A stretch of 55,433 nt of DNA from Thermoanaerobaculum sp. (GTDB lineage: Bacteria; Acidobacteriota; Thermoanaerobaculia; Thermoanaerobaculales; Thermoanaerobaculaceae), in the NCBI GenBank assembly GCA_025060245.1, contig JANXCP010000003.1:1-55433 (forward strand), in the 5' to 3' direction. The translations under genes were made by a program, and so were the position numbers. The first letter of the stretch is position 1. Each line of letters opens with the position of its first letter. The notes beneath the pieces are model-generated. The model was given only the letters and a program-made list of their open reading frames with translations, had not been told where the DNA came from and ran no database searches. This document shows positions 1 through 55,433 of this stretch, piece after piece.

Positions 1-800
1 GAAGGGGGCAGTTCCCACCTGCGCGGCACCACCGGCCGCCGCTGTTGGAAACGTCGCAGAATCCCCTTCGCCACCAAGGCATCGGCCACCGACCGCGAAC
101 AACCAACCGCTTGGAGGACCTCCCCTTCCACCGCCGACCCTCCCCGCCGCTGCACTTCTTCCCAAAGGTCCCGTTGGCGCGGCGGCAGCTTCGGCAAACT
201 CGGACCGCCGGCAGCGATCACCAGCACGTTTACCCAGGCCCCCACCTCCCTTGGCGGTGAGGGCTGAACCAAACGCAACACGCCGCGGGTTTGCAGGGGC
301 GGCACCAGCTCCTTTAGCTCCTGCAGGGAAAAACCAAGATGGGAGAGGGCGGCCACCGTCAAGCGCCGCCGCTCCAGCAGGGCTTGCACCAGGTCCCTAG
401 CTCGGGGAGCTAGCTCGTGCAGCACCTCCAGGGCCCTGGGTCCCAGTTCCAGGCGCGCCGGGGGCAAGCGCAGGAGCTTGGCGGGCAAGGCGCTCTTGGC
501 CACCAGGCCCGGGGGGCAAAAATAGTAGTCGCTAACAAAACGCACGAGCTCCAGCAGGTGGGGGGGAATTAGGGGCTCAGGGTCTAACACCTCCAACACC
601 TCCACCACTCGTTCCGGGGGAAGTGCCGGCTCATCCTCCCAAGCCAACACCAAGCCCACCCGAGGCTTCCCACGAAGGGGGGCCACAACCCTTACTCCTG
701 GCCTCAAGCTGGAGGCCCAAGGGGCAGGAACGCGGTAGGTCAATGCCTCAGGCACACCTAGGGGAAAAACGACGCGGACAAACACCGCGGGATGATACAC
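1..800 (-). CDS. priA: Primosomal protein N' (PriA), N-terminal part, cut by window edge
   Basis: The reverse strand is open from a GTG at 800 to base 1 without a stop, giving about 266 residues of the N-terminal part of a protein that continues outside the window. The translation begins with FVRVVFPLGVPEALTYRVPA, the usual opening of the PriA 3'-DNA-end-binding domain, followed by a 'GVRVVAPLRGKPRVGLV' strand and a 'FVSDYYFCPPG' stretch, both typical of PriA. The helicase motifs would lie beyond the edge. PriA restarts stalled replication forks by loading the replicative helicase. The start is uncertain: a GTG at 785 is equally possible and neither has a clear ribosome binding site. The gene is divergent from the small gene at 811. 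Confidence 0.85.
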   Translation of the reverse strand, partial: MYHPAVFVRVVFPLGVPEALTYRVPAPWASSLRPGVRVVAPLRGKPRVGLVLAWEDEPALPPERVVEVLEVLDPEPLIPPHLLELVRFVSDYYFCPPGLVAKSALPAKLLRLPPARLELGPRALEVLHELAPRARDLVQALLERRRLTVAALSHLGFSLQELKELVPPLQTRGVLRLVQPSPPREVGAWVNVLVIAAGGPSLPKLPPRQRDLWEEVQRRGGSAVEGEVLQAVGCSRSVADALVAKGILRRFQQRRPVVPRRWELPP

Positions 801-810
801 TCGGGCGCGA

Positions 811-1089
811 ATGGCAGACGCCCTCGAGCGGTACCGCGACACCGTCGCCCGGCTGCGCCAGGGACCACACCCCCAAGGGGAGGCTTTTGACCTGTGCCGG
901 GAGGTGCTGGCCGTGGCGCCCCACACTCCCGAGGCCCAACAAGCCCTGCGCTACCTCCTGGAAGGTGCCATGGCCGATGCCCACACCTCCATTGCCGATG
1001 CCCAAGTGATCATGGCGCTGCTCAAGGCCCTGGACCGGGAGCAAGTGCGGTGGGAACAATTGCTGCCGGCGAGGGAAGGGAGGAAGTGA
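811..1089 (+). CDS. Small hypothetical protein upstream of pepT
   Basis: This is a 92-residue ORF that I do not recognise. It is mostly helical and charged, with no signal peptide, membrane segment or cysteine pattern; a central stretch (about residues 28-52) has the spacing of a single TPR-like helical pair, but that is weak. It ends one base before the pepT ATG, and the pepT Shine-Dalgarno (GGGAGGAAG) lies in its last codons, so the two are almost certainly co-transcribed. A possible -10 element TACACT lies at 796-801, nine bases before the ATG. The product is probably cytosolic; no function can be assigned. Confidence 0.65.
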   Translation: MADALERYRDTVARLRQGPHPQGEAFDLCREVLAVAPHTPEAQQALRYLLEGAMADAHTSIADAQVIMALLKALDREQVRWEQLLPAREGRK

Positions 1090-1090
1090 T

Positions 1091-2374
1091 ATGGTGCTAG
1101 AGCTGGATGCCCAAGACCGCCACGACCTGTTGCAACGCTTCTTGCGTTACGTGCAGGTGGACACGCAATCGGATGAAAACAGCTCCTCCTTCCCCTCCAC
1201 GGAAAAACAAAAGGAGCTGTCGCGCCTGCTGGTGGAAGAACTCAAGGAGTTGGGGCTGCCCGATGTGGTCATGGACCAGTGGGGCTACGTCTACGCCACC
1301 CTGCCCGGCAACATCCCCGAAGGCCACCCCGCGGCCGGAAAGGTTCCCACCATCGGGCTCATCGCCCACTTGGACACCTACTTCGCCACCCCCGGGACAG
1401 GGGTCAAGCCGCAGGTCATCCACAACTACCCCGGCGGGGACATTTCCCTCCCCGGTGACCCCAGCCAGGTAATTCGCTTCGCCGAGAACCCTAACCTCGC
1501 GCGCTGTGTGGGGCATACCATCATCACCTCCGACGGCACCACCCTCTTGGGGGCTGACGACAAGGCGGGCATCGCCGAGATCATGACCGCCCTGGCGTGG
1601 ATGCAACGGCACCCCGAGTTCCTCCACGGACCGGTGCGGGTGGCCTTTACCCCCGATGAGGAAGTGGGCCGTGGTACGGAACACTTTGACGTAGAGGGGT
1701 TTGGTGCCCGATACGCGTACACCTTGGACGGCTCCGACCTGGGGGAAATTGAGGACGAGACCTTCTGCGCTGATTCGGCGCTGGTGACCGTGGAAGGCTA
1801 CGACGTGCACCCGGGCTACGCCAAGGGAAAGATGACCAACGCCGTGCGCGTGGCTGCCTTCATCGTGCAGAACCTACCTCAGGAGTTTTTGCCCGAAACC
1901 ACCGAGGGGCGCCAACCCTACCTTCACCCCTACGACCTGCGGGGGGATGTGAGCAAGGTGGAGCTGAAGTTCTTGGTCCGTGCCTTCACCGAGGAAGAAC
2001 TGCACCAGCAGGAAGCCACGCTGCAGCGGCTTTTGGAGCAAGCACGTCAGCAGTTCCCTGGGGCCAAGATCACCGTGACGGTCAAGGAGTCCTACCGCAA
2101 CATGGCTTACGCCATTCGCCAGGACCCGCAGGTCCTGGACGTGGCTTTAGAGGCGGTGCGCCGCATGGGCTTGGAGCCGGTGCGTAAGGCCATTCGCGGT
2201 GGAACTGACGGCGCTCGCCTTTCCTTCATGGGGATCCTCACCCCCAACGTGTGGGCCGGCGGGCAAAACTTCCACTCGGTTCAGGAATGGGTCTCCCTGG
2301 AGTGGATGGTCAAGGCCACCGAGTGCACCCTGCATATCTTGAGCCTGTGGGTGGAGCGCGCCACCGGCGCCTAA
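1091..2374 (+). CDS. pepT: Peptidase T (tripeptide aminopeptidase, M20B)
   Basis: This 427-residue protein is the usual length for PepT. It removes the N-terminal residue from tripeptides in the cytosol with a two-zinc site. Visible metal and catalytic motifs are IAHLDT (His93, Asp95), a DGTTLLGADDKAG stretch with the bridging aspartate, TPDEEVGRG carrying the general-base glutamate pair, LDGSDLGE, and a C-terminal FHSVQEW with the last zinc histidine. The lid domain lies between the two halves of the catalytic domain, as in M20 enzymes. The start is supported by AGGAAG seven to twelve bases upstream. It is probably translated with the small gene before it. A broad inverted repeat follows the stop. 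Confidence 0.95.
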   Translation: MVLELDAQDRHDLLQRFLRYVQVDTQSDENSSSFPSTEKQKELSRLLVEELKELGLPDVVMDQWGYVYATLPGNIPEGHPAAGKVPTIGLIAHLDTYFATPGTGVKPQVIHNYPGGDISLPGDPSQVIRFAENPNLARCVGHTIITSDGTTLLGADDKAGIAEIMTALAWMQRHPEFLHGPVRVAFTPDEEVGRGTEHFDVEGFGARYAYTLDGSDLGEIEDETFCADSALVTVEGYDVHPGYAKGKMTNAVRVAAFIVQNLPQEFLPETTEGRQPYLHPYDLRGDVSKVELKFLVRAFTEEELHQQEATLQRLLEQARQQFPGAKITVTVKESYRNMAYAIRQDPQVLDVALEAVRRMGLEPVRKAIRGGTDGARLSFMGILTPNVWAGGQNFHSVQEWVSLEWMVKATECTLHILSLWVERATGA

Positions 2375-2376
2375 GG

Positions 2377-2413
2377 CCTTTCCCGGCAGTGCGTTGGAGT
2401 TGTCTGGGAAAGG
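2377..2413. terminator. Inverted repeat after pepT, possible transcription stop
   Basis: CCTTTCCC at 2377-2384 pairs with GGGAAAGG at 2406-2413, immediately after the pepT stop codon and before the 3' end of convergent uvrB. There is no U-run on either side, so it is not a textbook intrinsic terminator. It may be an RNA 3'-end stabiliser or a weak bidirectional stop. Confidence 0.35.
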
Positions 2414-2557
2414 GCAGCGCGCAGGGGCGGAGCTGACAACGCCCTCCCGGCCCCATGGGAACTCCCCTCTCCTACGCCGGCGGCCCAAAGGCTCAGGGCT
2501 CGTCAGCGTGGCCTGGCGTTGACCACCACGCCGGGATCGGCAACCGGCACGGGCCAT

Positions 2558-4561
2558 TTAGGCTTTATAGACTTGCAGTTGGCGCAGCTGGCGAATACGA
2601 TCCCGCAGCCGCGCCGCCTCTTCAAACTCCAGCCGCTTCGCTGCGGCCTTCATCTGCTTTTCCAACTCCCCGATCATTTGGTTCAGGGACTTTTCATCCA
2701 AGAACGCTTCTTCGCCAAGTCGCGGGGGCTCGGTGAGGGCGTCGTGGTAATCCAGGTTGGCCATTTGCACCAGGGGGTTGGCAATGTCCTTGATGATGCT
2801 CCTGGGCTCAATGCCGTGGGCACGGTTGTAGGCCTCCTGCACGGAGCGCCGGCGCTGGGTCTCTTCCACCGCCTTGCGGATGGACTGGGTGATCACATCG
2901 GCGTAGAGGATGGCCGTGCCGTTCACGTTTCGCGCTGCTCGACCGATGGTCTGGATCAGGGCGGTATGGGAGCGGAGGTAACCCTCCTTGTCCGCGTCCA
3001 GGATGGCCACCAGCGAGACCTCTGGCAAGTCTAGGCCTTCCCGCAGCAGGTTGATGCCCACCAGCACGTCAAAGACCCCGCGGCGCAAGTCGGCCAAGAT
3101 GGCGGTGCGCTCGAGGGTGTCAATCTCACTGTGCAGGTAACGGGCGCGGATCCCCAACTCCCCCAGGTACTGGGTCAGGTCCTCCGCTAACCGCTTGGTA
3201 AGCGTGGTCACCAGCACCCGTTCCCCTGCCCCCACCCGCTCGCGAATACGCGCGATCACATCGTCCACTTGCCCTTGCGCCGGGCGCACTTCCACCTTGG
3301 GATCCAAAAGACCGGTGGGACGGATGAGCTGTTCCACCACCACCCCGTTGGATACCTCCACTTCCCACTCCCCCGGGGTGGCGGACACGAACAGCACCTG
3401 GTGCAAACGGGCCATGAACTCGTCAAAGGTCAACGGCCGGTTATCCAGTGCCGAAGGCAGCCGGAAGCCAAACTCCACTAAGGTCTCCTTCCGCGAGCGG
3501 TCACCGTGGTACATCCCCCGCACCTGTGGAATGGTGACGTGGGATTCGTCGACGATGAGCAGCCATTCCTTGGGGAAATAGTCCAAAAGCGTCGGTGGGG
3601 GCTCTCCGGGTCGGCGGCGGGTGAGGTGGCGAGAGTAGTTCTCAATCCCTGGACAGTACCCCAGCTCCGCCAGCATGTCCAAGTCAAACAATGTCCGCTG
3701 GGTCAGCCGTTGCGCCTCCAAGAGCTTGCCCGCCGCCTTCAGCTGGGCCACGCGCTCATCCAGTTCCCTCTTGATGTCGGCCACGGCCAGCTGGAGGATC
3801 TCCCGCGTGGTGACGTAGTGGGAGGCAGGGTAAATGGGGAGGCGGTCTTCCACTGTCTCCAACACCACCCCGCGAAGGGGGTCCACGCGGGAAAGGCGTT
3901 CCACCTCTTGCCCCCAAAACTCCACGCGGATGGCGTGGTCCTCGTAAGGAGGGTAAATCTCCAGGACATCGCCCCGAACCCGAAAGGCTCCTGGCACCAG
4001 GTCCAGCTGCGTGCGCTCGTACTGCATCGCCACCAGTTGTCGGAGCACTGCCTCCAAGCCTGGCGTGGTTCCCGGCTCCAGGAGCAGGAGCATTCCGTAG
4101 TAGGCCGCTGGGTCACCCAGGCCGTAGATGCACGAAACCGAGGCCACGATGAGGACATCCCGCCGCTCAAACAGGGACCGGGTGGCCGCCAGCCGCAGGC
4201 GGTCAATCTCTTCGTTGATGGAGGTTTCCTTCTCAATGTAGGTATCCGTCTGCGGAACATACGCTTCGGGCTGATAGTAGTCGTAGTAGGAGACGAAGTA
4301 CTCCACCGCGTTGTCGGGGAAGAAGCTCTTAAACTCCTGGTAGAGTTGCGCCGCCAAGGTCTTGTTGTGCGACAGGACCAGGGTGGGACGCCCCAGCGCC
4401 TCAATCACCTTGGCCATGGTGAAGGTTTTCCCCGAGCCGGTCACGCCCAGCAGCGTCTGGGCAAACAGCCCCTGGCGAAACCCCTCCACGAGTTTGGCAA
4501 TGGCCTGGGCCTGGTCGCCGGCTGGGGAAAAGGGGGCTTTTAAGTGAAAGGTGCGGCTCAT
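2558..4561 (-). CDS. uvrB: Excinuclease ABC subunit B (UvrB)
   Basis: This is a full-length 667-residue UvrB, the damage-verifying helicase-like subunit of nucleotide excision repair, which works with UvrA and UvrC. Walker A is GVTGSGKT near residue 40. The beta-hairpin region that clamps DNA follows as [20 protein letters not shown] near residues 92-111. The DESH box is in the middle, helicase motifs V and VI are [14 protein letters not shown] and QTIGRAARN, and a C-terminal UVR motif for UvrC binding spans about residues 630-660. The ATG overlaps the stop of the upstream membrane-protein gene by four bases (ATGA), so the two are translationally coupled. It is convergent with pepT. Confidence 0.98.
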
Positions 4562-4926
4562 GGCCCAGGATGTGGGCAGACCTGCTGCCCCACCACCATC
4601 AGACGGTTCAACTCATCCTCCGTCAGCCGCCCGTCGGCCAAGATCAAGCGCGCTTCCCGCAACCATAGACCGCGCGTTTGGGTGCTCAACAGTCCCGCCT
4701 CGTGCCGCAGCTCCGCACAGCGAAGGGCCGCCTCCATTCGTGCCAACGCGGGAGGTCCCAAGGCGCGAGCCTGGGCTCGCAGCTGTTCCATGGTCCGCTC
4801 CCAGGCCCTTGCCTCCAGCTCGCGACCGCGACCTGCCAGCCAAAACAGGCTTGACAGCAGGACCAAAAGCAAGCCCAGCCCGAGCAACCGCCAGGCCCAT
4901 AAGGTTCCGCCGCCCCCGCGCCTCAC
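4558..4926 (-). CDS. Hypothetical single-pass membrane protein coupled to uvrB
   Basis: I do not recognise this protein of about 122 residues. I chose the GTG at 4926 because it follows a purine-rich GGTGGGGAG and leaves the divergent PBP gene its own upstream region; a longer reading frame to 5100 would run into the PBP gene. Residues about 9-29 form one strongly hydrophobic segment after a basic N-terminus, so the C-terminal helical, Arg/Leu/Glu-rich part would face the periplasm or cytosol depending on topology. The stop overlaps the uvrB ATG by four bases. Co-transcription with uvrB does not by itself imply a repair role. Confidence 0.6.
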
Positions 4927-4978
4927 GTTCTCCCCACCATCTTGACAGTCTAGCGAGTTTAGGGGGAAGCTCCCCGGG

Positions 4979-7372
4979 ATGGGTGGGAAGCTCCTGCGGT
5001 GGTTCGCCGTTGGCCTTTTGGCAGGCATCATCCTGGGTAGCTTGGCCGCGGTGGTTCTCGCCAGTTTCATTGACCTCCCGGCGGTGGAGGCCTTGACCAC
5101 CTACCAACCACCGGCGGCCACCGTGGTGAAAGCCCGGGATGGCTCGGTGATTGGCAGTTTTGCGGCAGAAAAAAGGCTTCCCGTGTCGTTTGAGCAAATC
5201 CCCAAAGTGTTTCGCGATGCCGTGCTCGCGGTGGAAGACGCCAACTTTTACCGCCACCCGGGAGTGGACCCTTCGGGGGTAGCCCGTGCGTTCCTGCGCA
5301 ACGTCCTTTCCTTAAGCAAGGCCCAAGGGGGATCAACCATTACGCAACAGCTGGCGCGAAACGTGGGGATTGTGAGCAGGGAAAAAAAGCTGATCCGGAA
5401 GCTGAAGGAAATCCTCCTGGCCATTGAAATTGAGCAAAAGTTCTCCAAGGATCAAATCTTCACCCTTTACGCCAACCAAGTGAACTTTGGTCACGGGGTT
5501 TACGGTGTCGAGGCGGCAGCACGGTTTTACTTCGGCAAGTCCGCCTCGGCCTTAACCCTTGCCGAAGCGGCCCTTTTGGCTGGGTTGCCACAACGCCCGG
5601 CTGATCTCTCTCCCCTGGACCACCCCCAGCGCGCCCTGCGGCGGCGCAACCACGTCCTGCAGCGCATGCTGGAGGAGGGGATGATTGATCGCCCCACCTA
5701 CGAGAAAGCCATTGCCGAACCCCTGGGCGCGAGCCCTCATTTTGATCGGGAAACCTCGGCGGCCTACTTCCTGGAGGAGGTCCGCCGCCTCCTGGAAAGT
5801 AGCTTGGGTACGGAATTGCTCTTGGAAGGCGGGCTCACCGCCGAGACCACCCTGGATCCCGCCCTGCAGCAGCTGGCCGAAGAGTCCTTGCGGGAGGGGT
5901 TGGTGGAACTGCAAAAACGCCTTGGTTGGCCAGGGGCGCTGCGCAATGTAAAAGAGGAGGGAATCGTCAACCTGGCCACGTTCCGCCACCCCAGCTGGCC
6001 GTACCTCCGTTGGCGGACGGGGGAGCTGGCCTATGCCCTGGTGCTGGAGGTCTCAAGCGAGCACGCGAAGCTGCTCATTGGCAACCGCCAGGCGCGTTTG
6101 GAGCTGGCGGAAGCACGCTGGACCAAGCGCTCCAGTTTGTTTTCCCTGGTCAAGCCGGGCGACCTGGTCCTGGTGCGGCTCAAGGAGGTTCCGGCGCCGC
6201 CAGGGACCGTCACCGTCTCGCTGGAAGCTGAACCGAAAGTGGAGGGCGCCCTGGTGGTTTTGGACAACCGCACCGGGGCCATTTTGGCCTTGGTTGGCGG
6301 GTTTGATTTCAACCGATCGCAGTTTGATCGGGCCATACAAGCCAAGCGACAGGTGGGTTCCGCCTTCAAGCCTATGGTCTACGCCGCCGCGTATGAGGCC
6401 GGCTACTCGCCTGCGGATACCATCTTTGACGCCCCTGTCTTGCTACCAGACGAGCAGGGGCTCCCCACCTACTGCCCTCTCAACTATTACCGCAAGTACT
6501 ACGGCATGGTGACGCTGCGCTTCGCCGTGGAACACTCCCTCAACGCCTCGGCCGTCAAACTGCAGCAAATGGTCAGCGGGGAGCGGGTCATTGACTTGGC
6601 CCGTCGCTTGGGGGTGCGCGAGGAGCTTCGCCCCTACCCCTCCATGGCCCTAGGCTCTTTTGAGCTTCCTGTGGTAACCACGGCGGCGGCCTATGCCGCC
6701 TTCGCCAATGGCGGGATGGCCGTGGAACCCTATTTTTTGCTCCGCGTCCGTGATAGCCAGGGCAAAACGCTCCTGGAGCAGCGTCCCCAGGTGCGGCAAG
6801 CCCTCAGTCAGCAGGTGGCGTACATGATGACCCATACCCTCACCGGCGTGGTGCAACGGGGCACCGCCGCCAAGGCAGCCTCCCTGCCGGGACACCTGGC
6901 GGGGAAAACCGGCACCACCGATGCCTATACCGATGCCTGGTTCATCGGCTATTCGCCGCGCATCACCTGTGCCGTGTGGGTGGGGAGGGATAAAAAAGAG
7001 CCCATTGGTCGGCGGATGACCGGTGCTGAGGCGGCGTTGCCCACCTGGATCCGCTTCATGCAGGCCTACCTGCAGCGACTGCCGGAAGCCATTCGCAGCG
7101 AGGACTTTCCCCTCCCCCCCTCGGGGGTAACCCTCATCCCCGTGGACCCACGGACCGGCCTGCGGGCTACCCCCGATTGCGGAGATAACGTCATCCTAGA
7201 GGCGGTTCCCGAGGACAAGCTGCCACCGGCGTGCTCGGCCCAAGCCCATCGGATCGCCGAGCTTCCCTGGGAACAGCAGTTGCGGTATTACACCTTCAAG
7301 CCCGGTGAGCCACTGACCACGCCGGAGGCCATCGCCGTTGCTGCCGCCAAGGCAAGCGAAAAGGATCAATGA
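4979..7372 (+). CDS. Bifunctional class A penicillin-binding protein (PBP1A type)
   Basis: This 797-residue cell-wall synthase polymerises lipid II and cross-links the strands outside the cytoplasmic membrane. An N-terminal membrane anchor spans residues 8-31. The GT51 glycosyltransferase shows EDANFYRH (catalytic Glu86), the QGGSTITQQLARN motif at 116-128 and the NQVNFGHGVYGVEAA helix near 166-180. The transpeptidase shows SAFK with nucleophile Ser461, SLN at 520-522 and KTGTT at 643. An insert of about 100 residues lies between the two domains, as in PBP1A. There is no Shine-Dalgarno; a small hairpin (GGGGA/TCCCC, 4963-4975) sits directly before the ATG. The CDF-like gene follows after three bases. 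Confidence 0.95.
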   Translation: MGGKLLRWFAVGLLAGIILGSLAAVVLASFIDLPAVEALTTYQPPAATVVKARDGSVIGSFAAEKRLPVSFEQIPKVFRDAVLAVEDANFYRHPGVDPSGVARAFLRNVLSLSKAQGGSTITQQLARNVGIVSREKKLIRKLKEILLAIEIEQKFSKDQIFTLYANQVNFGHGVYGVEAAARFYFGKSASALTLAEAALLAGLPQRPADLSPLDHPQRALRRRNHVLQRMLEEGMIDRPTYEKAIAEPLGASPHFDRETSAAYFLEEVRRLLESSLGTELLLEGGLTAETTLDPALQQLAEESLREGLVELQKRLGWPGALRNVKEEGIVNLATFRHPSWPYLRWRTGELAYALVLEVSSEHAKLLIGNRQARLELAEARWTKRSSLFSLVKPGDLVLVRLKEVPAPPGTVTVSLEAEPKVEGALVVLDNRTGAILALVGGFDFNRSQFDRAIQAKRQVGSAFKPMVYAAAYEAGYSPADTIFDAPVLLPDEQGLPTYCPLNYYRKYYGMVTLRFAVEHSLNASAVKLQQMVSGERVIDLARRLGVREELRPYPSMALGSFELPVVTTAAAYAAFANGGMAVEPYFLLRVRDSQGKTLLEQRPQVRQALSQQVAYMMTHTLTGVVQRGTAAKAASLPGHLAGKTGTTDAYTDAWFIGYSPRITCAVWVGRDKKEPIGRRMTGAEAALPTWIRFMQAYLQRLPEAIRSEDFPLPPSGVTLIPVDPRTGLRATPDCGDNVILEAVPEDKLPPACSAQAHRIAELPWEQQLRYYTFKPGEPLTTPEAIAVAAAKASEKDQ

Positions 7373-7375
7373 GCT

Positions 7376-8005
7376 ATGACGCAGGATCAAGGAACCCGGG
7401 AGCGACTTCTTGGGGCGGCATGGCGCCTGGAGCTGTTTACCCTGGGCTGGAACATTGCCGAGGGGGTCGTTGCCGTCCTCGCCGCCATCGCCGCCAAGAG
7501 CCCTGTGCTTCTCGGCTTTGGCGTGGATAGCTTCGTGGAGAGCACCTCCGCCCTGGTTCTGCTCTGGCGCCTCGGCCGGGAGCGGCGAGGGCTTGGGGTG
7601 GAGCCAGTGGAAGCGGTGGACCGAAAGGCAGAGAAGTTGGTGGCTTTGAGCCTGCTCCTGTTGGCTGGGTACGTGGCCTGGGAAGCGGTGCGGGCACTGC
7701 GGGGTGGGGAAATCCCTCAGCCCAGCGTGGTGGGCATTGCCCTCACCTCCCTGTCCCTGGTGGTGATGGTGCTCTTGGCTCGGGCCAAGCGGCGGCTGGC
7801 AAAGCAGTTGGGAAGTGGGGCTCTGGCCGCCGATGCGGTGCAGACCACCGCTTGCTGGTGGCTTTCTTCCATCACCTTGGCAGGTTTGGCACTGAACGCC
7901 ACTTTTGGGTGGTGGTGGGCCGACCCTTTGGCAGCCCTAGGAGTGTGCGTGTACCTGGTTCGGGAAGCCTGGGAACACGCCCGGGGCGAGCAGGAGAAGG
8001 ATTGA
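7376..8005 (+). CDS. CDF-like cation transporter, membrane domain only
   Basis: This 209-residue protein has about six hydrophobic segments and resembles the membrane domain of cation diffusion facilitators, which export divalent metals by proton exchange. TM1 carries WNxxE, and the second segment has GFGVDSFVES with the family aspartate. The segment that normally holds the HxxxD zinc pair reads instead ADAVQTTACWWLSS, and the C-terminal cytosolic domain is absent. This matches a divergent subgroup usually labelled 'cation transporter', so the substrate cannot be stated. It starts three bases after the PBP gene and is probably in its operon. Confidence 0.7.
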   Translation: MTQDQGTRERLLGAAWRLELFTLGWNIAEGVVAVLAAIAAKSPVLLGFGVDSFVESTSALVLLWRLGRERRGLGVEPVEAVDRKAEKLVALSLLLLAGYVAWEAVRALRGGEIPQPSVVGIALTSLSLVVMVLLARAKRRLAKQLGSGALAADAVQTTACWWLSSITLAGLALNATFGWWWADPLAALGVCVYLVREAWEHARGEQEKD

Positions 8006-8243
8006 ACCAGGGGGGATTTTTGGGTGAGCCTGGCAACCTCACGGAAAGCTTTTTCCCTTTTCACCGTTGCCTGATGAATGGCTTGCCCAGGGCAGAATCT
8101 TCCCAGGTCTGGGAGGGCAAGGTGAGGGAACAGGGCAGAGGAGCAAATCCGCCCTGGTAACCGGCACAGAGCCAAGAAATGGTCCTCAAGGATGCAAAGA
8201 TAAGGGGCCCAGTCAACGAGAAAGGTTGGGAAGCGGGCTACGT

Positions 8244-8684
8244 TTAGTTGGGAATGGAGCGCAGCTCGCGGAGAAACTCGTCCGCCTCCAAGAAACCGGC
8301 GATGCGGTGGACTTCCCGCCCTTGGCCGTCCAAAAACACCAAGGTTGGATAGGTGGTAATGGCAAAAGCATCAGCGGTGCTTTTCCCCTCCGCCTCGGCG
8401 TTAAGGCGCACCGCCACGAACCGCTCTCGCAAGGTGGTAGACACCGATGGGTCAGCCAGGGTGGTGGACTCTAGGCGCTGGCACCAACGACACCAATCGG
8501 TATAAAAGTCCACCATCACCAATTTGCGCTCCTTTTGCGCCTTGTCCATGGCGGAAGCCAAATCCGCCTCCCAGGGAATGGCCGCCGCGGGCCGTGCTCC
8601 CCCCCGGGGGCCCATGATCAAGCTCAAACCCACCACCACGCCGAACACCATAGCCAACAAAGCTCCCGTACGCACCTTCATCAC
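8244..8684 (-). CDS. Exported thioredoxin-like protein
   Basis: This 146-residue protein has an N-terminal signal or anchor segment (residues about 6-26) and a thioredoxin fold with the active site FYTDWCRWCQRL (CxxC near residues 65-68) and a TYPT cis-proline loop. The arrangement matches the soluble DsbD-gamma/thioredoxin_7-like proteins that keep periplasmic cysteines reduced. A role beside DsbD (27,042) or in haem attachment with the Ccm genes (14,148 onward) is plausible but inferred. It stands alone on the reverse strand; the 238 bases between it and the CDF-like gene hold no gene I can support. Confidence 0.85.
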   Translation of the reverse strand: MMKVRTGALLAMVFGVVVGLSLIMGPRGGARPAAAIPWEADLASAMDKAQKERKLVMVDFYTDWCRWCQRLESTTLADPSVSTTLRERFVAVRLNAEAEGKSTADAFAITTYPTLVFLDGQGREVHRIAGFLEADEFLRELRSIPN

Positions 8685-8794
8685 AACCCCCGCGCCCTTC
8701 TATGCCTGTACCCTCCCCTTGGTAACAGCGTGAAGCGGTAGCCCTCCGCTTCGCCGGCCTTCTTGGCGCTCCCGAGGTGGTCTCAGACGGACCT

Positions 8795-9256
8795 CTAGTC
8801 CACTTTAATCACGGGCCCGTGGCGCTCTAAAGGGGAGGTGAGGCATACCTCGGTGGCCGAGCGCACAAAACCCGGGACCTTGTGCAGTCGCGAAAGCAAG
8901 AGCTCTTGCAGGTGCACCGTGTCGCGAGCACGAACCTTCACCACCAAGTCGTACTCGCCCGTAATGAGGTGGACCTCCTCCACCTCCGGGATCCCTGCCA
9001 ACTCGCGCACGATCTTGTCCAACCCGGCCGCCAAGTCCACCCGGACATGGACCAACGCCGTCACCGTATAACCCAAAGCCTGCGGGTCCACCCGCACTTC
9101 AAAGCCCTTCACCACCCCCGCCGCCCGCATCTTGCCCAGGCGCTCGTGCACCGTTGCCGGTGCCACTCCGTACCGCTCGGCAATGGCGGACAGCGGCATG
9201 CGGCCGTTTTCCTGTAAGGCCGCTAAGATCTTTCGGTCAAGGGCGTCCAATTTCAT
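8795..9256 (-). CDS. Lrp/AsnC family transcriptional regulator
   Basis: This 153-residue regulator has the standard Lrp layout. The N-terminal helix-turn-helix opens with LDALDRKILAALQENGR, recognises DNA through the ISAIAERYGVAPATVHERL-like helices (about residues 20-40), and is followed by a RAM/ACT ligand-binding domain with the GEYDLVVKVR strand near residues 98-107. Lrp proteins are octameric or dimeric sensors of amino acids. It is divergent from homoserine dehydrogenase with only 71 bases between the starts, and an inverted repeat (9280-9295) lies in that gap, so it probably controls hom and the aldehyde dehydrogenase gene and itself. Confidence 0.93.
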   Translation of the reverse strand: MKLDALDRKILAALQENGRMPLSAIAERYGVAPATVHERLGKMRAAGVVKGFEVRVDPQALGYTVTALVHVRVDLAAGLDKIVRELAGIPEVEEVHLITGEYDLVVKVRARDTVHLQELLLSRLHKVPGFVRSATEVCLTSPLERHGPVIKVD

Positions 9257-9279
9257 AGGGCCATTCTAGCGGATGGTAA

Positions 9280-9309
9280 TGTGTCTTTTTTCACAAGGTA
9301 TGGCATAAT
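9280..9309 (+). promoter_or_regulatory. Candidate operator and -10 element for hom
   Basis: The gap between the Lrp-type gene and hom contains TGTGT-N6-TCACA (9280-9295), nine of ten arm positions matching the symmetric TGTGA-N6-TCACA pattern, followed by CATAAT (9304-9309), five of six for a sigma-70 -10. No good -35 is visible, fitting an activator- or repressor-controlled promoter. GGAGG at 9316-9320 is the hom ribosome binding site. Confidence 0.45.
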
Positions 9310-9327
9310 GGCGGCGGAGGACCGTTT

Positions 9328-10374
9328 ATGCAGCTCAAACTAGCGTTAATTGGATTTGGCGTCGTCGGGCAAGGAGTGGCCAAGATCTTGGGCGATCGGG
9401 GCGAGTTTTTCCGCTCCCGTTACGGCGCAGACTTGGTGATTACCGCCGTCACCGATGTGAAAAAAGGCGCCGTGGCCGACCCTAAAGGCCTCAACCCCAA
9501 GGCGCTCCTGGATCACCTTGAGCAGCATGGTGACCTCACCACCTTTCCCGCCCCTGAGCGGGGTTGGGACGCCCTCACCACCATTCAGAGGGCGGAAGCC
9601 GACGTGGTGGTGGAGGTTTCCTGGACCGATGTGAAAACCGGGGGAGCCGCGTTGGGCCACTTGAGAGAGGCCTTTGCCTGCGGCAAACATGTGGTCACCA
9701 CCAACAAGGGGCCCATGGTGGTGGCACCCTGGGAGATGCTTGAGGCGGCAGGGCGGGCCGGCGTGGAGTTTCGCTTTGAGGGGACCGTCATGTCCGGTAC
9801 GCCGGTCATCTCCACCGCGTGGAGGGGGCTGCGCGGCTGTGAGATCACCGGGTTTTCGGGAGTCCTCAACGGAACCACCAACTTCATGTTGACCCGCATG
9901 GAGGAAGGCCTCACCTATGAGCAAGCCCTGGCCGAAGCCCAACGTTTGGGCTACGCCGAAGCAGACCCCTCGGGAGACGTTCTGGGTTGGGATGCCGCGG
10001 GGAAAGTGGTGATTTTGACCAACACGGTTTTGCGCTGTCCCCTCAAGCTGGAAGAGGTGCAGCTGGCTACGGGCATCACGGAAATCACCCCCGCGCAGGT
10101 GGAGGAGGCCAAACGTGCAGGCCAGCGGTGGAAACTGGTGGCCCAGGCTGCGGTGGAGGACGGCCAAGTACGGGCCAGCGTTTTGGCCAAGCGCATTCCC
10201 CTGGCCGATCCCTTGGCCGGCGTGATGGGCCCCACCAACGCGGTCACCTTTCACACGGACCTCTTGGGTCCAGTGACCATTGTGGGTGCCGGTGCGGGGC
10301 AAAAGGAAACTGCCTTTGCGGTGATTTCCGATCTGTTGGACATTCACTCGGCGCTGGTGGCGCGCCAACGCTAA
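9328..10374 (+). CDS. hom: Homoserine dehydrogenase, short form
   Basis: This 348-residue enzyme interconverts aspartate semialdehyde and homoserine with NAD(P)H. The Rossmann motif is IGFGVVGQGVAKIL near residues 8-21, TTNKGP near residue 127 precedes the catalytic domain, GTVMSGTPVI and LNGTTNFML mark the homoserine site, and YAEADPSGDVLGWDAAGK near residues 209-226 carries the conserved Asp/Lys pair. It lacks the C-terminal ACT domain, so threonine feedback through that domain is not expected. The start has GGAGG with a seven-base spacer. An aldehyde dehydrogenase gene follows after ten bases, and an Lrp regulator is divergent. Confidence 0.93.
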   Translation: MQLKLALIGFGVVGQGVAKILGDRGEFFRSRYGADLVITAVTDVKKGAVADPKGLNPKALLDHLEQHGDLTTFPAPERGWDALTTIQRAEADVVVEVSWTDVKTGGAALGHLREAFACGKHVVTTNKGPMVVAPWEMLEAAGRAGVEFRFEGTVMSGTPVISTAWRGLRGCEITGFSGVLNGTTNFMLTRMEEGLTYEQALAEAQRLGYAEADPSGDVLGWDAAGKVVILTNTVLRCPLKLEEVQLATGITEITPAQVEEAKRAGQRWKLVAQAAVEDGQVRASVLAKRIPLADPLAGVMGPTNAVTFHTDLLGPVTIVGAGAGQKETAFAVISDLLDIHSALVARQR

Positions 10375-10384
10375 GGAGGCCTTT

Positions 10385-11806
10385 ATGGACATGCTCATCA
10401 ATGGCCGCTGGGTTAGAACTCCCCAAACCATTCCCGTGACCGATCCTTGGGACGGGTCACTCGTGGACACGATCCCCCACGGGACTGCCAGCCACGTGGA
10501 CGAAGCCATTACCGCGGCTGTGGCCGCGTTCCGCACCTGGCGGTTCTCCACGGTGGCGCAACGGATGGAGATCTTGCGCCAGGTCACCGAGACCGTGCGC
10601 GCCAACCTAGAGGAGTTTGCCAGGATCATTGCCCGAGAGGGCTCCAAGACCATCCGCGAGGCGCGGAAAGAGGCGCGACGCTGCGTGAACACCTTGAGCC
10701 TCTCGGCGGAGGAGGCCCGCCGCCTGTACGGGCAAACCATCCCCTTCGACTCCTTCCCCGGCGGCGAACACCGCCACGGTTACTGGTACCGCGAGCCCAT
10801 CGGGGTGATTGCCGCGATTACCCCGTTCAACGATCCCCTCAACCTGGTGGCCCACAAGCTGGGTCCGGCCATCGCTGGGGGGAACACGGTGGTGCTGAAG
10901 CCGGCCACCGTCACCCCCCTTTCGGCGCTCAAGTTGGCGGAAGCCTTCCAGGAGGCTGGGCTGCCACCGGGGGTGCTGAACGTGGTCACCGGTCCAGGAG
11001 GCGAGGTGGGCGATCCCCTGGTCTCCGACCCACGGGTGCGGATGATCTCCTTCACCGGCGGGGTGGAAGCAGGGTTGCACATCACCCGCCTGGCCGGGCT
11101 GAAAAAGATCGGCATGGAACTGGGTTCCAACTCGCCGGTGATCGTGATGGCCGATTGCGACTTTGACCGGGCGGTGGCCGACACCGTCTCCGGCGCCTTT
11201 TGGGCCGCCGGCCAAAACTGCATCGGCGTGCAAAGGGTCTACGTGCAAAGGCCGATTTTTGATCGCTACCTCGAGGCCTTTGTGGCCAAGACCAAGACCT
11301 ACAAGGTTGGTCCCAAACTGGAAGAGGATTGCGACATGGGGCCGGTGATCACCGAGGGCGAGGCGATCCGCATTGAGCAGTGGATTCGCGAGGCGGAGGC
11401 CGGTGGTGCCACCGTTCACTGCGGCGGCCGGCGCGGTGGCCCCGTGGGAACGGTCATTGAGCCCACCGTCATGACTGGGGTCACCTTTGAGATGAAACTG
11501 GGTTGTCAAGAAGTGTTTGGCCCCGTGGTGGCTCTGGCTCCCTTTGACGAGCTGGAGGAGGCGGTCAGGCTGGCCAACAGTGTGGACTACGGCTTACACG
11601 CCGCCATCTTCACCCGTTCCTTAGCCGCCGCGCATTACGCCATCAAGCACTTGGAATGCGGTGGGGTGATCGTCAACGACTCCACGGACTACCGCCTAGA
11701 TCAGATGCCCTTTGGCGGCATCAAGAATTCCGGCCTCGGCCGCGAGGGGGTTGCCTTTGCCCTGTTGGAGATGACCGAGCCCAAGGTGGTGTGCTTTACT
11801 GAGTAG
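10385..11806 (+). CDS. NAD(P)-dependent aldehyde dehydrogenase
   Basis: This 473-residue member of the aldehyde dehydrogenase superfamily oxidises an aldehyde to the acid in the cytosol. It shows the N-terminal oligomerisation segment, the ITPFNDPLN substrate loop, KPATVTPLSAL (cofactor lysine), SFTGGVEAG, MELGSNSP with the general-base glutamate, GQNCIGVQR with the catalytic cysteine, and a C-terminal NDSTDYRLDQMPFGGIK stretch. The last motif resembles lactaldehyde, phosphonoacetaldehyde and sulfoacetaldehyde dehydrogenases, but substrate cannot be read from sequence. Being ten bases behind hom and under the same Lrp-type regulator suggests an amino-acid-linked semialdehyde. Its 3' end overlaps the convergent membrane glycosyltransferase gene by 11 bases. 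Confidence 0.9.
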   Translation: MDMLINGRWVRTPQTIPVTDPWDGSLVDTIPHGTASHVDEAITAAVAAFRTWRFSTVAQRMEILRQVTETVRANLEEFARIIAREGSKTIREARKEARRCVNTLSLSAEEARRLYGQTIPFDSFPGGEHRHGYWYREPIGVIAAITPFNDPLNLVAHKLGPAIAGGNTVVLKPATVTPLSALKLAEAFQEAGLPPGVLNVVTGPGGEVGDPLVSDPRVRMISFTGGVEAGLHITRLAGLKKIGMELGSNSPVIVMADCDFDRAVADTVSGAFWAAGQNCIGVQRVYVQRPIFDRYLEAFVAKTKTYKVGPKLEEDCDMGPVITEGEAIRIEQWIREAEAGGATVHCGGRRGGPVGTVIEPTVMTGVTFEMKLGCQEVFGPVVALAPFDELEEAVRLANSVDYGLHAAIFTRSLAAAHYAIKHLECGGVIVNDSTDYRLDQMPFGGIKNSGLGREGVAFALLEMTEPKVVCFTE

Positions 11807-14030
11807 TTTCTTCAACCGGCAGGCTTTGAGCCAGCGGTAGACCGGGATAAAAGGCCAGGCGATGGACCACCACCCCCAAGGAGCGGGGGTCGTTGGGGGC
11901 TTGGTACGGTCGCGTGGACAGGGTGAGCAGAACGCGCTGGGCAAAGCGTACCTCCGGGGGGGTGGGGACCTCGGCGTAGGTCACCTCCGGAGGCACCTGG
12001 AGGAGCATTTGGTTCGTCCCTAAGGAGACGATCACTTGCGCCCCCCCAGGCCGGGGAGCGGAGAGCCACAGGCCCACCCGGCCCGAGCTCACGGGCAACT
12101 CCCATGTGCAGTTCGGCTCGCACCAAGCCCCCTCCCCCTCGCCCAGCCGTTCCGGAGCGAAGACGCGGGCCGCCCGCACGGCCTTCCGGTGCAGCTCCCG
12201 CGGCTCCGGGTTCACCGTGTAGGGCTTCGCGCTCCACGGGGGAAACTCCAGGGAAACAAAAAAGACCTTCAGCGCCAAAGGCCGGTAATCGCCGGCCAAC
12301 TTGCGAAACTGATCCGCCTGGAGCCTCAGCGGTACCACCTGGCCATGGCCGGCCCGCTCGGGGAGCAGCGGCACGCTCCAACCCACCAAAGCTCGCTCCC
12401 CCGCCGCCTCCTCCACGCCCAAATCCACGTCTCCCGCCCAGGCCCGCACGGTGGCGCGGCCAACCCCCGGAGGTAACTCCACCGCCATCGTTAGGCGACC
12501 CGCGGCGGAGAGGGCAGGAAGGAGCACAGTGGCCTGGGGGTAAAGCCAGACAAAGGGATGCCCTTGTTCGTGCTCCAGCACCGAGCCACCGGCGTAGACG
12601 ATCACCGGATTCTCCACCGCCGCGGCCTGCAGGAACCGCCCCTGGGAGAGAGCCACCGCACGAGGTTCGTTGACCGCGAAAGAGCTCACCCGGGACACAG
12701 AGGAGGACAAAAACGAGGGGTAAGACTCCTCCACCAGGAACAGTCGCTCGCCGGCAAGGCGGAAGGCGGGGGACTTAAGCTCTGAGTACCGCAAGCTGGC
12801 GCAGGGAAAAGCGCCGGTGCGGGCCAAGAAGTTGCGAAAGGAGAACAGCTCATCCTGAAAGACCACGGTGCATGGGGGCGTTGCTGATGCCTTGAGGAAA
12901 GCCTCTACCACCGGCAAAGGATGGTCCCGCATATGCCGCAGGGCGGGATAGGTCCAAGTGGAAAAAAAGAGCGTCCCCGCTCCAACCGTTGCCAGCACCC
13001 AAACCCGCCGCCGCAACACCCACACAAGCCCTTGTACCACCAGAACCGCTGCCACCTGCAGCGCCAACACCCAGTAACGCGGGTAGGTGCGATTGTGGAC
13101 CAAAAGCAAGAGGTACACCAGCCAAAGCCCAGCCAGGCTGGCAAGCCAAAAGCTGTGGGAGGAGAGGCGCTGGCGGAGGGAGAGCCACCCCACCAGGCCT
13201 ACCCCAGAAAAAACCAGCGCTGGTAAGGGACCGCCCAGTCCTTTTACCCAGCCAATTTGTTCCAGCGTGGCTTCCTCCGTGCCCAAAAGGAAGCTGTGCT
13301 CCCAGGCATGGGTGATTAGGCTTTCCCAGTAGTATTGCCAGCCACCGGCCTCCAACACCAGGGGTCCCAAGGTGACGAGCAGAAGGGCCAAGGAGGCGAG
13401 GGCAGCGGCGAGCAGGCTTTTTCCATTTTGCCGCACCTGCCAGGCCCAAAGGAGCCCCACCAGGAAAAACCACGGTGCCAACGGGGGTCGGATGAGGGCC
13501 GCAGCGGTGAGAAAAAACAGACACAGGGGAAAGCTCGCCGGCCCCCGGTGGAGCCAAAGGGCAAGCGCCACGAAGAACACCGCCGCAGCTGGCGTTTCCG
13601 AGAAACCGCGGGCAGCATGGACCCAAACCCCCGGGAGGAAAGCTGCCAACGTGGCCGCCGCCAAAGCCCATGATTGGCCCACAAGGGACCGAGCCACAAA
13701 GAACATCGCTGCCACCCCCAGCAAAGACAGGAGAGCACTGGCCATTTGCAGTGCCTCCAGGGGACCGGGGGCACCCAAAGCCCAAACCACTCGGCCCAAC
13801 AAGACCCACAGGGGAAAACCAGGTGGGTGGGGCATGTGGTCCAACGGGTCAAAGTCCACCACGCCAGCTGCCAAGAGGGCCTCATCCTGTTCCCAAGGGC
13901 CCCGAGGCAAAAACCCAAAGCGCGAGGCCGCCACCACAAGGAGCAGGAGCAAGAGACCCCGGTGCCCTGCAGTTGCCTGGAAAACCCGCTGCAAAAAAAG
14001 GCGAGAGACCCTCACGCCCAACCTGCTCAC
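11796..14030 (-). CDS. GT-C membrane glycosyltransferase (family 39/ArnT-like)
   Basis: This 744-residue protein has roughly ten to twelve hydrophobic segments in the first 430 residues followed by a soluble, probably periplasmic, domain of about 300 residues. The first extracytoplasmic loop carries PWEQDEALL followed by FDPLDHMPHPPGFPLW, the position of the acidic catalytic pair in PMT/ArnT-type enzymes that transfer sugars from polyprenyl-phosphate donors. The acceptor (protein, lipid or polysaccharide) is not indicated. The start may be slightly downstream of 14030, since several basic residues precede the first helix. It is divergent from the ccm cluster, and its 3' end overlaps the aldehyde dehydrogenase gene. 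Confidence 0.75.
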   Translation of the reverse strand: MSRLGVRVSRLFLQRVFQATAGHRGLLLLLLVVAASRFGFLPRGPWEQDEALLAAGVVDFDPLDHMPHPPGFPLWVLLGRVVWALGAPGPLEALQMASALLSLLGVAAMFFVARSLVGQSWALAAATLAAFLPGVWVHAARGFSETPAAAVFFVALALWLHRGPASFPLCLFFLTAAALIRPPLAPWFFLVGLLWAWQVRQNGKSLLAAALASLALLLVTLGPLVLEAGGWQYYWESLITHAWEHSFLLGTEEATLEQIGWVKGLGGPLPALVFSGVGLVGWLSLRQRLSSHSFWLASLAGLWLVYLLLLVHNRTYPRYWVLALQVAAVLVVQGLVWVLRRRVWVLATVGAGTLFFSTWTYPALRHMRDHPLPVVEAFLKASATPPCTVVFQDELFSFRNFLARTGAFPCASLRYSELKSPAFRLAGERLFLVEESYPSFLSSSVSRVSSFAVNEPRAVALSQGRFLQAAAVENPVIVYAGGSVLEHEQGHPFVWLYPQATVLLPALSAAGRLTMAVELPPGVGRATVRAWAGDVDLGVEEAAGERALVGWSVPLLPERAGHGQVVPLRLQADQFRKLAGDYRPLALKVFFVSLEFPPWSAKPYTVNPEPRELHRKAVRAARVFAPERLGEGEGAWCEPNCTWELPVSSGRVGLWLSAPRPGGAQVIVSLGTNQMLLQVPPEVTYAEVPTPPEVRFAQRVLLTLSTRPYQAPNDPRSLGVVVHRLAFYPGLPLAQSLPVEETTQ

Positions 14031-14147
14031 GCCATCAATGTAGCAAAGGCCCTCTTCGCAGCGTTCCCGTTACCCAGGCTTTTGGTGCAGCTCCCCCTTC
14101 TCTTGGCCTTGCCAACGTCAGCCGGGTCGGCGTGGTAAGCTTTCCCC

Positions 14148-14774
14148 GTGGGTGGGATACGGGTGGAATTTCACAAGATCACCAAGCGCTTCGGAGGTCG
14201 CCCTGTGCTGCGGGGCATCTCAGGACAAGTTTCCCCGGGTCGGGTGCTGGTGGTAACAGGCCCCAACGGTTCTGGCAAATCCACGTTGATCAATGTCCTC
14301 GCCGGTTTGCTTCGACCCAGTGAAGGCACTGTACGCTACCTGGAAGGCCAGCAGCCACTGCCTCAGCAGGTGTGGCACCGGATCCTCGGGGTCTGCGCGC
14401 CGGACATGGCGGTGTATCAGGAGTTCTCGGCGTTGGAGAACCTTTCATTCTTTTGTCAGCTGCGCGGTCTGTCCCGGTCCCAATCAGAGTTGGCCGAGCT
14501 TCTCCAGGGTTTGGGCCTCGCGGCAGGCGACTTGCGGCGGCCGGTGGGTCAGTTTTCTTCCGGGATGCTGCAGCGGGTGAAGCTGGCGCAGGCCTTGGTT
14601 CACGACCCGCAGGTGCTGCTGTTGGACGAGCCTTCCTCCAACCTGGACGCGGCGGGGCACCAACTCCTTGCCGCGTTGGTGGGACGCTTCCGCACCCGGG
14701 CAGCGGTGGTGGTGGCCACCAACGATCCTCGGGAAGTGACTTGGGGGGACGAGATTCTTGAGCTTGCCGCGTGA
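14148..14774 (+). CDS. ccmA: Haem exporter ATP-binding protein CcmA
   Basis: This is a 208-residue ABC ATPase with Walker A GPNGSGKST near residues 44-52, the signature FSSGMLQRVKLAQAL near 137-151, and Walker B VLLLDEPSSNLD near 159-170. Size and position directly before ccmB identify it as CcmA of cytochrome c maturation system I, which powers release of haem-loaded CcmE from CcmC. The start is GTG, six bases after a poor -10-like TAAGCT and without a Shine-Dalgarno. It overlaps ccmB by 17 bases. Confidence 0.88.
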   Translation: MGGIRVEFHKITKRFGGRPVLRGISGQVSPGRVLVVTGPNGSGKSTLINVLAGLLRPSEGTVRYLEGQQPLPQQVWHRILGVCAPDMAVYQEFSALENLSFFCQLRGLSRSQSELAELLQGLGLAAGDLRRPVGQFSSGMLQRVKLAQALVHDPQVLLLDEPSSNLDAAGHQLLAALVGRFRTRAAVVVATNDPREVTWGDEILELAA

Positions 14775-15438
14775 AGCCTGGGCTGTGTTCCGCAAGGAGG
14801 TGGTGTCGGAACTCCGGAGTCGGGTGGCCATCTCCTCGGTAGGTCTTTTTGCCCTGACCACCCTGGTGGCAGTGGCCTATCAAATCGGGCCGTACCGCAT
14901 CCACGAACAGGACCGCCCGCACCTCCAGGCGGCTCTGTTGTGGATCATCCTGTTCTTTGGCGCTAGTTCCGGACTGCCGCGGGTATTTGTGAAAGAAGAG
15001 GACGCGCACACAGCCAAGACGTTACGTCTGGCAGCTCGCCCGGGGGCAGTTCTGGTGGGCAAGTTCCTGTTCAATTTGCTGTTGCTGTTGGGCCTTGAAG
15101 GTTTCTTGGTGCCGCTGTTTGGTGTATTCATGGGTTTTGCCCCGAGAAATCTCCTGGCCCTCTTGCTGGTGCTGGTAGCCGGAGCGGTGGGGCTGGCCGC
15201 CTGCGCCACCATGGTGGCCGCCATCATTTCCCGCGCCACGGGCTCTTCCACCCTCTTTGTGGTGTTGGCAGTGCCCTTGGTTCTACCCCTGCTGGTGTTC
15301 CTCATTCAAGGGACGCGCATGGCCGCCACAACCCCAGATCTGACCGCCATAGGGCCGGCCTTGCAGGCGGTAAGCTCCCTCACGGGAGTCACCTTGGTGA
15401 CCTCAGGATTCCTCTTTCCGGTGGTGTGGCATGACTAA
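14758..15438 (+). CDS. ccmB: Haem exporter permease CcmB
   Basis: This 226-residue protein has six hydrophobic segments after an amphipathic N-terminus (FRKEVVSELRSR) typical of CcmB. CcmB and CcmA form the ABC complex that, with CcmC and CcmD, loads and releases haem on CcmE at the periplasmic face. The start taken is TTG at 14758 inside ccmA; a start shortly downstream cannot be excluded. It overlaps ccmC by eight bases, so the cluster is tightly coupled. Confidence 0.85.
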   Translation: MSLPREAWAVFRKEVVSELRSRVAISSVGLFALTTLVAVAYQIGPYRIHEQDRPHLQAALLWIILFFGASSGLPRVFVKEEDAHTAKTLRLAARPGAVLVGKFLFNLLLLLGLEGFLVPLFGVFMGFAPRNLLALLLVLVAGAVGLAACATMVAAIISRATGSSTLFVVLAVPLVLPLLVFLIQGTRMAATTPDLTAIGPALQAVSSLTGVTLVTSGFLFPVVWHD

Positions 15439-16108
15439 CGGGAAAAAAGTCGCGTTGGCATTGCTCTTTTTTTGGTTTTGCCTGGTGATTTGGGCTGCGT
15501 TCTTCTATGCCCCCCGCGCGGTGGGGTTTAAAGGGGAGTCGGCCCGTATTGTCTTTTTTCACGTGCCCCAGGCATGGGTGGCAGTGCTAGCCTTTTGTGT
15601 CAATTTGGTAGCCTCCCTTCGCTTTCTCCGGCACCGCCGCCTCCTGGACGACGCCCGTGCGGCAGCGGCTGCCCGCCTTGGCCTGCTGTTTGCCGTGTTG
15701 GCCACCGTGAGCGGTTCTCTTTTTGCCAAGGTGATGTGGGGTAGTTTCTGGAACTGGGATCCGCGGGAGATTTCCATCGCCATCCTGCTCCTGGTGTACG
15801 CCGCCTACTTCGCCTTGCGGCAAGCGGTCAACGATCCGGAACGCCGGGGTTCTTTAGCTGCTGCTTACGCCATTCTTGCCTTTGTAACCATGCCTTTCCT
15901 CGTCTTCGTGGTCCCCCGGATCTACTGGTCCCTGCACCCGGATACGATCATCAGCGCGCAGGGAACCGTTAACGTCCAAATGGAGCCCCGCATGTTCCAA
16001 GTGCTCCTGGGATCCGTCCTGGGATTTAGTGGGCTTTTTTGGTGGTTATACTCATTAGAGGTGCGTCTAGCCCGCCTGAACCTTTGGCGGGAGCACGGGG
16101 GGGAGTGA
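15431..16108 (+). CDS. ccmC: Haem handling protein CcmC
   Basis: This 225-residue membrane protein has six transmembrane segments and the tryptophan-rich WWD-type motif WGSFWNWDPRE (about residues 99-109) that binds haem at the periplasmic face. Conserved histidines flank it in FFHVPQAW and SLHPDTI, the expected axial ligands. CcmC attaches haem to CcmE. It overlaps ccmB by eight bases and ends two bases before the small ccmD. Confidence 0.92.
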   Translation: MTNGKKVALALLFFWFCLVIWAAFFYAPRAVGFKGESARIVFFHVPQAWVAVLAFCVNLVASLRFLRHRRLLDDARAAAAARLGLLFAVLATVSGSLFAKVMWGSFWNWDPREISIAILLLVYAAYFALRQAVNDPERRGSLAAAYAILAFVTMPFLVFVVPRIYWSLHPDTIISAQGTVNVQMEPRMFQVLLGSVLGFSGLFWWLYSLEVRLARLNLWREHGGE

Positions 16109-16110
16109 TC

Positions 16111-16236
16111 ATGCCAGCACCAGAGAGCCTTTTTTGGGTCGCAGCGGTTACCATTGGCATTTGGATTGGTATCTTCCTCTACTGCCTTGGCTTAGAACGG
16201 CGCTTGGCGCGTTTGGAAGAGGAAGGACGGTCATGA
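16111..16236 (+). CDS. ccmD: CcmD-like small membrane protein
   Basis: This 41-residue ORF has one hydrophobic helix (about residues 8-28) followed by a charged tail (ERRLARLEEEG), the size and layout of CcmD, which stabilises the CcmABC-CcmE complex. I chose the ATG at 16111 because GGGGGGAG lies seven bases before it; a longer frame reaching back into ccmC is not needed. Its stop overlaps the ccmE ATG by four bases (ATGA). The assignment rests on size, topology and position, as CcmD sequences are poorly conserved. Confidence 0.8.
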   Translation: MPAPESLFWVAAVTIGIWIGIFLYCLGLERRLARLEEEGRS

Positions 16237-16631
16237 ACCGCCGTACCATGTGGACTGTGGTTGGCCTGGCCCTCATTGTGGGCTTCATCGCCTTTGGCGC
16301 TGGGGCGTTCAAGGCAAGCCTCACCCCGTACGTGAGCTTCGCTCAGGCGCGGGCCTCCGCCGACGCCGTTCAGGTAGCAGGTAAGTTGGTTCACGGATCG
16401 GCGAACTACGATGAGAGCTCAGGCAAGCTCTTTTTCCTCCTGGAAGACGGCCAAGGTGATCGTATGCGCGTGGAGTTTGCCGGAACGAAACCGGGCAACT
16501 TTGAGGAAGCCACGCAAATTGTAGCAATTGGTCGTTTCGCCGGCGGCGTCTTTGTGGCGGAAAAGCTACTGGTGAAGTGTCCCTCCAAGTATCAGGGGAC
16601 CGAGGAGAAGCAGTACGGCGCCCAGACCTAG
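16233..16631 (+). CDS. ccmE: Cytochrome c maturation haem chaperone CcmE, CxxxY type
   Basis: This 132-residue protein has an N-terminal membrane anchor (about residues 9-28) and an OB-fold periplasmic domain. The usual haem-binding motif HxxxY is replaced by CPSKY (residues near 115-119: LLVKCPSKYQG), so a cysteine takes the place of the covalent haem-binding histidine. This CxxxY variant is established in Desulfovibrio and some archaea, where Ccm operates without CcmH. I chose ATG 16233, overlapping the ccmD stop, since the longer upstream frame lies inside ccmC-ccmD coding sequence. Confidence 0.9.
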   Translation: MNRRTMWTVVGLALIVGFIAFGAGAFKASLTPYVSFAQARASADAVQVAGKLVHGSANYDESSGKLFFLLEDGQGDRMRVEFAGTKPGNFEEATQIVAIGRFAGGVFVAEKLLVKCPSKYQGTEEKQYGAQT

Positions 16632-16666
16632 CTGGGCTTTAGGCTGTTGGAAAAAGGGGGAGAGCC

Positions 16667-19165
16667 ATGTATTGGCCAGGAGTTTTCGCACTTTGGGCGG
16701 CGTTTATTGCCTTTGCCGCCTCCACGTTTCTCTACTGGCGGGTTGACCGCGGCCGGGAAGAGCTCAGGCCCTACGCTCGCCAGGCCTATTATTATGGGGC
16801 TTTTTCCATTTTTCTCGCCTCCGCGATCCTGCTCTACCTCATCCTCAGCCATGATTTCCGCCTGCACTACGTTTTCTCCTACTCGGACCGTTCGCTACCC
16901 TGGCATTACCTAGTTTCCACCTTCTGGGCTGGGCAGGAAGGCAGTTTTCTCCTGTGGATCATCGGAGTGTTTTTCATCCGATTTGCCAAGCACTACGAAG
17001 CACGCGGACTGTTGGTCTACAACCTCACCCTTCTCTCGCTCATCGCCATCCTCCTTCGCCAGTCCCCGTTCCGCTTCCTGCAAGGTTTACTTCCAGGGCA
17101 AGTGCCGGTGGATGGCCAGGGCCTCAACCCTCTCCTGCAAAACTTTTGGATGACCATCCATCCACCCGCCATGTTCCTCGGTTACGCGGCCACCGCCGTG
17201 CCCTTTGCCCTGGCGGTGGCAGCTCTATGGGGTCGCCGGTACGATGAGTGGGTCAAGGCCGCCCTCCCGTGGGCCCTAACCGCCGTGGTCACCTTGGGCG
17301 CGGCCATTCTCCTGGGAGGGTATTGGGCCTACATTACCCTCGGCTGGGGCGGTTACTGGGGCTGGGATCCGGTAGAAAACTCCTCTTTGGTGCCCTGGCT
17401 CACCTCCTCCGCCCTAGTTCACGGGTTGCTACTGCAAAAAGCGCGCAACCGTTTTCGCAAGCTGAACTTCTTCCTAGCGGTGGTGTCGTTTGTCTTGGTG
17501 GTTTACGCCACCTTCCTCACCCGATCAGGGGTTCTGGCCGATTTTTCGGTGCACTCCTTTGTGGACCTGGGGATTACCGGTTGGTTGGTCTTCAACCTCT
17601 TGTTCTTCTTGTTCCTTGGGCTCGGATTTTTGCTGTGGCGGTGCCGAGAAATCCCCTCTGAGGTCGGGGAAGAACCGTTTTTTTCCCGTACCGTGTTCTT
17701 CGTGATAGCCATTGGGGCCTTGCTGGCCACCGCCACTGTGGTCCTAGTGGGAACGTCCTCCCCGCTGATCACCCGCCTGTTCACCAAACCTTCCCAGGTG
17801 GCTCCCAGCTTTTACAACCGCGTGACCTTACCCGTGGGGATCCTGCTGGCCACCCTGTTGGGAGTGGTCCCTTACTTGCACTGGAAGGGCAGCTCCAAGA
17901 AATTGCTTCGCCGGCTCCTAGTAGCTGGCTCGGTGGCGGTCTTGGGCACAGGTTTCGCGATCTTGCTGGGCGCTCGCGGGGCGCTGTTTCTGGTATTTCT
18001 GGCGGTCTCCACTCTCGCGTTCGCCTCCAATCTCCTCAAGAGCATTGACGAGGTGCGCCAGCGCCGCTTCCGCGCCATGGGAGGCTACCTGGCCCACGTG
18101 GGTTTAGGCTTGATGCTGGTGGGGATCATTACGTCGTCGGCGTACAACAAGACGCAAAAGGTGACGTTGGCGCAAGGTCAGCCTGCTGACCTCTTCGGCT
18201 ACACCCTGACGTTTCAGGGAGTGCGAAACGATAACCCAATAGAGCGGGACGTGATGCTGGTGGAGGTGCGCGATCGGCGAGGCCGGATCCATGAGGCGCG
18301 ACCGCGCATGTTCATCAACGAAAAAACCAAGCAGCTGGTGGCTCATCCCGACGTGCTGGTGCGGCTTACCCACGACCTGTACATTTCACCGGTGGAGTAC
18401 GACCCTGGGCGGCCGCCGCAAGAGGCCGACATGGTGGAGTTGGGGAAGGGAGAGAGCATCCCGGTGGGGCCCCTGACTGTGGCCTTTAAGGCCTTTGACA
18501 TGGGCAGCGGCCACTCCAGTGGTGAGGAGCTTTCCATCGGTGCCATCCTGGAGGTGGTTTCAGGAGGAACCACACACACCGTAACCCCCCGCCTGATCTC
18601 CAGCCCCGCCGGGCTCTCCAGTCAGCCGGTGGAAGTTCCTGGACAGCCAGGGGTCCAGCTCCAGCTGGTCGGGGTGAACGCGAGCGTTGGGCGCATTCGC
18701 TTGCACGTGCACGGGATTCCTTCCAGCGTGGCCAAGCGGGCTGTGCTCAAACCCGGGCAGTCTTTGGACTACCGGGGTTTGTCCCTCACCTTCGACGGTT
18801 TTGACCTTTCCGATTTTGATCCCGAGGCAGGCAAGATCAACATCGGCGCCGTGGTGAAGGTAAGGGACCAGAGTGGGCGGGAGTTTGAGGTTACCCCGGT
18901 GGTACGCAATGGCGGGCAACGAACGGACGCTGCCTTACCTCCCCTTCCCGGGGTGTTCCTGCGCATGGGACAAATGAACGCCGAGGAGAAGCTCGTGGAG
19001 TTGCTCGTCATTGATCCCAGCGCTCCTCCTGACCCAGGGGAACCCGCTAGGTTCTCGGCTGACGTCAGCGTCAAGCCCATGATCGGTTTGCTCTGGACTG
19101 GGCTTGTGGTGCTCCTGGCTGGAGGAGTCCTGGCTGCCTGGCGACGGCGAGAGGAGTTCGCATAG
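16667..19165 (+). CDS. ccmF: Cytochrome c haem lyase subunit CcmF, extended
   Basis: This 832-residue protein is considerably longer than the common CcmF length of about 650. The N-terminal part has many transmembrane helices and the WWD motif GWGGYWGWDPVENSSLVPW (about residues 226-244); conserved haem-ligand histidines are seen in WMTIHPPAMFLGY and SALVHGLLL. After about residue 490 a soluble, beta-rich periplasmic region of roughly 300 residues follows, closed by a final membrane helix near residues 808-826. CcmF transfers haem from CcmE to apocytochromes. A GGGGGAG ribosome binding site precedes the ATG. No ccmG or ccmH follows. Confidence 0.93.
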   Translation: MYWPGVFALWAAFIAFAASTFLYWRVDRGREELRPYARQAYYYGAFSIFLASAILLYLILSHDFRLHYVFSYSDRSLPWHYLVSTFWAGQEGSFLLWIIGVFFIRFAKHYEARGLLVYNLTLLSLIAILLRQSPFRFLQGLLPGQVPVDGQGLNPLLQNFWMTIHPPAMFLGYAATAVPFALAVAALWGRRYDEWVKAALPWALTAVVTLGAAILLGGYWAYITLGWGGYWGWDPVENSSLVPWLTSSALVHGLLLQKARNRFRKLNFFLAVVSFVLVVYATFLTRSGVLADFSVHSFVDLGITGWLVFNLLFFLFLGLGFLLWRCREIPSEVGEEPFFSRTVFFVIAIGALLATATVVLVGTSSPLITRLFTKPSQVAPSFYNRVTLPVGILLATLLGVVPYLHWKGSSKKLLRRLLVAGSVAVLGTGFAILLGARGALFLVFLAVSTLAFASNLLKSIDEVRQRRFRAMGGYLAHVGLGLMLVGIITSSAYNKTQKVTLAQGQPADLFGYTLTFQGVRNDNPIERDVMLVEVRDRRGRIHEARPRMFINEKTKQLVAHPDVLVRLTHDLYISPVEYDPGRPPQEADMVELGKGESIPVGPLTVAFKAFDMGSGHSSGEELSIGAILEVVSGGTTHTVTPRLISSPAGLSSQPVEVPGQPGVQLQLVGVNASVGRIRLHVHGIPSSVAKRAVLKPGQSLDYRGLSLTFDGFDLSDFDPEAGKINIGAVVKVRDQSGREFEVTPVVRNGGQRTDAALPPLPGVFLRMGQMNAEEKLVELLVIDPSAPPDPGEPARFSADVSVKPMIGLLWTGLVVLLAGGVLAAWRRREEFA

Positions 19166-19176
19166 CCGGTTTCGCG

Positions 19177-19205
19177 TTGGAGAGCCTTTTGCGGCGTTGT
19201 ATACT
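19177..19205 (+). promoter_or_regulatory. Sigma-70-like promoter, probably leaderless
   Basis: TTGGAG (19177-19182) and TATACT (19200-19205) are separated by exactly 17 bases, in the 48-base gap after ccmF. The predicted transcription start falls within about two bases of the GTG at 19214, and no Shine-Dalgarno is present, so the LON-domain gene would have a leaderless mRNA independent of ccm. Confidence 0.55.
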
Positions 19206-19213
19206 TCAAGTGC

Positions 19214-19825
19214 GTGCAGTCCCATTTCCTGTTGCCCCTGTACCCGTTGGACGGGTTGGTGCTGTTGCCCACCCTGAAGGTGGAGGTGTGTCCGGTGGGT
19301 ACAGTGGCCACCAAGGTCTTCCAGCGCGCCGTCGAGCACCAGCATCAGCTCGTGGCTTCCTGCTACGAAGACGAGTCGGTTCACGAGGTTGGCGTGCTGG
19401 CACGGGTCTTCCTCCCCGACGACGAAAAGCCTAGGGCCGTTCTCCAGGCCGTCAGCCGCTGTCGCCTGCGGAAGCTGGTGGCAGAGGACGTGCCCATGGT
19501 GCTGGCGGAGGAGTTCCCTGACACCCCCCGTCCTTTCCAACGAACAGAGCCTCTTCGTCGCCTGCTCCTCACCCGTTATGCCCGTCTCTGCCTCCACCTC
19601 AATCTTCCCCTGCCCCGGGAACTGCGGAACCTACCCCTTTGGCAGCTCACCTGGAAACTCACCTCTCAGCTCAACTTGGATTTTCGCCAACAGCAGGGCC
19701 TGCTCAACCTCCCGGATCCCGTCACTCGGGGGCAGATCCTGCTTTTGGCTGTCAAAGATCTGGAGCGCAAGGAGAGGTTCCTTCGCCCCTTTGCCAAGTT
19801 GCGGAAAGGAGGTCAGTGGAACTAG
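19214..19825 (+). CDS. LON substrate-binding-domain protein
   Basis: This 203-residue protein matches the N-terminal domain of Lon protease alone (PF02190 type): it opens with LPLYPLDGLVLLPTLKVEV and contains VGVLARVFLPDD and AVSRCRLRKLV strands in the expected order (about residues 7-100), then a helical part. There is no AAA+ or protease domain, so it cannot degrade proteins itself; stand-alone LON proteins are thought to bind substrates or partners. The start is a GTG just after a good promoter. The HEPN/Swt1-like gene begins two bases after its stop, so the two form a unit. Confidence 0.75.
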   Translation: MQSHFLLPLYPLDGLVLLPTLKVEVCPVGTVATKVFQRAVEHQHQLVASCYEDESVHEVGVLARVFLPDDEKPRAVLQAVSRCRLRKLVAEDVPMVLAEEFPDTPRPFQRTEPLRRLLLTRYARLCLHLNLPLPRELRNLPLWQLTWKLTSQLNLDFRQQQGLLNLPDPVTRGQILLLAVKDLERKERFLRPFAKLRKGGQWN

Positions 19826-19826
19826 G

Positions 19827-20783
19827 GTGGGAAAACCGGACCTCAACTTGGACGCCTACCGCCTCGTAGCTGACCTGCTGCACCGCCTCCGCCAGGTTTT
19901 GCGTTACCACCTGCGGGAAAGTGCCGGTGACCACTGGGAGGAACGTATCCCCGACGACTTGCGGCTTTTCCTCTCCCAACGGCGAATGAGGGAACAGGGG
20001 GTTAGCTGGTTTCGCACCGCAGACCTGGACCTTTTAGATTACGCCAGCTTTTCCGACCTCGCAGAAATCTTCGCCGCCAACCCGGCGTTGTTGGAGGGGG
20101 TGGACTGGCTGCCCCCTACGGGGCGAGAGGCGGTGCTGAAGGTTCGTTTCCTGGAGCTGGATACCATTCTCCAAAGGGTTGCCTATGCCCGTCCCGTCTC
20201 AGAGCTGGAAATCGAGCTTCTCGCCAGCTTTGGTGAGCGCATCCGGCGCAGCTTCGACAGTTCCCTCCGGGCCCCTGCTCGCACCCCCCGCGAGGCAGGA
20301 ACGCCGGCGCCAACCCCATCACCCGCGCCGCCGGTCCCTGCACCGCCGCCAGCTCCTGCGCCAAAACCAGCACCCAACCCTACTCCTGACTCGCCCGTGG
20401 CAAGCCCGAGCCCCCTACCTGGGGGCTCTGGGGTTTCTAGGGAGGCAATTGCTGCGGCACTGCGGCGAGGGGATACTAAGGTGGTCATGTCGGCCCTTTA
20501 TCGGGAAGTGGTGACCACGGCGGATGTCATTTTTAAGGCAGGAAAACCGCCCGCCTGCCCAGTCTGGGAAGAAGTGCGGGAGTCCTCCTGGTACCAGGAG
20601 AACTTCCGCCGTCTCTCGTTAGCCCCCCTCTCGCATTTTTTTGACATCGTAGAGGATTGCAAAGAGTTGGCCCGGCAAGGCACGAGGGAGGAAATCCTTG
20701 AGGCCCTGCGCAACCGCGGTTTCGCCCAAACCTTGCTCTTACTCAAGGAGCTTTTTCAACCCTATCTAGCGCCGGCTTCCTAG
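19827..20783 (+). CDS. HEPN/Swt1-like protein with degenerate active site
   Basis: This is a 318-residue protein of unproven function. Residues about 5-145 resemble the Swt1-type HEPN fold: a leading helix pair, ERIPDDLRLFLSQRR, the hallmark LLDYASFSDLAEIF and a final helix. The HEPN RNase motif (R-x4-6-H, commonly RNxxAHxR) appears as QRVAYARP near residue 116, so the histidine is replaced by tyrosine. A Pro/Ala-rich linker (about 150-200) leads to a helical C-terminal domain of about 115 residues that I do not recognise. The GTG at 19827 follows AGGAGG at 19807-19812, a rather long spacer. The family assignment is my pattern match and needs a profile search. Confidence 0.55.
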   Translation: MGKPDLNLDAYRLVADLLHRLRQVLRYHLRESAGDHWEERIPDDLRLFLSQRRMREQGVSWFRTADLDLLDYASFSDLAEIFAANPALLEGVDWLPPTGREAVLKVRFLELDTILQRVAYARPVSELEIELLASFGERIRRSFDSSLRAPARTPREAGTPAPTPSPAPPVPAPPPAPAPKPAPNPTPDSPVASPSPLPGGSGVSREAIAAALRRGDTKVVMSALYREVVTTADVIFKAGKPPACPVWEEVRESSWYQENFRRLSLAPLSHFFDIVEDCKELARQGTREEILEALRNRGFAQTLLLLKELFQPYLAPAS

Positions 20784-20797
20784 CAGCAAGGTTGAAG

Positions 20798-22372
20798 TTA
20801 TCGCTGCCCCACCTCATCGCCCTCGCCGGGCAAGGGTTTACGGGCGACCAGGAGGAAATCGCGCGGCCCGGAAAGCCAGTGGTCCAGTGGCGCTAAAGCC
20901 CTCCTCAGCTGCGGGTCCTCAATCTTGGCGGTGAGGGACTGTTCAACGGGGAAGGGCCGTAGACGGCGCACTTCCACCACTTGGAGGCCCACCGCCTCGG
21001 CGACAAAGCGCACGGCGTCAGGGTGCACCGGATGGAGGTGGGTAGGGTCCTGCCAAAACAAACCACAAACCCGAAGCGTTTCCGGGTTCGGACTTTCTAC
21101 CGCCAGCACTCCACCCGGCCGGAGCACGCGCCGCGCCTCCTCCACGAGTTTCATCCACTTGGCCGCCGGCAAGTGTTCAACGAGGTGGAGACATGCCACC
21201 CCTCCCAGGGTCCCATCTCCTTGGGCAGCCAGGGCTTGCAGGGCATCAGCCTGTTCCACCGCCAAACCTCGCTGCCGGCACACTTCCACCGCCGCCGGAT
21301 CACAGTCCACGCCAACGGCGCGAATGCCTGCCTCGGCAAGGGCTTGCAATAGCTCCCCCCGTCCGCAGCCCAGGTCCAGGACCGGAGAAGCTTCGCGGAA
21401 CAGCTCCACGTACTCCCGCGCCCGCTGCAAGATCTCCTCACTGCTGCCACGGTAAAGCGCCAGAAAACGCATCCAGGCGCGGGCTATGGCCGCGGGAATC
21501 TGCTCTTCTACTCCGGCCTCCAACGGCGGAACGCCCAACGGCTTTTCCGACAAAATACGGTGCAAGAGGCCTTCGGCCACCTGGAAATCTTCGTATAGCT
21601 TCCCGAGGACGGCCTCAAGACGCCCCACGGCCGCGGGAAGCCGCTCATCTCGCACCTCTTCAGCCAGACCCTGAACCCGCTGCAGAGCGGCGTGCAGCTT
21701 TTCAAGCTCCGAGGCTAACGCGGGCAAGCCCTGGTCGCGCAGCCGCTCCAGCTCCTCTTGCAACTCATCATGGGCCGTCTGGAGCCTTCCTTGGGCCCCT
21801 TCCAAGTTGGGCAAGCGCACGTCGCGCACAAGCTCCAGCTCCCTAGCCAAACGCTCGCGCGCCTGCGCTTCAGCCAGTAGAGCCTCATCTCGCAGCCGCT
21901 CCACTTCCCTCTGTAAGGCGGAAAAACCTTCTTGAAAGCCGCAAAAGTCGGCCGCAAGACGCGGCAACCTCCTATCCCGCACCTCCTCAAATTCCAACCG
22001 TGTCGCAAGGTAGGCTTGCTGCAATTGGGAAAAAGCCTGCTCCCGCGCCGCCACTTCAGCCGCCAACTCCGCGGCAAGACGCGGCAACCGCGTATCCCGC
22101 ACCTCCTCAAACTCCGATCGTGTCGCAAGGTAAGCTTGCTGCAATTCGGAAAAAGCCTGCTCCCGCGCCGCCACTTCCGACGCCAGCGCCGCTTTTTCCT
22201 CCTGCAAGCCTTGCCGCAAATCTTCCAGTTCGACGGAAGTTTTTTCCGCTCCTCGTTCCAAAATGGCAATGCGGTGTAGCTCGTCCCGCAAAAGAAAACG
22301 AAAAGGCGCCGCCACGAGGCGGCGCAGCGTTCCCTTCCATGAACGGCGCTGGGAGTCCCAGCTTTCCGCCAT
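20798..22372 (-). CDS. Coiled-coil protein with C-terminal SAM methyltransferase domain
   Basis: This 524-residue protein has a long coiled coil (about residues 35-300) rich in Glu, Arg, Leu and Ala, then a class I methyltransferase domain. The SAM-binding motif I is VLDLGCGRGELLQAL (about residue 350), followed by VGVDCDPAAVEVC, the LHLVEHLP motif and the late strand RRVLRPGGVLAVE. Proteins of this plan occur in O-antigen chain-length control (WbdD-like) and other polysaccharide contexts; the substrate here is unknown. Two 40-residue repeats sit in the coiled coil. I chose ATG 22372, five bases after the L9 stop; the longer frame into L9 is a shadow. Confidence 0.8.
   Translation of the reverse strand: MAESWDSQRRSWKGTLRRLVAAPFRFLLRDELHRIAILERGAEKTSVELEDLRQGLQEEKAALASEVAAREQAFSELQQAYLATRSEFEEVRDTRLPRLAAELAAEVAAREQAFSQLQQAYLATRLEFEEVRDRRLPRLAADFCGFQEGFSALQREVERLRDEALLAEAQARERLARELELVRDVRLPNLEGAQGRLQTAHDELQEELERLRDQGLPALASELEKLHAALQRVQGLAEEVRDERLPAAVGRLEAVLGKLYEDFQVAEGLLHRILSEKPLGVPPLEAGVEEQIPAAIARAWMRFLALYRGSSEEILQRAREYVELFREASPVLDLGCGRGELLQALAEAGIRAVGVDCDPAAVEVCRQRGLAVEQADALQALAAQGDGTLGGVACLHLVEHLPAAKWMKLVEEARRVLRPGGVLAVESPNPETLRVCGLFWQDPTHLHPVHPDAVRFVAEAVGLQVVEVRRLRPFPVEQSLTAKIEDPQLRRALAPLDHWLSGPRDFLLVARKPLPGEGDEVGQR
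21954..22193 (-). repeat. Two tandem 120-bp repeats inside coiled-coil gene
   Basis: Copies at 21954-22073 and 22074-22193 have period 120 bases (40 codons) and are nearly identical over most of their length, differing by scattered substitutions. Each encodes a unit containing EVAAREQAFS, QQAYLATR and EFEEVRD. Exact codon-level periodicity shows a recent in-frame duplication. Confidence 0.85.
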
Positions 22373-22376
22373 GGTC

Positions 22377-22832
22377 CTATCCCTGCGGCTCCATCGGTTC
22401 CACGTGGACCAGGATTGGCACCGTGACGTCCCGGTGGAGGTGCAGCTCAACGGTGTAGGTGCCCAAACGCTTGATGTGCTGGGGCAACACCACCTTCCGC
22501 CGGTCCACTGGCAGACCCTTTGCCGCCAAGGCCTCGGCGATATCGGTGGCAGTAACCGACCCGTACAAGGCATCAGCCTCGCCGGCACGCCGCTTAAAGG
22601 TCAACTCCACCCCCGTTAGGCGCGACGCCAGCTCGGCCGCCGAAGTCCTCTCCCTTGCTTGCCGTGCTTCCCAGCGCTTTTGTTCCGCTTGAAAACGGGC
22701 CACGTTGGCCGCGGTAGCTTCATAGGCCAGGCCCTTGGGAATGAGGTAATTCCTGGCAAAACCAGGTTTTACTTCCAAAATTTGCCCACGCTCACCCAGA
22801 TTTGGCACATGCTCGTTCAAGATCACCTTCAT
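22377..22832 (-). CDS. rplI: 50S ribosomal protein L9
   Basis: This 151-residue protein has the typical L9 N-terminal domain (MKVILNEHVPNLGERGQILE, then KPGFARNYLIPKGLA near residues 22-37), a long connecting helix and a C-terminal domain. L9 binds 23S rRNA and bridges ribosomes. Its ATG overlaps the stop of the DUF2232 gene by four bases, and it lies in the conserved S6-S18-L9 block. Confidence 0.97.
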   Translation of the reverse strand: MKVILNEHVPNLGERGQILEVKPGFARNYLIPKGLAYEATAANVARFQAEQKRWEARQARERTSAAELASRLTGVELTFKRRAGEADALYGSVTATDIAEALAAKGLPVDRRKVVLPQHIKRLGTYTVELHLHRDVTVPILVHVEPMEPQG

Positions 22833-23773
22833 GGTGCGCCCCCCTCATGATCTTCCTTTGGTCGTAGCTTCACAAAACTGTCCAAGAGCCCAAGCCCGGC
22901 GTAGACGAAGGCCAAGGGCACCTGAATCCCCAACACCACCACAGCCATTCTCACCCAGCGGCTCGTGCCCCATCGGGGACCCAAAAAAGCCAAGATCACG
23001 GCGGTGCCATGAACAAAGTACAGGGCGAGAACGGTGGCAAAAAGGTTCGCCGCCAACCAGCCCCACACCCCAGGGGCAAAAACCCAACCCAACCCCCCCA
23101 AAATGAAGCCCACCGGTAACCACTCCTCGGAGGTAAAGCGAAGGAAGGGCTCCGGTTTTGGGGAAAATCCTAACTGGGAAAGCTGGGCACGAAGCCACAG
23201 CCCGGCGGTCATGACGTAAACTGCCACGAGGAACGGGGTGAGGTACCCTGCGAGGCTTGCCGCCAACTGCAACACTTCTGGGCGCCCCAAGGTCCAGAGA
23301 AAAGCCGCTTGACCATGCTCTTGGGCCCAGCTTACGGCAAGGGCAGGCAGCTGCTCTTGCACCCGAGAAAAACCCACCAGACCGGCCACCACCACACTTG
23401 CAAAACCCCAGGCTCCGAGGGTAAGACAAGCCAGCCAACGACCCGGAGCCCACGGTCGCCGTTGTCCCTGCTCCGCAAGGAAAGTTGGCCAAGCCGCCAG
23501 GAGCAGATACCCCGCAGCCAGCAACACAGTTTCCCCACGGGGGAAAACCACGGCCGCTCCTACCAGAACCACCAGTACCCACCCCCAGGCCAGCAAGCCC
23601 GGCCGACCCAGGCCCACTTCGCGAACTAACGGAACCGGTGCCAGTAGGCCGATAAAGCCACCCAGGAGAGGAACCAGAAACAGGGCAGCGAAAAAGAGTA
23701 GGGATAGGGCGCCCGCCACGAAAGGACCGGACCATCGTGTTCCGCTCAACCTGGCACCCGCATCCTGGCCCAT
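22829..23773 (-). CDS. DUF2232 (YybS-like) membrane protein
   Basis: This 314-residue protein has eight or nine hydrophobic segments and ends just inside rplI. Its location between rpsR and rplI is the known place of DUF2232/YybS proteins in several phyla, and the conserved late block (residues about 205-300, beginning FTSEEWLPVGFILGG) fits. Family function is unknown. The first residues up to about 25 are poorly conserved in character, so a start slightly downstream is possible. Confidence 0.8.
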   Translation of the reverse strand: MGQDAGARLSGTRWSGPFVAGALSLLFFAALFLVPLLGGFIGLLAPVPLVREVGLGRPGLLAWGWVLVVLVGAAVVFPRGETVLLAAGYLLLAAWPTFLAEQGQRRPWAPGRWLACLTLGAWGFASVVVAGLVGFSRVQEQLPALAVSWAQEHGQAAFLWTLGRPEVLQLAASLAGYLTPFLVAVYVMTAGLWLRAQLSQLGFSPKPEPFLRFTSEEWLPVGFILGGLGWVFAPGVWGWLAANLFATVLALYFVHGTAVILAFLGPRWGTSRWVRMAVVVLGIQVPLAFVYAGLGLLDSFVKLRPKEDHEGGAP

Positions 23774-23794
23774 GGAGCAAGTTTCAGCCCCGCC

Positions 23795-24025
23795 TCAGTC
23801 CCCCACGAACGGTAAGAGCGCTAAGATTCGTGCGCGCTTAATGGCGCGGGTGAGCTTTCGCTGGTAGATGGGGCTGGTACCCGAAACTCGGCGCGGGAGA
23901 ATTTTCCCCGATACCGGGGTAAACTGCTTGAGGAGATCCACATCCTTATAGTCAATGTAATCAATCCCCTCGGCGGTAAACTTGCAAACCTTCTTACGCT
24001 TGCTGAGGAACTTCTTCTTTGACAT
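23795..24025 (-). CDS. rpsR: 30S ribosomal protein S18
   Basis: This 76-residue S18 shows the standard core [19 protein letters not shown] and the [20 protein letters not shown] region that contacts 16S rRNA and S6. The ATG shares one base with the S6 stop (TAATG), so they are translated together, as is usual for the S6-S18 pair that assembles as a heterodimer. Confidence 0.98.
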
Positions 24026-24447
24026 TAGGCCTCCTCCCCCGCCATCGTAACGGCATCACCCCCGGCGTGGGGTCCTGGTTCTGCTTCGGCAAGCTCTCCA
24101 CCGCCTTTCGCCGCCTGCTGCGCCGCGCGAACAGCGGTCATCTTCCGCGCTCGACGCAGCTCCCGGTCCAGATTGAGGGTAAGGTACCGGAGCACCTCAT
24201 CGGACAGCCGCAACTTGTACTCCAACGGTGCGACGACGGTTCCTGGGGCTTCAAACTGCCAGAAAAAGTAAAACCCCTCCCGCTTGTGACGAATGGGGTA
24301 GGCCAAGGTCCTTTTGCCCCACACGTCCTCTTTGACCATGGTGGCACCGTGCTGATCCAAGAGCTTCTTAAGCTCGTCCATGAAGGATTCCCTGGCCTGA
24401 TCGTCCAGGTCAGGGGTCAAGACCACACCCAGCTCATAAAGTGGCAT
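24025..24447 (-). CDS. rpsF: 30S ribosomal protein S6
   Basis: This is a 140-residue S6 with the ferredoxin-like core ([13 protein letters not shown] near the start, then [21 protein letters not shown] in the middle). It has a C-terminal extension of about 35 residues rich in Ala, Gly and Glu, longer than the usual length of about 100. I chose ATG 24447 because AAGGAGG lies six bases upstream; a longer frame is out of character. It is followed by rpsR with a one-base overlap. Confidence 0.97.
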
Positions 24448-24552
24448 GCTGCCTCCTTTCGGCCCTTTGGCCCCCTCATCCATGAGGGAGCAAGGAGATG
24501 GCATTGTATCACGCTCCCGCGGCTGGCCCTGGCCGGGACGTGGGTGGGTGCA

Positions 24553-25125
24553 CTAAGCAGAGGTACGCACGTTGAACCGGTTAGCGGCCTGGTCAAACGA
24601 AGAAAAAATGGCTTCCTCCACGCATGCCACCGCCCGCTCAATCATCTCGCGAACTGCCACCTCTTCCTCGGGGGCAAAGGGGGCTAAAACGTATTCCGCC
24701 AGGTCTTCCCAGGGAGTGGCTCCCCGCACCCCTAGGCGCAACCGGGGAAAGGACTCCCCCACCGCCTCGACCACGGAGCGAAGCCCGTTGTGTGTCCCAG
24801 CCCCCCCCCGCCGGCGCAACCGGAGCTGCCCTAGGGGCAAGTCCACATCGTCTACCACCACCAGCACCTGTTGAGAGCGCAAACCCGCGTCGCGACAGAG
24901 TGCCGCCACGGCGGTCCCAGACAGGTTCATGTAGGTGCAGGGCTTCATGAGCCACAAGGGTCGGGGCCGGGTTCGCTGGCCGACCCAGCCATAGGAGCGA
25001 CGCTCCAGGGGGCCACAACGCCAACGGTAAACCAGAGCGTCGACCACCATGAAGCCCACGTTGTGCCTACTGCGCTCGTATTGGGCACCTGGATTGCCCA
25101 ACCCCACCACTGCTGCCACATCCAC
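24553..25125 (-). CDS. pth: Peptidyl-tRNA hydrolase
   Basis: This 190-residue enzyme releases peptides from prematurely dissociated peptidyl-tRNA. Conserved residues are visible: GLGNPGAQYERSRHNVGF with Asn11 and catalytic His21, MKPCTYMNLSG with the second asparagine near residue 69, and VVVDDVDLPLG with the catalytic aspartate near 94. It starts three bases after the L25 stop, the frequent rplY-pth pairing. A gap of about 105 bases separates it from rpsF. Confidence 0.97.
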   Translation of the reverse strand: MDVAAVVGLGNPGAQYERSRHNVGFMVVDALVYRWRCGPLERRSYGWVGQRTRPRPLWLMKPCTYMNLSGTAVAALCRDAGLRSQQVLVVVDDVDLPLGQLRLRRRGGAGTHNGLRSVVEAVGESFPRLRLGVRGATPWEDLAEYVLAPFAPEEEVAVREMIERAVACVEEAIFSSFDQAANRFNVRTSA

Positions 25126-25128
25126 GTC

Positions 25129-25791
25129 TTAGGACTCTTGTTCCCCTTCCTCTTCCACTTTGCCGCGACGGATCACCTCAGGCTCGGCCATTTCCTCAGT
25201 AGCCGCCACCGGGACCTCCTCCTCCACCGCCACCGCACGTCCCTCAATGGTGACGAGGATCTTGTGGGGATCGTCCAACAGCTTCACACCCGAGGGCAGT
25301 TTGAGGTCGCCCGCGGCGATGTGTTGACCTACGTGCAGCCGGGAAATGTCAACGGTAATCTTGTCCGGGATGGCGTCCGCGGGGCACTCCAAGTGCAGAG
25401 AGCGCCCGGTAAAGTCCAAGAATCCCCCCGCTTTGACGCCCACCGATTCCCCCACCAACTCTACTGGCACCTCCACCTTCACCTGCTGTCCCTTAATGAC
25501 GCGGATGAAATCCAGATGAAGGTACTGTTGGGTGATGGGATCCACCTGAAAGTCCTTGAGCATGGCGTGCCGTTCCTGCTTGGTCCCCTTCATACGCAGC
25601 AAAAACAAAGTGTTCTTGCCCTTCTCCTGGTGCAACAGTTCCGTGACCGCCTTGCGATCCACCACCACCGGCACCGGTTCCTTGCCGCCGCCGTAAACCA
25701 CCGCCGGAATCAACCCTTGGGCACGCAGTTTGCGGTTCGCACCCTTGCCAAAGCGCTCGCGACGCTCCACTTCAATGACCAACTCGCTCAT
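25129..25791 (-). CDS. rplY: 50S ribosomal protein L25/TL5 (CTC form)
   Basis: This 220-residue protein is the long CTC form: an L25 5S-rRNA-binding domain (ERRERFGKGANRKLRAQGLIPAVVYG near the start) joined to the TL5 C-terminal beta domain, ending in a strongly acidic tail (EEEGEQES). I chose ATG 25791 because it gives the standard N-terminus and has AGGTACTGCTT-type purine-rich sequence upstream; the longer frame is not needed. Position between prs and pth is conserved in many bacteria. Confidence 0.95.
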   Translation of the reverse strand: MSELVIEVERRERFGKGANRKLRAQGLIPAVVYGGGKEPVPVVVDRKAVTELLHQEKGKNTLFLLRMKGTKQERHAMLKDFQVDPITQQYLHLDFIRVIKGQQVKVEVPVELVGESVGVKAGGFLDFTGRSLHLECPADAIPDKITVDISRLHVGQHIAAGDLKLPSGVKLLDDPHKILVTIEGRAVAVEEEVPVAATEEMAEPEVIRRGKVEEEGEQES

Positions 25792-25851
25792 AAGCAGTAC
25801 CTCCCACTGCTGCCTCCTCCGAGGCGGCAAAGGTTACCACGAAGTTTTTCC

Positions 25852-26799
25852 TCAGACAAAGAGGCTGGATACGGATTTGGCTTCGTGGATACGCCGAATC
25901 GCTTCCCCCAGCAGCTCTGCCACGGACAGCTGCTTGATCTTCGGACAGTTCGCCGCCTGCGGCCCCAGGGGAATGGTATCCGTCACCAGAACCTCCTCCA
26001 CCACCGAGGCTTGGATTCGCTCCACCGCCGGTCCCGAGAGCACCGGATGCACCCCTGCCGCCAGGATCCGCGCCGCCCCGCGTTGCGCCAACACCTCCGC
26101 GGTTTTCACTAGGGTACCGGCGGTGTCGATGATGTCGTCCACGATGACGCAGGTCTTGCCCTCCACGTCACCGATGATGTGCATGACCTCTGCGTGGTTG
26201 GGGCTGGTGCGCCGCTTGTCCACGATGGCCAACCCGGCATCCAGCCGCTTGGCAAACGCTCGCGCTCGCTCCACCCCACCCGCATCGGGGGAGACCATGA
26301 CGAGCTGGGCCAAGCCGCGCCGGCGCAAGTCGTCAATCAGCACGGGCGCGGCAAAAAGGTGATCCACGGGGATGTTGAAGAAGCCTTGGATTTGCGCAGC
26401 GTGCAGGTCCATGGTCAGAACCCGGTTGGCCCCTGAAGAGGCCACTAAGTCGCTCACCAGCTTGGCCGTGATCGGGACCCTGGGTTTATCCTTGCGGTCC
26501 TGCCGGGCGTAGCCAAAGTAGGGAATCACAGCGGTGATCCGTTGGGCTGAGGATCGCCGGCAGGCGTCCAGCATGATCAGCAGCTCCATGAGGTTGTCGT
26601 TAACCGGCGGGCAGGTGGGTTGGACAACGAACACATCGCCACCACGGACGTTTTCCTCAATTTGGCAGGCGTTTTCTCCATCGGAAAAGTTGAACAGCGA
26701 CACCCTTCCCGGGGTGATTTGCAAGTAGTCACAAATGCGCTGGGTCAGGGTAGGGTGCGCCCTCCCCGAAAGGATAATCAGCGGCGATTCGCCGTCCAT
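25852..26799 (-). CDS. prs: Ribose-phosphate pyrophosphokinase
   Basis: This 315-residue enzyme makes PRPP from ribose 5-phosphate and ATP for purine, pyrimidine, His and Trp synthesis. It shows [20 protein letters not shown], the [10 protein letters not shown] flexible loop, [11 protein letters not shown], and the PRPP-binding loop [12 protein letters not shown] near residue 215. Starts at 26799 (MDGES) and 26820 are both possible: the latter ATG shares its A with the CCA end of tRNA-Gln, while the former has GGGGGAGGG directly before it, which is closer than normal. I prefer 26799 on alignment with the family start. Confidence 0.97.
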
Positions 26800-26819
26800 C
26801 CCTCCCCCACAACACACCA

Positions 26820-26895
26820 TGGCTGGGGCGGCAGGACTCGAACCTGCACATGCGGGATCCAAAGTCCCGTGGCTTACCAATTTGCCGACGCCCCA
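26820..26895 (-). tRNA. tRNA-Gln (anticodon UUG)
   Basis: The 76-base cloverleaf starts TGGGGCG and ends CGCCCCA-G-CCA, a seven-pair acceptor stem with an encoded CCA. The anticodon loop reads CT-TTG-GA on a five-pair stem (GGGAC/ATCCC region), and the T arm is GCAGG-TTCGAGT-CCTGC. UUG reads glutamine CAA codons (and CAG by wobble). The tRNA is directly followed by prs, so processing of a shared transcript is expected. Confidence 0.95.
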
Positions 26896-26906
26896 GTCGG
26901 CGCCTT

Positions 26907-26935
26907 ATTTTACCCTAGGCGGCGCTGGCTGTCGA
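26907..26935 (-). promoter_or_regulatory. Strong sigma-70 promoter for tRNA-Gln-prs operon
   Basis: On the reverse strand TCGACA (26930-26935) and TAAAAT (26907-26912) are each five of six to consensus and are separated by exactly 17 bases. Transcription would begin a few bases before the tRNA 5' end at 26895 and could run through prs to the methyltransferase at 20,798. Confidence 0.75.
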
Positions 26936-27041
26936 GGAGGCCGTCCAGCACCCATCGTCGGGTTGGCGCAGGTCACGGGCCGTTACCTTCTTGGTGGTTG
27001 GCGCAAACTAAGGCGGGAGCGATGGCTCTCAGGAGGGGTGC

Positions 27042-28781
27042 ATGAGGTTTTTCATCGCGTTGTGGGTGCTGTGGAGCACGTCGGCTCTGGCGCAGGAAAC
27101 CGTCTTTTCCGTGGAGACGTGCGGTTGGGAACGCCTGCCGCAGGCCGGGGGCAGTCCGGGAGTAGTGGCCCTCCGTGTGCGCGTTCAGGAGGGTTGGCAC
27201 GTGAACGCGGCCCGACCCACCGACCCTTACCTCATTCCCACTCAAGTCCGCCTTCAGCTTCCCGCAGGTTGGCAAGCGGGTGAGGCGGAGTTCCCACCCC
27301 CTAAGCGAATTAAGCTAGAGGTTTTCCAGGACGTGGCGGAAGTCCTCGAAGGGAGCTTTTGGGTGCGGATTCCCATCCGGCTTCCGGCCGGGGCCACCGG
27401 GCAAGACCTTGCCGGTGAGTTGGAGGCCCAGGCCTGCAACAACGTAAGTTGTCTCCCGCCAAAAAAGGTTACCTTCACCGTACCCTGGGCTTTTTCCGTT
27501 TCTCCCCTTCAACCCGCTTCCACCGCTGCTCCTTCCACCGCTCCTCCGCCAGTGGGAACCGGTCTGGACCAGCGCTTTGCCGGTGCCTCGCTGCTACTGC
27601 AACTCCTTTTGGCCTTCCTGGGCGGCCTTGCCCTCAACCTCACCCCCTGTGTGTACCCCATTATCCCCGTGACCATTGGTTTTTTCCTCAACCAAGCCGG
27701 CGGGACCAAGCGCACCGCAGTGCTGGCTTTCTTGTACGTGGGGGGCATGGCAGTGACGTACTCCACCCTTGGGGTGGTGGCGGCGCTGACGGGTAAGCTT
27801 TTTGGCGCTGCCCTCCAATCACCCTGGGTGACCGGGGCCATCGTGATCGTAGTCTTGGCCCTGGCCGCATCCATGTTCGGTCTGTGGGAGCTGCGCGTTC
27901 CACAGTGGGCTTCGCGGTTTTCCACCGCCCGTCAGGGCCTCTTGGGGAGCCTGATGATGGGCTTGGTAGTGGGCCTCGTGGCCGCCCCCTGCATCGGCCC
28001 CTTCGTTTTGGGATTGCTGGCCTATGTGGGGCAAAAGCAAGATGTGATGTTGGGCTTTGTACTGTTTTTCGCGTTGGCTTTGGGCCTTGGCCTGCCCTAC
28101 CTGTTCCTTGCCCTGTCCACCCGTAGCCTAGAAAAGCTCCCCCATTCCGGTGCCTGGATGGAGGGGGTCCGCCAACTCTTCGGTGTGCTCCTGGTAGCCC
28201 TCGCCTTCTACTTTGCTCGCCCGTTGTTGCCCGCAGGGGTGGGGGACCGCCTTCTTGCCTTAAGCCTCATTGCCGGAGGCTTTTACTTGGCCGTCATCGC
28301 TCGGCCGGGCAGGGAAATCAGCGTAGTGGACCGGTTCATGAGGGCCGTGACGGCAGCGCTGGTCCTGGTGGGGGCGTTTTTCTGGCCGCGTCCTCAGCCG
28401 GGGGGAGGTGCACACCTGGTGTGGGAAAAGGCTAACGCCCGGGTACTGGAACAAGCCATTGGACAAGGGGGGCCGGTCATCGTGGACTTCTACGCTGACT
28501 GGTGCTTGCCGTGTAAGGAACTAGATGAGAAAACCTTTGCTCATCCCCAGGTGCAGGCGAAACTGGCCCAATTTCGGCGCCTCAAGGTGGACCTGACCGT
28601 TGCCACACCAGAAGTGGAGCAGCTGCGCCAGGCCTTTGGGGTCGCCGGCGTCCCCACCGTGCTCTTCTTCAACCAGGGCCGGGAAGCGGTGGAGCTCCGC
28701 CTGACCGGGTTTGAAGAACCGAGGCCCTTCCTTGAGCGCCTTGAGGAAGTGCTCGGGGCGAAAAACAAAAACTCCGGTTAG
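27042..28781 (+). CDS. dsbD: Thiol:disulfide interchange protein DsbD
   Basis: This 579-residue protein carries reducing power from cytosolic thioredoxin to the periplasm. It has a signal peptide (residues about 1-18), a periplasmic DsbD-alpha domain, eight transmembrane helices with the two redox cysteines in LTPCVYPI (near residue 204) and VAAPCIGPF (near 316), and a C-terminal thioredoxin domain with YADWCLPCKELDEKTF (near 487-490). The alpha domain has GWERL and ACNNVSCLPP cysteines. AGGAGGGG precedes the ATG. Electrons from DsbD serve cytochrome c maturation and disulfide repair, fitting the ccm genes and multihaem cytochrome in this window. The 3' end overlaps the next gene by four bases. 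Confidence 0.95.
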   Translation: MRFFIALWVLWSTSALAQETVFSVETCGWERLPQAGGSPGVVALRVRVQEGWHVNAARPTDPYLIPTQVRLQLPAGWQAGEAEFPPPKRIKLEVFQDVAEVLEGSFWVRIPIRLPAGATGQDLAGELEAQACNNVSCLPPKKVTFTVPWAFSVSPLQPASTAAPSTAPPPVGTGLDQRFAGASLLLQLLLAFLGGLALNLTPCVYPIIPVTIGFFLNQAGGTKRTAVLAFLYVGGMAVTYSTLGVVAALTGKLFGAALQSPWVTGAIVIVVLALAASMFGLWELRVPQWASRFSTARQGLLGSLMMGLVVGLVAAPCIGPFVLGLLAYVGQKQDVMLGFVLFFALALGLGLPYLFLALSTRSLEKLPHSGAWMEGVRQLFGVLLVALAFYFARPLLPAGVGDRLLALSLIAGGFYLAVIARPGREISVVDRFMRAVTAALVLVGAFFWPRPQPGGGAHLVWEKANARVLEQAIGQGGPVIVDFYADWCLPCKELDEKTFAHPQVQAKLAQFRRLKVDLTVATPEVEQLRQAFGVAGVPTVLFFNQGREAVELRLTGFEEPRPFLERLEEVLGAKNKNSG

Positions 28782-29644
28782 GCGGCCGGATTGCCAGAAG
28801 GTTGACTCTCCCCGGGGCTCCACTCCCACACCTTTTCGTCCTCGTCAAAGGCTGGCAGGTTGGGCATGCGCCCGCGCCCAGCATTGACCCGCCACTCCCA
28901 CAGGATGGCCCACTTGAGGTAGGTGCCAAAGGATTGCAGCAGGCAAAAAACGAGACCCGCCATACCATCCAGGAAGCCCAACTGGACGAAGTACATGCGA
29001 ATGAAGCGCCACAATGGCCGACCAAACACCTCAACAAAACCCGATCGGCGACCGGTTTTCCAACCCTGGGCGGCGCCCCAGAACCCATAGCGGACAATCC
29101 GGGGCAAGTACTGTTCAAAGGACTCAATCATGAAGTGCAACATGGGGTTTTTGAGCACCGGTGCTGGCCCCCGTGTTCGCATGTCGGCGTGAACCCGCCG
29201 GTTGGGGTACCGTCCTGCCCCTCGCTTGACCAGGCGTACCACCCGATCGTGCTGCCACCCAGAAAAACGGATGACGCGGTCCATGAAGTAAACCCGACGT
29301 TTTATGGTGTACGCCTCGTGCTTGGGCCCGGCAGCGAGAAGATTCTCAATTTCCGCTTGCAGTTCCGGCGTGCAGCGCTCGTCGGCGTCAAAGATGAGAA
29401 TCCATTCGTACTGGGTTTGATCCATAGCCCAATTCTTTTGCGACGCGGAACCGTAGTAAGGCCGTTGAAAAAAGCGAACCTTCGGGTAACTCCTGGCGAT
29501 TTCAGGGGTACGATCTGTGGAAAAGGAGTCCACCACCACGATCTCATCACACCACATGAGGGACTCAATACAGTCGCCGATGTTGCGCTCTTCGTTAAAG
29601 GTGGTGATGACTGCGGAAATCTTGGGTCGAACCGGCTGAGTCAT
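28778..29644 (-). CDS. Family 2 glycosyltransferase (WaaE/KdtX-like)
   Basis: This 288-residue protein is a GT-A fold family 2 transferase. ISAVITTFNEERNIGDCIESL is the donor-binding start, VVVDSFSTDRT follows, and ILIFDADERCTPEL holds the DxD-type metal site (Asp near residue 94). SQKNWAMDQ is typical of WaaE/KdtX-like enzymes that add glucose to the lipopolysaccharide core, and a membrane-associated C-terminal stretch (near residues 225-260) follows. The acceptor is not established. I chose ATG 29644 with GGAGG five bases upstream. It is convergent with dsbD. Confidence 0.88.
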   Translation of the reverse strand: MTQPVRPKISAVITTFNEERNIGDCIESLMWCDEIVVVDSFSTDRTPEIARSYPKVRFFQRPYYGSASQKNWAMDQTQYEWILIFDADERCTPELQAEIENLLAAGPKHEAYTIKRRVYFMDRVIRFSGWQHDRVVRLVKRGAGRYPNRRVHADMRTRGPAPVLKNPMLHFMIESFEQYLPRIVRYGFWGAAQGWKTGRRSGFVEVFGRPLWRFIRMYFVQLGFLDGMAGLVFCLLQSFGTYLKWAILWEWRVNAGRGRMPNLPAFDEDEKVWEWSPGESQPSGNPAA

Positions 29645-29795
29645 GGACGCCTCCGCCCACATCTTAGTGGACACCCCCGACCCATGCGAACCTCTTCCGC
29701 CAGCGCTGGCCAAAACACAAATGGGGTACAGGTCTTGTACCCCAACCGTTTTTCACCGAAGAACCCAACCTTCGGCAGGAAAACCTGAAAGCCTC

Positions 29796-31040
29796 TTACA
29801 TCCTCGCCACGATGGCCTCGCCAAAACCCGAGCAGGAAACCAAAGTCGCCCCTTCCATTTGCCGGTGGAGGTCGTAGGTCACTTGCTTATCCGCCACTGC
29901 CCGCTCCAGACCTTTCACCACCAGGTCTGCTGCCTCCGTCCAGCCCAAGTAGCGCAACATCATCTCCCCGGACAAGATCAAGGAGCCGGGGTTCACCTTG
30001 TCCTGGCCGGCATACTTTGGCGCGGTACCATGAGTGGCCTCAAAAACTGCGTGCTCGTCCCCTTGGTTGGAGCCCGGGGCCATCCCTAGGCCCCCCACCT
30101 GCGCCGCCAGCGCATCGGAAAGATAATCGCCATTGAGGTTGGGTGTGGCGATAACCGAGTACTCCGAGGGTCGCAAAAGCACCTGCTGGAACATGGAATC
30201 GGCAATGCGGTCCTTGATGACCACCTTTTTCCCCTCAGGCAACCGACCACCGTAGTGGGCGTACAAATCCTCCTCGCTCACCACTTGGTCAGAGAACAGC
30301 TCTTTCGCCACCTGGTACCCCCAATCGCGAAAAGCCCCCTCGGTGTACTTCATGATGTTGCCTTTGTGGACGAGGGTCACCGAATCCCGGCCATTGGCCA
30401 GGGCGTAGCGAATGGCTTTGGCCACCAGGCGCTTGGAACCAAAAGGAGAGATGGGTTTGACGCCAATCCCAGATTCCGGGCGAATCTTCTTGCCCAGCTC
30501 GCGCTCAATGAACGCCCGGACCTTTTCTGCCTCCGCGGAACCCGAGGGCCACTCGATCCCCGCGTATACGTCCTCGGTGTTCTCGCGGAAAATCACCATG
30601 TTTACCTCCTCCGGGTGCTTGACCGGTGAGGGCACCCCGGGGATCCAGCGCACCGGGCGGACACAGGCATAAAGGTCCAGCACCTGGCGGAGGGTGACGT
30701 TCAGCGAACGGATACCCCCACCCACAGGGGTGGTCAGCGGTCCTTTGATGGCCACGCGAAAGTACTGGATGGCCTCCACAGTCTCATCAGGCAGCCAATT
30801 TCCTGTCAGGTTGAAGGCCTTTTCCCCGGCCAAGACCTCCACCCACGCGATGGCCCTGGCTCCTCCGTAGGCCTTTTCCACCGCCGCATCCAACACCCGC
30901 TTGGTGGCCCGCCAGATATCCGGGCCTGTCCCGTCGCCCTCAATGAACGGGATGATGGGCTTGTCGGGCACCTGAATCCTTTCCCCGTCCCAACCGATGC
31001 GTTCCCCCCACTCCGGTACTCTCAGCTTCTCCAGCGCCAT
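29796..31040 (-). CDS. icd: NADP-dependent isocitrate dehydrogenase
   Basis: This 414-residue TCA-cycle enzyme oxidatively decarboxylates isocitrate to 2-oxoglutarate. It resembles the E. coli enzyme closely: [24 protein letters not shown] with the substrate serine, [37 protein letters not shown] and [17 protein letters not shown], the last fitting NADP specificity. The regulatory phosphorylation serine position (SLN) is retained. I chose ATG 31040 preceded by GAGGATGAG; the longer frame upstream is not supported. It is divergent from cdd. Confidence 0.97.
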
Positions 31041-31071
31041 CTCATCCTCCCCGGCAAAACCTGCCAAAAAA

Positions 31072-31100
31072 AGCCTACCTATCAGCCTCTCTGGGGTCAA
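31072..31100 (-). promoter_or_regulatory. Possible promoter of icd
   Basis: On the reverse strand TTGACC (31095-31100) and TAGGCT (31072-31077) lie 17 bases apart, upstream of icd. The -35 is five of six, the -10 only three of six. Confidence 0.3.
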
Positions 31101-31120
31101 GATTTTACACTGTTCCACCC

Positions 31121-31149
31121 TGGACCTGGCTCTGCTGAAGCGTTATTGT
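31121..31149 (+). promoter_or_regulatory. Possible leaderless promoter of cdd
   Basis: TGGACC (31121-31126) and TATTGT (31144-31149) are separated by 17 bases. The -10 ends six bases before the cdd ATG, so transcription would begin at or next to the A of ATG; there is no Shine-Dalgarno. Confidence 0.5.
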
Positions 31150-31155
31150 GACAGT

Positions 31156-31551
31156 ATGGAACTCGCCCCGGTGGTGGCCCAGCAGCTGGTCAACGAAGCC
31201 CTCAAGGCCCAGGAACGCGCTTATGCTCCCTATTCCAAATTTCCCGTGGGGGCGGCCCTATTGGCCGAAGACGGCCGGGTGTTCCGCGGCTGCAACGTGG
31301 AGAACGCTTCTTTTGGTCTCACCACTTGCGCCGAGCGCAACGCCTTGGCGGCTGCGGTGGTGGCCGGCGCCCGACCCCTCGCTATCGCCGTGGTGGGAAA
31401 CCAGCACGACCTGCTCCCCTGCGGTGCCTGCCGTCAGGTCCTGGCTGAGTTCAACCCTGATCTGGTGGTCGTGACCCGAAGCAGCGCGGGCGTCCTCACC
31501 ACACGGGTACTGCGACAGCTCTTACCCGAGGCTTTTACCCTGGCTCCTTAG
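31156..31551 (+). CDS. cdd: Cytidine deaminase
   Basis: This 131-residue enzyme is the tetrameric small type that deaminates cytidine and deoxycytidine for pyrimidine salvage. Zinc and substrate motifs are complete: AYAPYSKFPVGAAL, CNVENASFGL, TCAERNA with the zinc cysteine and catalytic glutamate, and PCGACRQVLAEF with the other two zinc cysteines. I chose ATG 31156 because a promoter ends six bases before it and the longer frame would run into the icd promoter region. It is convergent with the FHA-domain gene, seven bases apart. Confidence 0.96.
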   Translation: MELAPVVAQQLVNEALKAQERAYAPYSKFPVGAALLAEDGRVFRGCNVENASFGLTTCAERNALAAAVVAGARPLAIAVVGNQHDLLPCGACRQVLAEFNPDLVVVTRSSAGVLTTRVLRQLLPEAFTLAP

Positions 31552-31558
31552 AAAGGCA

Positions 31559-33367
31559 CTACGCCGGGCGTCGCCGACGCAAGTAGCGGTAATCGGGGAT
31601 CCCGTATTCCTTCAACTTGGCGATAAGGGCCCCCCGGGAGATGCCGAGAATGCGTGCACCCTTGGACTGGTTCCCGCGAACCTTTTGCATGACCCGATCA
31701 ATGACCAGCTGCTCAACCCGCGGCACCACCTCTTTTAGGTTGTCCGAGAGCAGTATCTCCGCTCCTTCTGCGGCGCTCCTCTGATTGGTCCCCTTGACGG
31801 CTTGGGCGTCACAACGGACCATGTCCCCGTCGGCGGTGGCAGCCACCAGGCGCCGAAGTTCCCCCACGAGCTCCGCCAATTGCCCCGGGAACGTGCGAGC
31901 GAGAAGCGCGTTGAGGCACTCCAGGGTAATGCCGCGGACCGATTTACCCTGCTCCTCCGCCACCCGGTGCAGCAGGGAAGCGATGATGAGCGGAAGATCC
32001 TCTCGGCGCTCTTCCAGCCTCGGAACACGCAGCATACGCGTGGAGAAGGCCATGAACAAGGCCGACGAGAGCTTGCCCTGTTGCACTAACGCCAATGGGT
32101 CCTCTCCACAGGTAATAACCCAGCGAATGGTGGAGGAGGAGAGGGCCTGTTGCCGCTCCATGCGCACCACACCCACCAGCTCCATCTGGATGGGCTCCGG
32201 GAGACGCTCGGCGTTACGAACCACCAACATTCCTCCCCGCGCCTCGCCCACCTTTCCACCCATCGCTCCGGTAAAGGTGGGCTTGCCTGAGGGACCGAAG
32301 AGCTCCTGCCGCAAGTGCTCCAAAGGCGCATCCTTGCCCTCTAGGATGACCACGCGCCTTCCCGCCACTGGCCCCAGGGTGGCCAAGATCCGCGCCGTTT
32401 CAGTGCGCCCTGAACCCTCGGCACCGCAAATGAGCACCGGCTCGGTTCCCCGCGCCGCCTGCAGGAGCCCGTCCCGCAAAACCTGGACCGCCTGCGAGGT
32501 ACCCGGCAGGAGCATTTCCAAACGGTGCCGGGCCTCCAGTTCCCAGTTGGAAAAGCTCGCATCGGTTCGCTCCACCTGCTCCCAGAAAAGCCCCAGAAGC
32601 CGGGCTGCCTCAGCCAGCAACGCCACGCCCTCATCACCCAACGCGCCCACCGGTCGCGCCAAAAGCAGGGCCACCAAAGAGCCGGTGGGAGTCCGCACCG
32701 CCACAAACGCCGTCCCCCCATCCTTCGACCCATTCTGCACCACGTACCGGCCGGGTAAGGCCAGTTCCCGCAAAATGGCCGGCGCCACCACCGGTAACTC
32801 ACCGCTCCAGTGGGATGCCAACACCACCCCCTCCACTGCCGGCCCTCCCCCTTCCCGGGGAATGACCAAAGCAAACTCCGCCTCCCGCACCGCCTCGTGC
32901 AACGTTGCCACCAACTGGTGGGCGCGGTCTGGGCGAGTCTGGGAGAAAAGCTCAAAGAGCCGAATCCGGGCCTGGGTATACCCGCCCGGCTCGGGCCTCA
33001 CCAATAGCGACTCCGCTGAAGGAGCTGGCGCGGGGGGCGGAACGGCGGCTGGCTTTTCTTCAACCAAGCTCACCTCGCTCCCCACCACACCGCGGAACAC
33101 CAGGGTGACCGTACCGAGGCGTAGGCGATCCCCAGGGTTGAGAACCCCCCGAGAGCGCCGCTCACCGTTCAAGACCACCGTCTGCCGCTCGGCGGTGGTG
33201 AAGGTGAAGGTCTCACCGCTGCGTTGAATGACCAAGTGGCGGTCAGCCACACCCGGTCCTCCCACCACCACGTCGTTGGTAGGAGCAGAGCCCACAGCGA
33301 TGCGCGTCTTCTGCAGACGGTACGTGAGCGTAGCTCCGTTTTCGGATTCAACGGAAAGTAAGAGCAT
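31559..33367 (-). CDS. FHA-GAF-AAA-Fis protein with degenerate sigma-54-activator ATPase
   Basis: This 602-residue protein has an N-terminal FHA phosphothreonine-binding domain (about residues 18-95, with VGSAPTNDVVV and ADRHLVI), a Pro/Ala linker, a GAF-like domain (about 140-280), a sigma-54-interaction-type AAA+ domain (about 290-530) and a C-terminal Fis-type helix-turn-helix (about 555-595, NQSKGARILGISRGAL). Key ATPase residues are lost: Walker A reads GAEGSGRTET (Lys to Arg), Walker B reads GGMLVVRNAERLP without the Asp-Glu, and the Arg-finger segment reads GKLSSALFMAFS. The sigma-54-contact loop is kept in part (PTFTGA). It is probably a phospho-signal-responsive DNA-binding regulator that does not hydrolyse ATP. 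ATG 33367 has GGAGG seven bases upstream. Confidence 0.85.
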   Translation of the reverse strand: MLLLSVESENGATLTYRLQKTRIAVGSAPTNDVVVGGPGVADRHLVIQRSGETFTFTTAERQTVVLNGERRSRGVLNPGDRLRLGTVTLVFRGVVGSEVSLVEEKPAAVPPPAPAPSAESLLVRPEPGGYTQARIRLFELFSQTRPDRAHQLVATLHEAVREAEFALVIPREGGGPAVEGVVLASHWSGELPVVAPAILRELALPGRYVVQNGSKDGGTAFVAVRTPTGSLVALLLARPVGALGDEGVALLAEAARLLGLFWEQVERTDASFSNWELEARHRLEMLLPGTSQAVQVLRDGLLQAARGTEPVLICGAEGSGRTETARILATLGPVAGRRVVILEGKDAPLEHLRQELFGPSGKPTFTGAMGGKVGEARGGMLVVRNAERLPEPIQMELVGVVRMERQQALSSSTIRWVITCGEDPLALVQQGKLSSALFMAFSTRMLRVPRLEERREDLPLIIASLLHRVAEEQGKSVRGITLECLNALLARTFPGQLAELVGELRRLVAATADGDMVRCDAQAVKGTNQRSAAEGAEILLSDNLKEVVPRVEQLVIDRVMQKVRGNQSKGARILGISRGALIAKLKEYGIPDYRYLRRRRPA

Positions 33368-33421
33368 TATTTGCCCTCCGTTCATCGTCGTGACTATCTG
33401 TATCATATTTCACCACGGTAG

Positions 33422-33438
33422 CGCAAGCGGCGTGCCAA
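33422..33438 (-). promoter_or_regulatory. Sigma-54 (-24/-12) promoter candidate
   Basis: On the reverse strand TTGGCACGCCGCTTGCG matches the sigma-54 consensus YTGGCACGRNNNTTGCW at all but the R and final W positions, with the required ten bases between the GG and GC pairs. Transcription would start near 33411, giving a leader of about 44 bases with GGAGG before the ATG at 33367. A sigma-70 -10 like TATGAT (33402-33407) lies nearby without a good -35. Confidence 0.6.
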
Positions 33439-33493
33439 TCCCTTGACATGTTTGGCGACGAAAGACTCCCGGCCCGAGTTCCGCCCCTGCCAG

Positions 33494-34288
33494 CTAGACC
33501 TCCCCCGCCCCCGTGGTGCGCAAGACCCACTCGGCGACACGGGGGTAGCAGCGGTAGACGCGCACGTACAAGGCGGCCTGCCAGGGGATGACCTTACAGC
33601 CGCCGCCGGCTTCCAAAAGCCGCAGGAGGGCTTGAGCCACCTGCTCGGGCTCAAGCACCGGCACGGTCCAGCGGGCCAGGACGGGTAGCTTCCTATGGGG
33701 CACACCGTCAACAATCAGACCGGTCCTCACGGGGCCCGGACAAACCCAGCCCAGCGTGATCCGGGAGTGGACCAGCTCCAGACGCAGGCAGGCGAGCAGG
33801 GCGTTTAACGCCGCCTTGCTGGCAGCGTAGATCCCACCACCGCGGTAGGGCAGCAATCCAGAAAGGGAGCTCACCACACCCACCGCGGCCGGTGCCGCCT
33901 CCTGCAAAAACGGGGCGGCGGCCCGCAACGTGTTGAGGGTGCCCAAAAAGTTCACACTCACCACCGCCTCGCTTTGGGCAGCTGGAGTGGTGAGCACCGG
34001 ACCGTGGTACCCCACTCCGGCGTTGGCCACCACCACCTGCCACCTTCCCAACCAGGACGCCGCCTTCCCCGCCACCTCCTGCATGGCCTCCGCGTCCCGC
34101 ACATCGGCGGGGAAAGCTCGCGCTTCTCCACCAACTTGCAAGACTTCTTGAACCACCCCGTCTAACCCAGAGGGGTCGCGGGCCACGAGGGCGACCCGGC
34201 AACCCCTGCGCCCCAATTCCACAGCCAGGGCCCGGCCAATGCCACGGCTAGCCCCGGTCACCAAAGCCCCCAGGTTGCGAATCCGCAT
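33494..34288 (-). CDS. Short-chain dehydrogenase/reductase
   Basis: This 264-residue classical SDR oxidoreductase shows TGASRGIG (cofactor loop, residues 10-17), NAGVGYHG, a catalytic serine in VSSLSG, and the YAASK catalytic Tyr-Lys pair near residue 153. The loop residues after the second strand (VARDP) favour NADP(H). A C-terminal segment of about 45 residues (EAGGGCKVIPWQAALYV...) resembles the DltE/YdfG-like reductases that act near membranes. The substrate is unknown. ATG 34288 is divergent from dusB, 41 bases apart. Confidence 0.9.
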   Translation of the reverse strand: MRIRNLGALVTGASRGIGRALAVELGRRGCRVALVARDPSGLDGVVQEVLQVGGEARAFPADVRDAEAMQEVAGKAASWLGRWQVVVANAGVGYHGPVLTTPAAQSEAVVSVNFLGTLNTLRAAAPFLQEAAPAAVGVVSSLSGLLPYRGGGIYAASKAALNALLACLRLELVHSRITLGWVCPGPVRTGLIVDGVPHRKLPVLARWTVPVLEPEQVAQALLRLLEAGGGCKVIPWQAALYVRVYRCYPRVAEWVLRTTGAGEV

Positions 34289-34312
34289 GGGGGAATGGTG
34301 GCACATGGGCTT

Positions 34313-34321
34313 TGTTATATT
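34313..34321 (+). promoter_or_regulatory. Extended -10 promoter of dusB
   Basis: TGTTATATT is an extended -10 element (TGnTATAAT type, -10 hexamer TATATT at 34316-34321) that ends eight bases before the dusB ATG at 34330. There is no clear -35 and no Shine-Dalgarno, so a leaderless message is likely. Confidence 0.5.
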
Positions 34322-34329
34322 CAACGTCG

Positions 34330-35304
34330 ATGCGCATTGGCCCACTGGTGGTGGAACCGCCTCTGATCCTTGCTCCCATGGCAGGGATTACCGACCGGGG
34401 TTTTCGCTTGGTGATACGCCGTCTGGGAGGCTGCGGCCTGGTGACCATGGAGTTTATTTCCGCCGACGGTCTGCTCCGGGCTAAACCCAGTACCCTGAGG
34501 ATGCTCCACTTTGTCGACGAAGAGCGGCCCATCGCCATTCAAATCTACGGTTCTGATCCCCAGGTGATGGCGGAAGCGGCTGCGCAGGTGGAGGCCATGG
34601 GTGCGGATGTGTGCGACATCAACATGGGGTGCCCCGCCAACAAGGTTCTAAAGGGCTGCGCTGGAGCGGCCCTGACCGGTGACCTTCCGCTGGCCCGTCG
34701 CATTGTGCAAGCGGTGCGCCGGCGCATTGGCATCCCGCTGACGGTCAAGTTCCGCCTGGGTTTACGCAGTGATCGCCTCACCTTCCTGGAGCTCGGACGC
34801 ATCCTGGAGGCCGAAGGGGTTGACGCCGTGACGCTTCACCCCAGAACCGCCAAGCAGATGTTTACCGGCCAGGCCGATTGGCACGCCATTGCCGCTCTCA
34901 AGGAGGCGCTCAGCATCCCCGTCATTGGCAATGGCGATGTAAAGAGCCCCGAAGATGCCCTGCGCATGTTCCGCCAGACCGGCTGCGACGCGGTGATGAT
35001 TGGACGCGCAGCGCTGTTAAACCCGTGGATCTTCCACCAAACGGCGAACCTTCTCCAGGGAAAGGTCCTCCACGAGCCCACCCTGGAGGAACGACTTGCT
35101 CTCGTCCGCCACCACCTCTCCCAGCTCCTGGCTGAGGAAGAGCCAAAAATTGCCCTCCACAAGCTGAAGACCTTCGTGGGCTGGTACACCCACGGCTTGC
35201 CCCAGGGCCGGCTCTTACGGGGAAAGCTCGCCCAACAGGCCACCGCAGCGGCGGCGATGGCAGAGGTGGAGGCCTTTTTTGCCCAGCTTCAGGAGGCAGC
35301 GTGA
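34330..35304 (+). CDS. dus: tRNA-dihydrouridine synthase (DusB-like)
   Basis: This 324-residue flavoprotein reduces uridines in tRNA D-loops. It has the TIM-barrel start LAPMAGITDRGFR, the catalytic-cysteine segment INMGCPANKVLKGCAGAAL (Cys near residue 97), KFRLG, HPRTAKQMFTG and the FMN phosphate-binding NGDVKSPED and MIGRAALLNPW near residue 230. The protein has the C-terminal helical domain of the DusB/Dus family. I chose ATG 34330 (MRIGPL), not the upstream TTG at 34312. The methyltransferase gene overlaps its stop by four bases. Confidence 0.94.
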   Translation: MRIGPLVVEPPLILAPMAGITDRGFRLVIRRLGGCGLVTMEFISADGLLRAKPSTLRMLHFVDEERPIAIQIYGSDPQVMAEAAAQVEAMGADVCDINMGCPANKVLKGCAGAALTGDLPLARRIVQAVRRRIGIPLTVKFRLGLRSDRLTFLELGRILEAEGVDAVTLHPRTAKQMFTGQADWHAIAALKEALSIPVIGNGDVKSPEDALRMFRQTGCDAVMIGRAALLNPWIFHQTANLLQGKVLHEPTLEERLALVRHHLSQLLAEEEPKIALHKLKTFVGWYTHGLPQGRLLRGKLAQQATAAAAMAEVEAFFAQLQEAA

Positions 35305-36452
35305 GGCGTTTGCCCAAACCCATACCCCGTGAAAAGCTTCTTCCCCTGCTGCACGACGTCCCGGAAGGGGTGTTCACCCCAGTATTTACCCAGGCTTGCG
35401 AGGTGGTGGACCTATTCGTGGGGGATTGCCTGGCCCACCTGGTCCATGAGCTGGCCCTGGGTGGGTTCTCGGGCAGCCCGGAAGATTTGGCCCACCAACG
35501 CGGGTACTCGGCGCACAAAACGCCAATGCTCCACCTGCTGCTGGACTGCCTGGAGCTCTACGGGCTGGCCAGGTGCGACGACAAAACCTACGAAGTGGCC
35601 CTTCCCGCCGGCCACGAGCCCCTCCCCCAGCGTTACCATCATTGGGTCGGCGTTGCACCAACTGCCGAACCCGCGCTGGCCGTGCAGCGTTTGGGCGCTG
35701 AGGTCTTCCCGCGGGTGCTTTCCGGGGAGCTGTCCGGCGAGGAAGCCCTCTTCTCTTTAGCCCACTTGGATCTGTGGTTTTCCTATTTTTCCAACGCCAA
35801 CGTCCACTACGCCCCGACCAACTCCCTGGCCGCGTTGGCCCTGAGCCGCTCCGTGGGGAAACATGCACGGATCCTGGAGCTGGGAGGGGGTGGGGGAAGC
35901 GCCGCGGAGGCTGCCTTTGCCAGCCTTTTGGCCACCGATCAAGCGCCGGCCCTGTACGTGTTCACTGAAGTTCACCCGGCCTTCCTCCGTCGGGGTGGGC
36001 GCCTGGTGCGTCAACTGGCTCCGCCGTCCTGCCGACTGGAGATCCGCCCCTACGACATCAACCTCACCCCCGAAGAGCAAGGACTTTCTCCACAAGAGTT
36101 TGATGCGGTGTTCGCGGTGAACGTGCTGCATTTGGCGGCCCATCTGGTGGAGGCTCTAACCCAGCTTCGGCGTTTGCTGGTACCGGGGGGTGCTCTGGTG
36201 CTGGGGGAGCTCATCCGCCCTTGCTTCTCCGCCCCGGTCCACCTGGAACTACCCTTTGCGTTGCTGCAAAGCTACCAGCAGGTGCAGCTGGCGCCTCGTG
36301 TTCGGACCCGCCCTGGCTTTCTCTGCCTGCAAGGGTGGCAGAACGCTCTGCACGAGGCGGGATTTGACGAGGTGCACGTGCTCCCCGCAGCTTTGCAAGA
36401 ATGCTTTGCCCATTACCCGGGTTTTTACTGCGCGGCGCTGGTGGCCCGTTAG
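35301..36452 (+). CDS. Class I SAM methyltransferase, small-molecule O-methyltransferase-like
   Basis: This 383-residue protein has an N-terminal helical/winged-helix-like part (about residues 30-105) and a C-terminal Rossmann methyltransferase with motif I RILELGGGGGSAAEA (near residue 192), an acidic residue after the second strand (FTEVHPAF), FAVNVLHLAAHL and LLVPGGALVLGEL. The plan resembles dimeric O-methyltransferases of secondary metabolism and methyltransferase domains of polyketide synthases; the substrate is unknown. It starts with GTG overlapping dus by four bases, so the pair is translationally coupled, though no biochemical link is evident. Its 3' end overlaps the convergent DUF4139 gene by four bases. 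Confidence 0.78.
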   Translation: MRRLPKPIPREKLLPLLHDVPEGVFTPVFTQACEVVDLFVGDCLAHLVHELALGGFSGSPEDLAHQRGYSAHKTPMLHLLLDCLELYGLARCDDKTYEVALPAGHEPLPQRYHHWVGVAPTAEPALAVQRLGAEVFPRVLSGELSGEEALFSLAHLDLWFSYFSNANVHYAPTNSLAALALSRSVGKHARILELGGGGGSAAEAAFASLLATDQAPALYVFTEVHPAFLRRGGRLVRQLAPPSCRLEIRPYDINLTPEEQGLSPQEFDAVFAVNVLHLAAHLVEALTQLRRLLVPGGALVLGELIRPCFSAPVHLELPFALLQSYQQVQLAPRVRTRPGFLCLQGWQNALHEAGFDEVHVLPAALQECFAHYPGFYCAALVAR

Positions 36453-37867
36453 GCCGGCCGACGCACACGCACCCGGTAGGTGAGGGTTGCCTGTCCTTGG
36501 GCGGGCACGGGCACAGAAAAGAGCACGGAAAACGCCGAGAGCTTGCGGTATGGAAGGGAATAGCTGAGCATCTCCCACTCGCCGGCGATGGTTTCCTCCA
36601 CCTCCACCACCACCGCTTCGTCTTTGTGGTTGCGCAAGCGGATTTCAAAGGCACTCTCCACGGTCTTATCAAACGTGCGGAAATCCGTTTGCACCCGTTC
36701 CGCCACCACGTCAAAGGCCGTCCCCACTTCCAGCTTCACCTGCTCGTCCTTGGGCGTGTGCTGGATACGGTCTTCCCCCATGAACTGCTCAGTGCCACGT
36801 CGATCCCGTTGGTACACGCGCACCACTCCCGCCGGCAGAGGCAAGCCTAGGTTATTGGCTGCCGTGTTAGCCAGCTCCAAACGCACCCGCACCGGCTCCC
36901 GCCGCAGCTCCTGGCGCCCCCAGAAGTTACCCGGAAAACCTTGGACCACCAATCGCTTCACCACCCTCACCCCATGAGCCGTCAAAAGAGAAACCTGCTT
37001 GTCCTGCCGGTCCAGGATGGTGGTGGGGCGGTCCAAGGTGTAGAGGTGGTACTCCCCCAGGGCTTCCTCTTCCATGCTCCGCGCTTCCTTGGCTGCCGCC
37101 ATCACCACGGGAACCCGTTCCGGTTGCGGGCGGACCACATGGACCTCGCCCGCCACCAACTGCAAGGTGGCCTCAGGGTAGGAAGCGCCGGAGGTGTTGG
37201 ACAGGGTGACCCATCCGGTCAGGCTTCCCTGCTCCCCCTTTTGCTCAAGACTTAACACGTAATCCGCTTGCCACTTGAGCCCCTCAGTGAGGTAGGTAGT
37301 TTGCACATTCCGCTTGCCGCCGCTCAGGCTCCTCAGCAACCAAACGAGGGTGGGACGATCGCGCAAGGTGGGTGGGACGTTGTCAAAAGCCAGCTCACGG
37401 TAGGCCGGGTTAGCCACGATACGATCGCCGATACGCCAAACCGTGCCGTTTTCCAACGAAAGCAAGGTGGCGCGAACCTCCTGCCGCACCGTCCCCGGGC
37501 CATCCAGCCGCGGCTCCTCGCGCACCAACGTCACCTCTTTACCCAAGAACTTCGCCAAAAGGGTCTGGGGCGAGAGGAGATCGTACTCGTAGTTTTGCTC
37601 CAAGACCTCCGTTTGGTCAGCCGTGAACGCCACCGTTTGTGGCATCACTTGCGCCGCAATGTCACGGTACTCCAATCGCACCAGCCCCTGGGGCAAATCC
37701 ACCCAGCGGGTGTCGCGCACCAGCGCGCGGCCCACGTGGTACACCGTCAGAGACACCTTTTGCCCACCGGCAGCGGAAGAAACCACCACCGGCGGGTTTC
37801 CCTGTGCCCAAAGGACGCCAGCCATTCCCATCATGACGGCAAACACCGTTTCCCAACCCCTGCTCAT
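36449..37867 (-). CDS. Exported DUF4139-domain protein
   Basis: This 472-residue protein has a signal peptide (residues about 1-22, cleaved after a LWAQG-like site) and then a mainly beta-stranded body with the DUF4139 pattern: KWQADYVLSL, GWVTLSNTSGASYPEATLQLVAGEV, and a C-terminal region ending VTYRVRVRR. Function of the family is unknown; members are periplasmic or surface proteins. The ATG at 37867 overlaps the selD stop by four bases (ATGA), so it is co-translated with selD. Confidence 0.85.
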   Translation of the reverse strand: MSRGWETVFAVMMGMAGVLWAQGNPPVVVSSAAGGQKVSLTVYHVGRALVRDTRWVDLPQGLVRLEYRDIAAQVMPQTVAFTADQTEVLEQNYEYDLLSPQTLLAKFLGKEVTLVREEPRLDGPGTVRQEVRATLLSLENGTVWRIGDRIVANPAYRELAFDNVPPTLRDRPTLVWLLRSLSGGKRNVQTTYLTEGLKWQADYVLSLEQKGEQGSLTGWVTLSNTSGASYPEATLQLVAGEVHVVRPQPERVPVVMAAAKEARSMEEEALGEYHLYTLDRPTTILDRQDKQVSLLTAHGVRVVKRLVVQGFPGNFWGRQELRREPVRVRLELANTAANNLGLPLPAGVVRVYQRDRRGTEQFMGEDRIQHTPKDEQVKLEVGTAFDVVAERVQTDFRTFDKTVESAFEIRLRNHKDEAVVVEVEETIAGEWEMLSYSLPYRKLSAFSVLFSVPVPAQGQATLTYRVRVRRPA

Positions 37868-38916
37868 AGCTCCCTCCCTCGGCCGGGGACCAAGTGCAGG
37901 ATTCCCGGCGGTCCCTCCAGCACCCGGCCCACCACTGAAGCTTCGGCCAGCTCGGCCTGCACCCTTGACAGCTGCTCTGCCGGCACCGCCGCCAGCAAAC
38001 CTCCTGAGGTTTGCGGATCGCACAGCAGCACCACCACCTCTTCGGCTTGTTCCTTCAGTCCCTGAACGTGCTCCGCCACCCACTGGCGGTTGGCCAACAA
38101 GCCCCCGGGGATGGCCCCCGCCTTCGCAGCCGCCTGTGCCCCCGGCAAGAACGGGACCGCCTCTGCCCAAAGCTCCAGGGCCACCTGGGAGGCCACAGCC
38201 ATCTCCCGCGCGTGACCCAACAGGCCAAAACCGGTCACGTCTGTCAGGGCATGGGCTACCCGGCGCAGCACCAGGCTGGCCCGCCGGTTAGAGGTCTTCA
38301 TGCTCGCCACCAGCGGTGGGAGCAGCTCTGCCGCCAGCCCCCCCCGCTTGAGCCACGTGGCCAGTACCCCGGTTCCCAGGGGCTTGGTGAGCAGCAGCAC
38401 ATCCCCGGGTTGGGCCCCCGCCTTGGTCAGGAAACGCTGAGGGTTCACCGTGCCCGTCACGGCCAGCCCGTAGGTGAGCTCTGGGCTTTTCACCGTGTGT
38501 CCGCCCAGCAAGGCCACCCCTTCCTGGGCGAGGGCCGCCGCGGCGCCGCGGAAGATCTGGCCCAACACGCCTAGGGGCAAGACCTCTTTGGGAAAACCGC
38601 ACACCGCTAAGGCCGAAAGCGGATCTGCGCCCATGGCGTACAAATCGGACAGAGCGTTCATCGCGGCAATAAAGCCAAAATCGGCGGGCTCATCCACAAT
38701 GGGGGTGAAAAAATCCACCGTTTGCACGAGGGCCAGATCTGGCCCCACCTGGATGATCCCCGCATCGTCCAAAGCATCGGCGCCCAACAGCACCCGGCGG
38801 TCGCGGGGAAATGGCACACCCGATAACGCTGCATGCAGGTCCGCCGGACCTAGTTTGGAGGCTCAACCGGCACAGCTCACCAGCTCGGTGAGCTTGATGA
38901 TTTCCTCACGCGTCAT
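37864..38916 (-). CDS. selD: Selenide, water dikinase SelD, selenocysteine-containing
   Basis: This enzyme makes selenophosphate from selenide and ATP. The reading frame needs readthrough of an in-frame UGA (38863-38865) that encodes residue 18 of 350: the N-terminus reads KLTELVSCAG-U-ASKLGPADL, where U sits at the known catalytic Cys/Sec position. An ORF starting at 38817 is only the truncated C-terminal part. Downstream motifs are intact: LLGADALDDAGI, the ATP-site KPLGTGVL, GGHTVKS and DVTGFGLLGHAREM. A hairpin 17 bases after the UGA (38837-38851) fits a bacterial SECIS. The stop overlaps the DUF4139 ATG. selA, selB and selC should exist elsewhere in the genome. Confidence 0.95.
38837..38851 (-). 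promoter_or_regulatory. Bacterial SECIS element in selD
   Basis: On the reverse strand AGGTCC-GGC-GGACCT forms a perfect six-pair hairpin whose three-base loop starts 17 bases after the UGA codon and carries G residues, the placement and loop composition expected for SelB-dependent Sec insertion. Confidence 0.8.
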
Positions 38917-38982
38917 AAGGGAATGGTACCACCCGCACCAACGCCAAGGCAGCTGCTCCCGTAGCCCGAAGTGGAGGTGGTG

Positions 38983-39075
38983 ATGCGAGGAACAGCTGCT
39001 CAGCCTCAGGCCCCCACCCTCGACCTCTTGGCAGTGGCGCTGGCGCTTTTGCTGCTCCTCACCCTCGCCCTTTAA
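38983..39075 (+). CDS. Putative 30-residue membrane protein
   Basis: This is a 31-codon ORF between selD and tyrA with GGAGG five bases before the ATG. The protein has a short polar start (MRGTAAQPQAP) followed by one strongly hydrophobic helix rich in Leu, Ala and Val to the C-terminus. Nothing in sequence assigns a function; it could be a small membrane protein of an unknown class. The ribosome binding site is the best argument that it is real. Confidence 0.45.
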   Translation: MRGTAAQPQAPTLDLLAVALALLLLLTLAL

Positions 39076-39117
39076 GGCCCGGCCAACGGAGTTAGGGTAG
39101 GATGCTCCGGGGGTGCT

Positions 39118-40224
39118 ATGGACCTGTCTCAACTGCGCGATGCCATTGCCGACGTGGACCGCGCCCTGTGCGAACTCCTGCGGCGGCGCATGGAGCTTGC
39201 CGCGCGAATTGGCGAGCTCAAGGCGCAACTGGGGGTACCCGTGGTGGTGCGGGATGTGGAGGATCGCGTCCTGAGCCGGGCGCGCCTCTATGCCGAAACC
39301 TGCGGCGTCTCCCCGGAGGTGATGGAGGCTATCTTTTCCGCCATCATCCGCGGCTCGGTGGAGCGGCAGCACCGCGTCGGGGTGGCTTTGCGCCGGGGCC
39401 GGGGGCAAAGAGTCTTGGTGGTGGGTGGTGCTGGGGCCATGGGAAACTGGTTCCGCAACTTCTTGGCCCTGGTAGGGCATCAGGTGGACGCCGTTGACCC
39501 CGCCTGGAGCCCGCTCCCACCCAGCGAGGGCACCTACGCCAGTTTGACTTGCGTTCCGTTACACGACTACGCCTACATTTTGGTGTCCGTGCCCTTGGCC
39601 CTCACCCCGGACGTGCTGCTCGATCTGGGGCGGCGCAAGCCTGCAGGTGTGGTGGTGGAAATTGCCTCCATTAAGACCCACCTGGAAGGGGCGCTGAAAG
39701 AGGCGGAGGCCCAAGGGGTACGGGTCCTCTCCTTGCACCCCATGTTCGGACCGGGAAAATCTCCATATCAGCCCCTCACCTTCGTACTCGCCAGCCGGCA
39801 GGACCCGGAGGCCGAGCAGCAGGCGCTGCTGCCCCTTCTTCGGCACCCGTACACCCACCTTGTCCCCGTCCCGTTCCCCCATCATGACCGCCTCATGGGT
39901 TGGTTGTTGGGCTTGGCCCACCTGACCGGCTTGCTCTTCGGCCGGGCCCTGGCGGCCTCCGGTTTGGCCCCTGCTCAGCTGCTGGCCTGTGCCTCCACCA
40001 CCTTCCTCAAACAGGCGGCCACAGCCGCTTCGGTGCTGTCGGAAGATCCCGACCTTTACTTGGACATTCAACGCCTCAACCCCCACCGCCGCCAGGTGTA
40101 CGAGGTCACCCGCCAAAGCTTGGAGCACTTGGTTCAGCTGGTGGAAGCTGGGGACCGAGAAGGTTTTCGCCAGCTCATGCAGGATGCCCGAGGGGCAGTA
40201 CCCGAGGTGGACCTTCGCCCATGA
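39118..40224 (+). CDS. tyrA: Chorismate mutase/prephenate dehydrogenase (bifunctional)
   Basis: This 368-residue protein has an AroQ-type chorismate mutase domain (about residues 1-90: LRDAIADVDRALCELLRRRMELAARIGELK, the usual catalytic-helix pattern with Arg and Lys) joined to a prephenate dehydrogenase domain (about 98-360; GGAGAMGNWFRNFL dinucleotide loop, SLHPMFGP with the conserved histidine). It carries out two steps from chorismate to 4-hydroxyphenylpyruvate for tyrosine. It matches the E. coli T-protein layout. A GGGGG purine run lies a few bases upstream of the ATG. The acyltransferase gene overlaps its stop by four bases. Confidence 0.93.
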   Translation: MDLSQLRDAIADVDRALCELLRRRMELAARIGELKAQLGVPVVVRDVEDRVLSRARLYAETCGVSPEVMEAIFSAIIRGSVERQHRVGVALRRGRGQRVLVVGGAGAMGNWFRNFLALVGHQVDAVDPAWSPLPPSEGTYASLTCVPLHDYAYILVSVPLALTPDVLLDLGRRKPAGVVVEIASIKTHLEGALKEAEAQGVRVLSLHPMFGPGKSPYQPLTFVLASRQDPEAEQQALLPLLRHPYTHLVPVPFPHHDRLMGWLLGLAHLTGLLFGRALAASGLAPAQLLACASTTFLKQAATAASVLSEDPDLYLDIQRLNPHRRQVYEVTRQSLEHLVQLVEAGDREGFRQLMQDARGAVPEVDLRP

Positions 40225-41135
40225 AGGCGCGCTTTCTCGCGGAATACGCGGGTCTTTTGGCCTTCGCCCAGCTTCTGCGGGCCTTGCCCCGGCCGTGGGC
40301 GCTGGGGGTGGGGGCAGCGGTGGGTCAATTGGGTTGGTGGCTCCGCATTCGCCGACAGGTGGTGATGGCCAACCTGTTGGTGGCCCTTCCCGGCGCCTCC
40401 CAGGCTCAGCGCCGGGCCGTTGCTGCCGCCGCGGCACGCAACTTTGGTCGCACGGTGGCCGAGTTCGTGCGCTTTGCCGGGCGCGACCGGCGGCGGGTGA
40501 AGGAGTTGGTGCAGGTGGAAGGCCTGGATGCCCTTCGCGTCGCGTTACAGAGGGGCCAGGGGGCTATGCTCGTCACCGGTCATCTGGGAGCCTGGGCGTT
40601 GTACGTCACCGCCTTGGCCGCCCACGGCATCCCCTGCACCTTGCTGGTGGGACGTCAGCACAACCCCTGGGTGGACCGATTCATCCTTGGGATCCCCGGG
40701 CGAGCGGTGCAGTTCGTTTCCAAAGGGCGTACCGCACCCCGGGAACTCATCAAAGCCCTGCAAGCAGGCCGCGCGGTGGTCATGGTGGCGGACCAAGATG
40801 CCGGGCCGCGAGGCACCTTTGCCCCGTTTTTTGGCCGCCTGGTTTCCACCTTGCCGCTTCCCGGTGCCCTCGTGGCTCGCTACCGCACCCCCCTCTTCCT
40901 CATGGTGGGATTTCGCCTAGCCGACGGTGGTCACCGCGTGCAGCTCACTGCCCTTCCCCAACCGGACGAAGGCGAAGAAGAACAGCTCCGAAGGGCGGTG
41001 GCCGGCCTGTGCAACGCTGCCCTGGAGGAGGCCATCCGGCAACACCCGGAGCAGTACTTTTGGTACCACCGCCGCTTCCGCCACTACCCCGAGCGCACCG
41101 CGCCTACGGGTGCCAGGCAATCCGGTGCGTCGTAG
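40221..41135 (+). CDS. LpxL/HtrB-family lipid A acyltransferase-like protein
   Basis: This 304-residue protein has an N-terminal membrane helix and the lysophospholipid acyltransferase fold of LpxL/HtrB enzymes that add late acyl chains to lipid A. Visible motifs are TGHLGAWALYV (near residue 112), the KGRTAPRELIKAL stretch, the VMVADQDAGPRGTFAPFFG block and LPGALVARYRTP. The usual HxxxxE catalytic pair is not intact: the sixth position after His is Ala (GHLGAWA). It may be less active or use another base. The ATG overlaps tyrA by four bases. Its last 52 bases overlap the convergent SRAP gene. Confidence 0.8.
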   Translation: MKARFLAEYAGLLAFAQLLRALPRPWALGVGAAVGQLGWWLRIRRQVVMANLLVALPGASQAQRRAVAAAAARNFGRTVAEFVRFAGRDRRRVKELVQVEGLDALRVALQRGQGAMLVTGHLGAWALYVTALAAHGIPCTLLVGRQHNPWVDRFILGIPGRAVQFVSKGRTAPRELIKALQAGRAVVMVADQDAGPRGTFAPFFGRLVSTLPLPGALVARYRTPLFLMVGFRLADGGHRVQLTALPQPDEGEEEQLRRAVAGLCNAALEEAIRQHPEQYFWYHRRFRHYPERTAPTGARQSGAS

Positions 41136-41764
41136 GTGGGGTTGTTGACCTTTCGCGAGACCGGCACCGCTTCCAACCAATCATCCGGTGCAGGGCGGAG
41201 TAGGGGCAGCACGGTGCTCCCGTTCCGATTGGTTGGATCAAGCCACCGTTCCCAGGCTTCTTCGGGCAAAATGGCCGGCATGCGCTGGTGGAAGGACCCC
41301 ACAAAAGCGTTGGCGGCGGTGGTGATGATGGTAAAGCTTTCCACTGCCGGTGCCTGCGGTGGCTCCCAGCGCTCCCACAACCCGGCAAAGGCCATGGGGC
41401 CCCCACGGCGCAATTGAAAGAAAAAAGGGACCTTTACCCTACCCTCCTGCTTCCACTCGTAAAAACCGGTGGCGGGGACCAGACAACGGCGGAAGGACAA
41501 AGCCTGACGAAAGGCTGGCTTTTCCGCCAAGGTTTCCGCCCGGGCGTTGATGAGTCGCTGCCCAATCTGGGCTTTCCTAGCCCAAGAGGGGATGAGGCCC
41601 CACCGCAACCACACCAGCCGCCGCTGCCCCGACTCTACACGGATGACCCCCGCCTCTTGCGTGGGTGCCAAATTAAAGCGCGGGGAAAGGGCGGGAACCT
41701 CGTCCAAACCGAACACCTCGGCGATGACCTCGGCCGGGGTGGCTTGCACGAACCGACCGCACAT
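41084..41764 (-). CDS. SRAP family protein (YedK/HMCES-like abasic-site shield)
   Basis: This 226-residue protein belongs to the SOS-response-associated peptidase family, which forms a thiazolidine crosslink with abasic sites in single-stranded DNA. All key residues are visible: Cys2 of MCGRF, RFNLAPTQ, INARAETL with Asn and Glu, CLVPATGFYEWK, and HQRMPAIL with the conserved His. The start is fixed by the need to expose Cys2 after removal of Met. It shares one base with the upstream hydrolase gene (TAATG), and it overlaps the acyltransferase gene by 52 bases at its 3' end. Confidence 0.95.
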   Translation of the reverse strand: MCGRFVQATPAEVIAEVFGLDEVPALSPRFNLAPTQEAGVIRVESGQRRLVWLRWGLIPSWARKAQIGQRLINARAETLAEKPAFRQALSFRRCLVPATGFYEWKQEGRVKVPFFFQLRRGGPMAFAGLWERWEPPQAPAVESFTIITTAANAFVGSFHQRMPAILPEEAWERWLDPTNRNGSTVLPLLRPAPDDWLEAVPVSRKVNNPTYDAPDCLAPVGAVRSG

Positions 41765-42570
41765 TAGCCAGCTTCCAGAACGCACCTCGCCAGGGTTTCG
41801 GCGGTGACGATAGGCCTTTCCAGTGTGGGCAGGTGACCCGCTTGCGGAATCGTGACCAACCGCCCTTGGCGGGCTGCGGCCGCCGTCGCCTCAGCTAGTT
41901 CACGGCCGATGAGGGGATCCTCCTCACCCACCACCACCCAGGAAGGTACGCCCAAGGCCTGCCAGGTGTCCTGGTGGTCCGGGCGGTCCCGCATGGCGGC
42001 CAAATAGTCAACCAGCACCTGCGAGCTCACCAATTCGGCCATGGCCCGCACCTCCGCCAACAGGCGCGGGGCGTGCTGCCGACTCCAGGGTCCCAAAAGC
42101 CGTGCCAGGAAGGCCTCCAGGAATTCCTTTCGCCGCCCTTGGCGCAACAGGGCAATTCCCTCCTCCCGACGCTGGCGGGCTTCTGGAGCATCGGCCCTCG
42201 GGTGGGAGGCCAAGAGCACCAGACCTTTGAGGCGCTCCGGATGCTGCCGGGCTAAGGCCAGGGCCACGTAGCCGCCCATGGAGTGGCCCACCAGAACCAT
42301 CGGTTCCGCCGCAAGCCCCGCCACCAGGTCTGCCACCTCAGCCGCCACCTGCTCCAAGGAAAAACCCGAGGGCAGGGGGGGTGAGTGGCCAAAACCAGGC
42401 AGATCCACCGCCACCACCCTTCCTACCTCGGCCAGGGCCGGCATCACCGGCAAAAATATCTCTCGGCACAAAGGGAAACCGTGGAGGAGGACCACTAGCG
42501 TACCCTGCCCCGCCTCCTCCCAGGCCAAAGAGCTAGTTGGTTGCCGCCTCCTCTGCCCCTCCTCGGGCAT
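41764..42570 (-). CDS. Alpha/beta hydrolase
   Basis: This 268-residue protein has the alpha/beta-hydrolase fold: oxyanion loop LLHGFPLCREIFLPV, AVDLPGFGHSPPLP, nucleophile elbow GHSMGGYVAL with the catalytic serine, acid strand VVVGEEDPLIG and a terminal catalytic histidine in QAGHLPTLE. It may act on esters or related small substrates; the substrate is unknown. The start is uncertain: ATG 42570 overlaps the methyltransferase by 38 bases, and a TTG at 42528 is an alternative. It is part of the leftward run radical SAM-methyltransferase-hydrolase-SRAP. Confidence 0.85.
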   Translation of the reverse strand: MPEEGQRRRQPTSSLAWEEAGQGTLVVLLHGFPLCREIFLPVMPALAEVGRVVAVDLPGFGHSPPLPSGFSLEQVAAEVADLVAGLAAEPMVLVGHSMGGYVALALARQHPERLKGLVLLASHPRADAPEARQRREEGIALLRQGRRKEFLEAFLARLLGPWSRQHAPRLLAEVRAMAELVSSQVLVDYLAAMRDRPDHQDTWQALGVPSWVVVGEEDPLIGRELAEATAAAARQGRLVTIPQAGHLPTLERPIVTAETLARCVLEAG

Positions 42571-43327
42571 CTCCACCCCCGCTAACCCCTTTACGGGCCA
42601 TAAACAGCAAACCCACCCCCCGGCCACTGCCGTCCCATAGGCGGTCCAGAGAAAAGACCCAACACACCAACCGCACGAGCCATCGCCACCGACCCAGCCA
42701 TGCCACCCGCGAAAGCTTTCGGTCCTCCACCGCCGGCCCGGCAATCTCCAACCGTCTCCGGTTCACCCTACTGAGGAACAGGCTATCGTACAGGCGCAGC
42801 AAAGGGAAGCCGTAATCCCAGAGATGAGCGGCAAAACCCGCTTGCCTCAGCTTGTCCCGCAAATCCTGCTGGGTGTAGCGGCGGTGATGTCCTGCCCACT
42901 CGTCCCAGGCGGACCACTGGGCGGGGTCATAGGGCACCGAGCCCACCAGCACCCCGCCTGGGCGCAGGACCCGCTCCAGCTCCCGCAGGGCCTGCCGGTC
43001 GTCCTCCAGGTGCTCCAGGGTTTCCGAGGAGGAGGCGGAGGCAAAAATGGCAGGGCGGAAAGGCAGGCGTGTGGCGTCCGCTACCACGGAACAAAACCGC
43101 ACTTGCCGCAGGTTGCGCGCCACCAGGAGGGACTTCAACGAGGTGTCCACCGCCACCACGCGAAAGCCACGCCTCGCCAAGGCAGCCGCCAAGGACCCCA
43201 ACCCCGCGGCGCACTCCAGATGCCAGCCTGGCTGCGCCGAGGCTAAGAGCCCGACGAGGCGGTGGATCCGGTGCTCATGCCGGGGCCCGAAAAACTCCGC
43301 ATCCTCACCCCACTGCGCCTTGGGCAC
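42533..43327 (-). CDS. Class I SAM-dependent methyltransferase
   Basis: This methyltransferase of about 264 residues has motif I WHLECAAGLGSLAAAL (less canonical than DxGxGxG), the acidic residue in VVAVDTSLKSL, SETLEHLEDDRQAL and the strand VLRPGGVLVGSVPYDP. A following HHRRYTQQDLRDKLRQAGF segment is typical of methyltransferase_11 proteins in glycan and lipid pathways. The C-terminal third is basic and hydrophobic. The start is a GTG at 43327, five bases after the radical SAM stop, although the ribosome binding site is poor. Confidence 0.8.
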   Translation of the reverse strand: MPKAQWGEDAEFFGPRHEHRIHRLVGLLASAQPGWHLECAAGLGSLAAALARRGFRVVAVDTSLKSLLVARNLRQVRFCSVVADATRLPFRPAIFASASSSETLEHLEDDRQALRELERVLRPGGVLVGSVPYDPAQWSAWDEWAGHHRRYTQQDLRDKLRQAGFAAHLWDYGFPLLRLYDSLFLSRVNRRRLEIAGPAVEDRKLSRVAWLGRWRWLVRLVCWVFSLDRLWDGSGRGVGLLFMARKGVSGGGDARGGAEEAATN

Positions 43328-43332
43328 GGTCT

Positions 43333-44265
43333 TTACCGGTTGATAAGCCGGCGGGCCAAGGGCACCACCGGCAATGTGCGCTCCAACTTGCGCCCCGTGG
43401 CGATCAGGAAGTCGTAGAAGGGCGGCTTGGCCTCGGCATGCTTGTAGCACTCACCGCATCGGGGTAAGGTTTTCCAGTCCTGAGCTTTGAAGGCCGCCAT
43501 CATGCGGGGTAGCTGCACGCTGGCTAGGATTTCCTCCACCGTCTGGCGCTTCAGGTCGCCAATGCACTGCTGGCCGTGGGCGTCGTAACAGCAGTGGGTC
43601 ACACGGCCGTCGGCGAGGACGATGAACCACGCGAAGGGGTACCCTTGGAAGCAGCCGTAGAAGCTTTCGTGGAGTGGGGTTTCATCCGAGGTATCTAGGG
43701 GTTCACACGTTTTTTCAATCACCTTGGCCTGCGGATAGCGCTCCAGGTTGAAAAACTCCACAAAGTCCCGCACGCTCTCGTGGGCAGTTTGGGTGGTGAC
43801 CAGGCGCTGGATCTCCACGGTCATGGATGAACCCTTGGAAAGCTCCAGAAAGGTGCGGATGTTTTCCACCACTTCGTCAAAAATGCCGCCCCGGCGAATG
43901 AACGGGTACATACGCGGGTTGATGGTGTCAATGCACAGGCGGATCCGCTGCAGGGTCGTGGCCAAAAGCCTGCGTCCCATGGCCTCGTCCAGCAGCATGG
44001 CGTTGGTGGAAACAGCGCAGCCGGGAAAAAGGTCAATGGCCTCCGGCAGCCGCGGGTAAAGCAGCGGCTCCCCCATCTCGTGCAGCCACTTCACGCGAAT
44101 GCCCAGCCGGGCGAACTCCCCCGCCACCTTTTCCACCAGCCACCAGGGCATATCAGCGTCGGGGCGGCCCAGCTTGTTCATGGGGCACATGCCACAGCGC
44201 AAGTTGCAGCGGTTGGTGAGCTCCACCGCCACTTTGGCCCTACGGAGATCGAGAACTGGCACCAC
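43333..44265 (-). CDS. Radical SAM/SPASM domain protein
   Basis: This 310-residue protein has the radical SAM cluster motif CNLRCGMCP (Cys20, Cys24, Cys27), a partial TIM barrel with WLHEMGEPLLYP and STNAML, and a C-terminal SPASM-like region with several cysteines (CFQG, HCCYD, CIGDL and CGECYKH) that would bind auxiliary iron-sulphur clusters. SPASM proteins modify peptides, sugars or enzymes; substrate and partner are not evident. It starts with GTG six bases after a good -10 element. It is followed at five bases by the methyltransferase. Confidence 0.9.
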   Translation of the reverse strand: MVPVLDLRRAKVAVELTNRCNLRCGMCPMNKLGRPDADMPWWLVEKVAGEFARLGIRVKWLHEMGEPLLYPRLPEAIDLFPGCAVSTNAMLLDEAMGRRLLATTLQRIRLCIDTINPRMYPFIRRGGIFDEVVENIRTFLELSKGSSMTVEIQRLVTTQTAHESVRDFVEFFNLERYPQAKVIEKTCEPLDTSDETPLHESFYGCFQGYPFAWFIVLADGRVTHCCYDAHGQQCIGDLKRQTVEEILASVQLPRMMAAFKAQDWKTLPRCGECYKHAEAKPPFYDFLIATGRKLERTLPVVPLARRLINR

Positions 44266-44271
44266 GGGGGG

Positions 44272-44299
44272 ATCATACCAGCCCTACCCAAGCCTCCAA
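44272..44299 (-). promoter_or_regulatory. Promoter of the radical SAM operon, probably leaderless
   Basis: On the reverse strand TTGGAG (44294-44299), a 16-base spacer and TATGAT (44272-44277, preceded by TGG as an extended -10) lie upstream of the GTG at 44265. Only six bases separate -10 and start codon and there is no ribosome binding site, so transcription would begin at the start codon. Confidence 0.55.
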
Positions 44300-44435
44300 A
44301 GGCTCCTATCCGTCCATGGAGGCAAAACCGCTGGCGCCCCATCAGGGTTGAAAATTTTGCGGCGCCGTGTCCCGCACCGCGGCGGTGGGGGCAACGCGCT
44401 GCCTCCGTGCCCGGTTCTACGGGTGGCAAGGGACG

Positions 44436-45704
44436 CTAACGGCTCACCTTACCCTTTGCTCGCCGCAGCTCTTCCGCCATTTGCTTAATTTCCGCCAGGT
44501 CTCGCTTGAGCTCGCTCCAACCGTACCAGAGGGCGTAATCCGGATTGGCGTGAAAGGTACCCTGGAAAGCCCGCATACGATGCTCCAGGTGCATAACAAA
44601 TAGCCTTTGCTCAATGGGCGTTGGCGCGTCATGGAAGGTGAGGAGGTCGGGGAAGGGGAACGCGTAGTGCTCCGGTTTCTGCAACACACCCTCCTGGTAG
44701 AGTCGGGCTACCTCCCGGATAGCCTCCGCCAGGAGCCGATCGCTTTCCCGAATCATTTCATCGCCCCTCTTCAGATGGTCTTGGGCGAACGCCGGCGAGT
44801 GACACTGTTGGCAGACCCGCAGCATCTTCTCTCGCTCACGGGTAAAAGCCTCGTGACTGAGGCGCGCCACGTCGGCCTTTTTGACCAATTCCAGGCGAGG
44901 CGTGGGCTTCCCCTGCGGGTCCAACACGCCGAGAGCTTTGAGAATCGTCACCTGGTCCTCCGCCCACTGCTTGTCTTCCGGCAAGGGCAAACGCACGGCG
45001 AGAAATCCCCAGGCCGTACGGACCTCGTGATCGCCGTCGGGCATGTGGCAGGTTTGACAGGTGGGTGCAGCCACCGTTTCCGGCAACACCTTGGATTGTT
45101 TTAAGAGGTAGCGGACACCGTGCTTGGAAGTGGAATACATTTCCCACTGCGGGTGGTCAAACCCCATGTGGCAGGTTTGACAAGCTTGCGGTTGACGGGC
45201 CTCTTCCACCGAAAAGAGGTGGCGGGTGTGGCATGCGTCACAGGAAGCTAGGCCAAATCCAGCGCCGGACGCCTTCAGTTCCCGCAGATCAGCTTCACTC
45301 TTGAGGCCGATCTTGTGACACCCTCCGCAACCTTTCATGCCTTCCCGCAGGGCCACGGGCAGCGCGTGGGTAGTGGGCATGGCCTTCATGGCCGCCCAGG
45401 CGAGCGCGTGCTTGCCTTTCGTGAACTGGTTTACCTGCGTCTCGTGGCAGGGTGCACAGGTTTGGGGGGTGGGAATCTTGGCCTTGGCCACGTCGTCCGC
45501 ACCCTTGTGATCGCTCCCGTGGCAGGTGTCGCAGCCCACTCCAGAGCTTTGGTGCTTGGACAGTTGCCAATCGGCCACGATCCCGGGTGTCACCTGCCGG
45601 TGGCACCCCACGCAGGGTTCCTGGGGCGGGGAAGCCTCAGGCCGAGGGATAGCGTAGGCCACCAGGAGCAACCCCCAGATTACCTCTTTCACCGCTTGCC
45701 GCAT
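44436..45704 (-). CDS. Octaheme c-type cytochrome, hydroxylamine-oxidoreductase family
   Basis: This 422-residue exported protein has a signal peptide (about residues 1-25) and exactly eight CxxCH haem sites at residues 31, 58, 83, 126, 155, 175, 216 and 298, with no CxxCK. The wide spacing of the last site and the long, mostly helical C-terminal part (about 305-422, with FHANPDYALWYGW) match octaheme HAO-type (multihaem PF13447) cytochromes used in hydroxylamine, nitrite or hydrazine chemistry or in respiratory electron transfer. Which reaction is done here cannot be read. I chose ATG 45704 because AGGAGG lies eight bases upstream; GTG 45713 has no spacer. A strong promoter precedes it. It depends on the Ccm system seen at 14,148-19,165. 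Confidence 0.88.
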   Translation of the reverse strand: MRQAVKEVIWGLLLVAYAIPRPEASPPQEPCVGCHRQVTPGIVADWQLSKHQSSGVGCDTCHGSDHKGADDVAKAKIPTPQTCAPCHETQVNQFTKGKHALAWAAMKAMPTTHALPVALREGMKGCGGCHKIGLKSEADLRELKASGAGFGLASCDACHTRHLFSVEEARQPQACQTCHMGFDHPQWEMYSTSKHGVRYLLKQSKVLPETVAAPTCQTCHMPDGDHEVRTAWGFLAVRLPLPEDKQWAEDQVTILKALGVLDPQGKPTPRLELVKKADVARLSHEAFTREREKMLRVCQQCHSPAFAQDHLKRGDEMIRESDRLLAEAIREVARLYQEGVLQKPEHYAFPFPDLLTFHDAPTPIEQRLFVMHLEHRMRAFQGTFHANPDYALWYGWSELKRDLAEIKQMAEELRRAKGKVSR

Positions 45705-45739
45705 CGTCCTCACCTCCTACGATAAAAATATTGCAACCA

Positions 45740-45768
45740 AATCTAATCCGCAATCACGTGATTGTCAA
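45740..45768 (-). promoter_or_regulatory. Promoter of the octaheme cytochrome gene with a palindrome in the spacer
   Basis: On the reverse strand TTGACA (45763-45768, perfect -35), a 17-base spacer and TAGATT (45740-45745, four of six) form a good sigma-70 promoter. A perfect 14-base palindrome, CAATCACGTGATTG (45751-45764), lies in the spacer and overlaps the -35, the standard place for a repressor operator. Confidence 0.7.
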
Positions 45769-45839
45769 GAGCTGCGCTCCACGCCACCAAGCTTCGGGCT
45801 GAGGTCAAAGCAAGCGCCGGGGTGGAAACCTCGGCCAAC

Positions 45840-47342
45840 CTAAGGTGCCCTCGCTCCAGCAACCAGCTGAAAGCGGCGAAGCTTGCCAGAGGCCGTGAGA
45901 GGCAGGTTTTCCACCCACTGGAACTCCCTCGGGACTTTAAAGGCGGCCAAGCGTTGCCTACAGAAGCGGTAGATCTCACTTTCTTTTAAGGTGGCACCAG
46001 GGCGCAAGACTATTAACGCCTTGAGGGTCACCACGCCAGCCCCTCGTTCCACCGGAACCACAGCCGCCTCGGCCACCGCTGGATGCTTCTTGAGCACCGT
46101 TTCCACCTCGCTGGGGAACACCGCAATACCACCCAACTTGAGCAACTCATCCCGCCGGCCGTAGTAAAAACAGAAACCCCCACGAAGGGCCACCAAATCC
46201 CCCGTGCGCAACCAACCACCCTGTAAAACTCGCGCGGTTTTTTCCTCCTGGCGCCAGTAGCCCTGCATCACGGATGGACCGCGAACCCACAACTCCCCCA
46301 CCTCTCCCTCACCTAACACCTCCCCACCCTCCCCCACCACTTGCAGCTGGAACCCGTCCAAGGGGCGACCTACGCTACCCGGGGCTACTTCACCCACGCG
46401 GTTGGAGGTGATGTGGTGCAAGGTCTCCGTCATCCCAAGGCCGTCCAACACCGGAATCCGGGCACGCCGGCTAAGGCTGCGCCACAGCTCCGGTGGCAAC
46501 TTTTCCCCGGCGCTCACGGCAGCGCGGAGTACCCTCCAGGGCACGGCGGGGTCCTGAAGGAGGGCGCGGTACAAACTCGGAACGGCCATGAACACGGTGG
46601 GCCGGTACTGCTGCATGATCTCCCGCACCGTTGCGGGGAGCAGGGGCCCTGGGTGGACCACGGCGGCGCAGCCACAAGCTGCAGGAATGTACACGGAGTT
46701 ACCCAGGCCGTAGGCGAAGAACATGCGGGACGCCGAAAAAACTCGGTCTTCGGGAGAAAGGTGCAAGACCTGCGGGCCCAACCCACCAGCGGCGGCCAAG
46801 ACGTTAGCATGGCTATGCATCGCTCCTTTCATTTGCCCTGTGGTACCGGAGGTGTAGAGCAGGAGGGCCGGAGTATCTCCGGGAAGGGGAAGTGGGGCCA
46901 CGCTCTCGGAAACATCCGCCCAATAAGGCCTCTCCCCCACCACCAATACCGGGAGGCGAATGCCCTCCGCCGCCACCAGCAGAGGCCGTGCCCCCGCGGT
47001 ATCGGCTAGGGCCAGGGCGGGTTTGGCATCCTGCAGTACCTGCCGCAACTCCAGGGGCGAAAAGGCGGGGGCCAGAGGTACAGCCACCAAACCCAAGGCG
47101 AGGCAAGCCCAAAAACTCACCACCAGCTCGGGCCGATCCCCCATCACCAACACCACGCGATCCCCCGGTGTAAGCCCTTGCCTTTGAAAAAAGGCCGCTG
47201 CACAGGTCACCGCCTCCCAAACCTGACCGTAGGTCCACATGCCGCCGGCGGTCACGAGGTAGGGCCGGGTTGCCCCTTCCCCCTCCACCACCTGCCGGAG
47301 CAGATGCCAGGCAGAGCCTTCAGGAGGCATAGGCAGGCCCAT
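45840..47342 (-). CDS. AMP-dependent aryl/acyl-CoA ligase
   Basis: This enzyme of about 500 residues belongs to the adenylate-forming family, most like benzoate/4-hydroxybenzoate-CoA ligases. It shows the P-loop LLYTSGTTGQMKGAMHSH (near residue 160), FFAYGLGNS, the GMTETLH signature, a YGRRDELLKLGG hinge and a C-terminal TASGKLRRF with the adenylation lysine. It would activate an aromatic acid as an AMP ester and then a thioester. Two starts compete: ATG 47342 (MGLP) and 47330 (MPPEG); both overlap the upstream chorismate-lyase-like gene. Substrate is inferred only from its neighbour. Confidence 0.85.
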   Translation of the reverse strand: MGLPMPPEGSAWHLLRQVVEGEGATRPYLVTAGGMWTYGQVWEAVTCAAAFFQRQGLTPGDRVVLVMGDRPELVVSFWACLALGLVAVPLAPAFSPLELRQVLQDAKPALALADTAGARPLLVAAEGIRLPVLVVGERPYWADVSESVAPLPLPGDTPALLLYTSGTTGQMKGAMHSHANVLAAAGGLGPQVLHLSPEDRVFSASRMFFAYGLGNSVYIPAACGCAAVVHPGPLLPATVREIMQQYRPTVFMAVPSLYRALLQDPAVPWRVLRAAVSAGEKLPPELWRSLSRRARIPVLDGLGMTETLHHITSNRVGEVAPGSVGRPLDGFQLQVVGEGGEVLGEGEVGELWVRGPSVMQGYWRQEEKTARVLQGGWLRTGDLVALRGGFCFYYGRRDELLKLGGIAVFPSEVETVLKKHPAVAEAAVVPVERGAGVVTLKALIVLRPGATLKESEIYRFCRQRLAAFKVPREFQWVENLPLTASGKLRRFQLVAGARAP

Positions 47343-47889
47343 CCCCGTCGGCCCATCCAAGCCATAGGCGTAGAGGCAAGGCTTCCCAAACCCACAAGGC
47401 GGGGACGTTGCCAACCGGCACGCAAAATCGCCGAACCGCTACCGGGCCTTCCCAGGCCAGGTAACGGACCAGTGGAGAGGGCAGGTACTCTGGTTTAACG
47501 GGCAGCGAAAACCGCACGTGGCGGCGGACCCACCCTTCCCCAGCTATGACATTCCCCAAAGGAGTAGCGCTTTCCCTGAGGTTTTCCAGAGATTTCGGTT
47601 GCCAACGCAAGGGCGACCGGAGGAGATGCAACGTGACAGGAACTTGGTCTAACAGGTAACAGGAAACGCGCTGCCAAACAGCCTCCCCTGCTCGCGTCAC
47701 CATCTGTTGGCTCAGCAGCTGAAACTGGGGCAAACGTCCAAAGCGCCAGGCGATGAGACCAGCCAGCGAAGCGTCCTGACGCAAAAGCTCCAACCACGGT
47801 GGCTTTTCCCGAGCAACTGCCTGCTGCAGTTTCACCCCAAAATCTAGAACCTCCCAAGCTGGCATGGGATTCCGGTCAGATTTGGTCAC
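47320..47889 (-). CDS. Chorismate-lyase-like (UbiC/DUF98-type) hypothetical protein
   Basis: This 189-residue protein is not clearly assigned. Its order of motifs recalls the UbiC/DUF98 fold: a helical start (about 35-60), then RVSCYLL, PVTLHLLRSPLRWQ, SATPLGNVIAGEGWVRRHVRF and VPVGNVPALWVWE. The stretch TPLGNVIA followed by an RR pair is the position where chorismate lyases show a conserved PLGxxL and basic residue. UbiC-type enzymes remove pyruvate from chorismate to give 4-hydroxybenzoate, which the neighbouring ligase could activate. The ATG overlaps the response-regulator stop by four bases. A profile or structure comparison is needed; the functional part is inference. Confidence 0.4.
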   Translation of the reverse strand: MTKSDRNPMPAWEVLDFGVKLQQAVAREKPPWLELLRQDASLAGLIAWRFGRLPQFQLLSQQMVTRAGEAVWQRVSCYLLDQVPVTLHLLRSPLRWQPKSLENLRESATPLGNVIAGEGWVRRHVRFSLPVKPEYLPSPLVRYLAWEGPVAVRRFCVPVGNVPALWVWEALPLRLWLGWADGDGPAYAS

Positions 47890-48272
47890 CGTCTCATCAG
47901 GGAATCCAGAATGCGCAGAAAGGCCCGCTGTTGTTCCGGCTCATTCTTTTCAATAACGCACAGGCAGCCAGTGGCATCAAACACCTCGTGGAGGCGGTCG
48001 GCGGGGTGAGCTGAGGTGACGATGATGCGCTTTGGGTGGACCCCCCGAGCCACCGCTTCCTCCAACACCACACGACCGTCCATTTCCGGCATTTCCCAGT
48101 CGAGAAGCATCAGGTGCACGTCCGGCCCCACTGCCAGGAGGGCCGCCTTGGGATCGGTATAGGTCTCCACCACCGCTTTTTCCGGGTATCGCTGTTCCAA
48201 GAACCGCTTGAAGGCCAAGCACTGGGTAGGTGAGTCGTCCACCACCACGATGCGCTTAGGGCCCTCACCCAC
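47886..48272 (-). CDS. Single-domain response regulator (receiver only)
   Basis: This 128-residue CheY-like protein has the acidic pocket VVVDDSPTQ, the phosphorylation aspartate in LLDWEMPEMDG (near residue 58), a VTSAHP switch threonine/serine and the conserved lysine in VIEKNE (near 108). There is no output domain, so it may act by protein binding. It begins with GTG 48272, overlapping the pyrC end by eight bases, and its stop overlaps the next gene by four. No histidine kinase is near. Confidence 0.9.
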   Translation of the reverse strand: MGEGPKRIVVVDDSPTQCLAFKRFLEQRYPEKAVVETYTDPKAALLAVGPDVHLMLLDWEMPEMDGRVVLEEAVARGVHPKRIIVTSAHPADRLHEVFDATGCLCVIEKNEPEQQRAFLRILDSLMRR

Positions 48273-49551
48273 GGCGAAACACCACCCGCCCGCCCACGAT
48301 GGTCATGGCTGGCCAACCCCGGAGCCGACGACCGGCAAACGGGGTATTGCGGGACTTGGAACGAAACTTTTCCGGCTTTACGGTGGCTCGCTGCTCCGGA
48401 TCAAGGAGGGTGAGGTCGGCGGGAGCTCCCACTTTAAGGCTTCCGCCGGGAAGGCGGAAGATTCGCGCCGGGTTGGTGGACCAGCAGGCCACGAAACGGG
48501 ATAGAGGCATGCGATGTTTCGCCACCAAGAGATCAAAGGTTACCGGTACCGCCGTTTCCAGGCCCACGACGCCGAAGGGTGCGTGGTCAAACTCCACGTT
48601 CTTTTCATCGGCGTGATGGGGCGCATGGTCCGTGGCCAAGCAATCCACCGTACCATCCAGGACCCCCTCCACCAGAGCCTGCACGTGCTCCGCAGAGCGC
48701 AACGGGGGGTTCATCTTGGTGTTGGTGTCGTACTGCGTCTCCGCCACCGCTTGGTCGGTGAGGGCCAAATGGTGCGGGGTGACCTCGCAGGTTACCTTGA
48801 GGCCGCGGGCTTTTGCCAGCCGCACCGCTTCCAGTGCCCCGGCAGTGGAAAGGTGGGCAATATGCACCCGCGCTCCCGTCAGCTGCGCCAGGACCACATC
48901 GCGCCAGACCATGACCTCTTCCGCCGCCGCCGGGATCCCCCGCAAACCCAACCGGGTGGCCACAGCCCCTTCGTGCATGACCCCCCGCGCCGTCAAGGTG
49001 GGCTCCTCGCAGTGATCCACCACCGGGACGTCAAACAAGAGACTGTACTCCAGCGCCCGTCGCATGAGGTACGCGGAGTGGACCGGCTTCCCATCGTCGG
49101 AAAAACCCACCGCCCCCGCGCGCACCATCTCGCCCATTTCCGCCAGCTCTTCCCCCGCCAGCCCCTTGCTTACCGCCCCGATGGGGTAGACGCGGCAGTT
49201 TCCCGCCTCACGGGCGCGGGTCAAAATGTATTCCGTCACCGCCGGGTTGTCGTTCACCGGGTTGGTGTTGGGCATGCAGCACACAGCGGTAAAGCCCCCC
49301 GCCACCGCCGCCGCGGTGCCCGATGAGATGGTCTCTTTGTACTCAAACCCCGGCTCCCGCAAGTGCACGTGCACGTCAATGAACCCCGGCGCCACCACCA
49401 AACCCGTGGCATCCACCACCTGGGCGTTGGGATCAGCTAATCGCTCGGCGAGACGGGCAATCTTACCCTCCACCACCAAGATATCCAGCCCTTCATCCAG
49501 TTTCTGGCTTGGGTCGACGACGCGGCCGTTCTTAATCAGTAACCGGCTCAC
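48265..49551 (-). CDS. pyrC: Dihydroorotase
   Basis: This 428-residue amidohydrolase of the PyrC/type I (long) class closes carbamoyl-aspartate to dihydroorotate. The zinc motif HVHLREPG near residue 60, the following [17 protein letters not shown] stretch, DHCEE, HIAHLST and the [12 protein letters not shown] aspartate all fit. The carboxylated-lysine type of type I enzymes is probably used. The start has a good fit with [14 protein letters not shown], and its ATG lies 20 bases inside pyrB. Confidence 0.96.
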
Positions 49552-50488
49552 CGCTTCCTCCCGCCAGCAGGTACAACACCGCCATTCGCACCGCCACGCC
49601 GTTGGTCACCTGCTCCAGGATGACCGACTGCGGACCGTCAGCCACCCGGGAATCAATTTCTACCCCGCGGTTCATCGGGCCTGGGTGCATCACCAGGCAA
49701 TCCTTCTTGGCCAGCTTCAAACGTTCCGGGGTGAGGGCAAAAAGGTCGTAGTACTCCCGCACGGTGGGGAAGTTCATGCGCTCCTGCCGCTCCAGCTGGA
49801 TGCGCAGCATCATCACCACATCGGCGCCGCGGATTGCCTCCTCCATGCGGTAGAACACTTGGCAACCCAGGCTTTCCATTCCCACGGGCACCAGGCTCGG
49901 GGGACCCGCTACCCGCACCGTGGCACCCATCCGGGACAGGAGCAGCACATTGGACCGCACCACCCGCGAGTGCTGCAAATCACCCACGATGGCCACCACG
50001 AGCCCTTCTAAGGTCTTCTTGTGTAAGCGAATGGTCAGGGCATCCAAGAGCGCCTGAGTGGGGTGCTCGTGGGTACCATCCCCCGCGTTGATGATGGAAG
50101 CCTGGAGCACCTTGGCCAGCATGTGCGGGGCCCCCGGCTGTGGGTGCCGAAGGACGATGAAATCGGGCTCCATGGCCTCCAAGTTGCGTGCCGTATCCAC
50201 CAGGGTCTCGCCCTTTTCCACTGACGAGCCGCTGGCGGAAAAGTTTAACGTGTCGGCGGACAGGCGCTTTTCCGCCACTTCAAAGGAAAAACGGGTGCGA
50301 GTGGAGGGCTCTAAGAACAGGTTGACCACCGTTTTGCCTCGCAACGCCGGCACCTTCTTAATGGGCCTTTTGGCGATCTCCCGCATTTGCTCGGCGGTGT
50401 CCAAGATCAGCTGGATTTCCCCTGGCGACAGCGGATCAATACCCAAAAGGTGCCGACTCTTCAAGGACGGGGCCGCCTTGACGGTCAT
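49532..50488 (-). CDS. pyrB: Aspartate carbamoyltransferase catalytic chain
   Basis: This 318-residue enzyme joins carbamoyl phosphate and aspartate, the first committed pyrimidine step. It has the carbamoyl-phosphate loop [42 protein letters not shown] and [11 protein letters not shown]. No regulatory chain gene (pyrI) is adjacent. I chose ATG 50488 because it gives the family N-terminus and overlaps pyrR by four bases. Confidence 0.97.
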
Positions 50489-51036
50489 CGATCCTCCTCC
50501 TTCACGATCCACACCCCCTCTTCCCCGTCGCACTCGGATAGCCGCACCTGGACATCCTCCAGGCGCGAGGTGGGAACCAATCGCCCCACCACGTCAGCGG
50601 CAATGGGTAGCTCCCGGTGGCCACGGTCCACCAGCACCGCCAATCGGATGACCTGAGGACGGCCGTAATCCATGAGCGTATCAAGGGCGGCGCGGATGGT
50701 CCGGCCTGTGTACAGCACATCGTCCACTAACACGATGACTTGGCCATCCACCGGCTTGGGCAATTGCGTGGCACGCAAAACCGGTTGACGGTGGGCTGGT
50801 CGCCAAGGCCCCACGTCATCGCGGTAGAGGGTAATGTCCAAGGCCCCCACCGGCGCGGGCGAACCGGTCTTTTGCCCGACCAGATGGGCCAGCCGGTGCG
50901 CCAGGGGAACCCCGCGCGTCTGAATCCCGACGAAATAGAGCTTTTTCTCATCCGGGACTTTTTCAAGTATTTCCGCCGCCATCCGCTCCAGGACCCGGCT
51001 CAGCTCTTTCGCTTCCAAGACCAGCACCCGCTTCAT
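50485..51036 (-). CDS. pyrR: Bifunctional pyr operon regulator/uracil phosphoribosyltransferase
   Basis: This 183-residue PyrR shows the PRPP-binding loop [17 protein letters not shown] near residue 100 and the [14 protein letters not shown] segment. PyrR proteins bind pyr mRNA in response to UMP and also make UMP from uracil. Only 47 bases separate it from the upstream EamA gene, so there is no room for a full attenuator directly in front of it. It overlaps pyrB by four bases. Confidence 0.95.
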
Positions 51037-51083
51037 CCGGACCCCCAACGTTCCGCCGCCTGCGGATGCTAGCACAGCCCACC

Positions 51084-51947
51084 TCACCTGCTGCCCGACA
51101 CCCCGCCGGTAGGCCAGTATTCCAGGACCAAAGCGGCCAAAACCAACACCGCGCCGGGAACCACATGGAGGGGGGGCGCTTCGCCCAAGAACACCCACAC
51201 CCACAGGGAAGCCAGAGCAGGCTCCAGCAAGACCGTCAAGTTGACTTGGTAGGTGGGCAAATGAGCCAGGGCCCAGTTGAGCAAGGTGTGTCCGATCAGC
51301 GTGGGTCCCAACGCCATGCCCAAGAGGGTGAGCCAGGAAAGGGTGTTCGCCGGTTGAGGCGAGACCTTCCCCAGGCACAGGGCCACCCACAGGAGCAGCG
51401 CACCAGCGCCGTTAACTACCCAAAGGTAGGCGGCTAAGGGCACACGCGCCCGCAACTTGGTTCCCACCAGGAGATACCCAGCCATCGCCACCGCTCCCCC
51501 TAGGGCCATGAGGTCACCCACGAGGGCGCGCAGGGAAAGCTGCAGGTCCCCCCAGGCAATGACCACGACCCCGCCAAAGGCCAAGGTGAAGGAGACGAAG
51601 TTGCGGAAGGTTACCGGTCGGCCCAATACCCGCCCTTGCAACAGGAGAACCCACAGGGGCTGGGTGGTGACCAGCACCACGGAGGCGGAAACCGAAGTCA
51701 AAAACAGCGAGGGAATCCACAGGCCGAAGTGCAACGCCAAGAAAAGGCCGGCCCACAAGCCGTGAAGAAGTGCTTTAGGAAGTGGCCAAAAACGCCACAG
51801 GACCAGTGGCGTGAGCATCATGGAGGCTAGAGTCAGCCGCCAGGCCGCCACTGCCAAGGGTGCCGCCTGCGTCATCCGCGCCAATGGGGCACCCCAGGAA
51901 ATGGCCAGCACCGCCGCCGCCAGCGCCAACATAACCCGTTGCCTCAT
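51084..51947 (-). CDS. EamA/DMT-family transporter
   Basis: This 287-residue protein has ten hydrophobic segments in two EamA repeats (the first around residues 5-135, the second around 145-275), characteristic of drug/metabolite transporters. SWGAPLARMTQAAPLAVAAWR is the typical first-repeat start and FGGVVVIAWGD follows. The substrate is unknown. The ATG overlaps the amidase stop by four bases, so the two are coupled. Confidence 0.88.
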   Translation of the reverse strand: MRQRVMLALAAAVLAISWGAPLARMTQAAPLAVAAWRLTLASMMLTPLVLWRFWPLPKALLHGLWAGLFLALHFGLWIPSLFLTSVSASVVLVTTQPLWVLLLQGRVLGRPVTFRNFVSFTLAFGGVVVIAWGDLQLSLRALVGDLMALGGAVAMAGYLLVGTKLRARVPLAAYLWVVNGAGALLLWVALCLGKVSPQPANTLSWLTLLGMALGPTLIGHTLLNWALAHLPTYQVNLTVLLEPALASLWVWVFLGEAPPLHVVPGAVLVLAALVLEYWPTGGVSGSR

Positions 51948-53782
51948 CGGGAAAACCCCTCCGCCAGCCCCGCCGCCAAGGCGTGGGCCAACTTTTCGCG
52001 AAATTGCCAGGACAGCAAAAGCTTCCGGTCCTCATCATTGTTGAGGTTCACCAGCTCCACCAGCAACGATGTGGGTGCCCCGCAGTAGCGCAGGACGGCT
52101 GGAACCCACGCCCTCCCTCCCCGAATGACGTGGGGGCGCACCGGATCAAACGGGTGGACGGGAAGGTGGAAACGACGAGCCGAACGCACCAAGCTTTCCG
52201 CCACTTGCGCCGACAACGCCTCCGAACGCGCGGCAAACTGCGAACTGAACCGCCAGCGGCCCACCTCCATGACCTCCTTCACCCGCGGCAGGTAGGAGGG
52301 GGGGCGTGCTTCACCCGGACGGAACTTCCGCCCGGGTACGTACACCATGAGGCCCCGCACCGAAGGGTGAAGCGAATCAGCGTGAATGGAGAGGAACACC
52401 ATTTGCTCCGGTGTCACCCCGCGCTTTTGCAACTTGGCCACCAAGCTATTGGCCAGCACCCACCGCAGGTGCACACCAACCGTTGAATCCTCCAGGGGGT
52501 AAGGGGGGTTGGTGAGCAGTACTTGGTCCCGGCGCTGGGGGAGGATGTTGCGGTCCGGGGGATGGTCGCCGAGGGCCTCGTCCCGCACCAAAAGCCACAC
52601 CGTGGCCTTGGTTTCTCTCTGCAACACCCGCTTCAAGCGGGTCATCACGTCGTAGGTGTAGGTGGCCTCCCAGACGCCGTTGGCGATGGCACCGGTGTCG
52701 CTGCCCCCGTGGCCAGCATCCAGGATCACGTGGATCCCCTCCAGGTTGGCGGCGCGGATGACGCGCCTAATGCTGGCCAGCTCCTGGCGCTCCCGCTCCC
52801 ACTCCCTGCGCCGTGGGTGACCCGCGGGGAGGTACTCGGGCAAGAGGAGGTCAAAGGGAATGCGGATGGGGTAACCCACCGGGATCGCGGTGACGTCGCT
52901 CACCCCAGAGAGCTCAGCCAATTTGAGGGCGGTGGCGTTCACGTCGGCGGCGTGGAGCAAACCGGTAAAACGCACCACCACCGCCGAGTAGAGGGCTTCA
53001 CCGGGGGCCAAGCGGTAAATGGCAAACCCTTCCTGGTATTCCAGAGGCGCCCCCGGCACCACTTCAACCTTCTTTTCCTGCTGCAGCGGCGGGCGCCCTG
53101 CCTCGCCGGCAACCGAGGGCGGCTTTCCCGTTGGCGAAGGGATCGGCGACGGGGTCAGGGTGGGCACCGGCGTGAGCCTGGACACCCCTGGCGTCGTGGG
53201 TGTGGCCGTAGGGGTTGGAAGCGGCCATGTTCCCACCTCAACCGCTTGCCCCCCAACCGTAAGAGCGCGAAACTCCGGTAGCAACAACGCCTCCGGGATT
53301 AGGATCCGGGCCCCCACAGGGGGGAAAAGGGGCACCTGGGGATTCGCTTGGCGCACCTCGGCGTAACGACTTCCCTCGCCGGTGAACCACTGGGCCACTT
53401 CCCACCAGCTTTCCGGCTCCCCTCCCCAGGGGGCCACCACCTGGTGCTCGTAACCCCCAGCCACCCGACGGTCGTGAGGGAAAAGCTGCTGCAAGATCTC
53501 CGCCCTTCTGTCTGGGGCGAGGAGCTGCCAAGGGATTCGCACGCGGATACCCTGCATGGGGTGCGGAATGCGTGGATTGGCCTGGGCCAGTTCCTGCGCC
53601 TTCTCCGCCCCGCCGCAGTAGCGCGCAGCGAGATGTGCAAACCCGTCTCCAGCCCGGGGCAGGACCCACACCACCGGCTGCTCACCCCGCACCCAGCTCA
53701 CCCTTACCGCCGTGGGCAGGTCACGGGTCAGGCGTGGGGGCTCGACCGCCCAAAGCAAGAAACATAAGGGTACCCACCTCAC
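51944..53782 (-). CDS. N-acetylmuramoyl-L-alanine amidase with two LysM-like segments
   Basis: This 612-residue secreted protein has a short signal (about residues 1-14), two LysM-like peptidoglycan-binding stretches (about 35-90 and 110-170), a Pro/Thr-rich linker (about 190-230), and a C-terminal amidase_3 catalytic domain (about 350-605). Catalytic zinc motifs are ILDAGHGGSDTGAIANGVWE (His and Glu), SIHADS and a late VELVNLNNDED segment. It hydrolyses the amide between muramic acid and the peptide, for example during cell separation. The GTG at 53782 is a start without a good ribosome binding site. Confidence 0.9.
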   Translation of the reverse strand: MRWVPLCFLLWAVEPPRLTRDLPTAVRVSWVRGEQPVVWVLPRAGDGFAHLAARYCGGAEKAQELAQANPRIPHPMQGIRVRIPWQLLAPDRRAEILQQLFPHDRRVAGGYEHQVVAPWGGEPESWWEVAQWFTGEGSRYAEVRQANPQVPLFPPVGARILIPEALLLPEFRALTVGGQAVEVGTWPLPTPTATPTTPGVSRLTPVPTLTPSPIPSPTGKPPSVAGEAGRPPLQQEKKVEVVPGAPLEYQEGFAIYRLAPGEALYSAVVVRFTGLLHAADVNATALKLAELSGVSDVTAIPVGYPIRIPFDLLLPEYLPAGHPRRREWERERQELASIRRVIRAANLEGIHVILDAGHGGSDTGAIANGVWEATYTYDVMTRLKRVLQRETKATVWLLVRDEALGDHPPDRNILPQRRDQVLLTNPPYPLEDSTVGVHLRWVLANSLVAKLQKRGVTPEQMVFLSIHADSLHPSVRGLMVYVPGRKFRPGEARPPSYLPRVKEVMEVGRWRFSSQFAARSEALSAQVAESLVRSARRFHLPVHPFDPVRPHVIRGGRAWVPAVLRYCGAPTSLLVELVNLNNDEDRKLLLSWQFREKLAHALAAGLAEGFSR

Positions 53783-53878
53783 CTAACCCCCCGAAACCTA
53801 TGGTCCACACCCCCTTGCCACTCCAGCCACGCGGTGGCCCTGCGCAACACCCGAGGATGGTAGCAGGAGCGAGAGACG

Positions 53879-53907
53879 TTGCTTTTACGGGTAAAAGCTC
53901 GTACAAC
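53879..53907 (+). promoter_or_regulatory. Promoter of the CCA-transferase gene with a palindrome in the spacer
   Basis: TTGCTT (53879-53884) and TACAAC (53902-53907) have a 17-base spacer. A perfect inverted repeat, GCTTTTAC-GG-GTAAAAGC (53881-53898), overlaps the -35 and spacer. The -10 ends eight bases before the GTG at 53916 and there is no ribosome binding site, so a leaderless mRNA is likely. Confidence 0.5.
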
Positions 53908-53915
53908 AGCCGGCG

Positions 53916-55130
53916 GTGAACGGAGCAAGCGCCCCTCAGACCCTGCAGCGCCTCCCCCAACTCCGCCCACTAGGCCACCTTTTTCCTCCAGGCACTGCCT
54001 TTCTGACCGGTGGGTCTGTGCGCGACGCGCTCCTCGGTTTGCCGGTGAAAGAGCTGGACATTGCGGTATTTGGGGATGCGGCCCGACTGGGCGAGCAGTT
54101 GGCACAAAAATTCAGTGGGAAATGCTTTCCCTTAGGACGGGAGCCTCGGGTCACCTACCGCGTGGTGGCTCCGGTGGGGCGGGTGGACCTTTGGCCCCTC
54201 GCCGGCTCAGTGGAACAAGACATCCTCCGTCGGGATTATTCGGTCAACGCCTTGTTCTACCAGATCCCCGACGGGCCTCTGATAGATCTGGTGGGCGGAC
54301 TGGCCGACCTGGCGGCGGGACGGTTGCGGGTTCTTCACCGGGAAAACCTCCTCCAGGATCCCCTGCGGGTGCTGCGGGGACTGCGGCTCGAGCTGACCCG
54401 CCCCCTCTGTTTGACCACCGAATCGGAACGAGTGCTCGCCCAATACGCCGCTCACCTGCCTAAGGTGGCGGCGGAGCGGATCCGGGAAGAGCTGGAAAAG
54501 ATGCTGCTGCACGCTTCCCTCGTCAGGCTTTGGAAACGGGGCATGGAGCTAGGGATCTGGCCTGCCCTTGGCCTGGCGCGGGCGGAAGACCGGTTGCCGG
54601 ATGCTGACTCCTTAGCCCGTTGGGAGCAGCTCCGCCTGCGGCGCGGCCTGTGGGGTGAGGCGACACGACGCGCCCTGTGGCTGAGCTTGGCCTTGGGCAG
54701 GCTTGAGCCAACCGGCGACCCACACACCACCCTGGCTGACCTGTTCCCTGCCCTGGGGGTGCGAGGGCGGGAGCTTCAGCGCCTGGCCCGTTTCCTTCAT
54801 TTGGGCGAAAGCTTGCTGCGAGCAGAGGAGATCAAAGGCTTCCTAGCCTCGCACCCTCCGCAGCGGGAGGTCCTGATCTGGTGGTTTACCCGAAACCCCC
54901 ACGCCACCTGGACGCAAGTGCAGCGCCTTTGGCGTTGGTGGACCCGCTTCCACCGCCGACCTCCACTCCTTTCCTCCAGCGAAGTGGTGGCGCTGCTGCG
55001 GCTGCCCCCGGGGCCGCCAAGGGCAGAGGTCATCCACCGCCTGCGCCAGCTGCAAGCCACTGGAAGGCTCCGCACCGCCGGGGCTGCCCGCCGCTACCTC
55101 TTGCGCTGGCCAACCCACCAGGCGCGCTAG
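53916..55130 (+). CDS. tRNA nucleotidyltransferase/poly(A) polymerase family (CCA-adding type)
   Basis: This 404-residue class II nucleotidyltransferase adds CCA to tRNA ends or A tails to RNA. It has the signature GGSVRDALLGLPVKELDIAVFG near residues 32-53, RRDYSVNALFY, GGLADLAAGRLRVLH, and DPLRVLRGLRLE for the neck domain. The catalytic metal pair is ExD (Glu-Leu-Asp) rather than the usual DxD. The C-terminal body (about 200-404) is rich in Arg, Leu and Trp and differs from typical CCA enzymes. The GTG start follows a promoter without a ribosome binding site. Its 3' end overlaps the next gene by four bases. CCA-adding versus poly(A) activity cannot be decided here. Confidence 0.85.
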   Translation: MNGASAPQTLQRLPQLRPLGHLFPPGTAFLTGGSVRDALLGLPVKELDIAVFGDAARLGEQLAQKFSGKCFPLGREPRVTYRVVAPVGRVDLWPLAGSVEQDILRRDYSVNALFYQIPDGPLIDLVGGLADLAAGRLRVLHRENLLQDPLRVLRGLRLELTRPLCLTTESERVLAQYAAHLPKVAAERIREELEKMLLHASLVRLWKRGMELGIWPALGLARAEDRLPDADSLARWEQLRLRRGLWGEATRRALWLSLALGRLEPTGDPHTTLADLFPALGVRGRELQRLARFLHLGESLLRAEEIKGFLASHPPQREVLIWWFTRNPHATWTQVQRLWRWWTRFHRRPPLLSSSEVVALLRLPPGPPRAEVIHRLRQLQATGRLRTAGAARRYLLRWPTHQAR

Positions 55131-55433
55131 GGGCTTGATTCCCCAGCCTTGGCGAGCCAAAGGGCGTTGTAGATGAGGGGGAACAGGTGCGCCGTCTGGC
55201 CGCGAAAGTGCGGGGCAAAACTGTAGAGCATGACCCGCCCCTTTCCCACCCGGAACGCCACCGCCGCCAACTTTCGGCTTAAACGGTCCTCGCCGCGGAG
55301 GAACCCAGATCGCAGACGAACCGTTTCGGGAAAGCGGGCCACCACCTCCCGAACCCCCTCCACCGTCGGGCGAGAGGCAAAGGCCACAGCCCCTTCCACC
55401 AGCGCCGTGCTCTCCCGCGGTAAGCCCCAACCT
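55127..55433 (-). CDS. C-terminal part of an M14-like carboxypeptidase family protein (partial)
   Basis: The reverse strand is open to the window edge; only the last 101 codons or so are visible, ending at 55127. The C-terminal motif GRVMLYSFAPHFRGQTAHLFPLI resembles the terminal domain found in M14-type metallopeptidase-like proteins, where a similar 'GRV...F.PHFR' segment occurs just before the end. The catalytic residues would lie outside the window, so activity cannot be judged. It is convergent with the CCA-transferase gene, overlapping by four bases. Confidence 0.5.
   Translation of the reverse strand, partial: GWGLPRESTALVEGAVAFASRPTVEGVREVVARFPETVRLRSGFLRGEDRLSRKLAAVAFRVGKGRVMLYSFAPHFRGQTAHLFPLIYNALWLAKAGESSP

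Follow-up and report, generated by a model that had tools for sequence, protein, structure and literature searches.

The stretch of DNA analyzed here (the window, 55,433 nucleotides) carries on its minus strand the gene for an octaheme cytochrome of the HAO family, whose features are collected in Table 1. The open reading frame can begin at a GTG or at an ATG three codons inside it; the ATG form fits the coordinates and length given in an earlier note, which was made from the letters alone, and a Shine-Dalgarno-like element, GTAGGAGGTGAGG (also given as GGAGGTGAGG), lies upstream of this ATG. The relatives described below show that the frame is real and that its sequence is not due to chance. 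The spacer of the sigma70-like promoter contains a 14-bp perfect palindrome, CAATCACGTGATTG, the sole copy in the genome in a search allowing up to one mismatch. Two sister species keep a promoter at the corresponding site (TTGACG-17-GATATT, read by eye), and the palindrome is absent from the octaheme promoters of both. The palindrome is a candidate operator; because it is unique in the genome and missing from the sister promoters, no regulon could be built around it. The neighboring genes encode a radical SAM/SPASM protein, a methyltransferase, an AMP-ligase, and a response regulator, none of them informative. Farther along the window, at positions 48265-51390 of the minus strand, are pyrC-pyrB-pyrR-like pyrimidine genes, identified by eye from their translations as ordinary housekeeping genes.

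Table 1. Features of the octaheme cytochrome gene and its upstream region; residues follow the 425-residue numbering from the GTG
Feature	Position in window	Strand	Remarks
Octaheme HAO-family cytochrome gene	44436..45704	-	ATG start, 422 aa; 44436-45713 from GTG at 45713, 425 aa
Sigma70-like promoter, TTGACA-17-TAGATT	45740..45768	-	Pattern search: 1 found versus 0.2 expected
14-bp perfect palindrome, CAATCACGTGATTG	45751-45764		Inside promoter spacer
Signal-peptide-like N terminus, residues 4 to ~29	45626..45704	-	Sequence inspection, not predictor
Heme 1, CVGCH, residues 34-38	45600..45614	-	Alignment with HAO
Heme 2, CDTCH, residues 61-65	45519..45533	-	Alignment with HAO
Heme 3, CAPCH, residues 86-90	45444..45458	-	Alignment with HAO
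Heme 4, CGGCH, residues 129-133	45315..45329	-	Aligns with heme 4 of solved HAOs, the catalytic heme position
Heme 5, CDACH, residues 158-162	45228..45242	-	Alignment with HAO
Heme 6, CQTCH, residues 178-182	45168..45182	-	Alignment with HAO
Asp186-His187	45153..45158	-	Aligns with Nitrosomonas HAO Asp267-His268, active-site pair
Heme 7, CQTCH, residues 219-223	45045..45059	-	Alignment with HAO
Clade-specific heme 7-heme 8 segment, ~residues 236-285, GFLAVRLPLPED..ILKALGVLD..	44859..45008	-	
Heme 8, CQQCH, residues 301-305	44799..44813	-	Alignment with HAO
C-terminal motif, H388-ANPDY393-AL-W396-Y397-G-W399	44517..44552	-	

All eight CxxCH sites that the earlier note had counted are present, and they hold every one of the 16 cysteines of the protein. 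No CxxCK occurs in it, and no other open reading frame of at least 60 codons in the 55-kb window bears a CxxCH. Export, also claimed at the outset, is supported by the signal-peptide-like N terminus, which is modeled by AlphaFold as a helix at residues 4 to 20 and has comparably hydrophobic counterparts in the homologs. The long C-terminal helical region is predicted by the same model as three helices (residues 307 to 340, 366 to 387, and 391 to 424). Histidines 54, 102, 165, 198, and 229 align with His residues of most reference chains, as expected of distal ligands; this pattern is consistent with bis-His hemes and one open heme, and heme 4 would be the five-coordinate one. The Asp186-His187 pair beside it is invariant within the clade.

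Several independent comparisons support the assignment to the HAO family. A sequence search of the PDB returned HAO, HOX, HDH, reducing HAO, and IhOCC; a Pfam search matched PF13447 at 91.6 bits against a cutoff of 21.9; and the eight CxxCH motifs pair one to one and in order with those of six solved HAO-family chains, so that the heme order agrees with that of HAO. The AlphaFold monomer model (mean pLDDT 80, pTM 0.76) has low confidence near the active site, at residues 160 to 165 and 183 to 186, as expected of a model built without hemes. When compared with the PDB by Foldseek, it gave 11 HAO-family matches, with E values from 5e-11 (6h5l, the Kuenenia reducing HAO) to 5e-9, after which the E value jumps to 0.46 for ONR/NrfA. 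In phylogenies, the check that the earlier note had proposed, the protein was placed within the family, not outside it, the outcome named there as fatal to the assignment. A heme order at odds with HAO, the other such outcome, did not arise either. Membership in the HAO family thus holds on sequence, Pfam, heme order, fold search, and trees. Identity as an ONR/NrfA enzyme was rejected: these proteins belong to the same class of multiheme c-type nitrite chemistry, with hemes partly superposable with HAO-type hemes (PMC8840924), but their catalytic heme is bound by a CxxCK that the octaheme protein lacks, and the fold matched only at E values of 0.46 or more.

Both by fold (E = 5e-11) and by PDB sequence, the best match is Kuenenia stuttgartiensis HAOr (PDB 6h5l, Kustc0457/0458), which shares with the octaheme protein the heme order, the Asp-His pair, and a Trp at the cross-link position. 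The two are about 24% identical; the octaheme protein is ~90 residues shorter than the crystallized chain, carries an insert of its own between hemes 7 and 8, and appears to branch outside the AOB/anammox clade. The same fold, heme order, and equivalents of D267/H268 are found in Nitrosomonas europaea HAO (1fgj/4fas) and the anammox HOX/HDH (4n4j, 6hif), which appear in the trees as the sister group of the octaheme protein. Ignicoccus hospitalis IhOCC (4qo5) shares the family fold and the eight hemes; it has Asp-Val in place of Asp-His, carries an additional WPN segment, and is distant in the tree.

Two maximum-likelihood trees separate the clade of the octaheme protein, together with AOB/anammox HAO/HDH, from eHao-like proteins and IhOCC (SH-aLRT/UFboot support, 99.1/100 and 98.8/98). 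The five AOB/anammox reference chains are monophyletic (95.1/99 in the first tree, 89.5/95 in the second), and the larger tree gives weak support (28/66) to monophyly of the octaheme clade. Branch lengths in both are rough, because the references were assembled from alignment pieces and HDH lacks its C terminus. Clustering with the oxidizing enzymes speaks for a protein that oxidizes hydroxylamine or a hydrazine-like compound, with a P460-type cross-link through Tyr397 or Tyr393, a reading that we hold to be very improbable.

The search for the tyrosine that cross-links heme 4, another check called for at the outset, found Trp396 at the aligned position, not Tyr, with Tyr397 next to it. In N. 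europaea HAO (NeHAO), Tyr467, the P460 cross-link residue, stands eight residues past a conserved His, and the Tyr of Kuenenia HOX stands at the same distance; the residue there is Trp in the octaheme protein and in the reducing HAOr 6h5l, and eHao-like proteins also have Trp when counted from their Met. The H...DY..WYG motif is found in 85 of 86 homologs, the lone exception being a broken open reading frame, and Tyr393 and Tyr397, which flank Trp396, are invariant. NeHAO is one residue longer in this stretch, and the choice of alignment anchor shifts the result by one residue: anchoring on the His gives Trp396, a C-terminal or gap-minimized alignment gives Leu395, and anchoring on the Gly sets the HOX Tyr opposite Tyr397. 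Because the anchors disagree, the Trp396 assignment is preferred and not closed. On the Gly anchor, the invariant Tyr393 and Tyr397 can match two Kuenenia HOX tyrosines, as the oxidative reading would have it. The switch from reductive to oxidative enzymes has moreover been described as His to Tyr (PMC12758564), and the column concerned may be that adjoining Trp396. Nevertheless, with Trp in place of the cross-linking Tyr by the His anchor, a nitrifier-type oxidase is disfavored, and by the published rule that HAOs lacking the Tyr are reductive (PMC8940962, PMC12758564), the protein would be a reductive enzyme. Also against oxidation, the clade is spread widely over anaerobic-type lineages, where no hydroxylamine source is apparent, and no match to ammonia monooxygenase was found in the host genome, a search that had no positive control anywhere and is uninformative.

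A Trp at this position is equally a mark of eHao, the Nap-linked octaheme HAO of Campylobacterota and Caldithrix, for which the published rule is a Trp at the Tyr position and a Met eight residues earlier (PMC8940962). The octaheme protein shares with eHao the eight hemes and the Asp-His pair, and for both, electron donors other than Nap are possible. It might accordingly be imagined as an eHao-type respiratory reductase that converts nitrite to ammonium, serving as the terminal step after a periplasmic nitrate reductase; nitrite reduction is documented in vitro for the HAO-family reductases of Campylobacterota (PMC9213671) and has been predicted for the Caldithrix enzyme (PMC5317091), and an eHao- or IhOCC-like paralog adjoins the gene in four relatives. 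We consider this unlikely. Where the clade has an invariant His388, eight residues before the Trp, eHao-like proteins have Met; they carry, between hemes 4 and 5, a WPNTGIGR-NPDGS segment that the octaheme protein does not have, and they lack the heme 7-heme 8 insert, are located in nap operons, and occupy another branch of the tree. Tree position, His388, and the absence of both the WPN segment and nap genes led us to reject membership in eHao; no nap gene was found near the octaheme gene or detected in the host genome. A NapA-like molybdoenzyme lies near the gene (within ~4.2 kb) in only 3 of 82 relatives.

Congeners of the host provide a natural comparison. Two of them have the same octaheme gene and, separately, an eHao-like paralog in a nap operon. 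In one sister genome (G001), the operon at positions 4649-13529 of locus L121 encodes a Rieske protein, cytochrome b, the eHao-like octaheme protein, a tetraheme protein, NapA-like, NapD-like, and NapG-like proteins, and NapH; on its predicted gene content, this is a Nap-eHao nitrate ammonification cluster, and it is missing from the genome of the window. Because the congeners hold the octaheme gene beside a separate nap-eHao and the host has kept only the octaheme gene, the octaheme protein is not tied to nitrate respiration.

The clade is compact and widely distributed. At least 533 relatives were found in genome contigs; the best 80 of these, at 66 to 78% identity over ~370 to 420 residues, represent at least 18 named phyla in addition to Aminicenantes and KSB1 (about 20 phyla), and by their record titles nearly all of them are MAGs. 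Their shared characters are the absence of the WPN segment seen in eHao and IhOCC and a heme 7-heme 8 segment of their own, missing in solved HAOs and eHao-like proteins. Identities this high between phyla suggest, as far as sequence conservation can indicate, a constrained enzyme more than a loose electron wire. Phylum labels change 33 times on the clade tree, compared with a minimum of 17 and a shuffled mean of 45, which suggests much lateral transfer within the clade, with the caveat of misbinned contigs. A more divergent subclade (45 to 49% identity) occurs in the same order of Acidobacteriota, with L129 and L130 intermediate. Acidobacteriota also contain another short (~395 to 399 amino acids) HAO-family lineage (L126, L134, L136, and L147), on a separate branch near eHao, with a C-terminal GGADFVQWHGN and without the WPN segment.

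Gene neighborhoods were compared around 82 homologs, with P values that treat loci as independent, which is not fully true. The clearest association is with a NapH/NosR-like polyferredoxin, present in 11 loci, always within 4 kb (P = 2e-4 against flank position), where about 0.2 loci would be expected for a single-copy gene. Marginal associations were seen for DUF438-hemerythrin-PAS proteins (within 4 kb in 7 of 8, P = 0.02) and rubrerythrin (within 4 kb in 4 of 4, P = 0.05), and Rrf2 regulators showed no positional enrichment (near the gene in 6 of 11, P = 0.4). Neighborhoods in Cloacimonadota and Zixiibacteriota include desulfoferrodoxin, ferritin, PerR/Fur-like, and Hcp genes, and in one locus Hcp (hydroxylamine reductase) and desulfoferrodoxin occur together. 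At least one stress marker lies within 6 kb in 18 of the 82 loci and none in the other 64. Gene order varies, and loci with at least two markers within 6 kb are found in Calditrichota, Bacteroidota, Ignavibacteriota, Zixiibacteriota, Cloacimonadota, Actinomycetota, and Planctomycetota; because this label changes eight times on the family tree and spans these seven phyla, the association probably has more than one origin. A methyltransferase also recurs around the homologs. Two Bacteroidota loci (L014 and L031) have the common order Rrf2, NapH-like, ferredoxin, methyltransferase beside the octaheme gene, and a ferredoxin of the same type adjoins Hcp in L060.

Rubrerythrin, desulfoferrodoxin, and ferritin fit reactive oxygen as well, and they bear on the idea that the protein reduces peroxide or a sulfur species (sulfite or tetrathionate), nitrogen compounds being side substrates only. 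A sulfur role has been speculated for clade I HAO proteins of vent Desulfobacterota (PMC9213671), and the host encodes a TtrA-like molybdoenzyme. We think this idea quite unlikely: no sulfur-metabolism gene recurs near the clade among the neighborhoods compared, and the clade clusters with the HAOs of the nitrogen cycle and retains their Asp-His pair.

The host is a hot-spring-type acidobacterium represented by a 2.35-Mb MAG that is 95% complete, which limits claims of absence. The octaheme gene is its single HAO-family gene, and its terminal oxidase is one aa3-type enzyme. No NapA-like gene, no second COX1-type (NorB-like) gene, no Hcp, and no NrfA above the cutoff was detected in this genome. 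A sister species has a second COX1-superfamily protein that is NorB-like by eye and has no NCBIfam match at 1e-10. The TtrA-like molybdoenzyme (contig C171; L123, 4289-6865) scores 430 bits, far under the TtrA cutoff, and is cut by the contig end. The earlier note's remark that no partner is nearby stands for the window; the search for partners elsewhere in the genome, which it recommended, found multiheme proteins with a NapC/NrfH-like start, for example on contig C13. A cluster on that contig (L117, 1-6000) encodes 9-, 4-, 18-, and 8-heme cytochromes and two cytochrome-b-like membrane proteins, possibly a quinol-linked or extracellular electron chain.

That multiheme cluster, and the Aminicenantes loci in which the gene is accompanied instead by ResB/CcsA, porin-like, and large multiheme genes with a NapC-like start, would suit an electron-transfer or storage cytochrome with no substrate of its own, for instance a hub in the periplasm for an extracellular electron chain. 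The invariance of Asp186 and His187, the HAO position of heme 4, and the very high conservation of the heme and C-terminal motifs across phyla leave little likelihood for such a role.

The reading that we favor, if only tentatively and at somewhat less than an even chance, is a periplasmic, quinol-fed reductive HAO that acts on NO, hydroxylamine, or nitrite, perhaps in detoxification. The secreted octaheme cytochrome c would adopt the HAO fold in the periplasm, with seven electron-transfer hemes feeding the open heme 4 beside Asp186 and His187. Lacking the Tyr that cross-links heme 4 to the neighboring subunit, it would most likely work in the reducing direction, not in gaining energy from hydroxylamine. 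Electrons from the quinol pool may arrive through a NapH-like or NapC/NrfH-like partner, in the host probably by way of other multiheme proteins encoded elsewhere. The most likely substrate is NO, a small and toxic nitrogen oxide (or else hydroxylamine or nitrite), which would be converted to hydroxylamine or ammonium by a periplasmic detoxifying or electron-sink enzyme outside any nitrate-respiration chain. We infer the direction from the Trp/Tyr rule, the substrate from family chemistry and a minority of neighborhoods, and the donor from co-occurrence; the trimer and the physiological role are proposed in the same spirit.

The heme order, the Asp-His pair, the Trp at the Tyr467 position, the best match to a reducing HAO, the neighborhoods of relatives, and the lack of detected Hcp, NrfA, NapA-like, and NorB-like genes in the host all support this reductive reading. 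Against it, stress markers accompany a minority of loci, the gene's own neighbors in the window say nothing of function, and rubrerythrin, desulfoferrodoxin, and ferritin indicate peroxide or superoxide as much as NO. Furthermore, the invariant Tyr397 adjoins the cross-link position in an alignment from which NeHAO differs by one residue, leaving some room for a cross-link. A bolder form of the proposal, which we hold to be rather doubtful, is that the whole clade is an HAO-fold NO (or hydroxylamine) reductase with a separate function, shared by horizontal transfer and used for periplasmic defense against nitrosative stress in ~20 phyla, the closest nonnitrifier relative of the nitrification and anammox enzymes and a picture of the reductive ancestor of the P460 oxidases.

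The routine annotation of HAO-family genes is hydroxylamine dehydrogenase (K10535), which is taken as a sign of nitrification. If the compact clade indeed consists of reductive enzymes for NO or hydroxylamine, many of these annotations would be wrong in sign. The HAO family is known, with its uncharacterized clades I and II in 65 phyla, and its functions outside the AOB/anammox clade and eHao are unknown (PMC9213671). In the open-access literature, we found no description of the compact clade or of its insert, sister relation to the nitrogen-cycle enzymes, and stress-type neighborhoods; the clade is widespread and very conserved and apparently has no characterized member. It offers a testable sister group for a question posed in PMC12758564, the origin of oxidative HAO from reductive ancestors. 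The HAOs reported from microbial mats, whose identity to database entries labeled nitrate reductase exceeds 74% (PMC8940962), might belong to this same clade.
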